Under the pieces are notes generated by a model that worked only from the letters and a program-made list of their open reading frames with translations, was not told the origin of the DNA and searched no databases. Positions 1 through 64,000 of a stretch of 64,000 bases of DNA are shown in pieces. The position numbers and the translations under genes were made by a program. The stretch is taken from the NCBI RefSeq assembly GCF_033807715.1, contig NC_084592.1, positions 25,698,001 through 25,762,000 on the forward strand, written 5' to 3'. The stretch is from Cololabis saira. Taxonomy: Eukaryota > Chordata > Actinopteri > Beloniformes > Belonidae. The number at the start of each line of letters is the position of its first letter. Position 1 is the first letter of the stretch.

Positions 1-274
1 TGCCTTGATCGTCAGCCGCTTTTTGTTGTAGAAGACATCGGGTTTAAACGCGTCGTTAGTTGCTTGGATCCACGGTACGCTCTGCAGAGTCGTGAATATT
101 TCACCGATTAATGCCCACGGAGTTATACAAACTACTGTATATACAGTCACATCCAAGGCCTTATGCAGGACGACAATCGTGTCAGTCGGCGTCACAAGTG
201 ACATTTGGAGTTGTAGTGTGTCACTCACACTCACAAGAGTTTTGTGGGTCACACGCAGCGGATACGATCGCTAA
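1..274 (+). pseudogene. Degenerate ZBED/hAT transposase fragment
   Basis: Frame 1 (bases 1-108) reads through FVVEDIGFKRVVSCLDPRY and on to YFTD. This is the conserved block after the BED zinc finger in hAT transposases and ZBED proteins (family pattern: PxSVVExxGFxxLVxxLxPRY...S). An in-frame TAA stands at 109-111. The next conserved block, VSVGVTSDIWS (family pattern: VTSDxWTS), is in frame 2 at about 180-212. One stop and at least one frameshift therefore separate the two blocks. The zinc finger and the catalytic region are absent, so the copy is not functional. Confidence 0.6.
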
Positions 275-740
275 AGCTTTCGTAAAGCTTTCATAATTCA
301 TTTTTTATTTTAAGATGTAATTCCTTTTTCCACAGGAAAACTAAGGTTTATAGTTTACAGCTTGTATCAACTCTAAGAGTGACATGTCTACTGTTGTCTG
401 TGTTGGTGCACATGTTGTGTTGTGCATATAATTATTACCACAAGAAAGCTTAAGCTAGTAAGCTACACTTACTCTTTGTAAGCGGAGTCCAAGTCGTCTC
501 TAAGAGTCTACAGGGTGAAATATTGCACATTGCCTCAGCCTGCAATAAAACAGTGGTCAATTAATGATACTTTCTCATCACCTAATTTTGATACCTAATA
601 ATACAATGTCAGTGTTGTGTACATGAGACAACAATATTGAAGAATTTATGGATTTCACACTGTGATCGGTGATCAGCAATATTGGGATCGGCAGATACTT
701 TTGGTAATCGGCCCATAAAATCCTGATTGGTGCATCTCTA
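1..740 (+). mobile_element. hAT DNA transposon, right-hand part, cut by window start
   Basis: The segment ends near 740 with a terminal motif, GATTGGTGCATCTCTA, preceded by degenerate GATCGG/ATCGGC repeats from about 660. This is the usual terminus of fish hAT elements whose ends read TAGRGATGCACCGATC. The first 270 bases carry remnants of a BED-type hAT transposase (separate entry). A full transposase needs about 1.8 kb, but only about 450 bp separates the coding remnant from the right end, so the copy is internally deleted. The left end and target duplication lie outside the window. The family assignment rests on recognising the terminus and the coding relic. Confidence 0.65.
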
Positions 741-3700
741 ATGTATTTATGGAAACGCTGCAGAAAACAAACACTTATTGGTGTGAAGGCTAGAATCAAC
801 ATATGTTGTGCCAAGAAATCAGTTTTTATATAAATTCTATATTTTCTTGGTTTAAAAGTTGCTTATGGCAACTCATTATGCACATATGGAAGTAAATACC
901 TGAATGATGAAAAGGAATGGTGTTGAATATCTCTGATTTAATTTTGACCTGACCCTCAAAGGGAAAAGCAAAACAGAAAATTAATATGGAAAAAGTCCTT
1001 ACTGCACCCTTTTATTTCCTCTTTTCAGGCCCTCCCCAGATGATCATAAACATGATCTATAAAATATTAGAATAAATAGAAAATCATCAGTTTGGGTATG
1101 TACACATACTGTAGTTTTCTTCCTTTCTTTTAACCAGATGATCTTGTTTAGTCTTTTCAGGGTTTATTTTCTTCTTCAAGTTGTTCTTTATGGGCTAACC
1201 TGACTTTTTTTTTTTTTTGCTCCTTGGTAATAAACCTTTGTTCTGTCAGCTTCTTTAATGTTTTTAAAACCATCAAACAAATTAACCACAGGGCAATCCT
1301 TAAAAAAATCCTTGAAAAAAGTGAAAAGAAAGGGGCAAGGAGATTGAAAAATGCCTGACCAGTGATTCCTCAAATCAAATATCTTTCACTGGCCCATTGA
1401 TAAATAGATCTGGATTGTAATTTAAACTCCTGCTGAAACTACAGTCAAGTGAATAAGACGTTTAGCAATTCCTCTAAAATTGCCAGACAGGTGATTGTTG
1501 CTATTTGCTGACTTGGACAGTGTCTGTAGCATCCACTGGTTTGCCTGGAGGTTGCCAGCTAACCCTTGGAAATGCTGCACAATGCTCCTGGGAAACTTGG
1601 CAACTGTTTGTAATGTTTTCTACTTGTCAAGATTAATTTATTCTGCAGAAAGATGAACTCCACATTGTTTGGAATCAACACTATAACCCTTCCCATATTA
1701 TTGGACAGCAACATACACTTGTGTCATACACTTGATGCTCCTTGGCATCATGGGAGCACACGCCTGTCTTAAATTTTTTGGAGAGGGGACCAAACCACTT
1801 TCCTACAACTTGGAGTGAATCATGTTGTCAAGATGAACACAAGCGACATACACCTGTGTTTGCTACATGGCAACTTCTCATCGAGTTGTATATAAGTCAA
1901 ATGGGAAATACAGTTTATTGTTGTGATATAAACTAAAGAAAATAAAGACAATAACCAAACAAATATGATTAAAAAGCATACAACTTGGATATGTAACTGT
2001 TTTGCATGTAGATTGAACACAGAATGAACGACATATTAAGAAAGTCAAGTTATCTATTTTTCTTGCTACTTTCACACTAAACTAAGCAAATTACCTGTAG
2101 AATATATATCTTCCTATTTGATTAACAATACATCAGGAGTTGTTGATTTATTGTCATAACACATATTGTCATAACACATAAGCTATTCATTCTTAAATAC
2201 ATACATTGTAAAAAAGTGGACAATTGTTCAAACATATGGCACAAATACAGAAGAAAATAGACAGATCTCACAAAGATGTAGACCCTGATTGTTAAACAGT
2301 TTTAGCTCCCTTGCTGTATTTCGAAGTCACACTCTATAATTACACTCAAACCTCAAAAGCTCATTTAGCTGGTGGCAGGTCTCTGTGGTGTCTGCATGTA
2401 TACAGAGCACAAGGTCCCCAGCGCTCTAGGAGTGACCTCCAGTTTTAATAAAGTGTAATGATGATGATAGTCCCCTAAGCCACAAAACCATGCCACTCCT
2501 GTTTCGTCTCATAGTTTGTCAGGGATGCACACACAGTACCAGTTAATCACTGACTAAACATGCCATTCCTTCAGCTGATTATTTGAAGTCCCAGCAGGAA
2601 CGTTGGAGATGGCTGGGAAGTGCTGCAAAGGCATCTTCTGCACTTCACACCGACAGGCAGTGCTGGAAACTGAATCGAATGGTGTTTGAATTGAAATAAT
2701 GTAAATCAAACTGAAGCAAAGTCAATTTTTAGCAGTGCTGTTGCTCACATTTGTGTGTTTGCAGCCACAAATCTTCTTTTATTCTACCATGAAAACACAC
2801 ACTCAATGACCAGACTGGATCTGACATGAGACAAACGCAACCAGACATCTAGAGAGGAAGCGTATCAATATGACTGTTGTAAACAAGAGCACCCAAATCG
2901 TGTTTGTGTTCCTCTTGCACTCTATCTCTTTATCAGCATTGAATCACTGGGGTGTTAGGACATCGTTTAAGCCCTCACACAGCATCAATGCTGCCTCTAT
3001 TGATTTTTTTAAACAGTTAATGGAAGCCTTCAGGGCAGGAAAGCTAATTAAAATCATATGCAGGTCAAGCTCATTTAAAGACTCCCCATTAGTTTGTGTT
3101 GAGCTTAACCACGCTCGACTGAAAAATCCATCCACGGGGTATCATAATTGACTGGTGTTTCTAATGGCTTTCCAGTTCTCCTTCATCCCAGAGAAAGATA
3201 GGGAGTTCCTCTGGCAGATTGCATGCAGCAGGTTTAATAACCCACAAACAAAATCATTAAAGACAATTGGCGTGTGTCCTGTGTCCTTAAAGTATCTTGC
3301 CACTGCCTGGAGAAGGTGTCAAGTTTTCAAAGGCAGGAGGCCGTTGGTAATAAACAATATGCCTTTTAGACAGAAAACATGATGCACTCACTATGTGTGA
3401 TCTCTAAAATAGGGCTTTAGCATGGACAAAAAGTAGTTGTTGCTTTTGTATAATTGCTGTCAGAAGGAAAGTCTGCAATCTTTTGACATCTAGGCAGAGC
3501 TGCTCCATTTCTATTGGTAATTATTTTTGTCCACATGCACAATGGTCACCAACAAATACATTGTTGTTATGTGTCAGCTCTCAGCATTATTTTCACTTTT
3601 CTTGGAAGTGTATACTTCTTTATTTATTTCCACTAATCATGTGAGGCTCACTGTGCAAGGCTGATTTGGATCTGTGAGTCAGAAGGGGATTAAACTTGGG

Positions 3701-6172
3701 CTGGGTTTACTGTTTCCTGTCGAGGGACAATATGCTAACAGCAGATGCCAACAATCTTGCTGTGTCTGAGTTTGATGGCTCCGCAACATGACTCTTGCCA
3801 CAGACCCCATCACCAGCGCCACCACTGTTAGGCCCAGCTGGCATCAGCAGCAGAGGAAACCCTGCATTGTCACGGCTTCAACAGAGCAGTTCATTAGAGA
3901 GAGTTGGATCAGATAATATCCCCCTGAGATGAATTTTCTCTGCCATTGTGAATAGATGAGGAGGAGGTGAATAGGAGGAGTGAAATACTTATATGAGAGC
4001 TAATATGTAGGGGGAAAAAACATAATAAGATGTCATCAGCTTTGGCTTTTTTTACTCCCTGAAAAGTGGGGGTTATTTTCCCCTTCAGTTGTTCCAAATC
4101 TTTGTTTAAAATTTACAAAAAAAAGTGCTCATATGCACGTGTGTAGGCACGCACACGGTCTGCCCTTTTAGCTTAGTGATTATGCTAATATTATGAGCTA
4201 TTTCAAGTCACGCATGACATTATGTTGTTGAGGTTTCACTCGCATTTCAGACTACTGACCAAATTTTAAATGCCTATTAAGGTGGCAGTTATTAAGGAGA
4301 AGCCAACCATTAAAATGCATTTAATGTAAAAGTGACTGTTGCTCAATACTAAACGCTGCATCGTGCACCTCAGTGGCGCTCTATTCATATTTCATCGGCC
4401 ACCAAGTTTTAAGTTTGCTTGATTGATTGCATGTTTTAGGCCTTGGCAGTCATTTTAATCGAGTCTTAGTCAAGTGAATAATGGTCCCTGCAGTTTGCAA
4501 AGATTTATTTTCTATCCTCAAAGAAGCACAACATGTTCAGGAACACTATTCTCTATATGTTCTTGCACCTATTCTAACATCAGTTCTTACAATTTCAGCC
4601 CAAAATGAAAAGTTATGCCCAAGCAAAACCAGCAATAACTTTAATTTAAAGGACACACACAATAATCTGGCTCTAAGAGCTTTCCTGCCATGCCCCCTTT
4701 TGGATGGAGAATGAAAAACGTCTTTGATATTGCTTTATGCTTCCTATTTCACTAATAAGGACTATTTCCCCATGCTGAATGTGAAGAGAGGTTTGACTCA
4801 AGTATCGCAAAATAAGAAGCAAAGGACAGAGGGGAAGGATAAACAGGTGTTCACGTTCAGCTTCTTCCAGCAGATGAATATTACTGGTTTCTCAGCCCTT
4901 GGCTAACAAGCTTAAACCCCCACAGCCCATAACTCTCATCACATCTAACACCTGACCCCAGACACCATCACTTTCTTCCCTAATAAACCCCCAAACTCTA
5001 CAATAAACCTCCATCCTGGATCATTCACTTTTTCCCTGAACCCAAAGCTTCCACCTCCGTTTACTCAGGTTCAGTCACACTGAGGTCTGCAAACAGCTTC
5101 CCCAGGCATGCTATTGCAAAGTAAGTGATGGAATAGAATGAGAGTCATCATTTCACTTTGAATCCATATAATGAGGCAGCTCTGTGATATTAGATGAAAT
5201 AATTTATAGTAATGACTCCCAAGCCAGTTGTACCTGCTGACCTCTCTTGGGAGCTCAGTGCAATTATTTACCCAGCACAAAGTCCTAAAAAAAAAAAGGC
5301 TCATGCACTCCGGTCCAGAAAGGGAACATATAACTTGTTCAAGGTATTTTCAATTAAAGTTAGAAGAACTCATTGGAGAGGGAGATGACTATGTGGGTGT
5401 TTTTCATACTTGAAAAGTAATAAAAAAGATTGAGTATAAGCCTGGCTCTGTGATAATTCACAGATCACAATCGCCGTTGTCAAAGACAGATGTCAAGACA
5501 CTCAACTGAGTATTTATACTGTCTACCTGTAGTCTCTGTGTTGCAGGTATGCTCTCAAGAAGCTCTTCATTCTGTATTTAGTGCATGTTCTTCTTGTCTC
5601 TGCTCATTGGGGCCATCTGGTTCTCCACTACAAGACTAAGAGACAACGACATTAACATTGTGAAGCTTTTCTTAAATTAAGAGCTAGTTAAGTGGTAACA
5701 TCACTATCCATTTGCTGTAATAAAGTGAGCGTTCTGCTGTTTACCAGTAACGTTGAGGGTGATCATCATTTGTAGCTGTGTATGCTAATAGCTGGATGTA
5801 TTTTTAGTGTGTAATGCCAAACCAGCATTGGGTAATAAACAACAACACGCTGCATTACCTTCCATTTACTCCAAGTCAGAAATCTTTCTTCCCTGAAGGC
5901 ACTGATGAACACGTAATAGCAGCGCTTAAAGTGGGTGCACAAAGAGTGTATTAATATTAAAAAGGAGACACACTATATTAAATCCTTTTTTCACTATCTG
6001 ACATAACTTCCAGAAGTCTCAGTGAATCTTTGTGACATGCTCCTAGATATACATTTTCAAAGTTTACTTTTCAACCATGTCTGTGCACCACTCTTCATAG
6101 CAGTGAAGAGTAGTAGAAGTGAAGAAGTAAAGAAAATTGCAGTTCCTTGACCGATCACTAGGGCCTGGTTTC
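741..6172. other. Intronic or upstream sequence with no supported gene
   Basis: This is AT-rich sequence with only short, unconvincing open frames on both strands. I looked for the missing first FN3 exon of epha6 (usually about 330 bp) and saw none, so that exon should lie upstream of base 1. The one small structure noted is a 15-bp perfect tandem duplication, TTGTCATAACACATA, at 2151-2180. Parts may be old, unrecognisable repeats. Confidence 0.5.
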
Positions 6173-6183
6173 AGACGCAAGTC

Positions 6184-6544
6184 CATCCATCCATCCATTT
6201 TCTATACCCGCTTTATCCTTTGCAGGGTAATGGGGTCTGCTGGAGCCTATCCCAGCTCATCACAGGCGAGAGGCAGGGGTTCACTCGCCAGTCTATCGCA
6301 GGGCCACATATATACAAACAACCAGTCACACTCACACCTACGGGCAATTTAGAATCATCAATTAACCTACTACGCATGTTTTTGGACTGTGGGAGGAAGC
6401 CGGAGTACCCGGAGGGAACCCACGCAAGCACAGGGAGAACATGCAAACTCCACACAGAAAGACCCCCGCCGGGCCAGGGAGTCGAACCGGGAACCTTCTT
6501 GCTGTGAGGCAACAGTGCTAACCACCAAGCCACCGTGCTGCCCC
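6184..6544 (-). mobile_element. Fish retroposon copy with (GGAT)n tail and target duplication
   Basis: A 361-bp dispersed repeat that begins on this strand with CCATCCATCCATCC, the complement of a GGAT tail, so it lies on the minus strand. It is flanked by an 11-bp target duplication, AGACGCAAGTC at 6173-6183 and AGACACAAGTC at 6545-6555, with one mismatch. A related copy sits at 27823-28134, and relics occur near 15.2, 22.3 and 63.9 kb. The sequence is very common in fish genomes and resembles the 3' part of a LINE. It has no coding capacity of its own. Confidence 0.8.
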
Positions 6545-6748
6545 AGACACAAGTCAATTTCCACAAAAAAAAAATGTCAGTGATTTTGGTTTGCAAAGCT
6601 AGGTTTCCGATAACAGAGCACAGTCATATAAACGAATATTAATCACTTGCGTTTAAGCTCCAGCGGCACATATTTTTGATGTTTCGGTACTGACATCTGA
6701 AATAAGGGACGTTGGGACAGATTTAATCACAATTGAATGAAGGTAATG

Positions 6749-7439
6749 TTAGGGTGCTTTCACACCTGTCCCTTTTGGAGCAGTTGTTCCGGAACAGGGA
6801 GCGTTTCCCCCTAAAGATCGGTTCGTTTGGTATATCTGAACACAGCAATCACGCTCGGAAACGGCACAAAACAAGTGAGCCGAGATCACCTAGGAGAGGT
6901 GGTCTCGGCCCGATTCCATTCGAGACCTGAAGCGGTTCATTTTTTTAATTTGTAGTGAGAACATAATCGACACAGCAACCGACACAACTCCATTCATTGT
7001 GTATGTGCTACCGGCGCAAGGAGAAGAGTCGGCGAGGCCTCCACCACCTTCTCTCTTATTGGACGTGCCGAGATGTTGTCACAGCGCGGCACGGGGAACT
7101 TAAAACATTTTCAATTCGGGCAGGGTTTGCGCAGCGTAAACGCCGCGGCAGGCGGCCTCTCGCCTGGGATCACCGGCGGCGGTCTGCGCTTTGCGCCCTC
7201 TCTGTGAAAGGGGCTTGTTGTTTATCCCGGGGTGCGGAAGAGGAAACTCCTCCCACGTTAATTTCTGACCAATCACAGAACAGCTGGTTCGCGCATGGCA
7301 TTTGTTAACAGCTTTGAACCGCTACAGACGCTTGCCTTGTGAACACAAACCCCACAAACGAGAAACAAAACAACTGTATCGATTTATTCCCTGAATCAGA
7401 AACAAAACAAACGGGCCACAGGTGTGAAAGCACCCTTAA
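6749..7439. mobile_element. Non-autonomous DNA transposon with ~21-bp inverted ends
   Basis: The left end TTAGGGTGCTTTCACACCTG (from 6749) is matched in inverted orientation at the right end (about 7418-7439), with a single inserted A. The interior is about 650 bp, unusually GC-rich between 7000 and 7260, and has no recognisable transposase. The right flank reads CCCTTAATTA, so a TTA or TTAA target site is possible, but the left copy is imperfect. I cannot assign a superfamily with confidence. It lies just upstream of the first visible epha6 exon. Confidence 0.7.
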
Positions 7440-7640
7440 TTAGCTTCCCTGGTTAGCATGACCTATGCCAGCCAAACCAAAATAGAAAATAGAAATCCTT
7501 TTTACAGCTGATGACACTGACTGTGTACAAATACATCTGGTCCAAACCTGTAACCTTAGAAGTTACAGGTCTTATCAAAGTCAAAAGAGTCGCAGTTAAA
7601 TGTATTAACTGTTTGTTTTATGTGTGTGTTTTTAACCAAG

Positions 7641-7765
7641 GTCCATCTCTGGTGGGAGCTTTAAAGAAGGACTGGGCTTCTCCGAACAGCATCGCTCTCT
7701 CCTGGCAGCAACCTGAAGAGACAACGCTTCCAATCCTCGACTATGAAGTCAAATATTATGAGAAG
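7641..7765 (+). CDS. epha6: epha6 exon: first half of second FN3 domain
   Basis: A 125-nt exon bounded by AACCAAG (acceptor) and AAG|GTACAA (donor). It starts after the first base of a codon and ends in phase 0. It encodes PSLVGALKKDWASPNSIALS and continues through WQQPEETTLPILDYEVKYYEK, the start of the second fibronectin III repeat of an Eph receptor ectodomain. The block KKDWASxNSIALSWQ with KYYEK is characteristic of EPHA6 rather than EPHA3/4/5/7. Eph receptors bind membrane-tethered ephrins, and this domain lies between the ligand-binding head and the membrane. Upstream exons are not in the window. Confidence 0.93.
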
Positions 7766-8453
7766 GTACAAGAGCACCCTGTATGTTATTAAATAGAGAG
7801 CTATTCCTTACAGTGGCAAGATAATTAGATCATTCAGTTCTTCTCTGGTGTGATGATTACAGCGGTGTGTCAATGATTTATTTTTATTCTGTTTTAGCTG
7901 TAGGGGGAAAACAAAAGTATCTCCAAAAGCTTTGAAACTCTTAAAGTCTTTTATTCATAAAGAAGAACAGAAATATGTTGTTTTTATGATTACAAAAAAA
8001 TATCAAATATCACTCCTAACATGAATGATTGGAACCAATATCCCTGCATAGATATTTAGAATAAATACAGACTAAACTTAATTTAACTTCTGGATAGAGA
8101 CTACTTTTTTTTTTATTTTTAAGTACAATTTTACAAAAACCTAGCTGTAATTGGTGTGGACATTTCTTGCCAGTGATAAGGCCATACTGTCGGCTCAGTG
8201 AGTGTAAATAAAGAGAGCTATGTTTGTAGAAAAAGGATGCCAAGGCGAATAAATAAAATACTTTACGTGTGTTAACCACCTTAGAGGGCTCATCATGCTT
8301 TGAGTTTTTGTTGCAGGCAGTGACACAAAAAACGCTTCACTTTGGGACATTATAATGCGTATAAAGAAACAAGCAAAATTCTGAAAGCAAATATAAAGCC
8401 TAAAAGATGTGGAGGGATTGTCTTTCCCAAACAAAAACATAAATACACTTTAA

Positions 8454-9134
8454 AGGGGACCTATTATGGCAACTAATACCTATTTTAAACAGGCCTTGAA
8501 TGTCTTAAAAACAAGCTTTTTATTTTTTTTGCTAAATAAATTAGAAATTCAGCCTCTGAGCCATGTCTTTATCTTCCCATTCTCTAACCTCATTGGCCCG
8601 GTTTCCCAGATCAGTTAAGTAGTTCTTAACAGTTAAGTAGTTCTTTCACAGGCTCCTTAAGATGGTTTGAAAGAAGTCTTTCGCTGTTAAGAACTACTTA
8701 ACTGATCTGGGAAACCGGGCCATTATCTATTTAGAATTCTGAGTGGGCGGGGAGGCTATGATAATGAGGCTCTGTGCTGATTGGCTGCCTCAATGACGCG
8801 ATACACCGCTACGAAAAAATGGCGGAAGCTCTGGCCGGCAGAGTTAGTTGTGGGCGTGGTTTCACGCATCGGAGGCCAACCGATGTAAATCGTGCCCGTC
8901 GTCACGTAACGACGGGCGCAGAATCTGAATGGCTCATAGAAGCCACATCACACTGGATGGCTCATCCGGGCGGCTGTACAGACACTGCAGAATTTGGTTG
9001 CTTTCCTCCTTCTCTGAGTTGGCAGGCTGAGAGGAGACCACTTTATATGTTAAATATTAAAGCAATAATGATAATAATTATAAAGTTATAATGTTAAAGC
9101 AAGAAAAAAACGTGTTTTTCATAATAGGTCCCCT
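8454..9134. mobile_element. TTAA-flanked MITE (piggyBac/Kolobok-like)
   Basis: The ends are perfect inverted repeats of at least 15 bp: AGGGGACCTATTATG at 8454-8468 and CATAATAGGTCCCCT at 9120-9134. TTAA flanks both sides (8450-8453 and 9135-9138), the target duplication typical of piggyBac and Kolobok elements. The interior of about 650 bp has no recognisable transposase. It contains a foldback element at 8595-8721. It lies in the epha6 intron after the first visible exon. Confidence 0.8.
8595..8721. mobile_element. Foldback MITE nested inside the TTAA element
   Basis: A 127-bp element made of two perfectly complementary 38-bp arms (8595-8632 and 8684-8721) that begin and end with GGCCCGGTTTCCCAGATCAG and its complement, around a 51-bp centre. 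ATT flanks both sides (8592-8594 and 8722-8724), consistent with a 3-bp target duplication. It lies entirely within the 8454-9134 element and so was inserted later. Perfect arms suggest a recent insertion or gene-conversion-like homogenisation. Confidence 0.75.
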
Positions 9135-9138
9135 TTAA

Positions 9139-10735
9139 AATCGAGATGAGACTGCCTTAAAAACATGCAAGCTAAAGATTTTAGCATGGGCTTCACAATC
9201 CCTTTGCCTCAATTTAACACCCCTCAATGACAGAAAGAAGGAAATAAGGCAATCTTTAACTTCATGACTGTTGTAAATCCAGAAATCTTAAATCTACTTA
9301 GCTATTCACAGTAAAATATTCAGCAGAACATCTGGTGGTTGGCCTGTATTATAACTGTGCCATAAAATTATCTATTGCCTCCCATTTGTATTCCCCTAAG
9401 CAACCGCAGGCTTAAAAAAGGAGTCCCTTACTAGAATGTAGCCTGAAGGCAGAGCTTACGGTACCAACAGCTGGCATAGTGCAACAGTGAATTTAAAAGC
9501 TCTTAACAAACTTGTCTGCTGCAACGTTGATGTAGCGAGAGATAAGTGAAATAGAAGATACTAGTCTGAGAATGAAACAAATACAACCTTAATGATCAAT
9601 GTCTGATGGCATAGCACATGAATATATACTGTAGTTTATTTAACTACATCTAAACCAAAATGCAGAGGCACAGTGTAACTATGTAAACTATGTACACCAG
9701 ATGATCATTAGCGCTCGCAGAATTAACTTGGATTTCCCTCAGGACCAATAAAGTATTTATCCTTCTCTCCATCTAAAGATTTAGCGAATGGTGACATTTG
9801 TCTTTCACATCATTTTGGAAGGATATTTGCGTGCTCTTTTAACAATTTTCCTTTACTTTGTTATGGTGTTCAGACATTCATATATGGACGGCATTTCTTA
9901 AAGCAGCTCAAAGAAACCTTTGCTATTTTTGGTTCAGCGGGGCCCTTCAAATCTGAGTGTTACGTCGTGTTTACAATCCAATCCAAGATTTACTCTTGTT
10001 TGCTCACTTGCTTGATTTATTTTTCTTCCATCCCTGATTTCTTGAGTTTCTTATTCACCTCTGCTGGGAAGTCCCCTGTAGCCCTGTGAGTACTTCAATT
10101 GCTGATAAAGTGTGACATAATGCTGCAGAGCAATTGGAGTCCAGAGTTATTTTGGGTGGTGTTTGCCCATTATAAGGATGGGAGCCTATGAGAGCAAGAC
10201 CACAGTTCCTAACAGTAATTAAATAGTCTGTCAAATGAATTTGTAGCTTAATTTATCATGAAAAAGCTAATATCTGTTGCTTTAAGCATTTACACCTGGA
10301 CTTTGAGTGGCTCGTTGGAAAACCTTGAGTCTTTTCTTTTTCATCTATTCTGATGTAGAGTTGCTGGGGTGGAGTGCTGCACCTGTCATCCAGATTACTC
10401 CATATTTGACTAGTATAGTTATAAAGGAGTTCAAGGTGCACAGATCCGATGGCATCAACACAAATCCAAATTATCATACCTCTGCGCCGTGCTTGACAAC
10501 TGGTATGAGGTTTTTGTGCTGTTTTACATGTGCAGACATCTCTTTTGGTCCCATTTGACCTAAAGACGTTGCTCCCGAAGTCTAGCAGTTTCTCCACATC
10601 CCACTTTGCAAACATGTGCTTTTATTTATTATGATATAGAAGAGTCTTTCTTCTGGCAGTCATTCCAAGCAATTCATACTTTTGTCATCTTTTTTTTAAT
10701 GTTGGCATGAACTTTAATGTATTTTAAATAAGTTT
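9139..10735. other. Intronic sequence, no firm feature
   Basis: No exon or bounded repeat was recognised here. A 119-codon open frame on the minus strand (10256-10615) stands out in AT-rich sequence. Its GMIIWICVDAIG stretch is only vaguely like the centre of a Tc1-type transposase, and I could not assign it. Confidence 0.4.
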
Positions 10736-10997
10736 AATATAACCAGTGTTGGGTGTAACGGGTGTTACTTTGTTGGGTGTTACTTTGTAGCGCGTTACTT
10801 TAATGAGATTACATTCGCCAGTAACGCAGTAATGTAACGCGTTACAGTTGTAATTTGGGTAATCCCGTTATAGTTACTCTAAGACAAAAAAAAATACTTT
10901 AAGCTTTTCGGCTACATGTAGAACGGGAGAACAGAAAAGAAAATCAAACTTGCCTTTCATGCGTCTTCCCCGTGTTGCGCAACACTTGTCTCACTTA

Positions 10998-11138
10998 AGG
11001 CTGATTTATGGTCCCGCGTTAAATCGACGCAGACCTACGGCGTAGGGTACGCGGCGACGCACAACGTACGGTGCGCGTCGCCGCGTACCTTACGCCGTAA
11101 GTTCTGCGTTGGTGTAACGCAGAACCATAAATCAGCCT
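10998..11138. mobile_element. 141-bp MITE nested in the hAT
   Basis: Inverted ends AGGCTGATTTATGG and CCATAAATCAGCCT are flanked by TTA on both sides (10995-10997 and 11139-11141), fitting a Harbinger-like 3-bp target. The interior is a GC-rich near-palindrome containing GCGTCGCCGCGTACC-type motifs. Related half-copies occur inside two other hAT elements, at about 48937-49013 and 19258-19300. Confidence 0.75.
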
Positions 11139-11525
11139 TTAACGTGATCTTACGGGATTTTACGGGATTTTACGGGACTTCTGGTCATCTGGCGCATAGA
11201 CATATATAAAGGCTAGATGACTCGTCCGCGCTGCTGCGACGTCGTCACACGGCGGCCATCTTGCCACAGGAGAGCTCGCTCACTCATAACATTGAATGGT
11301 GCCTGTACTGCAAAACAACCTTAACTTGCTCAATTCTCAACAGATTTTCAAACAGTTTGGTTTGTTATGAAGGTCAGAGATGTAGTTATAACACTGCATA
11401 CTTGTGAATAATTATAAACATTGAAAAACTTACTTTTATATGAAAATAACCAGAAACAGATAGCTATGACATGGTATTTATATTAAATCAATATTTCTAT
11501 AGTATTCTTAGTAATATTTATATGT

Positions 11526-11630
11526 ACATTATAACATACATATATTATTACCATATAACATGTATGTATATATATAGCCTACATACATGTTATATGGTAA
11601 TAATATATATATGTATATATGTTATAATGT
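11526..11630. repeat. AT-rich foldback hairpin inside the hAT
   Basis: The arm starting ACATTATAACATACATATAT at 11526 is complementary, with small indels, to the arm ending ATATATGTTATAATGT at 11630. The centre is TATATAGCCTACATA. It forms a hairpin of about 50 bp per arm, more likely a palindrome-type microelement or a replication product than a gene. Confidence 0.7.
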
Positions 11631-11845
11631 AAATTTACTTTTTTTAAAGTAACTAGTAATATGTAATGGATTACTTTTTTTGAGTAACTACCCCAACACT
11701 GAATATCACACTAAAGTAATGTAGCCTTTTTTCCCATACTCCTTCTGACTCTCACTGGTTTTTCCAACATCTACGCACCTTTTAAGACAAATAAACTGAC
11801 TTGGTCTGTTATAAATTGATGACTGCTCTAATGTCTCTCCCACAG

Positions 11846-12008
11846 GAACATGAGCAGTTAAGTTACTCATCAACACGCACCAAGGCGCCCAGTGTGATTG
11901 TTTCTGGTTTAAATCCAGCAACCCGGTACGTCTTCAGCGTACGCACTCGCACAGCAAGTGGATACAGCTCCTACTCTCCAAAATATGAATTTCAAACTAC
12001 AGGAGACT
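11846..12008 (+). CDS. epha6: epha6 exon: second half of second FN3 domain
   Basis: A 163-nt exon with acceptor CCCACAG and donor ACT|GTAAGT. It starts in phase 0 and ends after one base of a codon. It encodes EHEQLSYSSTRTKAPSVIVS and continues through GLNPATRYVFSVRTRTASGY to the domain end FQTTGD. The junction with the previous exon reads KYYEK|EHEQL, as in EPHA6. This completes the membrane-proximal fibronectin III repeat, including the conserved Y-F-x-V-R-T-R strand. Confidence 0.95.
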
Positions 12009-14051
12009 GTAAGTATCTCAGGAGGACTTCATCTGTGTCTGTTTAAACATTTGCACGTGTACCTTTGCTTAGACACACCACTTCTCTGTGCAATTCACCG
12101 TTGCATCAGTTCCACTTTATGTGTACTTGTAACTTATTTAGTATTTCGATGTATTTGCAAATTAAAAAACTCTTACACATACATCCTCATCTGCGAGATG
12201 GTGCAAGTCCTGGGCCAAAGTTGCAGATAAACCTTGACAGAGTGAATTTGGGACTGTGTCATACTGTTTATTTATTCATGATGACATTTATCTATTATTT
12301 AAAACTTGAAGATGAGACACCTTAATATTTAGTTTCCTAGGTTGGATTTTCAATCCATATTTATTCCATGCAATGTTTGTTTACTTAAAATGCTTTTAGG
12401 CTTAAATGTGGTTTACGGTTGACATAATTCCTTTATTTTAGTGTCTTATGTAACTGAGACATCTTTTTCTTTGCAATTGTATTTATAGATGTAGATAAAA
12501 AGACCTATAAATGTAGACTGTAATTCGTCTGTGATAACATGTAAACCAGTAAACCAGTTCAAACTGTTGAACATCATGGTAAAAGGTACAAAGATTTAAT
12601 CCCTTAATTATGATATACAGCTAGAAGTCTTCCGAGGTTGAAGTGCAACCATAACATCTGGCTTCTCTGCTAAATTAATTTCATTTAACTTAAATCCTGA
12701 ATGAATGCTTCAGTTACAATAACATTTGACACATTTTATCAAATTAACGGGGAAATGTGACCACCTGCCATCGCTGTTTGGTGCATCAGGGTTTTCACTG
12801 TTTGTTTTTGTGAGTTGTAGCTTTATTGCATACTCAATACAAAGGTCCAGCTGCCCTTTTATGTTGGGTCAGGTATTGTTGAAGGCTGATTTGGCTTCAC
12901 AGTGGCCTTCTCCCTTCCAAAGCTGCAGAGCTTTGCTTTATCCAGAGATCAGAGGCTGCCTGGCCAAGCCTTTGTACAGCCGGGCCTTTTATCTGCAAGA
13001 GAAGGCAGATTTGGCTGCAGTCGCTCTCTCCTGTCTGCCTGTCAGTCACTGTCACTGCACCCGTTTTTCCAGCTGCCTGTGCATCTGTCACTCCCTTCAC
13101 TCTCTTTCTACTCTTTTGTCTTTGTCTCTCGCCTCTCATCTGTTTCCCCGCCCGCCGCCTCCCCTCTCTTTCACTTGACAGATACAAACACGAATCAGTC
13201 TAACACATCTGTTTAGTAAGTGACGTGAACAGTGTGCGAAACTGAGAATTGTCATGTATCATCTGACCGCTTTCACGTTTAGTCACTTTCTCCCTGGGTG
13301 ATCAGCAATGATTTATTTTTTCTATCCTGCAAAAGAAGTAAGCACTCATTTCTGACATCCCCCCCACACAGATACTGCACATGCACCTGGCTTTATACTT
13401 ACTGTATACCCAATGACTGAAGCTTGATGGGGGGCATCAAGCTTCAGTCATTGGGTTCTCCACCACGCACTCTGGTCTCCAATTCATATTCATTAAGCAT
13501 GAAATATTATAGAAATACGTTTGGTAATAGCAATCATCTTTCAATTATCTGGGATTCGTTAGCCTTGTGACAAGACACAGAAAGGAGAAAATCATGAATA
13601 TCAAATGCCCAATTTAAGCAAATGATCATGGACTAAATCACAATTTCATGAATGAATAAAATTAATTAAACAGCAGGCAAATGAATCATTCCAGCACAAA
13701 AGCTGACAGGAATTTTCTACACTACAAAGAGCTGATCAGACACCTCTCAATAATATCTGCCCTCACAAGAGCTCATATGGTTAGTGTATGGTGCAATAAT
13801 GAGGAGGAATATTAAAGATGATTTTGAATAAAAAAGTTTTCCTTTTCTTCTCACTTTTTTCTCCAACTCATCTTCTTTCTGCCCACTTCCTCCACTGTAT
13901 TTGATTCTTACGTGCCAATTACATTAAACTTCTTAAACATTTCCATTATCCTCTGGTTCCAATTTTTTTCCCCTTTCTTCAATATTTTCTCTCCGCAACC
14001 CTAAACTTTCTCACCGTCACCCCAATTTCACCCATCCTGCACTTCCTTCAG
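12009..14051. other. epha6 intron without recognised insertion
   Basis: Pyrimidine-rich in places (13020-13170 and the acceptor region at 13850-14040). Several open frames of 80-150 codons cross 12.7-13.2 kb on both strands, but they resemble low-complexity Ser/Leu or Arg/Gly sequence and match no family I know. The only notable structure is the perfect hairpin at 13418-13466. Confidence 0.5.
13418..13466. repeat. Perfect 22-bp inverted repeat with 5-nt G loop
   Basis: ACCCAATGACTGAAGCTTGA... at 13418-13439 is followed by GGGGG and then its exact complement at 13445-13466. There are no mismatches in the 22-bp stem. Neither arm has TIR-element hallmarks or an evident target duplication. It lies 585 bp upstream of the transmembrane exon. 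It may be a templated-switch palindrome, a tiny foldback element, or a structured intronic element. Confidence 0.85.
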
Positions 14052-14160
14052 CTTCAGACATTGCTTCTGATCAAGGCCAGGTGTTGGTCATCGTCACAGC
14101 AGCGGTTGGTGGCTTTACCCTCCTCGTCATCCTCAGCCTCTTCCTCCTCATCACTGGAAG
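14052..14160 (+). CDS. epha6: epha6 exon: transmembrane helix
   Basis: A 109-nt exon with acceptor CTTCAG and donor GGAAG|GTAAGA. It completes a Ser codon and ends after two bases of an Arg codon. It encodes SSDIASDQGQ, then a continuous hydrophobic stretch of about 25 residues starting VLVIVTAAVGGFTLLVILSL, then LLITGR. The charged Arg stop-transfer residue begins the next exon. The AAVGGFTLLVIL core is typical of EphA receptors, EPHA6 in particular. This single-pass helix anchors the receptor in the plasma membrane. Confidence 0.95.
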
Positions 14161-17100
14161 GTAAGATCAATGCAGTTCTCTCAACTTAGTTTTTGCTGCT
14201 ATGGTCTGATTACGACATGCGAACGCTGTCACTATTGATATCGACCTCAAAAAGTGTAGACTTTCTGACCCTTAAGAGCCTTTTTTGTCAGTTTTTTTGT
14301 TTAAGTATGTGTTTATTCTTTGTTATGTTGTGAGCGCTGAACAAAACATGCCACAGAATAAACAGTAAGAATAAAGAAGAATCAAAGTTTCTACATGGCT
14401 GTCCCAGTAGGACACACACAGCAGTGTTTACCTTGGCTTTGGCATCACTGCCGGTGTTCTGTGGTTATAGGAGGGACGCGGTGGGTTGGCGTGAGCAGGC
14501 TGTGGTTCTTCCTGATTGCACTGCAAATGGTTTGCTGACGGGTTAGTTATTCCACGTTGAGTGACAAAGTCTAGGTGGCCATTACTTCTCAAACCACTGA
14601 GGTTGAAAACCTGATGCTATTTTTCTAAGCAGCATCCTTATTTTTCTCATCAGTTGGCGTTGGTGTTTCATCTAGTGAGCCAGAAACCAGGCTGCGTGGT
14701 GGCTCTCCAGACAGTGTTACTCCTGTTAACAAATTTGGGTTTAGCTTTAGTCATAATTTAGTCACATAAACTCATTTTATTTTTAGTCAGTCAATCTAGT
14801 ATCATGTGAATTTAGTCAGCAATTTTCTTGGGTCACTGTTCAACCCTTCATGAAATGAAGAAAGTAATTTTCTATGCATTTGGCTAACGACCAAACTAAA
14901 GCTCAGAATCACAAGGAAATGTTTTTTAGACTGAAAAACAATATTTCTTAATATTAAATTGAAATTGATTTAGATAATGTTTCATGTAACACACCTACAT
15001 CAAACACTTCATCCTTTTGAGACGTTTCATAATTTCATAATTTTCATAATTCAAAAATAGAGTCAAATCACTTTTTTGGTATCAGTACACTATCAGGAAC
15101 TGTGATCAATGTGAGTTTTTAGAGCTGATTTTTATGGGGTCTTTTGTGTTTGTGGTGTACCTGATGTCTCACCCAATGACAACGGGACACGGGCTCCAGC
15201 CAGCTCTCACGACCTTGAACAGGGTGAAGTGGATCTAGAAAAGAGATCGATAGATTCAAGTCGGCAGCACTTGAAAAGCTTCAGATATTGTTAGGTGGAT
15301 GGATCACTCACCTCACAACCACAAGATGAGCAAATCAAACCTCAGCAGCAAATATGGGTTTATCATGTGAAGTCTGTCATATTTCACGTTTGGCCTCAGA
15401 ACTGATGAAATCACAGAGCAGGAAGGAGTCCAGGAAGGTGTAATTGCAAGAAGATTCTCTGGGGGCTGCACCGTTAGTCCACCAGTCCTCAGCTGGCTGT
15501 TTCGCAGTTTCTACAAGCTCAGTTCCCTAACCTGAACCACAATCAAGACGACTGATCTGTATTGTGCCATTTTTTGCCAGCCTTCTTTTGGGGTACAAGA
15601 ACCATTGATATTCTACTTGTAAGTTGGAGGAAGAAGTGCAGACCATTTACCATCCTTCATTCCAGTAGAAATAGTCGTCAGGTCAGAGCTTGCGTCTTCA
15701 AACCGTTATTTACCTGAACTGAACCGAACAGCACAGTGAAAACGTGACTTATGTGAACAACTGTGATCACAAGGCACACGGTTTCATGTGTGAGGGCTGC
15801 AAATTAAGTTGCTTCTCCTGCCTTGAGTGCTCTGACTGTCCGTAATACACGTAATAAACTTAATATACTACTATAAATATGAGGAACTTCACCATCAATG
15901 AGAGATCACCAGTGTGAATAATGTCCTCTCTGTTGTTTGTACAGAGATGGATTTGTATTCAATTATAAAAGAGAAATATGCCTCTTTAACAGCAGACACA
16001 CGGATTAGTCATGGTAGGAAAAACCCCAGTGTAGTTATAACTCCAATCTATTTAATTTTGACTGTAGACATCATGTCCATCATACAAGTTTTATATTTCT
16101 TGCAGAACATTGTAAAAACGCAGTGTTACAGTTGGATTCAATAACTGCTAAGAGGCACAGTTTGGTTTGAGCTTTGCAAATACTTATTTTAAAAAAGGTG
16201 TTCAAATGTATGATGTCACATTTCTTTATTGTGACTTAAGATAATTACCATCCTCAACCCCAGAAATGTATCAGTTTGAAGAGACTAAACAGTTTGCTCC
16301 CATTATATTAATTTACATCACATCCATCGCACATTCAGAAAGGTAAATCACTTGTCTGTTCACACCTTCCAAACACCCAAGACTCATACACAGTTACACA
16401 CAAACACCCCTTTTTGTGTTTGTGCATGTGGGAATACGCACCAGTGAAATCAGCCACACTTCACTTGCGTCATTAGTTATATAGTTTGGTGACTAAATAA
16501 TGTGCCATTTCACTACGAACATGCTGAACAAAAATATACAGTGCTGCTCACAGACAGAAGTTGAAATACTCACCAGCACAACCCTATAATCTGTTTCACA
16601 TAATATGCACACTTTTTTGTGTCTCTACAGTTAAGAGGAAATGTTCAGATGTAGAGAAAAATTCATCTATTTATGTCGCAAATCAAGACCGTAATGGAAA
16701 TTTGTGGTGACCTTAAAAAACAAATGAGTAGGGGTCTAACAGCTGATGCTTTGTTGAGAAAGATACAGTAATACATGCAGGACCATTTGTGAATGTTAAC
16801 TATACAATGAAATGAAAATAACTGCAGGAAAAAAGAAAACAGTATAATGTGTAAAATGGAACCTTCAATCCTATTACCGATCAGACCGTCCGCTGTGCTG
16901 CTGCTTTAAATGTTTCTCTTTTCCATTTCTGATACAGATTAAGTGTTACGGTGCAAATTATTCAACTAATACAGACGCCAAAAAAGTGTTCCAATTTACT
17001 TTTAAACCCATTTGAGAAATGTGAAGCAGACGTGGACGAGACAGTCATAGAAGCAATCAAAAGAGCTGTGTTAAAAGTCCCAAAAAACACAGTAAGCCCT

Positions 17101-18271
17101 AATTTTAGCAAAGTACTAAAATTACAGCACGGGGTCGCTACCATTATTCTCTACTTTTAATATGAGGAATATTCCACATCAGGCAGACACTCTGGGGTGA
17201 TAATATTCCACCTCACATCACAGGAGAAAGACTTTCCCATTATCTCTGAGTAAATAGGAGAATCAGAGACATGCCACTCAGCCCTCTGAAAAGATCTAAT
17301 CATGCAAAGTAAGTGAAAATACTGGCAAGGATGCTGAGGCGGAGTGACTATGAGGTTTAAAACATATTCTCTAAAGCTGCGCTGGAACAGCACAGTCAGG
17401 ACCCGGCTCTGATGTGCCTGACTATTTAACATATGAATTCAGCGTACCTGATATTGTGAACTTGTGTTTCTACCACCTTCATGCTGTTCAGGAGAGAGTA
17501 GGTCAGCAAATAGATAAATAAAACAGTGAAGCCAATGGTGCCGTAGCATTAGCCCTTTATAGGAAATTCAGTGCAAAACTTCAGAAATAGGAATTTAGAC
17601 ATTTTAACCCCAGAGGGCCATTGGAGGTTATTACTATACCTTTTCACTGTTGTGATGGTATTTATTGTATGAATAGCAACTTTGTAGAAACCCAAATATA
17701 TTCTTTAATGACCATGAAACAGGATTTATTTGATAATTTGTCCGCTATAAAGAGCTTACAGTCTCAAATTCCAGATGCAGTAGTTAAAACAAGTCTTTTA
17801 GGGTTTTGCATCAGCATAAATTGACCTTTTTTCCTGAATCCATCTAAAAATCAACAGAATTTTGTTGGGTTGTACTTTCTTTTTAAACTCTATCACATTT
17901 TGTCATATCTGCAGTACCTCTGCCCTGCGTGGGAGTGACTTTTACTCTCTTTGACTTTAAAAACAGCTTGAAATGCAGTTGAGCTGACTGAGACAGATGA
18001 GAGCTTTCAGTCAAATGGCTCTCATAGATGTGCAGGGAGGTTTTAAAACACAAATGGGGGTGTAAGAGGACCTGCTGTGTGAGAAGAGCTTAGCACCATC
18101 TGCCCTAAAGAGCATCAAAAATATACCTCTACTGCATGTTTGCATCCACTTGGGCTGAATTTGAATGATGAAGAAATGTTTGACATAAAGCTTTTTTGAT
18201 TGCAGTGGTAAATCTTCTTGAACCCATCCTTTTACAGAGCTAAGGGTCATGATGAGGTTACAGGGGAGGGT
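14161..18271. other. Large epha6 intron, proximal part
   Basis: First third of a 12.9-kb intron (14161-27041) that separates the transmembrane exon from the first cytoplasmic exon. No exon is supported. At about 15165-15310 (CACGGGCTCCAGCC...GGTGGATGGATC) there is a decayed copy of the GGAT-tailed retroposon in + orientation. The rest looks like unique or unrecognisably old sequence. Confidence 0.45.
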
Positions 18272-18279
18272 GTGAGGGC

Positions 18280-18436
18280 TAGGGATGGGCGGTATGGACT
18301 AAAAAATGTATCACGATAATTTCTGGCATTTATCCTGATAACGATAAAAATGACGATAAAAAAATACCAATTCAACTCCATAACTATAAATCTATCTCGC
18401 TCTTAGATCCGCCATGTTTGTTACTCAACGGGAATT

Positions 18437-18514
<78 letters not shown>

Positions 18515-19409
18515 TCATTTCCTTCCTTCCTTCCTTCCTTCCTTCCTTCTTTCCTCCTGCTCTCTCCTTCCTTCTTTCCTTCCTTCTTTTTTCCCTTCCT
18601 TCCTTCTTTCCTCCTGCCCTCTCCTTCGTTCTCCCCTTCCTCTTTTCTCCCTTCCTTCCTCCTTTCCTTGTTTTCTCCCTTCCTTCTCCCCTTTCCTTCC
18701 TTCCTTCCTTCCTTCCTTCCTTCCTTCCTTCCTTCCTTCCTTCCTTCTTTCCTCCTGCTCTCTCCTTCATTCTTCCCTTCCTCTTTTCTCCCTTCCTTCC
18801 TCCTTTCCTTGTTTTCTCCCTTCCTTCTCCCCTTTCCTTCCTTCCCTCCTTCCTTCCTTCCTTCCTTCCTTCCTTCCTTCCTTCCTTCCTTCCTTCCTTC
18901 TTTCCTCCTGCTCTCTCCTTCATTCTTCCCTTCCTCTTTTCTCCCTTCCTTCCTCCTTTCCTTGTTTTCTCCCTTCCTTCTCCCCTTTCCTTCCCTCCTT
19001 CCCTCCTTCCTTCCTTCCTTCCTTCCTTCCTTCCTTCCTTCTTTCCTTCCTTCTTTCCTCCTGCTCTCTCCTTCCTTCTTCCCTTCCTCTTTTCTCCCTT
19101 CCTTCCTTCTTTCCTTGTTTTTTCCCTTCCTTCTCCCTTTCCTTTCTTCCTTCGTTCCTCCTGCTCTCTACTTCCTACTTCCCTTCCTCTTTTCTTCCTT
19201 CCTTCCTTCCTTCCTTCCTTCCTTCCTTCCTTCCTTCCTTCCTTCCTTCACATATGTTGTGCGTGGATTTAATGCAGAACCATAATTCAGGCTTTACACA
19301 AAAACATCATCAACGGGAATTTATCGTTTTTACCGCAAGATGACAAATTCTTATCGTGAGGAATTTTTTTGACGGTATATCGTGAACGGTAAAATATCGC
19401 CCATTCCTA
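18280..19409. mobile_element. hAT element inflated by an internal microsatellite
   Basis: The ends TAGGGATGGGCGGTAT (18280) and ATATCGCCCATTCCTA (to 19409) are inverted copies. They are flanked by a perfect 8-bp duplication, GTGAGGGC, at 18272-18279 and 19410-19417. The subterminal sequence has CGATAA/TTATCG motifs typical of this hAT-derived MITE family. About 820 bp of the interior is a TTTC/TTCC array, and a fragment of the GCAGAACCATAA MITE lies at about 19258-19300. The direct repeat CAACGGGAATTTATC on both sides of the array (about 18426 and 19311) shows a local duplication. No transposase remains. Confidence 0.85.
18431..19249. repeat. (TTTC)n then (TTCC)n compound microsatellite
   Basis: A pure TTTC tract runs to about 18515. 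It is followed by TTCC tracts interleaved with a higher-order unit of about 180 bp containing TTTCCTCCTGCTCTCTCCTT, present about four times. Both strands stay open in several frames because the repeat lacks stop codons, which explains the long Phe/Leu/Pro/Ser or Lys/Glu/Gly/Arg open frames. They are not genes. Confidence 0.95.
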
Positions 19410-19417
19410 GTGAGGGC

Positions 19418-21319
19418 AAGGGAGGACTTACTCTGATGCTCCTCATTAGGTTGTTGTCCTGAGCTGCGTGGGTGAGAGATCATGTGGAATATCTGTATCT
19501 GAAGACGTACTGTAACAGCACTCGACAGGCCACAGACCAGGGGAAGAAGCCAAAGTCTTTGTGTCTGATAGGTGTCTTTGTGTCTGCGTACGAGGCCTCT
19601 GTACTGAATGACAGCAGTGAGACAGAGGGAAAGGCTGATAAAGCGGATCAGAGGATAGGACTGCAAGAGACTGATAAAGGCACGTGCCACAATTTCTTTA
19701 ATGAGCAGCTTGAACCCATCAGCAGAGGTCAACAGTTGCTTTCCAAATCCCCTTCTTGTCCTCTCTGCCAGTGCGACTCGCCATGTTATCGGCTCTGTCC
19801 ATCAGTGTCCAGGAGCACACACAGACTTCGCTTAGCCAAAGCTCAGCCTGGCAACCTGTGGCCCATGGCTCTCTGACACCTGCTCTAATATGGCAACCCG
19901 GATTATGTTAAGTCCTCAAAGAGAAGGATAGCTCATACAGGATCACATGAACAGACAGATTCACACAAGTAGGCGTGTGTATTTTTATCTCAAACTTTCC
20001 CACTCACACCTGGCACAGCCCTCCTCAGTTAGACACTTTTTGTTTACAGATTAGTTTGTGAGCCAGCACTCTACTCACGCTCTTGTATGAGACAGGATGT
20101 TGGTTTCCTGCATTATTCATGCAGATGCCAATCAAACTAGATATGAACAGAGGACATCTTGTAAGGGAAAAAAAGAAGAAATCCTGGGTATATTTCATGC
20201 ACCGTTTGTCAGACTTCTGAGCTATGCAGATTTTCCATTTGCAAACTATTTAACTTTGAGTTGTTATGTGATTGTTTTCAAAAGGATATGAACCGGTTTT
20301 TGGGTGACAAGGGAGCATTGTTGCTCATATTCAGGTGTGCATGAATACGATGCAGACCTTTAAGTATTTCAGAGTACTCCGTGCATATTAAGTTTTGCAA
20401 AACTGAAGTGAGGTGGATTTTTCAAAAGCACCATTATGTAATCGACTTAAATCAAATGCTTCATTATTGTCCCCAAACAGCTGCAGGCCATATAAAAAAG
20501 GAGATTAATTAAAAAATATAGATGCCTCTTTTAGACAGATTCACGATGTGAGTCATGACTTGAATAGGCCCAGGCTGTTCAAACACCAGTCACTAGATAG
20601 GAATGCTGAATTAACAGAAGAAACAGCTGGTGGGGTATTCGACCACTCGAATATCATGTTTTCATTTATCCATCTGTCTGTCTCATACTGGCTCCACAAA
20701 CCCTGGGCTTCACGGAACCTTTCAGAAAGTTAAGCTTTGTCTTGTGCTTCAGATAGACTGGCAGGTTGTTGATTGATATTTGTATGATGACTTTTTCTCC
20801 AATATTGTGTATTGGTGAATTGAAAATGAAAAACTAGAATCATTTTCAGGAGCATTGCTCATGAAGCCGGCCTTCTCTTCTGGATTTTTTGGATTTGTGT
20901 CTCTCAAAAAATACATCAAGCCTATCAGTGACCCTTCGAGCTCCCAATTCCAAAAAAGTATTTTCTATCAACTTTTTGAAGAACACAACCCGAAAGTTTC
21001 ATTTCGACTCATATCCACATACGCTTTACTTTTGAACCCAAAGGTTATGTCCAACTTGCATACAGGAAATAGAAGCTTGCTGAAACTGCATTTTATGTTT
21101 AGACAGTCGGAGTTGTCTGTTATGTGTGCGCTGCAGAATGATCCAGTATGAATGTTAGTCATGGGGATTTATCAGGATTTATTCAAATATGTTTGCTGCA
21201 CAGGTCGCACATGTTTGAACTGTAAAAGCAAACACATAAATTAACTGAGTAGAAGAGGCTTAAAAGTTTCCAGAAAACTGCAGAGTTGGTAAATCGATTT
21301 AGCACAGATGATCTCTTTC
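19418..21319. other. epha6 intron, no recognised feature
   Basis: Open frames of up to 140 codons occur on both strands at 19310-19876. They overlap the flank of the hAT element and show no conserved motif or splice context. I see no repeat family or exon here. Confidence 0.4.
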
Positions 21320-21320
21320 A

Positions 21321-21535
<215 letters not shown>

Positions 21536-22199
21536 GGAGTTTATGTGGGAATAGTCTAAGCCTAATGATGTCAGGAAAACCAAAAACAGTAAAAGCAAGT
21601 CCAGTTGCTTTCAAACAATGTCCTAATAAAGCTCTTTTGTTCCTGCTGTTCTCCGTCTTTCCAAATTCAACTGAACTTCTTGTGTTACAAATTAACAACT
21701 GCCAATATTGTGGATTATTTGAAGGTTTGGAGCTGGGGCAGATCCCCTGGGAATGCTCAAAACATGTATAATTGACAGTAATGACTGCACAGCCGATTGA
21801 TGCACAAGCTTGAAAGAATGCGTATGCTGATTAGCTCATTATAACACTGAAGGTAATAATCAGCATTTAATAGCAGTTTTTGTTTTAGCACAAACCACAC
21901 ACATAGAAGTCAAAAGTCCACTTCTGGTCTCTGTTCTTAAATTCTTCAAACTTAATCTCCCGGCAGCAGAAACTATCTCCGCTCTGAATGGCTGTCCAGG
22001 GTTGGAGGGGAGGCAAGCCCGTCCGCAGCACCGATGCTGAAGTGCCACTTTCTGTGTCTTTCCTGTCTCCAGCCTTTGCTGGCCTTCATTTAAAGCATGC
22101 CTGTGGTGGTTTGCTGTGTTTCTCTCATTTTCAACAAATGAAACGACTAATATCAACAATGAGTTAATCCTATTAAGTGTTGCCTGTATGTTTAATAGG

Positions 22200-22430
22200 G
22201 ACAGCATAGTTGTGTTCCTGTTTGAACTGTTAGCTCATAGCCTGAAACTTCCAAGTTCAAATCCCAGCTCCAACCTTTCTGTGTACGGTTTGCATGTGCT
22301 TCTGTATCTCCACGCATCAGTTTTCTCCTTTTTATCCTCCCACGACCCAAAAGCATACAAAAAATGTGACTGATGGACTGGCAGCCTGTCCAGATTGTCT
22401 TCCTCCTCTGGCATGGGTTCCAGTATGGTC
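22200..22430 (+). mobile_element. Decayed GGAT-tail family retroposon relic
   Basis: Sequence such as TTTGCATGTGCTTCTGTATC, CTCCCACGACCCAAAAGCAT, GATGGACTGGCAGCCTGTCC and CATGGGTTCCAG follows, in order, the complement of the 6184-6544 repeat. The copy is in + orientation, diverged and without a clear target duplication. Confidence 0.55.
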
Positions 22431-23325
22431 ACAATTAAGTGTGGTCTATTCATTTGTTTATTTATTTCTTATTTAATCAGCATATGGTCCCTGTGTAAAC
22501 ATAGGAAGCAAGCAGTACAATTCTATAGTTTATCTACTAAATGATGAAATATGAGAAAATGTATTAGGAGATCCACTTCAGGGAGCAAGCGTCCCTTATG
22601 CACATGGTCATTAATTAAGCTCTCTACTGCAAAATACTTTTTTTAAATTAATCAGCAATACACCTTCTGAGAGAATGCACCTCTCCTTCCTTATACCATT
22701 ATTTTTCACCTCACTGCACTTTTTCAACAGATCCACCTCCACTTCTCACACCCCAGATGGTTCAATAAAACCTGCCGTGTTCAAATGAAGTCATTACACA
22801 ACAAATTGGTACCCATGTTTGGATTTTTTTTTTAAATAGGGGAAAAAAGGCTTTTATTATTGAGACAGATGTTTTGGCCCAACAGATGACTTGACCTGGC
22901 TGAAAGACATTTTTTATCAAACCATACTTGACATTTAAACAATGAAGATTAATTGTGTACATTTAATCAAAATATTGAAATTTGGATGAACTAAAACTTA
23001 ACTAGAGTAGTTGAGCAATCACTCATTGGAACCTGGATTCTGCTGCTTAAATGTGAAGCTTCTGTACATTTCAAAAGATTAATATTCAGAAGGATTAACA
23101 TCACTCTGACAACGTGACTGCAGGACAGACAACTAGAAATGACAATTTCATGGATTCCTTTAAGACCTGGAGTGACTGTTTTGCAGTAATACTGAATATA
23201 GGAAAGGAGCTTCTCACTTTTCATGTCACTGCAAAAAAGGGCAATTATTGTGAACTTTTTTAACTAATATCAGTTTTGCTGTACCCTCTCATGTAACTCA
23301 CGTAAATGTTAGCAAAGTGCCACTG

Positions 23326-23741
23326 TGTCACGGTAAGGGAGATGGTGGTGTGGAAGTAGGACCCAAATGTAAGAGAGGAGGCATCAGGAATAGTTGAAAA
23401 AAGTTATTTATTTTTTTACAAAAAGCGGTGCTAGGAAGGGATTCCATGAATATAAACCAAAAGGAACTCAATTCAAAACAGAACTCAGGACAACCCAAAA
23501 AAGAACAGTAACCCACACACGAAGGCTAAATGTGGAAAAACCCAAGGAAACTGGACGGAGTACATCAGTGCAGACCAACAGGGAGGGAGGGAAAGCCGAG
23601 ACAAAATACACTCACAGGACTGATGAGACACAGATGCAACAATCAGGGCAGATGGGAACAAGGGAAGTCAAATTTACAGCTAAACACAAGGATAGACTTT
23701 TAAAATAAAACGTGAACAAATATAAACCCAAAACCATGACA
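23326..23741. mobile_element. 416-bp repeat with short TGTCAYGGT inverted ends
   Basis: It begins TGTCACGGTA and ends AAACCATGACA, so the ends are inverted over about 9 bp with one mismatch. The interior (purine-rich, CAGACCAACAGGGAGG and GGAACAAGGGAAG motifs) resembles an abundant fish non-autonomous repeat whose consensus begins TGTCACGG and ends CCATGACA. I found no convincing target duplication, so the exact ends and class are uncertain. Confidence 0.5.
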
Positions 23742-24159
23742 CATGGAATCATTTGTGGGTTTTAAAAAGCAAATAGCACATAACGAGATATGAGTTATTT
23801 ATGCACCACCTTCTCAAGGTCCCGCTGCAGTATTGACTTGGACCTCGGCCACTGCAACACACTGATTCCTTTTTTGTGTGTTGTTAACTTACTGAAGATG
23901 TGGTACTGAAATAGGGTCTTTCAGGGTGACAATGATCCGAAGCATGATCATTGTTGCATTGAAAGAACCAATTTCAACTGAGTTTTAACTGTTGGACATA
24001 TGATCTGAGGTTTGCCTTAAGAATAGTGTAATATGCAAATGGTTTCATATTTGGCTCAATGACTGCCCGATGCCCAGGCTGCTCTTTTGGCTGCAAAAAG
24101 AAAAATCTAAATCATCACTTTTCCACCAACATGCAGAATAATTTGTATATGGTTTAGTT

Positions 24160-24960
24160 TTTTTTTTTTTTTTTTTGTTTTTTTTTATGACGTCATGATC
24201 CCTGAGCAAGCACCAGGCAACTGTGGAAAGGAAAAACTTTAACTTTAACTTTAACTGGGAGAAACCTCTAGCAGAACCAGACTCGGGAAGGGCAGCCATC
24301 TGCAGCCTCAACCGGTTGGAGGTGAGAGGACAGGAAAAAGGAGAGAACAGCAACAACAGATCAGGAACACCTGTTGGGAAGGAGGGGAAAAGGTTAATAA
24401 GAACAACAATGATGGAAAGGTGGATCATGGGAGGTCCCCCGGCAGTCTAGACCCATAGCAGCAAAACCAAGGGATGTTTTTAGGACACCTGAGCCATCCC
24501 TCACTATAAGCCTTATCAAAAAGGAACGTTGTAAGCTTAATCTTAACGGTAGAGAGGCTGTCTGCTTCCCTAACACAAACAGGCTGCTGGGTCCACAGGA
24601 GAGGGATCTATTAACTGAAGGCTCTAACTCCCATTCTACTGTTAGAAACTCCAGTAACTACAATAAACCTGCCGTCTGACAGCAAAGTGCTCTGCTTTAA
24701 AGATATGAAACTATGAGCTCTTTAAGATATGATGGCGCTTGGTCATTAAGAGCTTTATATGTGAGGAGAAGGATTTTAAATTCCACTCTGGATTTTATTA
24801 GTGGCCAATGAAGAGAAGCTAAAATTAAGGGAATAATGATCTCTCCTGTTAGTTCTTGCCATACTTGAGTCAGATCTGTTCTAAAACCCTCGCCATTGTT
24901 TACCCTCAGTCTCCACAGGTTATTGTAATGTTGGTGCCAGATTGTGGCATTTTATTTTGA
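24160..24960. mobile_element. Old fish retroposon (AACTTTAACTTT type)
   Basis: After a poly-T stretch (24160-24187), the phrases GATCCCTGAGCAAGCACCAG, GGAAAAACTTTAACTTTAAC, GGGAGAAACCTCTAGCAGAA, GGGCAGCCATCTGC and AACCGGTTGG occur in the order of a very common fish repeat. This continues to about 24840 with ATTCCACTCTGGATTTTATT and GTGGCCAATGAAGAGAAGCT. The start of a related family is at 50196. Divergence is moderate and no coding frame is kept. Confidence 0.6.
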
Positions 24961-25076
24961 AAATTCCCCGGTTCATCTAAGCCAGTCTTATGTCTGACTT
25001 TCTACCAGCTCCACCTGCTGTGTGTAAATTGGCACAGTCCAGTGCAAATATGACTCAATGCTTATTTCTAGCGGAG

Positions 25077-25114
25077 CAGACCATACGGAGGCATCTAAGT
25101 GTCCGTATGGTCTG
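25077..25114. repeat. 13-bp perfect inverted repeat, 12-nt loop
   Basis: CAGACCATACGGA at 25077-25089 and its exact complement at 25102-25114. A nearby direct duplication, ACTGGTTTGCTGTGATAA, occurs twice in tandem at about 25285-25320. No gene or transposon is evident. Confidence 0.7.
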
Positions 25115-27041
25115 TAATTCACTCGATTTTCAAATCAGTATATGCTTTTTTTACCGTAACTTTTAGCCTTTAGACTTGAGTTCTGCATTACTTGACTGTT
25201 ATGTTTAACACAATTGTTTGTTTTATACAAAAAGCAGCAGTGTCACTCAATAGTGTACATGGCAGGGCTCTGGGGAGAAAGCCACTGGTTTGCTGTGATA
25301 ACTGGTTTGCTGTGATAACACTGTAGCCCAAAGCATTTTGTTTAATATCATATGGACAAATGAAATAACTTTACAGATTAAACAGATTGAACCAAAATAC
25401 ACATGTTTGATTTAAATGAAGAATGTCCTATTTGCATTAGAACAAGAAAAAAACAACATTACATTTTAGCATAAGAACTCAAAGAATTCCCAAACTTTAT
25501 CAAAAATGTTGGCACAAACAAGACAAGCTTTTGTTGTCATTTATTTTCCTGCAGATGCATCCCTTAATACTTACTTTTTGACTGTTCCATTTATGGATTT
25601 TATTCCTGTTCATATGCAGAACTTGCTGCAAAGATGACGTAGAAAGGATATTTTGGGTCATGATCATTTTTAATTTCAGAGTAATATCCCAGCAACTACT
25701 AGCCTTTTACGGTCTTTTATAGATGCTGTGATCTAATCTCTGGGATTTTCAGACTTTCCTGGCAGCTTCTTATTATTTGTTGTTGGCTTTTTCTCAGATG
25801 GTCAGTGCCTAAATAAACATTTCTAATTCTCACCCAGAGAGCTGTTTTAGATATATTTTGACTCATTGTATGTTAAAAAAAAAAAAAAAAAAAAAACAGT
25901 TCAGTCTCTTTGTGAGTGCTCCTTTTATATGAGAATTAATCAGCAATCATGATGCATCTACATGCTTCTTTCTTTCACTGAATGAAAAAATAATGACTGT
26001 GGGTGTCCAGTCATATCTGTTTATCGCAGACAGGCTAATGTCCTTATAATCATTTTTCTTCCAACATAAGCTTAAGTGGTTAGCATTTTAGTCTAATGGA
26101 GTTGTTAGTGGTACAAGCATCGCTTTGGATGTTTCATTGCAGCATCTACACCAGAGAAATTGTGAAATTATCTTGTTATATGGTAATGTGCTTTTGTGAA
26201 AATCTAGCTTAATTGTCTCTGAAGTATTCATATTCTGCTGCCTCTGTCACTCCTGCCACCTAGTTCATACCCAACTTGCTTTCTGTCTTATTTTATTGTC
26301 TTTCTCCACATTTTTGTTTCCCAAAGTAACACATTTTATGTGTGAGCTTGTTAAAGTACCACCTCTTATTTGCATGTGCGTGTTTGATCGCACATAAAAA
26401 AAAAACTTGATAAGACACAAATGAATTACTAACAGTTACCTTGATGAATATCTTTCACGATAGGATTGTTTTTTATCAATGCTTTTTATAGAGCATTAGC
26501 ATACAGAACAGGGTTTTGTAAGCTGTATTCCCAAGTCAAGTTTGATTATATGTTTGAATTTAAGTCCATTGGATTAGTTAAGTAGGCTAGATGTGTGTTT
26601 TGAAATGGCCTGCTGAAAAATGTACAATGCTAACAATTCCTCTGACAAATATGTTGTTGTTTAGAGGCTCCAGCTTCGCGCAAAACAAGACTATGAAACC
26701 CTGAAAAGAAGACGTTTGTGTTTGTCCTCCTTCACAGGAATAGTAGTTGTTACTCTGACATGTCATGTTACATTTTAACATTCACATGAGTTCTCACTGA
26801 TATCAAAAAAAAAAGAGAATATTGCCATTATTGTGGTTTTCCTGCTTGTTACCCACAGCCAAGGACCACAAGTTAGCATTTCTCTTGCCAGGCGTTTTCA
26901 TGGCAATCCTCATTTATTGGTCTAGGGTAATTCATGTATTTCTTCCCCACTGTAAAACTCCATATAAAGCTATTTATTGCACATCTGACGGTTAGATTAA
27001 TTCAGTTGTTTCCTCCGTGTGTTTAAATCTTTGTTTACCAG

Positions 27042-27112
27042 GTGTCAGTGGTACTTCAAGGCCAAGATGAACTCGGAGGACAAAAGACGGACGAGTTACC
27101 AGAATGGACACG
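27042..27112 (+). CDS. epha6: epha6 exon: start of cytoplasmic juxtamembrane segment
   Basis: A 71-nt exon with acceptor TTTACCAG and donor CACG|GTAAAT. It completes the Arg codon begun in the transmembrane exon and ends after one base. It encodes RCQWYFKAKMNSEDKRRTSY followed by QNGH. The basic RCQWY-KAKM-S stretch directly after the membrane is specific to EPHA6 among Eph paralogues as I know them. It lies 12.9 kb from the previous exon and 2.7 kb from the next. Confidence 0.93.
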
Positions 27113-27822
27113 GTAAATCAATTAGCCTGCCTCTCTTTTTTTGTTGTTTTGGATGTTTGCTCTCATTGTGTTTAGAAGTAGAAGACTTCTGCCTGGTGAG
27201 TTTAATGTTTTATAATGCAGTTTTTTTTCAGTAATGCTAATCCAAAGACTTGCCCCCTTCCCATAGCTAGTGTTAAAAATCTGTAAGAAGGAAATACTTT
27301 TGTACAAATTTATAGCTAACAAAAAGTGAGACATCAGACAAATGACAAAGTAAATTTAGCTCCGTTGCTTCTTCATCCGTTCCTGCTCAGTTACCATCAG
27401 CTTTAAACTGATGTGTTTCACAACTTCATTATTTTTGTTTTCTTCTTACTAAACTCGGGACGTCTCTGCCTTCCCGAGCTGCCTACTTCTCCGCTGCTCT
27501 TTCATTCCTGGAATGAGAAAAAACACAAAACTTAAATGAGTGTGTGGTAGAAGAAAAAAAAAACAAAAAGATGTTTGAAAGTGAGCAGAAAGAAAGAGAC
27601 GGGTGCAAGGTAAGGTGAGGGAAAATTGCAAGCAGAGACAAGGAGAGAGAAATGAGGATGAGGGCGAATGGGTTGAAAGGCAATAGAGGGGAGGACAAAG
27701 AGAAATGAGGAATGTTTTACGAGGACAGTCGGGTTTGAGGCCAGAGAGCAAGAAGTGGAATAGGTGATGAAAAAATATATATCAAATATGGTTTTCAAGG
27801 TGCCACAAAGGTTTCAGATACA

Positions 27823-27945
27823 TCCATCTTCTATACCTGCTTAATCCTGTACAGGGTCACGGGGGTCTGCTGGAGCCTATTCCAGCTCATTACAGGTGAA
27901 AGGCAGGGGTACAACCTGGACAGGTCCCCAGTCTATCACAAACAA

Positions 27946-27983
<38 letters not shown>

Positions 27984-28134
27984 GCAGGCAATTTAGAATC
28001 ATCAATCAACCCAACCCAGAGAAAACCCACGCGAGCTTGAGAAGAACATGCAGACTCCTGCCGGGCCCGGGAGTCAAACCAGGAACCTTCTTGCTGTGAT
28101 GCAACAGTGCTCACCACTAAACCACCGTGCTGCC
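27823..28134 (-). mobile_element. Second GGAT-tail retroposon copy with target duplication
   Basis: This is the same family as 6184-6544 (GGGGTCTGCTGGAGCCTATT, GGCAATTTAGAATCATCAAT, CCACCGTGCTGCC in order). It is flanked by a perfect 11-bp duplication, TTTCAGATACA, at 27812-27822 and 28135-28145. A (CA)n tract occupies about 27950-27980, and part of the middle of the family is deleted. Confidence 0.85.
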
Positions 28135-28145
28135 TTTCAGATACA

Positions 28146-29103
28146 AGAAGGGCTGAGGCTTCAGATGATGCATAGGTTTCGGCTACATGAGATTAAAATA
28201 CACCTTGTGAGCGAGCATATGTGCGTTGGTGTATTGGCTGTGTTCTGCATCAGAGTGTGATGCTGAGCAGAAGCACTGAGAGGAGAGCGGCCTCCTCTGG
28301 GGTTTTGCTTCATTTATCACAGACAGCCGATGGTTGCTTTTTCTTCTTTTCCCCTCTTGTTTTAATTTTGTGATACTGTATTGATCTGTGAAGGAGAACA
28401 ACAACTTCTGCCTCCCCCCTCCCCCACCGATGGCGTCAACACCGAAGTGCCAGCAGCCCTTTTACAGATTCACCAACTTGCTGAAATACACTTCAGCTGG
28501 GTGGTTGGCTGGAAAAACTTGTCCCAAGTTAAAAGACTGTCTCAGCATCGGGGTGCTGCCCTGCTGCCTTTCAGCAAAAGACCTGCACTTTGCTGGAGAA
28601 AAGCTATTGAGCAGCGTAACTCATTGCCTCCAGGTTCACAATCAATAGCAGTGGAGTAGTATGCCTTTCTGTGTCAGAAAACATTTGTCTAAAGGGTGAC
28701 CAAATCCTTTTTCACTGTTGTGTAACTTTAAATTAGAAACAAATTGGAGCAATAATGAAAATGTAGATTTAAAATTCACCTTGAATTTTATGAACCCATG
28801 GTATATTTTTCTAGTTAACATCATTTAATATATTTGAATTTTTTTTTTTTTTTCAGTTATGGAGAATGTTCCATAACTATCTGCCAACGAGACTATTTAG
28901 TGCTAGTGAGTAGATGAAAGCAGTACAGATTTGTGACAAAAGTAGCATCCATGAAAGGCAGAGTCCTTTAGGAGCATCTGTCAATGCATGAGAAAATTAT
29001 TTTAATGTTTAAAGCAATATTCCTCAAATAAAGAGTTGTATATTTCTGAACAGTGGATGATATAATTAAAGAATTTAATTGAAAGAATCAAAGAATTTCA
29101 GTG
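28146..29103. other. epha6 intron, nothing recognised
   Basis: Overlapping open frames of about 90 codons at 28381-28659 have no recognisable motif. The T-rich run at 28838-28855 followed by CAG could serve as a cryptic acceptor, but no Eph-like sequence follows. Confidence 0.4.
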
Positions 29104-29620
29104 CATAAAGGGGACGGACACAAACCTGAGCTGGATGCCCGTGATCTCTGATGCCTCAGATGGGACTGTGTCAAGAACCGATGGTTCTTAATAGTTGATA
29201 TTATTTAACTTGGGGAAAGGTTTACTTTTGTGAAGCATGACAATATGGAACTATATCCTTTAAAAAAGAAAAAAAAAACATGGATTACGTTAACCCCATC
29301 TTGAGGCAATGAAGCAACATCTTTGAGCTTGGATATCTGGATGGTCATCACACTGGTGTTTTGTGGTCAGACAAATCAGTGCTCCACATCTTTTTTGGAG
29401 GTAATGAACACTGTGTGTTCGGAGCCAAAGACAAAAAGGATCATCTAGAGTCTAGACTGTTATCAGCAGCAAACCCGAAAGCGATGTGGAGTTGTGTCAG
29501 GGGCCTCAGCAAAGGTCGTTTACACTTCTGCAACAACAGCATTAATGCAGAAAAGGACATTAGTGGTAAAAGGATTTTTTCAAATGTGTTGGAGGCATAA
29601 AATGCAAAAACTGATTTACA
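29104..29620 (+). pseudogene. Decayed Tc1/mariner-like transposase relic
   Basis: The frame around 29361-29600 reads MWSDKSVLHIFFGGNEHCVF followed by GAKDKKDHLES. This resembles the Tc1-type motif WSDES.F..FGSN...V.R. The upstream phrase ACAAACCTGAGCTGGATGCC and downstream CTTCTGCAACAACAGC recur in an old fish repeat I recognise only from its general wording. Stops and indels surround the block and no inverted ends were located. The assignment is tentative. Confidence 0.4.
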
Positions 29621-29861
29621 GTAACAAATGAAGAGAATCTGACAAAGAGAAAAGAACCTGAATTATCTTGGGTCCTCTGCAAGCAAAAATAAGTAAATTG
29701 AGTAGCAGCTGCAATGTTTTGTTTTTGTTTTGCATTTTCAGTCATCATGACATTTTTTTTTGAGTGGTAAATAAAACTTATGATCCCAGAGGTGATGAAA
29801 ACAAGATTTTCATACGTTGAATCTCCGACACTCTGCTTCATTAGTTTCTCTGTGTTCACAG

Positions 29862-29987
29862 TCCCGTTCCCAGGGATAAAGACGTATGTGGACCCTGACA
29901 CGTATGAGGACCCCACGCAGGCCGTCCACGAGTTCACCAAGGAAATTGACCCATCCAGGATCCGTATTGAGAGAGTGATCGGAGCCG
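29862..29987 (+). CDS. epha6: epha6 exon: juxtamembrane tyrosines and start of kinase glycine loop
   Basis: A 126-nt exon with acceptor GTTCACAG and donor GCCG|GTACAC. It encodes [20 protein letters not shown] and continues through [21 protein letters not shown]. The two tyrosines in [11 protein letters not shown] are the conserved Eph juxtamembrane autophosphorylation sites that release autoinhibition and recruit SH2 proteins. [10 protein letters not shown] opens the kinase domain, and the glycine-rich loop continues in the next exon. Upstream in-frame sequence before 29862 is intron. Confidence 0.96.
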
Positions 29988-30693
29988 GTACACACAAACA
30001 CACACCTGCATCCACTGCTACACAATCATCCACTCGTGTGTCACTAGCACGAAGTCTGCCTGTGAGCAGGAGAGTATCATTTAATATCGGCCATGATGAC
30101 AAGATCTTTAAATGCGCACATGAGATGATCCATTTTCATTGCATTCATATGACTGCTGTGACACCCCTCTGCTCTATTGTATCCACAGAAGTGCATGCTT
30201 TTTTCCCAATTTCTCAGTGTTGCATTGCCATTTTCTCATTCCAAAGAGTTGGAATATTAAAACTGTAATAGCTCCAGAGAACAAAAGTTAGAATGTTACA
30301 ATATATATTTTTAATAAAGAGCTAGAAAAACATTTTTTAGGAAGTTTAACTAATCACAGCATGGATTATGATGCTGGAGTTTAGATAAGAACTGCAGCAC
30401 TGCCCTCAGGTGGTAAGCTGCGCTACCTGCTGATTGTCAAGAGTTGATAAGACTTCTAGCCTTTCCTGTGTATGTGTGTGTGGCCTATGCTCCCCTTGTG
30501 AGTGGAAAAAACAGCAAATCCACATTACATCAGTCAATACATTTTGACAAGGAGAATGATTTATGTGTTACAATAATGTTCGACTAAAGATGAGGATTAT
30601 GCAAGCAGCTCTTATGATTAGAGAAGTGTTGAGAAAAAAGAATAGAATTATAAACAATGTCATGTTAAAGTGTATGTGGGGGGGGGTTTTCAG

Positions 30694-30879
30694 GTGAATT
30701 TGGTGAGGTGTGCAGCGGTCGCCTGAGAACACCGGGGAAAAAGGAGATTGCTGTGGCAATAAAAACACTGAAAGGAGGCTATGTGGAGCGCCAGCGCCGG
30801 GACTTCTTGCGCGAGGCGTCTATTATGGGCCAGTTTGATCACCCCAACATTATCAGGCTGGAGGGAGTCGTTACAAAAA
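30694..30879 (+). CDS. epha6: epha6 exon: kinase N-lobe with catalytic Lys
   Basis: A 186-nt exon with acceptor TTTTCAG after a G-run and donor AAAA|GTAAGA. It encodes [20 protein letters not shown], then [17 protein letters not shown] and [20 protein letters not shown]. It carries the glycine loop GxGEFGEV, the ATP-anchoring Lys of VAIK, and the alpha-C Glu of REASIMGQF. All N-lobe residues needed for activity are present. It is joined to the 62-nt exon at 37095, across a 6.2-kb intron, as VVTK-SRPVMI. Confidence 0.97.
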
Positions 30880-33800
30880 GTAAGACAGCTCATGGGAAAC
30901 GTTTGATTCTACTGATTTTGAAGATGTGGATCTAAGCAAATTGTTGCTAACCAACAAATGTTTGTGATTATATCTTATATGTATTTCAATGATGTTTTAC
31001 AGCCGTTTCATTGCCATGGTATGTCACTGGTATATCACTGATGGGAAAATGTGTCTAAATCTACATTTTTACAAGCAGGTGACTCTACTAATGATTAAAT
31101 GTCAAAAATGGCATTTAATAGAGAATAACTGTGAACGACAACGCTCTGATTTCTGCCACTAACAACCTCACTGGCACCATAAAAAACAGTCCTGCACCTT
31201 CCCATGCTGAAAGAAGAAATAATAACCCATCACTATATATCTTTGGATCAATAAATTCTCCAAGCAAGTTAGTTGCATGGTCCCAGAGACTGCTTAAAAG
31301 CAAGATAATAATGTAACTGTAGCAGTTCATTACTGTTGTTGTTTTTTTAATAGAGGTTTAATTTTTCCCCCTACATTTGAAATGACTTTACAGTGTTTAT
31401 TCACATGGTCTTGTCTTTAAGTCATTTTTTTGTGCATTTGTGTTTGCGTGTGAGTTGCCAGAATGCATAGTTTGTGCATGAGATAAAGAGAGAAAGTGGG
31501 TTCTTCTTAACGAGCTCTGTTTTACGGGGCTCACCCAGTGCAACATATGGTTGTATTTACAGGCAGTGTATAAAGTGAGACATCACTGTGAATATAAATG
31601 GGTCCCCTGGAGACTCCCGGCTCCTCCTGAATGCAGATAGAGAACACTCCTCAGCCCTGACCCTGCAGCTGAAGTCTCTAGTGATCAGGGCTTTTAAAGG
31701 CCAATACTACCATTGTTGCATTAAATCTGATGCCTACTGATACGTAGCGTTAGTACATTTAACTGTAGTTTGAATGGTCCATCATATTGGAAGTGAAAGC
31801 AAAGACGATGCAGAGCAAAACAAAAAAACAATCCTATCATGCATCAATGATAGAGAGGATTTCTTTGGTTCTGATGGCAAGAGAACAAATTGGTTGCAAC
31901 TGGCTGCAATGAAAAGACATGTAAAGGCTGTTTATCTTTGAAGAGTAACTTTTGCCTCTCTAGCATTAACATAAGGTCTGCTCCTTTTTTAGGATTTTTC
32001 TATATTTTCTTTTTAAATAATCATAAACCTTTAGGTTAAGGACCATTAATAAAAACAAACAACCAAAAAAAACAAGTGTTCTTTAGAGATAGAACTAAAA
32101 TTTGTACAAAATGCCTTTGAACACTGCGAAATGTAGTGATCTAATAGGATTATAAGCACCTTTAAAGTCTGGGAAGTTTATGGATTTTTTCCTCATTTTG
32201 TTACATGGAAGTCAGAACATGCACATCTAAATCAACCTATTGGCAACAGTCTAGCTAAGAATTAAACCATAGTTTCAGGGGAATCCAAGTATACAGGTAT
32301 ACGATTGAGTGAGGTGCGTTCAACTCCGCGATGCTAGGTGACGCCACAGGTACTTTTGTGTTGACGTTTCGTCCAGTTAATTCTTTGTCGTTCGTCTTCT
32401 TCTCCTACTGTGTTGATATTCTGGCTTTCGCGTGGTCTAAGCGTGGGTTGCGTATACATGCTGGAATAACTCAAATTAGGGCTGCATTATCCAGCGCTAA
32501 TAGCTCGATCTCAAGAGCTTCAGTTTGGCCCAGCTAAGGTGTATACTGTACACGGCTTTTAAAAATGTGTTATCGGTCGGATTAAGGCAACAATTCTTCC
32601 CAAAATCTAACTCACCTGCAGCTGTGAGTGACTGTGAGTAAATGTATATATATTACTAAGAATACGGCTAAAAATGAACCACTGTTTCTTGGATTAACGT
32701 CCTGTGATTTATGATATTTTCCTAAACCTAAATGGATAGATTAATCGCCCAAATCTAAGCCATCAGCTATTGAAAACGACAGTATGAAAGCAATACAAAA
32801 ACTCTGGCTAATAAGAAGTGCAAGACCAGTTCTTGTGCATTTTTGGTGTTTTGTATAAGTATTTGATATAGGTCCTGTGACCTATCTCAAACCCAAAAGA
32901 TTATTTTTATAGGCCTAACCAAGTAGTTTTGTTACTCAAATCTAAATTAGTAGCTACTGAAAATCACTGTAAGTCTAAGACAATAATGCAATATTTGGGG
33001 CAAAGTCTTGTAACTTATATAAAGTCAAAGTTAAATTGATTTATGTAGCACATTTAAAAACAACAAACAACAATAACTTATAGTTAAACATATTTAAGAA
33101 ACAATGAAATTGATAGCAGTAAAATCAAATATTTGTTTGTGTGTCATGCTATAAGGAGAATTAAAAGCCAAAGAGAAGAATTGTGTTTTTAACAGTGACT
33201 TGGGCCAAAGTCCAAAGTCGGCATACATGAAAAGGCAAGCCATTTCAAAGCTTTGGGTCCGCCAACACAAAATCTCAATCACCTGGAAGCAACCTGCTGG
33301 TTGACTGCTTGTTACCTGTAGGAGGGAAAAGCTTGATTTTTACCACGCCACTTATGTGTTTGTCTAATATAAGACAGCTGTCAAAAAACACATCCAGGTT
33401 TCTGATGGCAGAGCAACCACATGAGGCCGAAAGACAAAGAACATCAGCAGAACTGCAGACAACATCAGTTTTTCCAAACTAAATTACCTTTGCCTTCTTT
33501 TCAGAAAGTAAAGTTTCATCTGAGTTTTTTGAGACATTGACACAGTCTAACAAAGGCTTTTGTGATGTGTAGTGACCTAATGGGTATATATATAAAACAA
33601 TAATAAGCGTTCTAAATATAGACTCCCGCAAGCAATATATACAATGAAAACACCATGGGGCCCAAAATAGAGTCTTGAGGAACCCCATAATTCAAGGGAG
33701 CTGAAGAAGGGCATTCAGCAATGTGAACAGAAAAGGTTTTCTCACTTTAAAACTGTACCTTTGAGGCCAACTAACTTTTCAAATCTTAACAGCAAAATAT

Positions 33801-36800
33801 TGTGATCCACCATATCCACCATCAACCACTTCAGACGGGTCTAAAAGCACCAAAACAGCAGCTGACTGCAGAGTTGACTGTTAAAAAGTCCTTAAAAACT
33901 TGAAAGAGCAGTGTCTGTGCTGTGATGTGATACCACCACTTGTTCCATTTGACAGGAAAGCAGTTCTATAGAAAACAATAAAGCCAGGCCATAATTTTAT
34001 ACAACCTTTATTTCACAAATTTAGACACATTTATTAGTAAGCAGAAAAAATAAAAATAAAGAAGCACAGTCAAAGTGCAGCCATACTAAATGTGCCTTTT
34101 AAAAAATACTTCTGTGTTGCATTGCATTTTTTTAGGTTTCATAATGTTCATGTGGATGCTGCCATGGTTAAGTGCTTCCCATAACTGCCTATCCAATACA
34201 CCACACACGCACTCAAACATGATACACTATCCACATCAAATCATAAAATCAAAAGTCATTTGCGTTTGGCAGCAGGACATCAGACTGCATTTATTCTGGG
34301 TATCCTCTCACTGCCTGCCTTCTGAGTTTGTCTTTTCTTCATTCTTCATCTATCACTTCCGCCATCTGTTGTTGTTCTTCAGAGACTAATTATGGAGACT
34401 ATTGTGCTGTGACTGACTGCTATACCTGCCCTGAAAAACAAAAAAAAACAAAAAAAAACAGGTGACACATTGGGTTCTGGTAAACAGGTGCGTTTGTTTT
34501 TGTTCAGCCGCTGCTCCGCATAACTATATACTGTTTCCAGACCTCGCTAATTAGCTCAGCAAAGTCAAGCTTGATCGAATAATTTCCTGTCTGTATGAGT
34601 GGAAAGTATGAACAGATTTAAAGATGCGGTGAAAGGCTTTTGCGGATTAAAACAAAACATCACTGTGCCTCTTTTGTTCCAAGAAAGTGATAGATAGCTA
34701 AAGGACAGAGCCTTTCTCATCCGTCATGTTGAATCTTGTATCTTCTTTTCTCCGCTGGCAGGTGTGTAGGTGTGTTTTGTTTTTTTTCATTTAATTTAAA
34801 AAAAGTCAACAATCTTAGGCTATTACACTTAATGTATATTAGCCCATTAATTCAAAAAGTCCTTTCCAAAGAAAATAATCACATGCTCTGCAGCCAACAT
34901 AAATTAAAGGACACCAGTAAGGGATGCATCACTGCCAATCTACTGGAACAGTGAAATGTTGTTCCAGTGAGCGTGCTTGCACCATCTGTTTTTATAATTA
35001 TGTTGTGTTTTGGACAGCACCAGATGTTTCCTATTAAAAACATTCAAAAATCTTGCTTTCAATTGGTCAAAGAAGACGTGAGTAAGTTAACCCATGAAGC
35101 ATTTACAAAAAAAATAAATACATTCTCTTGCTTTTTTTTAATCTTTGGTCTAAATTTTCCATCCTCAGCTGACACATTAAAAAGAAAAAAAAACATATTC
35201 CATCTCTTTATATTTGTATGATTTACAATCATTCAGGGGGAAAGGGTAGCCATACACACTCAATATTCAAAATCCCTGCCAGCTCATAGTTCAGGATCTC
35301 CAGTTAACCTAATATGCAAGAGAAAATGAATTGAGGCAGAAGGACAGCATTCATAGGACCTTCCATGTTAACGAGTACAGCAAAGTGAACCCATTCAAAT
35401 CTTGTAAATCCCAGTGAGAAGTAAGTATTGGCTAATCAGTCTAATAACACACACGTAGTTTTACTTTTATGTCCTTATTAAACTGCAGCTTGGAAAGAAG
35501 ATAAGTGATGTGGGTTTATTAACTCACACAACTCCCTTTAGCAGCAACAGCCTCCATCTGATGTTTTCTGTTCCAGCTTATAACGCAAAGTGATGAGGAT
35601 GAACTTTGGGGATTCAAGAATAATTGGAGTTGCTACGCAGTGCCTTTCTTTTCTTGTCGTCCCAACAGACAGCAGTGCATTTTTTTGCCAAAAAGTTCTA
35701 CTTTTATCCTCAGTGCAGAATATTAAGGTGTATTTTTGTAAACTTGAGTTGAGTTTTTTTCACTTTGGCCTTCCGTTAACCTTTTTCTCAGTTGCTTTTT
35801 GAATATAGAAACATAGACACAGATTTTAGCAAGTTGTAGATGTTTTGGATTCTTTATCACCTCCGTCTTGATTGCTCGCTCTTGGACATGCACCTCTAGC
35901 CTGGGTTCAAGGTTGCCTCAGTTTCCACAGTTGAGGATTGTTTAACACCATTAACCTGAGATGCTTTACTCCCTTTTCCATCCTTGGGCATCCTTACAAT
36001 ATTTACTCTGCCGCCCAATGTAAGTTGATGTGATAAAGATGTTTTTCTATCTTAAGAGGGGTAGCCCTCGTCATTAAATAGACATGAATTGACATGAATT
36101 CCTTTACAGGCAGATGCAGCTCTAAAACTCATATTAACACTCTGGGAAAGATCTGACAACAGGTTTTTTTTGGCTGACTGAATTTCATACACTTTTTCAG
36201 ATGCTGTAAATTCTTTATGTTCAACAAGAACGAGAAAAGAACAAAGATGTCTGTCATTAGTTTATGTATCATTAATCTTTCAGAAATCCACATTATGCCA
36301 AAGGGCAAATAACTTTGTCGTAGCTACTGCAAAACACCTGAAACATGCAACATAAAACACACAACACTTACTGTTGTTTTTAAAGAACCTTTTGACATAT
36401 CTCTTCTACGTTATCATTTTACTCCAGGTTAAAAAGGGAAAAAATATTGACTTGAACTGGAAGGATAACATCGTGGTCTTATTTCGCCTTAGAAATACTT
36501 TTATTTTTTTGTTCCTGGGGTTTGGTTTACAGCTCACCAAAGGAAAAAAAAAAAACAAGCCTGGACAGTTGCCTTCCAGCGGTTAAGCAGTCAATCAGTA
36601 ACACTGCAGGGATGCTCTGTAGGGAAACCAAAACACTCAGAGGAAAAAAGTGGGTCTGCACTTGTTACTAACCTATGTTTTGTGTCACACGTGGGCTGAA
36701 TACCAATCAGATCCTGTATGGAAGGTCACACATGCTGAAATGGAAACGTTTTGTGAAATAAACATCTTCTCTTGATGTATTAATCAACATCAAGGGTCGC

Positions 36801-37094
36801 AATCCTTTTCTCTGTACCAGATTGCTATTGTTGCTTAACAACCACAAACAAGCCCTGCATCCCCTCCTCTGGAGTTTCTCAAGCCAAGCAAACTTGTTTT
36901 TGTGTTTTTTGTCCAGTTCGATGTGTCACCTGCATGACTACATATTGTTTCATCAGAAGGTAATTCAGGTTGATATTGATAGATTTACCAATGTAAGTCT
37001 TTTTCCAGTTCTGCCATTTCTGTCCCCTATTTCACCCCCCCAAAAAAATCTTGAAGAAATAAGCAGTGTTTGCGTTGTGTTTGTGTATTTGCAG
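30880..37094. other. 6.2-kb epha6 intron
   Basis: No exon is supported between the two kinase exons. In human EPHA6 I recall an additional in-frame insert at this position; nothing comparable is visible here. About 33010-33950 holds an old retroposon relic (separate entry). Most of the rest is AT-rich with no recognised family. Confidence 0.45.
33010..33950. mobile_element. Old fish retroposon relic
   Basis: TTAAATTGATTTATGTAGCA, GCCAAAGAGAAGAATTGTGT, CACCATGGGGCCCAAAATAG, AGTCTTGAGGAACCCC and TTGTGATCCACCATATCCAC appear in order. They match a widespread fish repeat whose first part also occurs at 60290-60600 (TTTATTTGTATAGCGC...TTTTAAAAACATCAATAG). The copy is diverged, with no intact frame and no recognisable target duplication. 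Confidence 0.5.
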
Positions 37095-37156
37095 GCAGGC
37101 CTGTGATGATCGTTGTGGAGTACATGGAAAACGGATCACTGGACTCCTTTCTGAGA
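37095..37156 (+). CDS. epha6: epha6 exon: kinase hinge
   Basis: A 62-nt exon with acceptor TTTGCAG|GCAGG and donor AGA|GTGAGT. It encodes SRPVMIVVEYMENGSLDSFL and a final R, with the Eph hinge sequence EYMENGSLD that contacts adenine. A second CAG lies 4 nt downstream (37095-37098, GCAG), but using it would shift the frame into an immediate stop (CTG TGA), so the first CAG must be the site. Confidence 0.95.
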
Positions 37157-37460
37157 GTGAGTGTTCAAGTGCTTATCGAACCCCAGCATGAATATCGCTG
37201 TCTGATTACGGTCTTTATCATAATATAGTCTAGTATCCTGGCATGTCTTTCAACTTAGACCATTGTAACACCTTGCAGGCGGATAAAACTCAACCTCAGT
37301 CCCTTTTGTGAATTATGACTAGTATGAAAGATGGGATGTATTTACTGCACCTCACTGTCCTGTCATTTTACTGCTTCATTTTGAAACAGTTTACTGTCTC
37401 TGTAAAAAGTTACTGAAATCTCTTGCAATATATTCTGCTGCTATGCACCTACTTTTATAG

Positions 37461-40738
<3,278 letters not shown>

Positions 40739-41996
40739 TGATCATGTCATATAAGAGGGGAGCACCTGAACCAAGCTTAAAAATGTTACAAAAACAACAA
40801 TATGAGGGAGTGTAGTTACCTACACTTGAGAACTGTTAACGTTTTACATAGATAAAGAAATGGTAATGCAAGGACTGAGTCATAGTTCCATGAGAAAAAA
40901 GTCCCTTTTATAGGAATATACTCATTTTATTTTTAAAATGGCATTATGATACAACAGTACAATTGTAAAGTGTTCAAAATAAGAGCTGCATGGCACCTTC
41001 AGTTGTACTGTAGTATAAATTGCATAAAAAAGGAAAAATTGAATCTTTTTCTTTTTTTTCAAATTTGTTTATTGATTTTCCAGAGACATAACAAAGACAT
41101 TTCCGTCATTTCGAGAGTCAACATAATGTCAATTATAACAAGTAAAAAAAATTCTGATAAGATCATATGAAATCAGATAAAAAATAACTAAAAAGGAAAG
41201 GAAAAAAACCCAAAACAAGTAAAACAACAACAAATATATGGTACAAAATCAAAACACAAATTGGTCACCCACTGCTAAATAAAAGTTCAATATGTTCACT
41301 ACAACAGAGATAAATGAAAATCATTCCCAGCACGCTACAAATTCATACAGGAAAAACCCACCATTAGTAGACAATCAGCGCGGGTTACTCGGGAATAGCA
41401 ATAAAAGTTAATCCCTCAACATGTGCTAAAAATGGATCCCAAGTTTTATTGAACTTTGCAAGTGAACCATGTATTGAGCATCTAACTTTCTCCAACTACA
41501 CAAACTGAAGGATGTCCCTGATCCAAGAGGAATGAAAAGGCAGCGCAAAGGACTTCCACCTCAATAAAATCAAACGTCTAGCCAATAAAAAGACTAAGGC
41601 TACAATGTCAGCTTTATATTGAGGAAGATACAAAGCAGGAGGTAAAACTCCAAACAAAGTCGTACATGTTGTTGGATCAAATTGAACCTTTGTACAAACA
41701 TAAATAGAGTTGAATGTCTGTGTCCAAAAATGTAATACTGAAGGGCAAGACCAAAATATATGGACAAGGGTAGCTGGAGCCTGATGTCATCTTATGCACA
41801 GGGATCAACATCATTATAGATTTTGGAGAGCCTAACTCTAGTGAGATGGGCACGAAGTCACGTTTTACACTGGGTCAGACCATGCCTAGCACAAATAGAT
41901 GAGGAGAGAACCGGACGCAAAATGGCATCCCACAGCTCCTCTGAAGTCTCCTCCCGTTGGATTTTTATTTAAACTGTAAAGAATAAATACGATTGT

Positions 41997-42246
41997 CCAT
42001 CCCATCCATCCATCGTCCGCTGCTTATCCGTTACCGGGTCGCGGGGGCAGCAGCCTCAGCAGGGATGTCTCACGCTCCATCGTTCCCTCACTCGTGAACA
42101 AGACCCCGAGATACTTGAACTCCTCCACCTGAGGCAGGACTTCTCTGCCCACCCGGAGAAGGCACGCCACCCTTTCCCGATGGAGAACCATGGCCTCGGT
42201 TTTGGAGGTGCTGATTCTCATCCCTGCCGCGTCGCACTCAGCTTCA
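41997..42246 (-). mobile_element. 250-bp chimeric retroposon nested in the LINE
   Basis: It is flanked by a 12-bp duplication, AAATACGATTGT (41985-41996) and AAATATGATTGT (42247-42258), with one mismatch. On the minus strand it encodes a C-terminal reverse-transcriptase piece of a different LINE (SKTEAMVLHRERVACLLRVG then EEFKYLGVLFTSEGTMERE). That piece is joined directly to a 3' tail ending in GGATGGATGGGATGG. The middle of the parent element is missing, so it was retrotransposed already deleted or shrank later. Confidence 0.75.
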
Positions 42247-42526
42247 AAATATGATTGTATAAACGTGAAATAGCACCCTAATGGTAGGAAATGGGATTAA
42301 AAAGGAGTCAATTGGAGAGGCCTCTGGAAGACTGGGGAAATTAGGGCTAAGATTGCGGATGAAACTACGCACTTGAAGATTTCTAGAAAAATGCTGGCAA
42401 ATTTTCAAAGATTTCTCAGAGTTGCTGAAAGGATGGAAATATACCAGAAATAAACATGTCCTTGATGCCAAAGTCAGACCATGAAGAAAAATACCCATCG
42501 ATTAAGGAAGGATGAAACACAGGGTT

Positions 42527-42822
42527 AGCTGATAAAGGTGCTAGGAAAGTAGACCAAAGTAGCGTCGAAATTGCTTCCATATTTTAATTGTGGATTTAAC
42601 TAAGATATTATTGCAAAAAGGGGAGAGAGAAAAGCTAAGAGGAGCGTGGATAAGAGCAGCCAACGAAGCAGCTGATAAGAGTGCTAGGAAAGAGAAACAC
42701 TGTAGACCAAAGTAGCGTAGAAATTGCTTCCGTATTTTAAAAGTGGATTTAACTAAGATATTATTGCAAAAAAGGGAGAGAGAAAAGCTAAGAGGAGCGT
42801 GGATAAAAGCAGCCAACGAAGT
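42527..42822. repeat. 143-bp tandem duplication inside the LINE
   Basis: The unit starting AGCTGATAA at 42527 and again at 42670 contains TAGACCAAAGTAGCG, GGATTTAACTAAGATATTAT and AGAAAAGCTAAGAGGAGCGT, with about 95% similarity between copies. The second copy has an extra AGAAACACTG. It lies in the region between the reverse transcriptase and the C-terminal region and repeats a peptide-coding block in frame on the minus strand. Confidence 0.85.
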
Positions 42823-45420
42823 AGGTTTAGCAGAAATTAGCTCCATTTTCAGACTGGTGTCCCCTCCAGAGAGATCCAAAGCTGAATTACTCAAAGGATG
42901 GAAGCACATAAATAAAATCTCAAATTAGGGCAGGCCAAGCCCCCCAGGGTCTTAGGTCTCTGCAACAGCTCCTTTTGCAGAGGAACCTTCCCGTTCAAAA
43001 AATAAAATCAGTGATTTATTTGACAGGTAAAAGACAGGTATGCACTGAAAGTCCTTCTGTATCTAATCTTATAAAGGGACACAATTATTTTCAAACAAAT
43101 CAGTCTCTAATCTGGATACCAAGGTATTTAAAGCCAAATTAAATCATTTTGAAGCTATTTGCAGCTATTTGGGCCTCTTGATTTAACAGGTCACTCTTGT
43201 CCGGATTTAGTTTATAACCTGAAATCTGACCAAATGAACTAAGGATGTCAAGAGCAGCTGGAACTGAGACAAAGAGATGGGAAACATATAGTAATAAGTC
43301 ATCAGCATAGAGGGACACCTTCTGTTCAAGACGAAATCTAGTAATTCCAGTGATGTGTGGCTCTGAACGAAGCGCAATAGCCTGAGGTTTAATAGCAACA
43401 GCAAATAGAAGAGGACTCAGAGGACATCCCTGACGAGTAGAGCGGTACAAAGGCAAATGGTCTGAATGGGTGTTATTAGTTCTGACTGAAGCCACAGGGG
43501 ATGAATAAAGCAACTTAATCCAAGAAATGAACACTTGGCCAAAAACCAAATCTCTCCAGAGCGTAAAAAAGGTAATTCCACTCCACTCGGTCAAAAGCCT
43601 TTCCCGCATCTAATGAAATTACAGCTTCTGACCCCACCGAAGTAGAAGGATTATAAACAACATTAAGAAGTCGTCTGAGATAAAAGAACCCATGCCTGTT
43701 CTGGACAAAACCCGTCTGATCAGGGGAGATTATCAAAGGCAAAACGGATTCCAGTCGCAGAGCTAATAATTTGGACAAAAGTTTTACATCTACAGATAAA
43801 AGACTAATTGGACAGTGGCTTGGGCAAAACAGAGGGTCCTTATTCTTTTTTAAGAGTAATGATATAGAAGCCTGACTTAGAGTCTGAGGTAATTTGGAAA
43901 GAGTAAAAGATTCATTGAACTTTTCAATCAAAACTGGTGCTAATTTGTCAAAAAGGGTCTTGTAAAACTTTATTGGAAAACCATCTGGGCCTGGACATTT
44001 TCCAGATAATGTAGCCCATTTGAGATCATCTATAGTGATTGGGCCCTCTAACCGCTCAGCAGTATCAACATCTACCTTAACCATATCCAGTGATTCAAAA
44101 ATAGTATCCAGTGCTGACAGATCGGACTTGACCTCAGAGGTATATAGAGAGGAGTTAAACTGTTTAAACTGATCATTAATTTTAAGGTCAGTTTTGACAC
44201 CAGAGGGAGTATGAATTTGTAGAAAGGAGGAAGCCTGTCAAAGCTGATGAGCCAAAAAGTTTAGTTGGCTTGTCTCCTGATTCATAATAACAATATTTAG
44301 CCTTAAATAAGAGCTCCTCAACCTCTGTTGTAGAAAAAACATCAAACTCAGCGTCAAGAGAGAGATGATCTTTATATACGTCAGGGGATGGGGAGGAAGC
44401 ATAGATATCATTGAGCTGGGATATTCTTGACCTCAATTCCTTAAATGTTTTTTTCCTTTGTTCTCAGAGCTGCTTTATGAAATAATTTCACCTCTAATGT
44501 ATGCTTTTAAAATCTCCCAAAGAAGGGAGGCGGAAATCCTTGGAGTACTGTAGGTTATAAGAAAAAAAATCTATTTGATGAGAAACAAACTTAACAAAGT
44601 CGTCATTGGAAAGTGAACACGTATTGAGATGCCATGGGGGGCACATACGTTTGTGTTCCTGTATGAACAACTCCAGTGTGGTCGGAGCGTGATCAGATAT
44701 TAGAATAGTATTAAAAAAGCAAGACTAAACAGTATGGAGAAATCAGTTGTTCAGGAGAAAATAATCAATACGAGAAAGGGAATGATGTGCATGAGAGAAA
44801 AATAGAATACATTTTACTAGTTGGATTAAGAAAGGGCCATGGGTCAGAGACCGAGAACTCGTCCATAAAGGATAAAATGAACTTAGAAGATCTTGAGGGC
44901 ACTCCAGGTCTAGTAGAAGAACGATCTAATACAGGATTAAGCCAAGAGTTGAAGTCACCCCCCATAACAAGTAGATGTGTAGACATGTTAGGTAACTCAG
45001 CAAACAATTGGTGGAAAAAATTGTCGTCATCCCATTGGCCAGAAACAGCGGCCCCGTTACAAACACAAACCTTCCATTGGGGTCAACTATAACATTCGAG
45101 ACATAAAAGGAACAGATTTATGAATCAAAATTGCAACACCCCTGTACTGTTGAAGCTGGAATGAAACACCTGAATGACCCACTCCCCTTTAATCTGATAT
45201 GGCTTGGAGATTTTAAATGAGTCACTTGAAGGAAAACAATATGAATACCTAACTGTTGTAGGTGGTGGAGAACCTTGCTATGTTTAGTAGGCTGATTTAG
45301 ACTACTACAGTTCCAGCTAACAAATCTGAGTCCTGTCCCTGATTGTCGTAGCATCCGTGACTGCTGCATGCTAATCAAGTATTGGCGTACACTGCAGTGT
45401 GGAATGTATAACAATCACAG

Positions 45421-47284
45421 CGATAAAATAAAACCTGACTTAATAAAGTACAAAACACACAGAAAGAAAGAAGAGAGAACTCTTGCATGATTATTCGAAT
45501 CACTCTCTCCTTGTGCCTTGATCCGTGGGGCTATTTGTAACTGATAGTTTGCTAAAAAGAAAATCCTTAAATATTCAGTCTTGAAAACAGCAAAACAACC
45601 TTAAGGTAAAGAGTGAAGAATGTACCAGCTGCATTCAAATTGCTTAGTCTTATACTTGATGATTTTAGAAGTGCAGTCAAGGTTGTAGGTAAACTTCCAG
45701 AGTAAGAAGAAAACTATGAGGAGCCTTGCTCGAGTTGGAATGTGCTTCTTTGGTCCCTGTTTGGTGTAAGGGGGCAATCAGAGGGAGTCTTTTCTCCAAC
45801 TTTGCATTCCAACAATATCAAACATCAATACAATTGCAAGTCTTTAGTATTGACTTGTGCAAATTGTGACAGTCCATGATGTAAATGGAGTCAACCTAAC
45901 CCTTAATGGCAGCACTATGGCTTGTATACCAACACATATTTCCTAACCTCAGCAACTGGCCATTGGAAATCTGAAATCTTCAACATTTATAGATGTTTAC
46001 GCACACAAAAAGAAAGCAGTACTAGGATTTTTCGCAAGAACACAGTTATTGAAGGTTTTTCTTTTTAAATACTGCATAAGCTTTTCAGTTATAATTTGTG
46101 ATTTTCTCAATGAGTTCCCTCAATATCACAAGAATGTTTTCCTGTTAGACTGAGTTTACTTTCCATTTTATCTGGTAAAGTTGTTGCCCTTTAGCCTGCT
46201 CTGTGACTGTTTACTGGCATCAAAAGCACACCCCTGAGAAGAAGGAGGTTGGGAACAGCAATACCACCAAAAGGATGAAAAAGATGAGGGGGGGAGCGCA
46301 GTAAAGGTCAGAGGTTCAGAGGACTTTGGTGCAGTCGAGGGGAGTTTAAAGCTGGGGATTCAGTGTGGCTGAGCAACCCGCTGATCCCTGGGCTGTGGTC
46401 AGGGATTGGAGGGAGCATGGTGGAAGCAGATCCATCCCTCTCTCCGCTGAGTGTGAAAGCTCCACGGTAATCCCTTCAACCCTTTACACACAGACCCGTA
46501 CACATCTATAGTCGGGCGCTCCGTACGCACACACATTCTCTGAGGTCCCAGGGTTTGGGAAGGATTTGCGCTGTTTGGGGAATTGCTTAGAAGTGCTTTC
46601 CAAGGTAAAAGGCCGGCCAGGTCGCAAAACCTGCCCAACACTATTTCATCTGGTCAGCCACTTACGGCTGCTCCCCACACAGATGCATCACAGGTAGTTT
46701 ACTGGCTGACGGAGAACTGAAGATACAGAACGGAGGTTAATGCACGCTATCATCTGAAATCATGACGGGATTAACACTGACATGTGGAAATGGATCGATA
46801 GTGCAGTTTAAGTGCAACAATAACAAGAAAGAACAAATTACGATATGATGACCAAACTGATAAAGAAGATAAAAGGTTTTCATAAAAAAAAATATAAATT
46901 AAGTCTTTACAACAATTTTGCTGCTTTCTGCTTTATTTACCATATTTTACTTTTATTTCAGTGCTCGGATCAAGAAAATGTGCATTCGAAGCCAATAAAC
47001 ATTTTTAACTGTCGCTTTCAAATATATACAAATAAGTGGAAAAGAGTGCCAGCTTACAACTCTTAAAACTTACAACTTTGTAAATGGAAATGCAGACACC
47101 CAGACTTTACACGCAAGTACGTAAAATGCCAGAGAGCTTGTCTTCGCCGGCAGCAGAACCCAAACAAAGATCTACCTTGGAGAGGTCTCCAACGAGTCAA
47201 TATCCACTTATAAGCCAAATCAATTCTTACACAACAGCCTTCTCTCTCATCGGAGCCTTTTATCAAAGCCCGCTATTTTTCCAG
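45421..47284. other. epha6 intron downstream of the LINE
   Basis: May include some of the LINE 5' untranslated region up to about 45.7 kb, but I cannot set the border. A frame open through 47084-47284 runs into the next exon. It lacks Eph similarity and ends at a good acceptor (TTTTTCCAG), so it is intron. Confidence 0.4.
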
Positions 47285-47478
47285 GTGATTCTGTCCATTG
47301 AGGAGGGTTATCGGCTGCCGGCACCGATGGGCTGCCCCGTGGCGCTGCACCAACTGATGCTGCACTGTTGGCAGAAGGAGAGGAATCATCGACCCAAATT
47401 CACAGATGTCGTTTCCTTCTTGGATAAACTAATTCGAAACCCCAGCAGCCTGCTGCCCCTGGTAGAGGATCTCCAGAG
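47285..47478 (+). CDS. epha6: epha6 exon: end of kinase domain
   Basis: A 194-nt exon with acceptor TTTTTCCAG and donor CAGAG|GTACGG. It encodes [20 protein letters not shown] and continues with [20 protein letters not shown] and LVEDLQ. It carries the alpha-G/H helices and the H-C-W-x-x-x-R-x-x-R-P motif that closes protein kinase domains. It ends after two bases of a Ser codon, completed by the next exon. The kinase domain (from IRIERVIG at 29945 to RNPSS here) is therefore complete. Confidence 0.96.
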
Positions 47479-48319
47479 GTACGGTATTGAACGATTACTG
47501 TCAAAAAACCAACAGCAATTTAGGCTAATTTAAGTGCATGTGTCAAGGAAAGCCACAGCAGATGTAAAAAGTCTATACGCCCTCATAACAGAGCAGGTTT
47601 TGAAGATATAAAGACACAAATAAAAACAGTATAGATGTTAACATTGTTAAATCGTTAATGTAATATTATAACAAAGAGAAATACTGAGAAATAAAAAATG
47701 TGTATTTATGAGGAATAACACTGGTAGTTTCTTTAGCAACTCTTTGCCGCTCATAGCTCTCAGCAGAATGCAACCCCAAACATTCACACAAATGCTACAT
47801 GTGCCCAACAGTTTACACACTAGCTCACTTTTCTCTGATTTTAATCAGAATCGCTGTAATTGATGAGTATCTATCATTTACCTACTGGCATGATTTTGAA
47901 TGTGAAAATCACTTTTGAAAATATCATTAAAGATATTAAATTCTGACATTTACTGTATGTCATTACGATTTCTATCTTTATATCTTATAAACCTGCAATT
48001 TTGAATGGTCATGTAGACTTTCTGTATGCACTGTACAGTTTATTTCAGTATCACCCCTAAGAGCATTATCAAATGTGTTATTTGGGGTGCAGTGAATGCA
48101 GAGCTATAACAGGACAACTCTCGTGAATCCAGGCAAAGATAAAATTACATATTTGAGGCCCATGCATGCTTTTCACTCCTATGCCAGCAACTATCCTCAC
48201 ATATGCATCCGGTGAACTTTGGGCCTTTTTGGTTACATTTCCAGCTCTAAGATGCTTCATAAAGACAGCCAGAATCTGATATTAAAGGATTTTATCTTCT
48301 TAAACTTTCCTTAAACCAG

Positions 48320-48469
48320 CCTACCAGAATCTCCGGGGGAGGAGATAGACTACCCAATGTTCATCTCTGTCGGTGAATGGCTGGACTCCATCAACATGAG
48401 TCAGTACAAAAGCAATTTCATGGCAGCAGGTTTCAACACGTTGGATTCCGTGGCGAGGATGAATATTGA
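48320..48469 (+). CDS. epha6: epha6 exon: kinase-SAM linker and N-terminal SAM domain
   Basis: A 150-nt exon with acceptor AAACCAG and donor TTGA|GTGAGT. It encodes SLPESPGEEIDYPMFISVGE, then WLDSINMSQYKSNFMAAGFN and TLDSVARMNIE. The WLDSI.M..Y...F..AGF pattern is the Eph sterile-alpha-motif domain, a protein interaction module. The tyrosine in M-x-Q-Y-K is the conserved SAM tyrosine. The reading frame continues across a 3.9-kb intron containing two hAT elements and a SINE. Confidence 0.96.
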
Positions 48470-48936
48470 GTGAGTAAAGAAACTTGATATAACCATTCCT
48501 ATGTACAGGGCTGCACATAAGTGGGCCGCCAGAGCGCATGCGCCGTCAAAATCCACAGTGCGCTGTCAATCTTGTGCTGCGAAGCGCTTTTGCGTACCAA
48601 CAGCTGGGGCTCATATTATTGGTTGTGGCCAGACCAGAATATTAATATTAAAAAATCTATTGCGAGACCTTTTCCCCAGAACTGCCACTCAAAGTTGGTA
48701 CTGGCCAATCACAGCGCGTCCTTACTCCCCCTCCATGCTCGTTGGGCAGGAAGAGAGGTAAGGATCAGCTTTACTGAACAAACCCCGACACGTCTTATCA
48801 AAATGTCCAAGAAGCAAGCGCCATTAAGTAATTATTTTGGCGTTCCACCACCACCAACTACAAATAGACGCCAAACTGAACCACTACCCGAATCGAACAG
48901 AAAACGTGTGTTCGCCGAGAAGTGGCTGCAAGATGT

Positions 48937-49013
48937 TACGCGGCGACGTTCCCGTGCATCCTACCCCGTAAGCTCTGCGTTGGTGCAACGCGGAACCATA
49001 AATCAGCCAGTGT
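48937..49013. repeat. Half-copy of the GCAGAACCATAAATCAGCC MITE
   Basis: TTACGCGGCGACG...CTCTGCGTTGGTGCAACGCG then GAACCATAAATCAGCC matches the right half of the MITE at 10998-11138 (TCTGCGTTGGTGTAACGCAG). It interrupts the transposase-like open frame of the surrounding hAT and lacks the left inverted end. Confidence 0.7.
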
Positions 49014-49225
49014 CCGTCACTGCTTGCAGCAGTTTCCTGCACCAGCAAGACACTGCTCTCTGATTATGGCTCAAAGTTTATGAAAACCCCAAATAAAAAA
49101 TAAATTATAGAATATTTTATGAAATCAATAAACAATTCCATCATCAAAATTATAACAAATAAAGGTTCAACATATCTTGCTTTGCATGTAATAAGACTAG
49201 GTAATATATTAGTTTCACCTTTTAA

Positions 49226-49553
49226 GTTGAATTATTGAGATAGATTAACTTTTACACCATATTCTAGTTGAATTATTGAAATAAATTAACTTTTACACCA
49301 AATTCTAGTTGAATTATTGAAATAAATTAACTTTTACACCATATTCTAGTTGAATTATTGAAATAAATTAACTTTTACACCATATTCTAGTTGAATTATT
49401 GAAATAAATTAACTTTTACACCATATTCTAGTTGAATTATTGAAATAAGTTAACTTTTACACCAAATTCTAGTTGAATTATTGAAATAAGTTAACTTTTA
49501 CACCATATTCTAGTTGAATTATTGAAATAAGTTAACTTTTACACCATATTCTT
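49226..49553. repeat. 41-bp minisatellite, eight copies, within the hAT
   Basis: Unit: GTTGAATTATTGAAATAAAT followed by TAACTTTTACACCATATTCTA. Variants (ACCAAATT or ACCATATT; AAATTAAC or AAGTTAAC) are arranged so that neighbouring copies are most alike. This suggests recent slippage or unequal exchange. No CRISPR interpretation applies: there are no unique spacers. Confidence 0.93.
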
Positions 49554-50195
49554 CACCTGAAGCAATATTCTACACCTTGGCTGATGTGGACATACAGAGC
49601 ATAGGAGGCTATTTCAATGTTATTAAAGTATAAAGTTCAATGCTATTAAAGAACACGTTTTTTCATATAAAATAAACACATTTTTATGCAGTTAATAAGT
49701 TTTGGGGCTTTTTTTTGGCTCCTGCGCTGCTGAAATCGGGGCGTCCTTTATTTCTATTTCTGAAAGTTGGCAACCCTAGGTGCAAAATATGCCGTGAGCC
49801 TCTCAATCTGGCCGATAAAAACTGTAACTTTTATACTGACTCTACAGACTAACACGCACCATAATTTGTTAATTCATCTTTATAAGTGAATAAATATCGT
49901 TTTGCCTATAACTTATTCCTGCATCCCTCTTTTATCGATCCGGCGAGACGGGTCACCACGTTTTTGGAGCTCCAAGTCACATATCCAGGGGCTCCTCTGA
50001 GCACCAGACCAAAATAATTATGTGCAGCCCTGCCTATATAATCCCAATTCTGTAAAGGTTGAGATACTCTGTAAAATGTAAATAAAGACAGAATGCATTG
50101 ATTTGCAAATCTCAAAACCCATATTTGATTCACAGCAGAATAGAGAACATATCAAAACATCTTGCATTTACTGTTGTGTAGCAACCAGTCTTCCT

Positions 50196-50394
50196 TTCAA
50201 TTCAATTCAATTCAATTTTATTTATATAGCGTCTAATACAACAGAGTTGTCTCTAGACGCTTTCCAGAGATCCATACCCAGAACATGGAACATTCATTTC
50301 CATCCCAAAGCCACTATTACACCTCCATACCATCAGAGATGCAGACTCTTGAACTAAGGGCTGACAACAAATTAGAAGATCCCTGTCCTCTATA
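50196..50394. mobile_element. Truncated fish retroposon (TTTATTTATATAGCG type)
   Basis: A TTCAA pentamer array followed by TTTTATTTATATAGCG and TGTCTCTAGACGCTTTCCAG, standard phrases of a widespread fish repeat. It lies in the 30-bp-to-350-bp gap between two hAT insertions and is cut at about 50394, where the second hAT target duplication begins. Confidence 0.65.
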
Positions 50395-50402
50395 GTCTAG
50401 AA

Positions 50403-50469
50403 CAGTGATTCTCAACCAGCGGACCCCTAGTGGTCCGTGGTGTGATTGCAAGGGATCCGTGGGTCTGTG

Positions 50470-50565
<96 letters not shown>

Positions 50566-51210
50566 TTTTAAAGATCCTCTGACATTTATAAAAATAATTA
50601 TTTTACTCAATTGTGACCGAGACCTGTATCTACCTAAACTACAGAGGGAAACATGACCTTCTTTTATTCTTTACAAGTGTAATTCGTTTTATTTTAATAA
50701 GAAATCTTGCACCCGTTTGCATAGTTGAAGTTACTGCATGACACTGTTAATTCAAACGTAACACGATCTGCTTCCTTTTCAAATTATGAGCCTCCTAGCG
50801 TGTCAGTGGGCATATACCATTCATTTCTTTGCAAGTTATTTCACAAGAAAAGCATTTTAAAGTTCAAGCTAGCACTCGAAATTGCAATAATATTAAAAAA
50901 AAACAGAGAAGAACACAATAGCACAGTAACACAAAGAAGAAGAAGATGAAAAGAAGAAGTAAATGATGATGGCTCGTATTAAAAAAAAGACTGCTTGTAC
51001 CGAACGTAGCAGACTCTGAGCCACCGGAAAAGAAAAAGAAAACAGACTGCAAAAAGACACTTTACTAAGAATAATATATCGTGTTGGGATTTACAGCAAA
51101 TTATTGGGACCTCAGCAACTTGAACTTTCCGGGGGGGAGTTGGGGGGGTCCTAAGAGTAGATCACACATTTTCAGGGGGTCCAGGAACCCAAAAAGGTTG
51201 AGAACCACTG
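50403..51210. mobile_element. hAT element with AT microsatellite
   Basis: The ends CAGTGATTCTCAACC (50403) and GGTTGAGAACCACTG (to 51210) are inverted copies with one mismatch. A perfect 8-bp duplication, GTCTAGAA, stands at 50395-50402 and 51211-51218. The CAGTGGTTCTCAACC terminus is a well-known hAT type. The interior has an (AT)n tract (50471-50548) plus a T-run and unassigned AT-rich sequence. No transposase is kept. Confidence 0.88.
50471..50548. repeat. (AT)n then poly-T
   Basis: About 39 perfect AT dinucleotides followed by about 22 T. It sits within the hAT element and is probably polymorphic. Confidence 0.95.
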
Positions 51211-51435
51211 GTCTAGAAGACTGTACAGCCATGATTTTAAAAAATAACTTAATTTTGACTCCACTTTACATGAGCTCTGACACAGAGAAGATGGCAGTGT
51301 CTCTGGATCATGTTCATATTTTGCTACTTCTTTACACGACAGAGCTTTAACCTGCGTTAACCTGTGTTCTTAGCGTCCACTTTCCCGAGGTTTCCTCAAA
51401 CCCCTGCACTGATTTCTATAAAACAAAGCCATGTC

Positions 51436-51617
51436 GTGCCGCTCGGTGGTGCAGTGGGTTAAGCAGCGGCACATATACTGAGGCTACAGTCCTCCTCCTG
51501 CAGCGGTCGCGGGTTCGAATCCAGCCTGCGCACCTTTGCTGCATGTCTTCCCCGTTCTCTCTCTCTACCCCTTTCCAGTCTGCATCTCCAATAAAGGGCC
51601 ACTAGAGCCCAAAAAAA

Positions 51618-51660
<43 letters not shown>
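51436..51660 (+). mobile_element. tRNA-derived SINE with target duplication
   Basis: The head CTCGGTGGTGCAGTGGGTTA contains a polymerase III A box (TGGTGCAGTGGG), and GGTCGCGGGTTCGAATCCAG contains the B box GGTTCGAATCC. A unique body ending CAATAAAGGGCCACTAGAGC and a pure A tail (from about 51623) follow. CAAAGCCATGTC is duplicated exactly at 51424-51435 and 51661-51672. The long intact A tail and perfect duplication indicate a young insertion, probably polymorphic. It is not a functional tRNA gene because the acceptor stem does not close. Confidence 0.9.
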
Positions 51661-51661
<1 letters not shown>

Positions 51662-52358
51662 AAAGCCATGTCTGTTTTTAAAGCAGGGCCGCCTCAGAGC
51701 CCAAAGAGCATCAGCATCCTTCCATTTTTGATGTTCAGGCTTGTCTCGTGCACACAAAGATTTCTTTAAATTCTCACTACTTTTTGATGATGTCATATTG
51801 CAGATGATAAGATATTGAAAGTCTTTACAAGTTGTAGATGCAGTTTATCAAAAATGAGTGTGACACTGGATGTGTTAAGTCTAAGTCAGTGTTAAGTCTA
51901 ACAAAATAGTTCCACCAACAAGGAAACTTGGGCCAATTATGAGAATATATTCCTGCAAGTACAAACCAAAATTTACACCCGGTCATGTCACTGTCCTCCC
52001 CCAGAAATCCTAATTAGTTCCAAGATGTTCCTCCTCCTCTAAGTGTTTTTAGCATCACTTACTTTTCCAGCCTTTTGTTGCCATGGTCCCAACTTTGAGA
52101 TGTGTTGCTGCCATCAAAATAACTTTAAACAATTATAATGTTTGACAGCAGGTTTCAACCTGATGTTTCCCACACTGGCGCGAGGGACAACCTGTTGTAG
52201 CACTTTTGATGTGGCACATAATCATTGTTTCTTATAATATAAACACTGCATGCACTAATGAGAGGCCCTCCAAAGCCAAGGTCAGAGATAAACCTTCACG
52301 TTTCTGGTTTAAGTGTTTCTCGTATGTTTGCATGTTTGTGTGTCCCCTCTCGGCCTAG

Positions 52359-52473
52359 AGATGTGAGGCGTACCGGTGTAGAGCTGATTGGCCACCAGAG
52401 GCGAATCGTCAGCAGCGCACAGACCCTTCACCTTCAGCTACTGCACGAACAAGAGAAGGGTTTCCATGTATGA
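52359..52473 (+). CDS. epha6: epha6 final coding exon: end of SAM domain and stop
   Basis: A 115-nt coding part with acceptor TCGGCCTAG. It completes a Glu codon and encodes DVRRTGVELIGHQRRIVSSA then QTLHLQLLHEQEKGFHV and TGA. GHQ.RI..S.Q.L is the last helix of the Eph SAM domain, and the C-terminal FHV fits a class II-like PDZ-binding tail and matches EPHA6. The 3' untranslated region follows directly. Confidence 0.96.
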
Positions 52474-54545
52474 GGACGACCTTTAACACAGCCTGGGATG
52501 GACAGGTAGACGGAGCAGATGGAAGTGAAGTGTAACCCACATGACGACAGCTACAGCTTGTGCCTGAGTCTGACGCCTCATGCTGGAGGTCACGGGACAG
52601 ACTCCTCCGTGGTCTCCACACATCCCAGAAGACTTTTTCTACTCAACACTCCTCACACCGTATGCCTGGTTCTACCAGACTCCTACAGCCTGATAGACTT
52701 TTACAGAGTGGCGCTGGACCTCACTTATAGGGGAATGTAATGCCTTGTTGCAGCTGAACTTTGTGTGTGGAGCAACAATACCTAGAAATGAAGATTTACA
52801 ACTGTAAACTACTGAATCTTTGGACTTTTTTTTCCTTCTTCTTGCTCCAAGTTATGTGCTCATGTAGCTGCTATAGGGTGTGCAATTGATTCGTTTCGTC
52901 CTTTAAAATGAAAAATATTGAAAATATTTTTATTTTCAGAGTTAAAACGTTTATTATGATAGTTTATTTGGATTGCTTCAGTTGCCCGCTCTCCAGAGAA
53001 TATGATACATACGACATACTTGAGGAAGGAAGTGAAGCAAGTTAGGGGATTTTACTGAATGTTTAAGTGTATAGACAATTAATAATTACTGTTATAACCT
53101 AATATCAATATATGTGCAGTCCTGTATGTGAACGCCCTAGTAAATCTGGATCTTATTTAGATATTTTATTAAGGTTTTTATCAAAATTAGCAATACAGTA
53201 TTATGCAGTCACCTCAGTATCTCAGAAACAGACGTAAGGAATTGTGCAAAGAGAGACTTCCGCTGATTCTTTGTGTCGATTCCAGGAGGTTCAGATGAGT
53301 CTCCATCCAAGTCTGAGCGTTCTTGGTTGTGATGTACTCACAGTTGTGGAATAAGCCTTTTTTGTTTGTTTGTTTTATTGGTTTTCTTTTGGTTGATTGT
53401 GAATGTCAAACTTTGCCTGAAAACAGTCCACGATCTCCACTGTCGTAAAATATGAATGTTCACAGACATAGATAGAAGATGTTTTACATTATTTGGAGAT
53501 GTAGGAAAGACTTGTATGGTTATTTGTGTCACATGATTTGTTTTTTGCCTGGACACACACTCTCGCACACGCACACACAAGCACACCGGCTCACAGAATG
53601 CAGGCAGTGGTTTTCATATTTGTTTCGTAATTTTGGAGGAGAATAGTTGGCAGACTCTCAGATAGATTTGACATCATCTTGTGCATACATGGTGTTTGTG
53701 GCGGCATGAGGGACCAGTGTACAAATGTACAGCCTGAAATGAATGCTATTCTGATCTGCAGTTTGTTGCGATGTTCGGTGTTGGCGATTCAGAGCCAGAC
53801 TTTCCTCAGTGGTAAATACGCAGTAGAGCAGAAAATGTGTATTAGTTAGGAGAGTTTTACGCAACAAAAGTAACTTGAGAGCTGGTAAAAGAAGACGGCC
53901 GTAGTTCTGTAGTTTGTGTCGTCAGAAGTGGAAGGTGGGAAACGCTATAAACAGCAGAATCATAACTCATCACCTGTCGTTTTTACCATCAGCAGTAATA
54001 TGAACACATGCACAAGCACACGCAAAATGCCTTACAGACCGATAACCATGCAAGACATAAACACTTTAAAGTTATTTATAAGTTTCAGTGCAGTCACGGG
54101 ACATAGCCATTAGTTTGAACTGTTTGAGAGTAAAAAAAAACCAACAACCTGAAGATACAGCTGTAGTTTTTATCACAAACTGGAGCTCACTGATTAATTT
54201 CAACCAGATCTGGAGATCTGTGCCTTCCAGTCACAGCGTAGTCATGCAGCCAGGCCTTGGAGAGTGGGAGAGGTGCACGCACACACCCCAACGCACACAC
54301 ACCTGCACACACGCTCCCACCACCACCCTCTACAAGATACTGAGATTATCAGATGCTGTTTGTTTAGCATGTTCTACTGCTGAGCAATGTTAGAACATTG
54401 TTTTGTACAAAGTACAAGTATACTTATAATTCTTGTATTTTATTTTTCTATGATTTCCAAAGAGATGTTGTAGATCTTGCACACTGTAAGAGGCAGTTAC
54501 AGCGAATATTTATTTGCAAATAAAGACGAAAAGTTCTGGTGGTTG
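52474..54545 (+). other. epha6: epha6 3' untranslated region (predicted)
   Basis: About 2.07 kb of AT-rich sequence from the stop codon to the first AATAAA I see, at 54519-54524. There is no transposon and no credible open frame. The extent is inferred from the signal only; a longer or shorter 3' end cannot be excluded. Confidence 0.55.
54519..54524 (+). terminator. epha6: Candidate epha6 polyadenylation signal AATAAA
   Basis: The sequence GCAAATAAAGACG is followed 15-25 nt later by the T/G-rich stretch TTCTGGTGGTTG, a typical downstream element. It is the first canonical hexamer after the epha6 stop that I found. Confidence 0.5.
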
Positions 54546-55385
54546 ACTGCTCATTTAATTTTGTGGTGATTTTTAAGGTCAACGTAATTATGTTCAGCGT
54601 TGAAATGTGGGAGAAAAGCTCAGCCATCGGTGTTCTCCTCATGAAGCCTCAGCGTCAGTAAACGTAAGACTGAACTCCATCTCCTTAAACTGGGTTTAAT
54701 GTGAATTAGTGTCGAGACTTTTATCCTTCTTTCAATTGAGAAATGTACATAAAGACTTGGGAGCTACTGATAACCAAAAGAGGGAGCTGTTGTAGAATGA
54801 GCAGCCATGTGAGATATTCTCCAAATATTATGAGAACTAAATATCAGAATTATATTGTCAAATTAGGAAGATCAAAGGGAGTTCTCACCACAATCAAACA
54901 TGTGTACCTGTTATTTCTAATGGTTGTAGATTTGTTGCAGCTATTGCTACTGATTTGACTCATAGTAGAGACTGAGAGCAGCAGCAGAGAGAGCAGAAGG
55001 ATAAGCTGCAGTTGTCTCGTTCCCTCCCTTCAAGGGGCCCAAAGCAAGAGGTGGCCCTACGGAGAGGTAAAGTGTTAGAGTGTAATAAATCAAATGCATC
55101 AGGATGGGGGGCCTGCAAAGCTCCACACTCCACGAGCAGGTCACCGAGTGGTTCACTGGGCTTAATTCGCCCTAATAGGATTACGTGTCACAAGCTGGGA
55201 TGGCCAGGCAGCATCTCATCTGTTCACAGACAAATACGGCAAAGCGCCATTCACGGCTGCAATTTATCCTTAATGTTTGCTTTCAGGGGAATTTGCAAAT
55301 CTACCACAGTTGATTAACGGTAACCCGGACCATCTATGGGGTAATGTGTTGAAAATTTAAATGATATAGCGTCAGCTGAGCGTAA
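54546..55385. other. epha6-arl6 intergenic region with arl6 promoter and 5' UTR
   Basis: Only about 0.84 kb separates the predicted epha6 3' end from the arl6 start codon. The stretch 55000-55320 is less AT-rich and free of recognisable repeats, as expected for a compact promoter. I could not place a TATA box, transcription start or RFX/X-box with confidence, although arl6, as a ciliary gene, might carry an X-box. Confidence 0.4.
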
Positions 55386-55508
55386 ATGGGGCTGCTGGAT
55401 AAGCTGTCAGGCTGGCTCGGCCTGAAGAAGAAAGAAGTCAACGTTTTGTGTCTGGGACTGGACAACAGCGGCAAAACCACCATCATCAACCAACTCAAGC
55501 CGCCTAAT
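55386..55508 (+). CDS. arl6: arl6 exon 1: start and P-loop
   Basis: 41 codons from ATG to the donor AAT|GTAAGT (phase 0). It encodes [20 protein letters not shown] then [21 protein letters not shown]. The amphipathic N-terminal segment ([11 protein letters not shown]) inserts into membrane when GTP is bound. GLDNSGKT (residues 24-31) is the G1 phosphate-binding loop, with Lys30 and Thr31 at the magnesium/phosphate site. ARL6/BBS3 in its GTP form recruits the BBSome coat to membranes for ciliary cargo transport. The start gives the same N-terminus and length as human ARL6. Confidence 0.97.
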
Positions 55509-55873
55509 GTAAGTGCGTGACACTGAGCTTCCACAGATAGGTATTTTGGAAACCTTCCTGCAAATCTTGTGGAACTGAGGCGCTTATAGTCCCAGTCCGG
55601 ACATGCAGGTCCACAGGCTCTTTCACAGATCATTTCTAACGCCATTACAATATGTGTTGGGATGCATATTGTAAGGAGGCCTGTCCACATCTTTATTTCA
55701 CTGCAATCATTCGTTTTCAGCATCCAAATCATTTAGGTCCATTGTCAGAAGAATGGAAACATGTTAGTCAGGTAAAGCCCATATCATACTTTTTCCCGCC
55801 ATTATTTCTTTGTTGACATACTCTCGCCATTACTTGTGTGTTTTTGTGTGTTTGTGTGTGATGGTGCATGCAG

Positions 55874-55935
55874 ACACAGGCACAAGAGATCGTCCCCACC
55901 ATCGGCTTCAACATTGAAAAGTTCAAGAGTTCGAG
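55874..55935 (+). CDS. arl6: arl6 exon 2: switch I
   Basis: 62 nt with acceptor GCATGCAG and donor CGAG|GTAGAA. It encodes TQAQEIVPTIGFNIEKFKSS. PTIGFNIE contains the switch I threonine (Thr50) that coordinates magnesium. It ends after two bases of a Ser codon. Residues 42-61 by the predicted numbering. Confidence 0.95.
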
Positions 55936-56036
55936 GTAGAACGCATGAGACATTTAAGTTTTTTAATGCCAAATTCAAAATAATGAATCCATTAGACTAT
56001 TACTAAACTGTCTTTCCTGTTTCTCTCTGCATGCAG

Positions 56037-56105
56037 CCTGTCGTTTACAGTCTTTGACATGTCCGGCCAGAGCAGATACAGGAGCTTATGGGAGCATTAT
56101 TACAA
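56037..56105 (+). CDS. arl6: arl6 exon 3: switch II
   Basis: 69 nt with acceptor CATGCAG and donor ACAA|GTACGA. It encodes [20 protein letters not shown] followed by HYY. DMSGQ is the ARL6 form of the G3 motif, with the catalytic-position Gln73. Residue 74 is Ser, where the human protein as I recall it has Gly ([10 protein letters not shown]). The exon ends two bases into Lys80. Confidence 0.95.
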
Positions 56106-56194
56106 GTACGAAGCACAGGCTTCAACGACCTGTTTCTACGTCAAAATGTATCGTCACTCTGCCAATTCTGATGTATCCTCTTGATTTTCTGTAG

Positions 56195-56289
56195 GGAGAG
56201 CCATGCTATCATATTTGTCATCGACAGCAGCGACAAACTGAGAATGGTAGTTGCCAAGGAGGAGCTGGATACGTTTCTTAACCATGAAG
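56195..56289 (+). CDS. arl6: arl6 exon 4
   Basis: 95 nt with acceptor TTCTGTAG and donor GAAG|GTGCAA. It encodes [20 protein letters not shown] then [18 protein letters not shown] is the conserved beta-strand/loop and [11 protein letters not shown] is the ARL6 alpha-3 helix. ESHA replaces the EGQA that I recall from human, next to the switch II change. Confidence 0.95.
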
Positions 56290-56369
56290 GTGCAAACAAA
56301 ACCCAGCAATGCATTCTCAGGCTGATTTAAAAAAAAAGATCTTGTCCTGACGTTGATCTACTTGTCTAG

Positions 56370-56499
56370 ATATCCGAAGCAAAAACATACCAGTATTGTT
56401 CTTCGCCAACAAGACGGACCTGCGGGACGCCATGTCATCGGTGAAGGTGTCACAGATGTTGTGTTTGGAGAACATCAAAGACAAACCCTGGCACATCTG
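56370..56499 (+). CDS. arl6: arl6 exon 5: guanine specificity motif
   Basis: 130 nt with acceptor TTGTCTAG and donor TCTG|GTAAAG. It encodes [20 protein letters not shown] and continues through [23 protein letters not shown] (usual ARL6: NKMD) is the G4 motif that recognises guanine. It ends two bases into a Cys codon. The following 1.9-kb intron contains a Tc1 transposon. Confidence 0.96.
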
Positions 56500-56603
56500 G
56501 TAAAGTATCTGTTATCCTGGTTTCACTTGCACTTAGAGGCAACAGCTACAGTATAGTGTTACAGGTCCAGAAGAAAAAGCAATGAACATGCATCCAACCC
56601 TTA

Positions 56604-58155
<1,552 letters not shown>

Positions 58156-58396
58156 TATTTCCTCAGTCTGTGTTTCCTATTTTCCACAATTCAAAGGTTA
58201 AACATTACAGAGACAAACAGCAACTTGCAGTTACTCAACAGCCTAGCTCTTCGCGTGCATGTGTGTTTTCCTTCTTGTTTACTCATTAGACAGCTGGAAG
58301 GATTAAGGGCTATACAGCTTTAAACAGGTCGGAAAAGTCATGAGAAAGTGACTCCGTGTCACCGCCTGCTCACCTGCTGGACATCTTGTTTTTCAG

Positions 58397-58452
58397 TGCC
58401 AGCAATGCCATCAAAGGAGAGGGCCTGCAGGAAGGGCTGGACTGGCTACAAG
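58397..58452 (+). CDS. arl6: arl6 exon 6
   Basis: 56 nt with acceptor TTTTTCAG and donor CAAG|GTAACA. It completes Cys160 and encodes ASNAIKGEGLQEGLDWLQ. CASNAIKG is the Arf-family G5 (SAK-like) motif region, and GLQEGLDWLQ is the C-terminal helix. It ends one base into an Asp codon that either the microexon or the terminal exon can complete (both begin AT). Confidence 0.96.
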
Positions 58453-58561
58453 GTAACACCTGTTAAGTACATTACAGATAATTAACATAAATGGCAAAAA
58501 CAAAACATTTACAGAGATGCTGATCGTCAGTGTGTCTTGGTTTCTTTTGTCACACCCATAG

Positions 58562-58574
58562 ATCAAATTGCACA
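58562..58574 (+). CDS. arl6: arl6 13-nt alternative microexon
   Basis: The 13 bases ATCAAATTGCACA lie between a good acceptor (TTTTGTCACACCCATAG) and a consensus donor, GTAAGT. Included, they give WLQ-DQIA and shift the terminal exon by one base into a second open frame, ending at 62184 (195 residues in total). Skipped, exon 6 joins the terminal exon directly (186 residues). If the intron were retained the protein would stop at once (DQIAQ, TAA). The conserved-looking DQI matches the usual ARL6 sequence after WLQ. A vision-associated long isoform, BBS3L, has been described for vertebrate BBS3; this exon has the right position and effect. Confidence 0.7.
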
Positions 58575-58661
58575 GTAAGTATCATGGTGCTCAGTTGTGT
58601 GAACACGTGACGTGATTGTGTTGGTAGAAGTGATGTCACTATTGGTCTGGGTGGGACTTAA

Positions 58662-58981
58662 AGGTAGAGTAAGCGATTTTCAGATGATGCGATGTTTGTT
58701 ATTTGAAAGAAATAAGAAAACGTGCTCCACCACGAGCAGGAACCCTTTTCCTGTTGGCAGTTGGCCGGAGCAAAGATTATTATGGTATGGAGTACAGACG
58801 GCCCTTCGTTTGCTTCTAGTTTACAGAGCCAGAGCTGTGTGTGAAGATTTTTTTTTGTTTTTCTTGTTTTTTTTTTTACAGTGTATGTAGAAGATGGCCA
58901 GCTAGAAAATGTTGAGGACATATTCACTGAAAGAATTAGTGTTCTGGATTAGAAAATCATGTAGAATCGCTAACCCTAACT
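58662..58981. mobile_element. TTAA-flanked MITE in arl6 intron
   Basis: The ends AGGTAGAGTAAGCGATTTT (58662) and GAATCGCTAACCCTAACT (to 58981) are imperfect inverted repeats of about 20 bp. TTAA lies on both sides (58658-58661 and 58982-58985). The interior has a 90-codon open frame without recognisable features. It starts 88 bp downstream of the microexon, inside its downstream intron. Confidence 0.7.
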
Positions 58982-59265
58982 TTAAATAATGGGAGGGCAA
59001 ATCCATGTCAAATGATGGATATTATTTGGAAAAATCTGATGAAACTGGCTTCGGCAAATTTGTTGGTACCTTTAACTTAATATGTTGTACAATCTTTTGA
59101 GGCAGTCATGGTAATCAAGTGATTTCTGTAACTCTAAGTACTTTAGTTCTCATGAGCAAACTGCTTCAGCTGTCTGGAGTTTGAAGGGTTTCTTCTCCAG
59201 ACTGCATGTTTCTTCCACCGAATCAATAGGATTTAGATCAGGGTTCATAAAAGGAAACTTCAGCA

Positions 59266-59894
59266 TAGGGCTGGGCGATATATCGAGATTTTAATATATA
59301 TCGATATATTTTCAAACGCGATATGGTATGAGACAATATCGTTTATATCGATTTAAAAAAAAAAAAATTTTTTTTTTTTTTTTTTACATTTTTTTTATGA
59401 TTTTGATATAGCTTATTTTGTGACAAATTGACTTGAATGTTTTATTTGAGATTTGCACAAATGTTTTGTTATTTGCACAACTGTCAACCTCAGTGGAAAG
59501 GTCTGCCTGTTACTGTCTACATTGTATTAATTGCACAGTGTATTTTAATTTAATTGTTATGCAGGAAAGAGATATGTTTTATTTTATTCAAGAAGCATTT
59601 TTATTCTATATATGCAGGCAGTTTATTTTTATTTCATTTGTTTTATACATTTTGATATTGTGCAGACCTCTGTTAATAAAGGTACCTGTGTGACATTTGG
59701 CACGAGGCTTTGTATTAAAACTGACTGTTTTATTAAGGGTTTGCCTCAGGAAAAAAATAAGAGATGCTATGCTATAATGCTTTGGGGGAAACCCCAATTA
59801 AGGCACAGAAAAAAATATCGAGATATATATCGAGTATCGCCATTCAGCTAGAAAATATCGAGATATGACTTTTGGTCCATATCGCCCAGCCCTA
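59266..59894. mobile_element. hAT MITE with TAGGGCTGGGCGATAT ends
   Basis: A 629-bp element with perfect inverted ends, TAGGGCTGGGCGATAT and ATATGGCCC-type complement (right end ATCGCCCAGCCCTA). It has a perfect 8-bp duplication, CTTCAGCA, at 59258-59265 and 59895-59902. Subterminal ATATCGA repeats are typical of the family. There is no coding capacity. It lies in the large intron before the arl6 terminal exon. Confidence 0.9.
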
Positions 59895-60289
59895 CTTCAG
59901 CATAGTCCAATGTTTTGTTCTTAGCCATTCTTCGTTGTTTTTCTCCCGGGGCCTGCAACTGAGACCGAGCTTTCTGACACTGGGCTGGACTGTTGTCTCC
60001 TGAATTGAGTCTTGAGAAGTCATCGGACCTGCACAGATTTAAGTATCAGATGCAGCAAAGCAGCCAGAAAATAACCATGTTTCACGTCTTTGTTTCCAGT
60101 CTCCTAGAAGCTTTGTGGTCTGTCAAAATGCATTTGGACAAATTCCAGTCTCACTTTTTATGATTTTCTCTCAAAAGTGGATTCCTCCTCAGTAAATCCA
60201 CTTTGGCTCAAACCGTGATGGATTGTTTGATCTGACACTGATGTTCCTCGACATCAGAGTTCACCTTGAATCTTTGGAAGTTGTTCAAT

Positions 60290-60600
60290 CAAATCAAATC
60301 AATCTTTATTTGTATAGCGCTTTTCATGCAAATAAAAATCCAACACAAAGCGCTTTACATAAAACATAAAACTTAATAATGCCCCCCCCCCCCAAAGCAA
60401 GACATGCTAAAACCAGCATAAGAACAACGTAAAACCATAAGACCATAAAACCTGGGTTAAAACAACAAGAACAGCTAGTTAAAACAAGGGTATACAAGAA
60501 AGACTAATATGAATCAGCTAAAAGCCAATTTAAAAAGGTGAGTCTTGAGCCTGCTTTTAAAAACATCAATAGTCTCTGCGGCCCTTCTGGGATCTTCGGT
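60290..60600. mobile_element. Fish retroposon fragment (TTTATTTGTATAGCGC type)
   Basis: AATCAAATCAAATCAATCTT, TTTATTTGTATAGCGCTTTT, AAAGCGCTTTACATAAAAC, then AAGGTGAGTCTTGAGCCTGC and TTTTAAAAACATCAATAG are standard phrases of a dispersed fish repeat. A C-run interrupts it at 60384-60394. The same family as the relic at 33010-33950. Confidence 0.65.
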
Positions 60601-61087
60601 TACCATTTCTCTTACCCATCTCTTCAATTGTGTCATCAGTTTTCCTCTTACTCAAGAGCTACAGTCCAGTGGATCCAAAACTCCTGAATGAAATTTAGCG
60701 CTGTTGTCTCAGGAACATAAAGCTGCTTGGAGATGGTCTTTTATATCCTTGTCTTGGATTTTGTTTCTGGTCTCCATAACTCTCCTTTGCTTTCTCTGGT
60801 CCGTGTCCAGTGTGGTTAACACTGTATCCTCCAACATTAGTGACGACTTGTTACCCTTTAATTAGTCCGACTGAGGGTTGACACCCGTGTTAATTACAGG
60901 ACACACTTTAATTTCACGTCACTATGGTCAAATTATTTTCTTTAAGGGTACGGATTTGTCCTGGTCAGGTTCATTAGTTGTTTTGTTTTAAATGATTCTG
61001 TTGAACCACAATTCAAAAGCAATGTTTTATTTTCATTAGTTGATTTTCAGTAAACTATTATTCATTATAACATAGGTCAGTTTCAAG

Positions 61088-61906
61088 TAGGGTTGCAAAG
61101 GGGTGGAAAATTTCCGTTAAATTTCCGGAAACTTTCCGGAAACTTTCCATGGGAAGTTAAGCTGGGGAATTTTGGAAATATTCCAAATTGGAAACTTTCC
61201 ATGGGAATTATGGGAATTTATGGGAATTAACTGGAAATTGGGGGTAATTTTAACAAACTGTATCATATCCAAACATAAATGTAAATATTTATTTTGTCAT
61301 AAGCAGATATCCATGCAAGATAATACAAAAACATGACATTTCAACAGATTTATTTGAGTAGAACTTTAGTTTTTATTCTTGTATGAACAATTATTTTAAT
61401 GAACAACAAAAACATGAATGTATTTATTTAATATTTGCAAGTTAAACATTAATACCATTATAGATCAAATATATTTACCCCGTAATATTATCAAAACTTA
61501 CTTGACTTTATATAGTCCGTGGGCTCAAATGTGTGGCTTCAATAGTCTTGTGCTTTGAGCTCAAATGTGTGGCCTCCAGGCTTCAAGAAATCACCTGTGC
61601 ATGTGATGGAGGAATGCGCAGTGCATGTAGGGGGTGTGGCCTCAATAGCCCTGCAGTAAGAAATGTGCTGTGTGCATGTGATTGAGGAGTGTACTTGCAT
61701 TAAATCTGGTTGTTTTAGCCAAGACTATGCTACAATATATTTCCCCCAACTATATTTAAGTTCCCTGTTAAGGGCCAACCTTCAATTCTGTAAATTTCTT
61801 ATTTATTCCCGTTAATTCCCATATATTCCCGTTAATTCCCATATATTCCCGTTAATTCCCATGGAAAGTTTCCAACTTTGAAAATTCCCGGAATTTTGCA
61901 ACCCTA
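61088..61906. mobile_element. hAT MITE with TAGGGTTGCAAA ends
   Basis: An 819-bp element with inverted ends TAGGGTTGCAAA and TTTTGCAACCCTA, flanked by a perfect 8-bp duplication, GTTTCAAG, at 61080-61087 and 61907-61914. It has internal short repeats of GGAAACTTTCCATGGGAA near the left end and CGTTAATTCCCATATATTCC (three copies) near the right. Each end is also a multiple-hairpin region, so single strands would fold strongly. No transposase. It ends 238 bp before the arl6 terminal exon. Confidence 0.9.
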
Positions 61907-62144
61907 GTTTCAAGTTATTTCAGTACTTCCTTTCTTTAATTTGTGGATACCAGCAGATATGTCCATGTGTACGTGTATATCCTTACCCTTCCCTACTAAT
62001 AATAAACCGTTTATGAAGGCTTCTATGTTACGCTGCATATTGTGGCGTTTTCTCTCCTGTCCTTGTGTTGACTGCATGTCGTTTCCAGCTAAACAATCCC
62101 CTACCACAGATCACACACAAAAAGATCTTCTCTTCTTCTTCTAG

Positions 62145-62170
62145 ATCATATCAAAACGATGAACAAATGA
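62145..62170 (+). CDS. arl6: arl6 terminal exon, read in either of two frames
   Basis: The acceptor is preceded by a strong pyrimidine tract (TCTTCTCTTCTTCTTCTAG). Joined directly to exon 6 it encodes DHIKTMNK and TGA at 62168-62170, giving 186 residues, the human ARL6 length, with a C-terminus like the human DQIQTVKT. Joined through the 13-nt microexon it is read one base differently: QSYQNDEQMNNHS and TGA at 62182-62184, giving 195 residues. Both frames are open to stops only 14 bases apart. Confidence 0.85.
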
Positions 62171-62622
62171 ACAATCATTCCTGATCATGGAGAGATGGAT
62201 CAAAGAACTGGAACTTTCACTGCTCAAAGTTTTCATCAAACTGGATGTTGTAGGCCTTAAACTTCACTGTAAAACAGCTAAGTAGTTCCTTCCTGTTCTA
62301 CACCTTCAAACCCCTATTTAGCTTTTCTTTTTTTTTTTTTTAAAAGGAGTAGCGCAATTTAAATATGACAAATGGGTAAATTGTTTAACACGCCTCCCGA
62401 TAGATCCCTGTCTTAGATTAATATAAACATATAATGTGAAAGCCATCTGAACTGAATGCAGACACAAAATGTATTTACTTTTTTCTGTATACACTAATAT
62501 TGATTTTTTTTTAATCTGTTGCTTTTTTCTTTTTTAATTCAACGACACACGTTTTAATAATTTCATCCACTGCACAATTTTGAAAATGCTGTTAATGTCA
62601 AATGTTGCACTAAGTGGAGATA

Positions 62623-62628
62623 AATAAA
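62623..62628 (+). terminator. arl6: arl6 polyadenylation signal AATAAA
   Basis: GATAAATAAAAGCTTGG is followed 20-40 nt downstream by TGCTCAGCGTGTTCATTTTTTTTT, a GU/U-rich element. This gives a 3' untranslated region of about 0.47 kb. Confidence 0.7.
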
Positions 62629-63066
62629 AGCTTGGTATTTGCTCAGCGTGTTCATTTTTTTTTGAGTTATCAAAGTTATCACACCGCATAAAAAACAGCA
62701 AAATGACCAAGTAAATATAATAAGTTTAATAACTTACACAGAGAAACATGTCAATTCTATCACAACTATATTTACATGGAGAAAACCAAGTACCAAATAA
62801 ATAGTTTTACTGCGAATAAATAATGATGCATATTAAATAGTTTATAAAAGTCAACATCCACTAGAACTGGATCGTAGATCAGTCTGCTGCTGTTTGAAAA
62901 CTAACCATTTTATAACTTGTCCTCAACTCCTTTTTCTCATCTTACTATCAGTTTGAAGGTTCATCCCACTTTTTTCCACTTCTTTGGTAAACCCCTTCAC
63001 TAACTGGAGTTTGTCTCCTCGCGTCCCAACTGTTGCAAATCTTGTCACTCGTAATCTGCGTAATTC

Positions 63067-63167
63067 CTATTTGAGCAGCATGTGGAGTAATTTGGTGTGG
63101 AAATGAGCGCTGGAGTCCAGAAGGATGCTCAGGGTGTGGAACGTCTCTGCATCTTCAAAGTGGTTCC
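63067..63167 (-). CDS. Probable terminal coding exon of an unidentified minus-strand gene
   Basis: On the minus strand an acceptor (TGTGTTTCCAG, complement of 63168 upward) is followed by an open frame of 32 codons and TAG at 63067-63069. It reads NHFEDAETFHTLSILLDSSA then HFHTKLLHMLLK. The sequence is balanced, not low-complexity, and ends as a natural helix-rich C-terminus would. An ATTAAA-type signal on the minus strand exists near 62.73 kb, so this gene would converge tail to tail with arl6. I do not recognise the protein and found no upstream exon before the window end. Confidence 0.45.
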
Positions 63168-63373
63168 CTGGAAACACACAATAGCATTTTTGACTTTTTT
63201 TCCTTCATTATGCTTCAGTATGTAACAGGTTTGTCTCCACGCTTGCCTTTTTTTTTTCACAGCGACAAAACACATTGTGAGAAGGAATTACCAAACCCTA
63301 AGAACTCTTTCAATAACTATGTTGAGGATCAAAAGGAGGCATTGTGGGGTTTTTAATGGTAAAGCAGGAAGGC

Positions 63374-63570
63374 GGGACATAGCCAAGATCTAGTAGCTCA
63401 TTGACAACTGAAAGACTTGGCGCCTTGCGTTGACGGAGGTAAATTCTTAATGTCATTAACAATTTTATCATACATAACTTCTTTCCGCTTGCTGGTTGTC
63501 CATGACTGCGAGAAGCAGGTTTTTTGTGCTCTGATGTGATGCAGGTGCCACTAGATCTTGGCTGTGTCCC
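63374..63570. repeat. ~200-bp inverted-repeat element
   Basis: GGGACATAGCCAAGATCTAG at 63374 and its complement CTAGATCTTGGCTGTGTCCC ending 63570 match over 21 bp with one mismatch. Weaker matching extends outward (GCAGGAAGGC against CCTCCTCCCC). It may be a small MITE, and a minus-strand open frame across it (63310-63804) has no recognisable domain. Confidence 0.55.
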
Positions 63571-63911
63571 TCCTCCCCTCTGCAGAATGATATAGTGCTG
63601 ATTTGACACTCGCTTCAGAATTGCAACGGCGAAAAACGTAACTAAAAAAGACCGTTCAAAGATGGATATGGTTTTAGAAAAGATGGACAGAAAAGAAAAG
63701 TATAACCCAATAAGGTGACTGCACTTTTGGTCAGAGTTTTGATTTCTTGGGTACAGCTTCTGGGTTTTGGACGCCATAGTCACAACCCAAAATGTATAGA
63801 GCAAACGTTAAGGGAATACACACTTAATACACACTGTGCTTCTTTAAAATAAGGGTTGAACCATGGCAGTTACTGTAGGTAATAAATCAGCCTTGATTTA
63901 ATATGATGTGT

Positions 63912-64000
63912 TCTCCATCCATCTTCTATGCTCATTTCATCTTTGCCATAAGGGGCTCTTCTTGGATCCCATCGCTGCAGTCGCTGGATGAGAGGCAGGT
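63912..64000 (-). mobile_element. GGAT-tail retroposon, cut by window end
   Basis: CTCCATCCATCTTCTATGCTC then GGATCCCATCGCTGCAG and GAGAGGCAGG follow the start of the 6184-6544 family in the same minus orientation, with divergence. The rest lies beyond the window. Confidence 0.55.

What the first reader, a model, noticed from the sequence alone, without database searches (positions are those of the whole stretch)
58397..62184. arl6 13-nt microexon switches the terminal exon between two open frames
Exon 6 ends one base into a codon. Both the 13-nt exon (58562-58574) and the terminal exon (62145) begin AT, so either makes Asp. Skipping gives ...WLQDHIKTMNK (186 residues, as human). Inclusion gives ...WLQDQIAQSYQNDEQMNNHS (195 residues), with stops at 62170 and 62184. 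A single terminal exon thus encodes two unrelated C-termini, with the choice made by a microexon that has consensus splice sites. A long BBS3L isoform important for vision is known in vertebrates; here the mechanism is directly legible. Which form is retina-specific in this fish is inference.
Basis: partly seen in the sequence, partly recalled or inferred. Interest (0 to 1): 0.75.

Follow-up and report, generated by a model that had tools for sequence, protein, structure and literature searches.

The report
Known vision-isoform microexon of arl6
This is the fish copy of a well-described 13-base exon that, when spliced in, gives the cilium protein ARL6/BBS3 a different tail used in the eye; it is correctly spotted but already known in zebrafish, mouse and human.

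Summary
The window carries an arl6 gene with six shared coding exons (55386-58452), a 13-nt exon at 58562-58574 and a terminal exon from 62145. Skipping gives 186 residues (stop ends 62170); inclusion gives 195 residues in a second frame (stop ends 62184). No other candidate exon of 3-27 nt in the 3.7-kb intron scores as high. The long tail occurs in 62 of 172 fetched ARL6 proteins: teleosts, two birds, a turtle, a gibbon and unnamed records. But this is the published BBS3L isoform. Pretorius et al. 2010 describe the 13-bp exon, the frame shift, conserved C-termini in human, mouse and zebrafish, eye-limited expression in zebrafish, and loss-of-function phenotypes; Li et al. 2015 restate the 13-nt frameshift. 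One detail does not generalise: both exons starting AT, so both giving Asp, is local; 48 of 62 long tails start this piece with Glu, 11 with Asp. So: a new species record of a known mechanism, without RNA evidence in this fish. One mild extra: a second teleost arl6 lineage may keep the long tail too. Low interest.

The parts
55386..55508 (+). arl6 coding exon 1 (ATG at 55386)
55874..55935 (+). arl6 coding exon 2
56037..56105 (+). arl6 coding exon 3
56195..56289 (+). arl6 coding exon 4
56370..56499 (+). arl6 coding exon 5
58397..58452 (+). arl6 coding exon 6, ends in phase 1 (last base G)
58562..58574 (+). 13-nt alternative microexon (equivalent of the BBS3L exon, exon 8 of mouse)
   Evidence: tail homology
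62145..62170 (+). terminal exon, part read in both frames; short form ends HIKTMNK, stop at 62168-62170
62171..62184 (+). terminal exon, part coding only in the long form, stop at 62182-62184

Best explanation
The interval is the 3' part of a teleost arl6 (BBS3) gene with the vertebrate-conserved 13-nt BBS3L microexon. Shown from sequence: skipping joins exon 6 (phase 1) to the terminal exon and gives the 186-residue BBS3 form; inclusion adds 13 nt, shifts the frame by one and makes the same terminal exon code for a longer tail, giving the 195-residue BBS3L form. Inferred from zebrafish and mouse work: the included form is made mainly in the retina, under retinal splicing regulators (Musashi, perhaps SRRM3), and serves photoreceptor function, while the skipped form is the general ciliary form.
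For: Exact exon structure and both open frames. Splice sites stand out from the intron background. 62 of 172 fetched ARL6 proteins carry the long tail. In the window and in 9 of 9 species pairs that I chose (others available were not tested), one DNA string can encode both tails in the two frames. Closest solved structures are ARL6 (6vbv, 2h57); Pfam Arf. Literature: 13-bp exon, frame shift, conserved tail, eye-limited, vision phenotype; 13-nt Arl6 microexon frameshift; retinal inclusion in mouse, reduced in the Msi1/Msi2 double knockout.
Against: No RNA evidence from this fish was available. Most named database isoforms are automatic predictions (X-numbered names), so their use in retina is not shown. 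The 200 nt downstream of the microexon hold 2 TAG triplets, not a Musashi-type cluster, and the nearest upstream TGC lies about 44 nt before the exon. Two texts on retinal splicing factors do not name Arl6 at all.
Confidence: 0.96

Rival explanations
1. The 13-nt exon is a chance match to splice consensus in the intron and is never used; only the 186-residue form exists in this fish.
For: Short strings between AG and GT occur by chance: 11 AG-N13-GT arrangements in this intron. No RNA data here.
Against: It is by far the best-scoring of the 11, lies where the known exon lies, and codes the tail found in annotated isoforms of many fish.
Confidence: 0.02
2. The microexon is spliced in this fish but is not a retina-specific isoform: a variant of wider use, or one of little consequence.
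For: In mouse the exon is described as retinal but not photoreceptor specific, included in all retinal cells; the mouse Bbs3L-null phenotype is mild and variable. No clear Musashi cluster or near TGC element in this window.
Against: Zebrafish bbs3L is limited to the eye among the tissues tested and is needed for the vision response; BBS3L but not BBS3 RNA rescues. The tail is conserved as protein.
Confidence: 0.1

Closest known systems
BBS3L, long isoform of ARL6/BBS3 (human, mouse, zebrafish; Pretorius et al. 2010, PMC2841623: abstract, passages and the Discussion section read)
   Same: 13-nt exon before the terminal exon, frame shift, different and conserved C-terminus, one terminal exon read in two frames.
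   Different: Species only. The tail here is two residues longer than in most of the fetched long tails (49 of 63 pattern matches have the shorter length; 5 have this one: Fundulus, Cyprinodon, Ataeniobius, Anableps, Oryzias), and the microexon begins AT (Asp) where most have Glu.
Photoreceptor/retinal alternative exons promoted by Musashi proteins (PMC4991804, PMC7948980, PMC9509328; passages read)
   Same: Mouse Arl6 exon was tested there and its inclusion falls in the Msi1/Msi2 double knockout retina.
   Different: No cluster of three TAG motifs within 200 nt downstream in this window; regulation here is untested. PMC9509328 does not name Arl6.
SRRM3/4-dependent retinal microexons (PMC10987577, passages read; Ciampi et al. 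2022 not held)
   Same: Short alternative exon in a cilium gene used in retina.
   Different: ARL6 is not named in the one review text searched, and the nearest upstream TGC is about 44 nt from the exon.

Membership tests
ARL6/BBS3 (Arf-like GTPase) | Arf domain and closest match to ARL6 over other Arf family members | tested here: met
   Pfam Arf 192 bits; best solved structures are ARL6, 342 and 319 bits, against about 156 for the best ARF1; most of the 120 listed homologues are named ARL6
BBS3L isoform | 13-nt alternative exon between the last shared coding exon and the terminal exon | tested here: met
   58562-58574; published size 13 bp
BBS3L isoform | Inclusion shifts the frame and yields a different, longer C-terminus | tested here: met
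   186 versus 195 aa
BBS3L isoform | Long C-terminus conserved between species | tested here: met
   62 of 172 fetched proteins match a long-tail pattern of fixed spacing (63 less P0046, an evident read-through)
BBS3L isoform | Expression limited to or enriched in eye | not testable with these tools
   no RNA data; zebrafish RT-PCR and human EST results from the paper only
BBS3L isoform | Needed for visual function | not testable with these tools
   zebrafish knockdown and mouse null in the paper
[quoted passage not shown]
   2 TAG in the first 200 nt, about 40 nt apart; further downstream not examined

The most novel reading that the evidence does not exclude
Teleosts carry two arl6 lineages, and the two-frame terminal exon with its 13-nt switch has been kept in both since their split, so the dual-frame tail was not divided between the copies.
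Probability: 0.4. Interest if true: 0.3.

Novelty: already known. Interest (0 to 1): 0.12.

Why it matters
It indicates from raw sequence that the BBS3L switch is intact in this fish, and that the exon's place, size and both frames can be read without RNA. The biology was established in 2010. The remaining use is comparative: the overlap is a compact case of a short sequence read in two frames across vertebrates.

Tried and rejected
Cis-elements within 200 nt on either side of the microexon (TAG, TGC, TGCATG, GCATG, TCAT, CTCTCT, YCAY): no Musashi cluster, no TGC close to the acceptor, no GCATG. YCAY (the NOVA-type motif named) occurs 12 and 6 nt before the exon and was not followed. The regulator in this fish was left open. 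Structure prediction of a long form (Fundulus homologue P0005 with 24 homologues) gave mean pLDDT 41.8, too poor to use; it is no evidence about the tail. Own-genome search did not complete, so whether the locus is unique in its genome was not tested. Two papers were not held. The first translation used a start one base late and was redone. Test of synonymous constraint: at the third base of the Thr codon in the overlap, 35 of 41 distinct tails that a loose pattern called fish-like show Asn in the long frame, which implies ACA. At least one of the 41 is a mammal-type tail, relatedness was not corrected and no codon baseline was made, so this is only suggestive; the window itself has ACG.

Full report
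Observation. The window holds a complete arl6 coding region on the + strand. Six shared exons (55386-55508, 55874-55935, 56037-56105, 56195-56289, 56370-56499, 58397-58452) sum to 535 nt and end in phase 1. A 13-nt exon, 58562-58574, follows after 109 nt of intron, preceded by CATAG and followed by GTAAGTATC. The terminal exon starts at 62145. Skipping gives 186 residues ending WLQDHIKTMNK, with the stop codon ending at 62170; inclusion gives 195 residues ending WLQDQIAQSYQNDEQMNNHS, with the stop ending at 62184. The coordinates and lengths in the finding are correct.

Chance. With rough splice-site matrices recalled from memory, the microexon scores 8.6 bits (acceptor) and 7.2 bits (donor). 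It is the best of 11 AG-N13-GT arrangements in its intron (sum 15.9; next best 9.6), and no other candidate exon of 3-27 nt in that intron reaches its sum. In the whole window 1 of 239 13-nt arrangements on the + strand (itself) and 1 of 192 on the - strand reach it. The matrices score some ordinary sites of the same gene low (exon 2 acceptor 1.3), so they are a guide only.

Identity. The short form matches Pfam Arf (192 bits). The long form's best solved-structure matches are ARL6 (6vbv, 2h57). The first protein search listed 120 of 682 hits, most of them named ARL6 and mostly fish; the best was 94% identical over 99% of the query. A second search, from a bird long isoform, listed 120 of 464 hits and brought the fetched set to 172 proteins.

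Conservation of the long tail. A pattern with fixed spacing matched 63 of 172 proteins; one (P0046) is plainly intron read-through, leaving 62. They include many teleosts, two birds and a turtle (DQITQSD...), a gibbon (EKTIQSDPDCEDMK, followed by other sequence) and an unnamed mammal-like record (EKTVQSDPSCEDVKR). A stricter sorting gave 59 long, 71 short and 42 other; at least two of the 71 (P0072, P0160) look like read-through, and among the 42 are further long-frame endings, partial and read-through models. Absence of a long isoform in a database is not evidence of absence, since isoforms are listed only where predicted.

A detail that does not generalise. The finding stresses that both alternative exons begin AT and so both give Asp. 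Among the 62 long tails the first residue of this piece is Glu in 48, Asp in 11, Gly in 2 and Ala in 1 (less P0046). In mouse, the targeting oligonucleotide printed in PMC2841623 suggests, by inference, an exon that reads Glu-Lys-Thr-Val-Gln after the shared G, which agrees with the mammal-like record. Asp in both forms is thus a local feature.

Two frames in one exon. For the window and for 9 of 9 species pairs that I chose from those with both forms among the fetched proteins (five of the nine are salmonids; at least one further pair, Oncorhynchus gorbuscha, was left out), one DNA string can encode both tails in the two frames. Of all synonymous versions of the short tail, one third (window, Cyprinodon, Fundulus) to two thirds (Labrus, salmonids) leave the second frame open over the overlap, so openness alone is weak evidence; conservation of the residues is the stronger point.

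Known already. Pretorius et al. 2010 (PMC2841623; abstract, passages and Discussion read) describe BBS3L: a 13-base-pair exon, a shift of the reading frame, a strikingly conserved C-terminus in human, mouse and zebrafish, zebrafish expression limited to the eye among the tissues tested, impaired vision and green opsin mislocalisation on knockdown, rescue by BBS3L but not BBS3 RNA, and a mouse null with mild, variable disruption of photoreceptor architecture. Li et al. 2015 (PMC4317164; passage read) cite the 13-nt Arl6 microexon and its frameshift. Murphy et al. 2016 (PMC4991804; passages) and a 2020 mouse study (PMC7948980; passages) place the exon among retinal alternative exons; [quoted passage not shown] Two other texts on retinal splicing (PMC9509328; PMC10987577; passages) do not name Arl6.

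Regulation here. Within 200 nt downstream there are two TAG motifs, about 40 nt apart, and the nearest upstream TGC is about 44 nt before the exon. The controlling factor in this fish cannot be told from the sequence.

Second arl6 lineage. In a rough tree of the shared part (36 of the 172 fetched proteins, chosen by me, plus the window) the window falls in a clade (support 1.0) with Fundulus, Pundamilia, Oryzias, Takifugu rubripes, salmonids, one Esox protein and others. Proteins from Parambassis, Nothobranchius, Gasterosteus, Takifugu flavidus, Hippocampus and others fall outside it; Hippocampus comes has proteins in both parts, and a second Esox protein falls just outside with weak support (0.70). 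One outside protein (P0080, Takifugu flavidus) has the long-type tail DQMTQSNQNNQNMRS. This suggests two teleost arl6 lineages with the switch kept in both, but it rests on a small tree with weak inner support and one long tail. One paper search (arl6, teleost, paralog, BBSome) listed one paper, on a ciliate, which I did not open; that does not show the point is unpublished.

Verdict. Correct observation, correct reading, established biology. Low interest as a discovery.

Noticed in passing
56602-58157: A Tc1-type DNA transposon lies in arl6 intron 5: inverted arms of 24-50 nt, outer ends TACAGTGGGG... / ...CCCCCCTGTA, with pieces of a Tc1-like transposase readable on the - strand in several broken frames. 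The Tc1 label is from memory, not from a search.
   Followed up: partly
61085-61909 and about 59268-59892: Between the microexon and the terminal exon lies an element with imperfect inverted ends, and another whose ends read GGGCTGGGCGATATATCGA / TATCGCCCAGCCC (seen by eye only). The long distance to the terminal exon is partly repeat insertion.
   Followed up: partly
P0080, P0129, P0144, P0150, P0167 and others (fetched proteins): A second teleost arl6 lineage, several members with short tails such as DQIKTMRT, outside the clade of the window's gene; one member (P0080) carries a long-type tail.
   Followed up: partly
P0050, P0051, P0109 (Synchiropus, Neosynchiropus): Predicted proteins that read from exon 6 through further sequence into ...TIEQIAQSCQNND, i.e. 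an apparent extended 5' end of the microexon; may be an alternative acceptor or a model error.
   Followed up: no
literature (PMC4991804): Murphy et al. 2016 give the mouse exon as 14 nt (and as exon 6 in a legend, exon 8 in the Discussion) where Pretorius et al. 2010 and Li et al. 2015 give 13 nt; 13 fits the frame shift.
   Followed up: no
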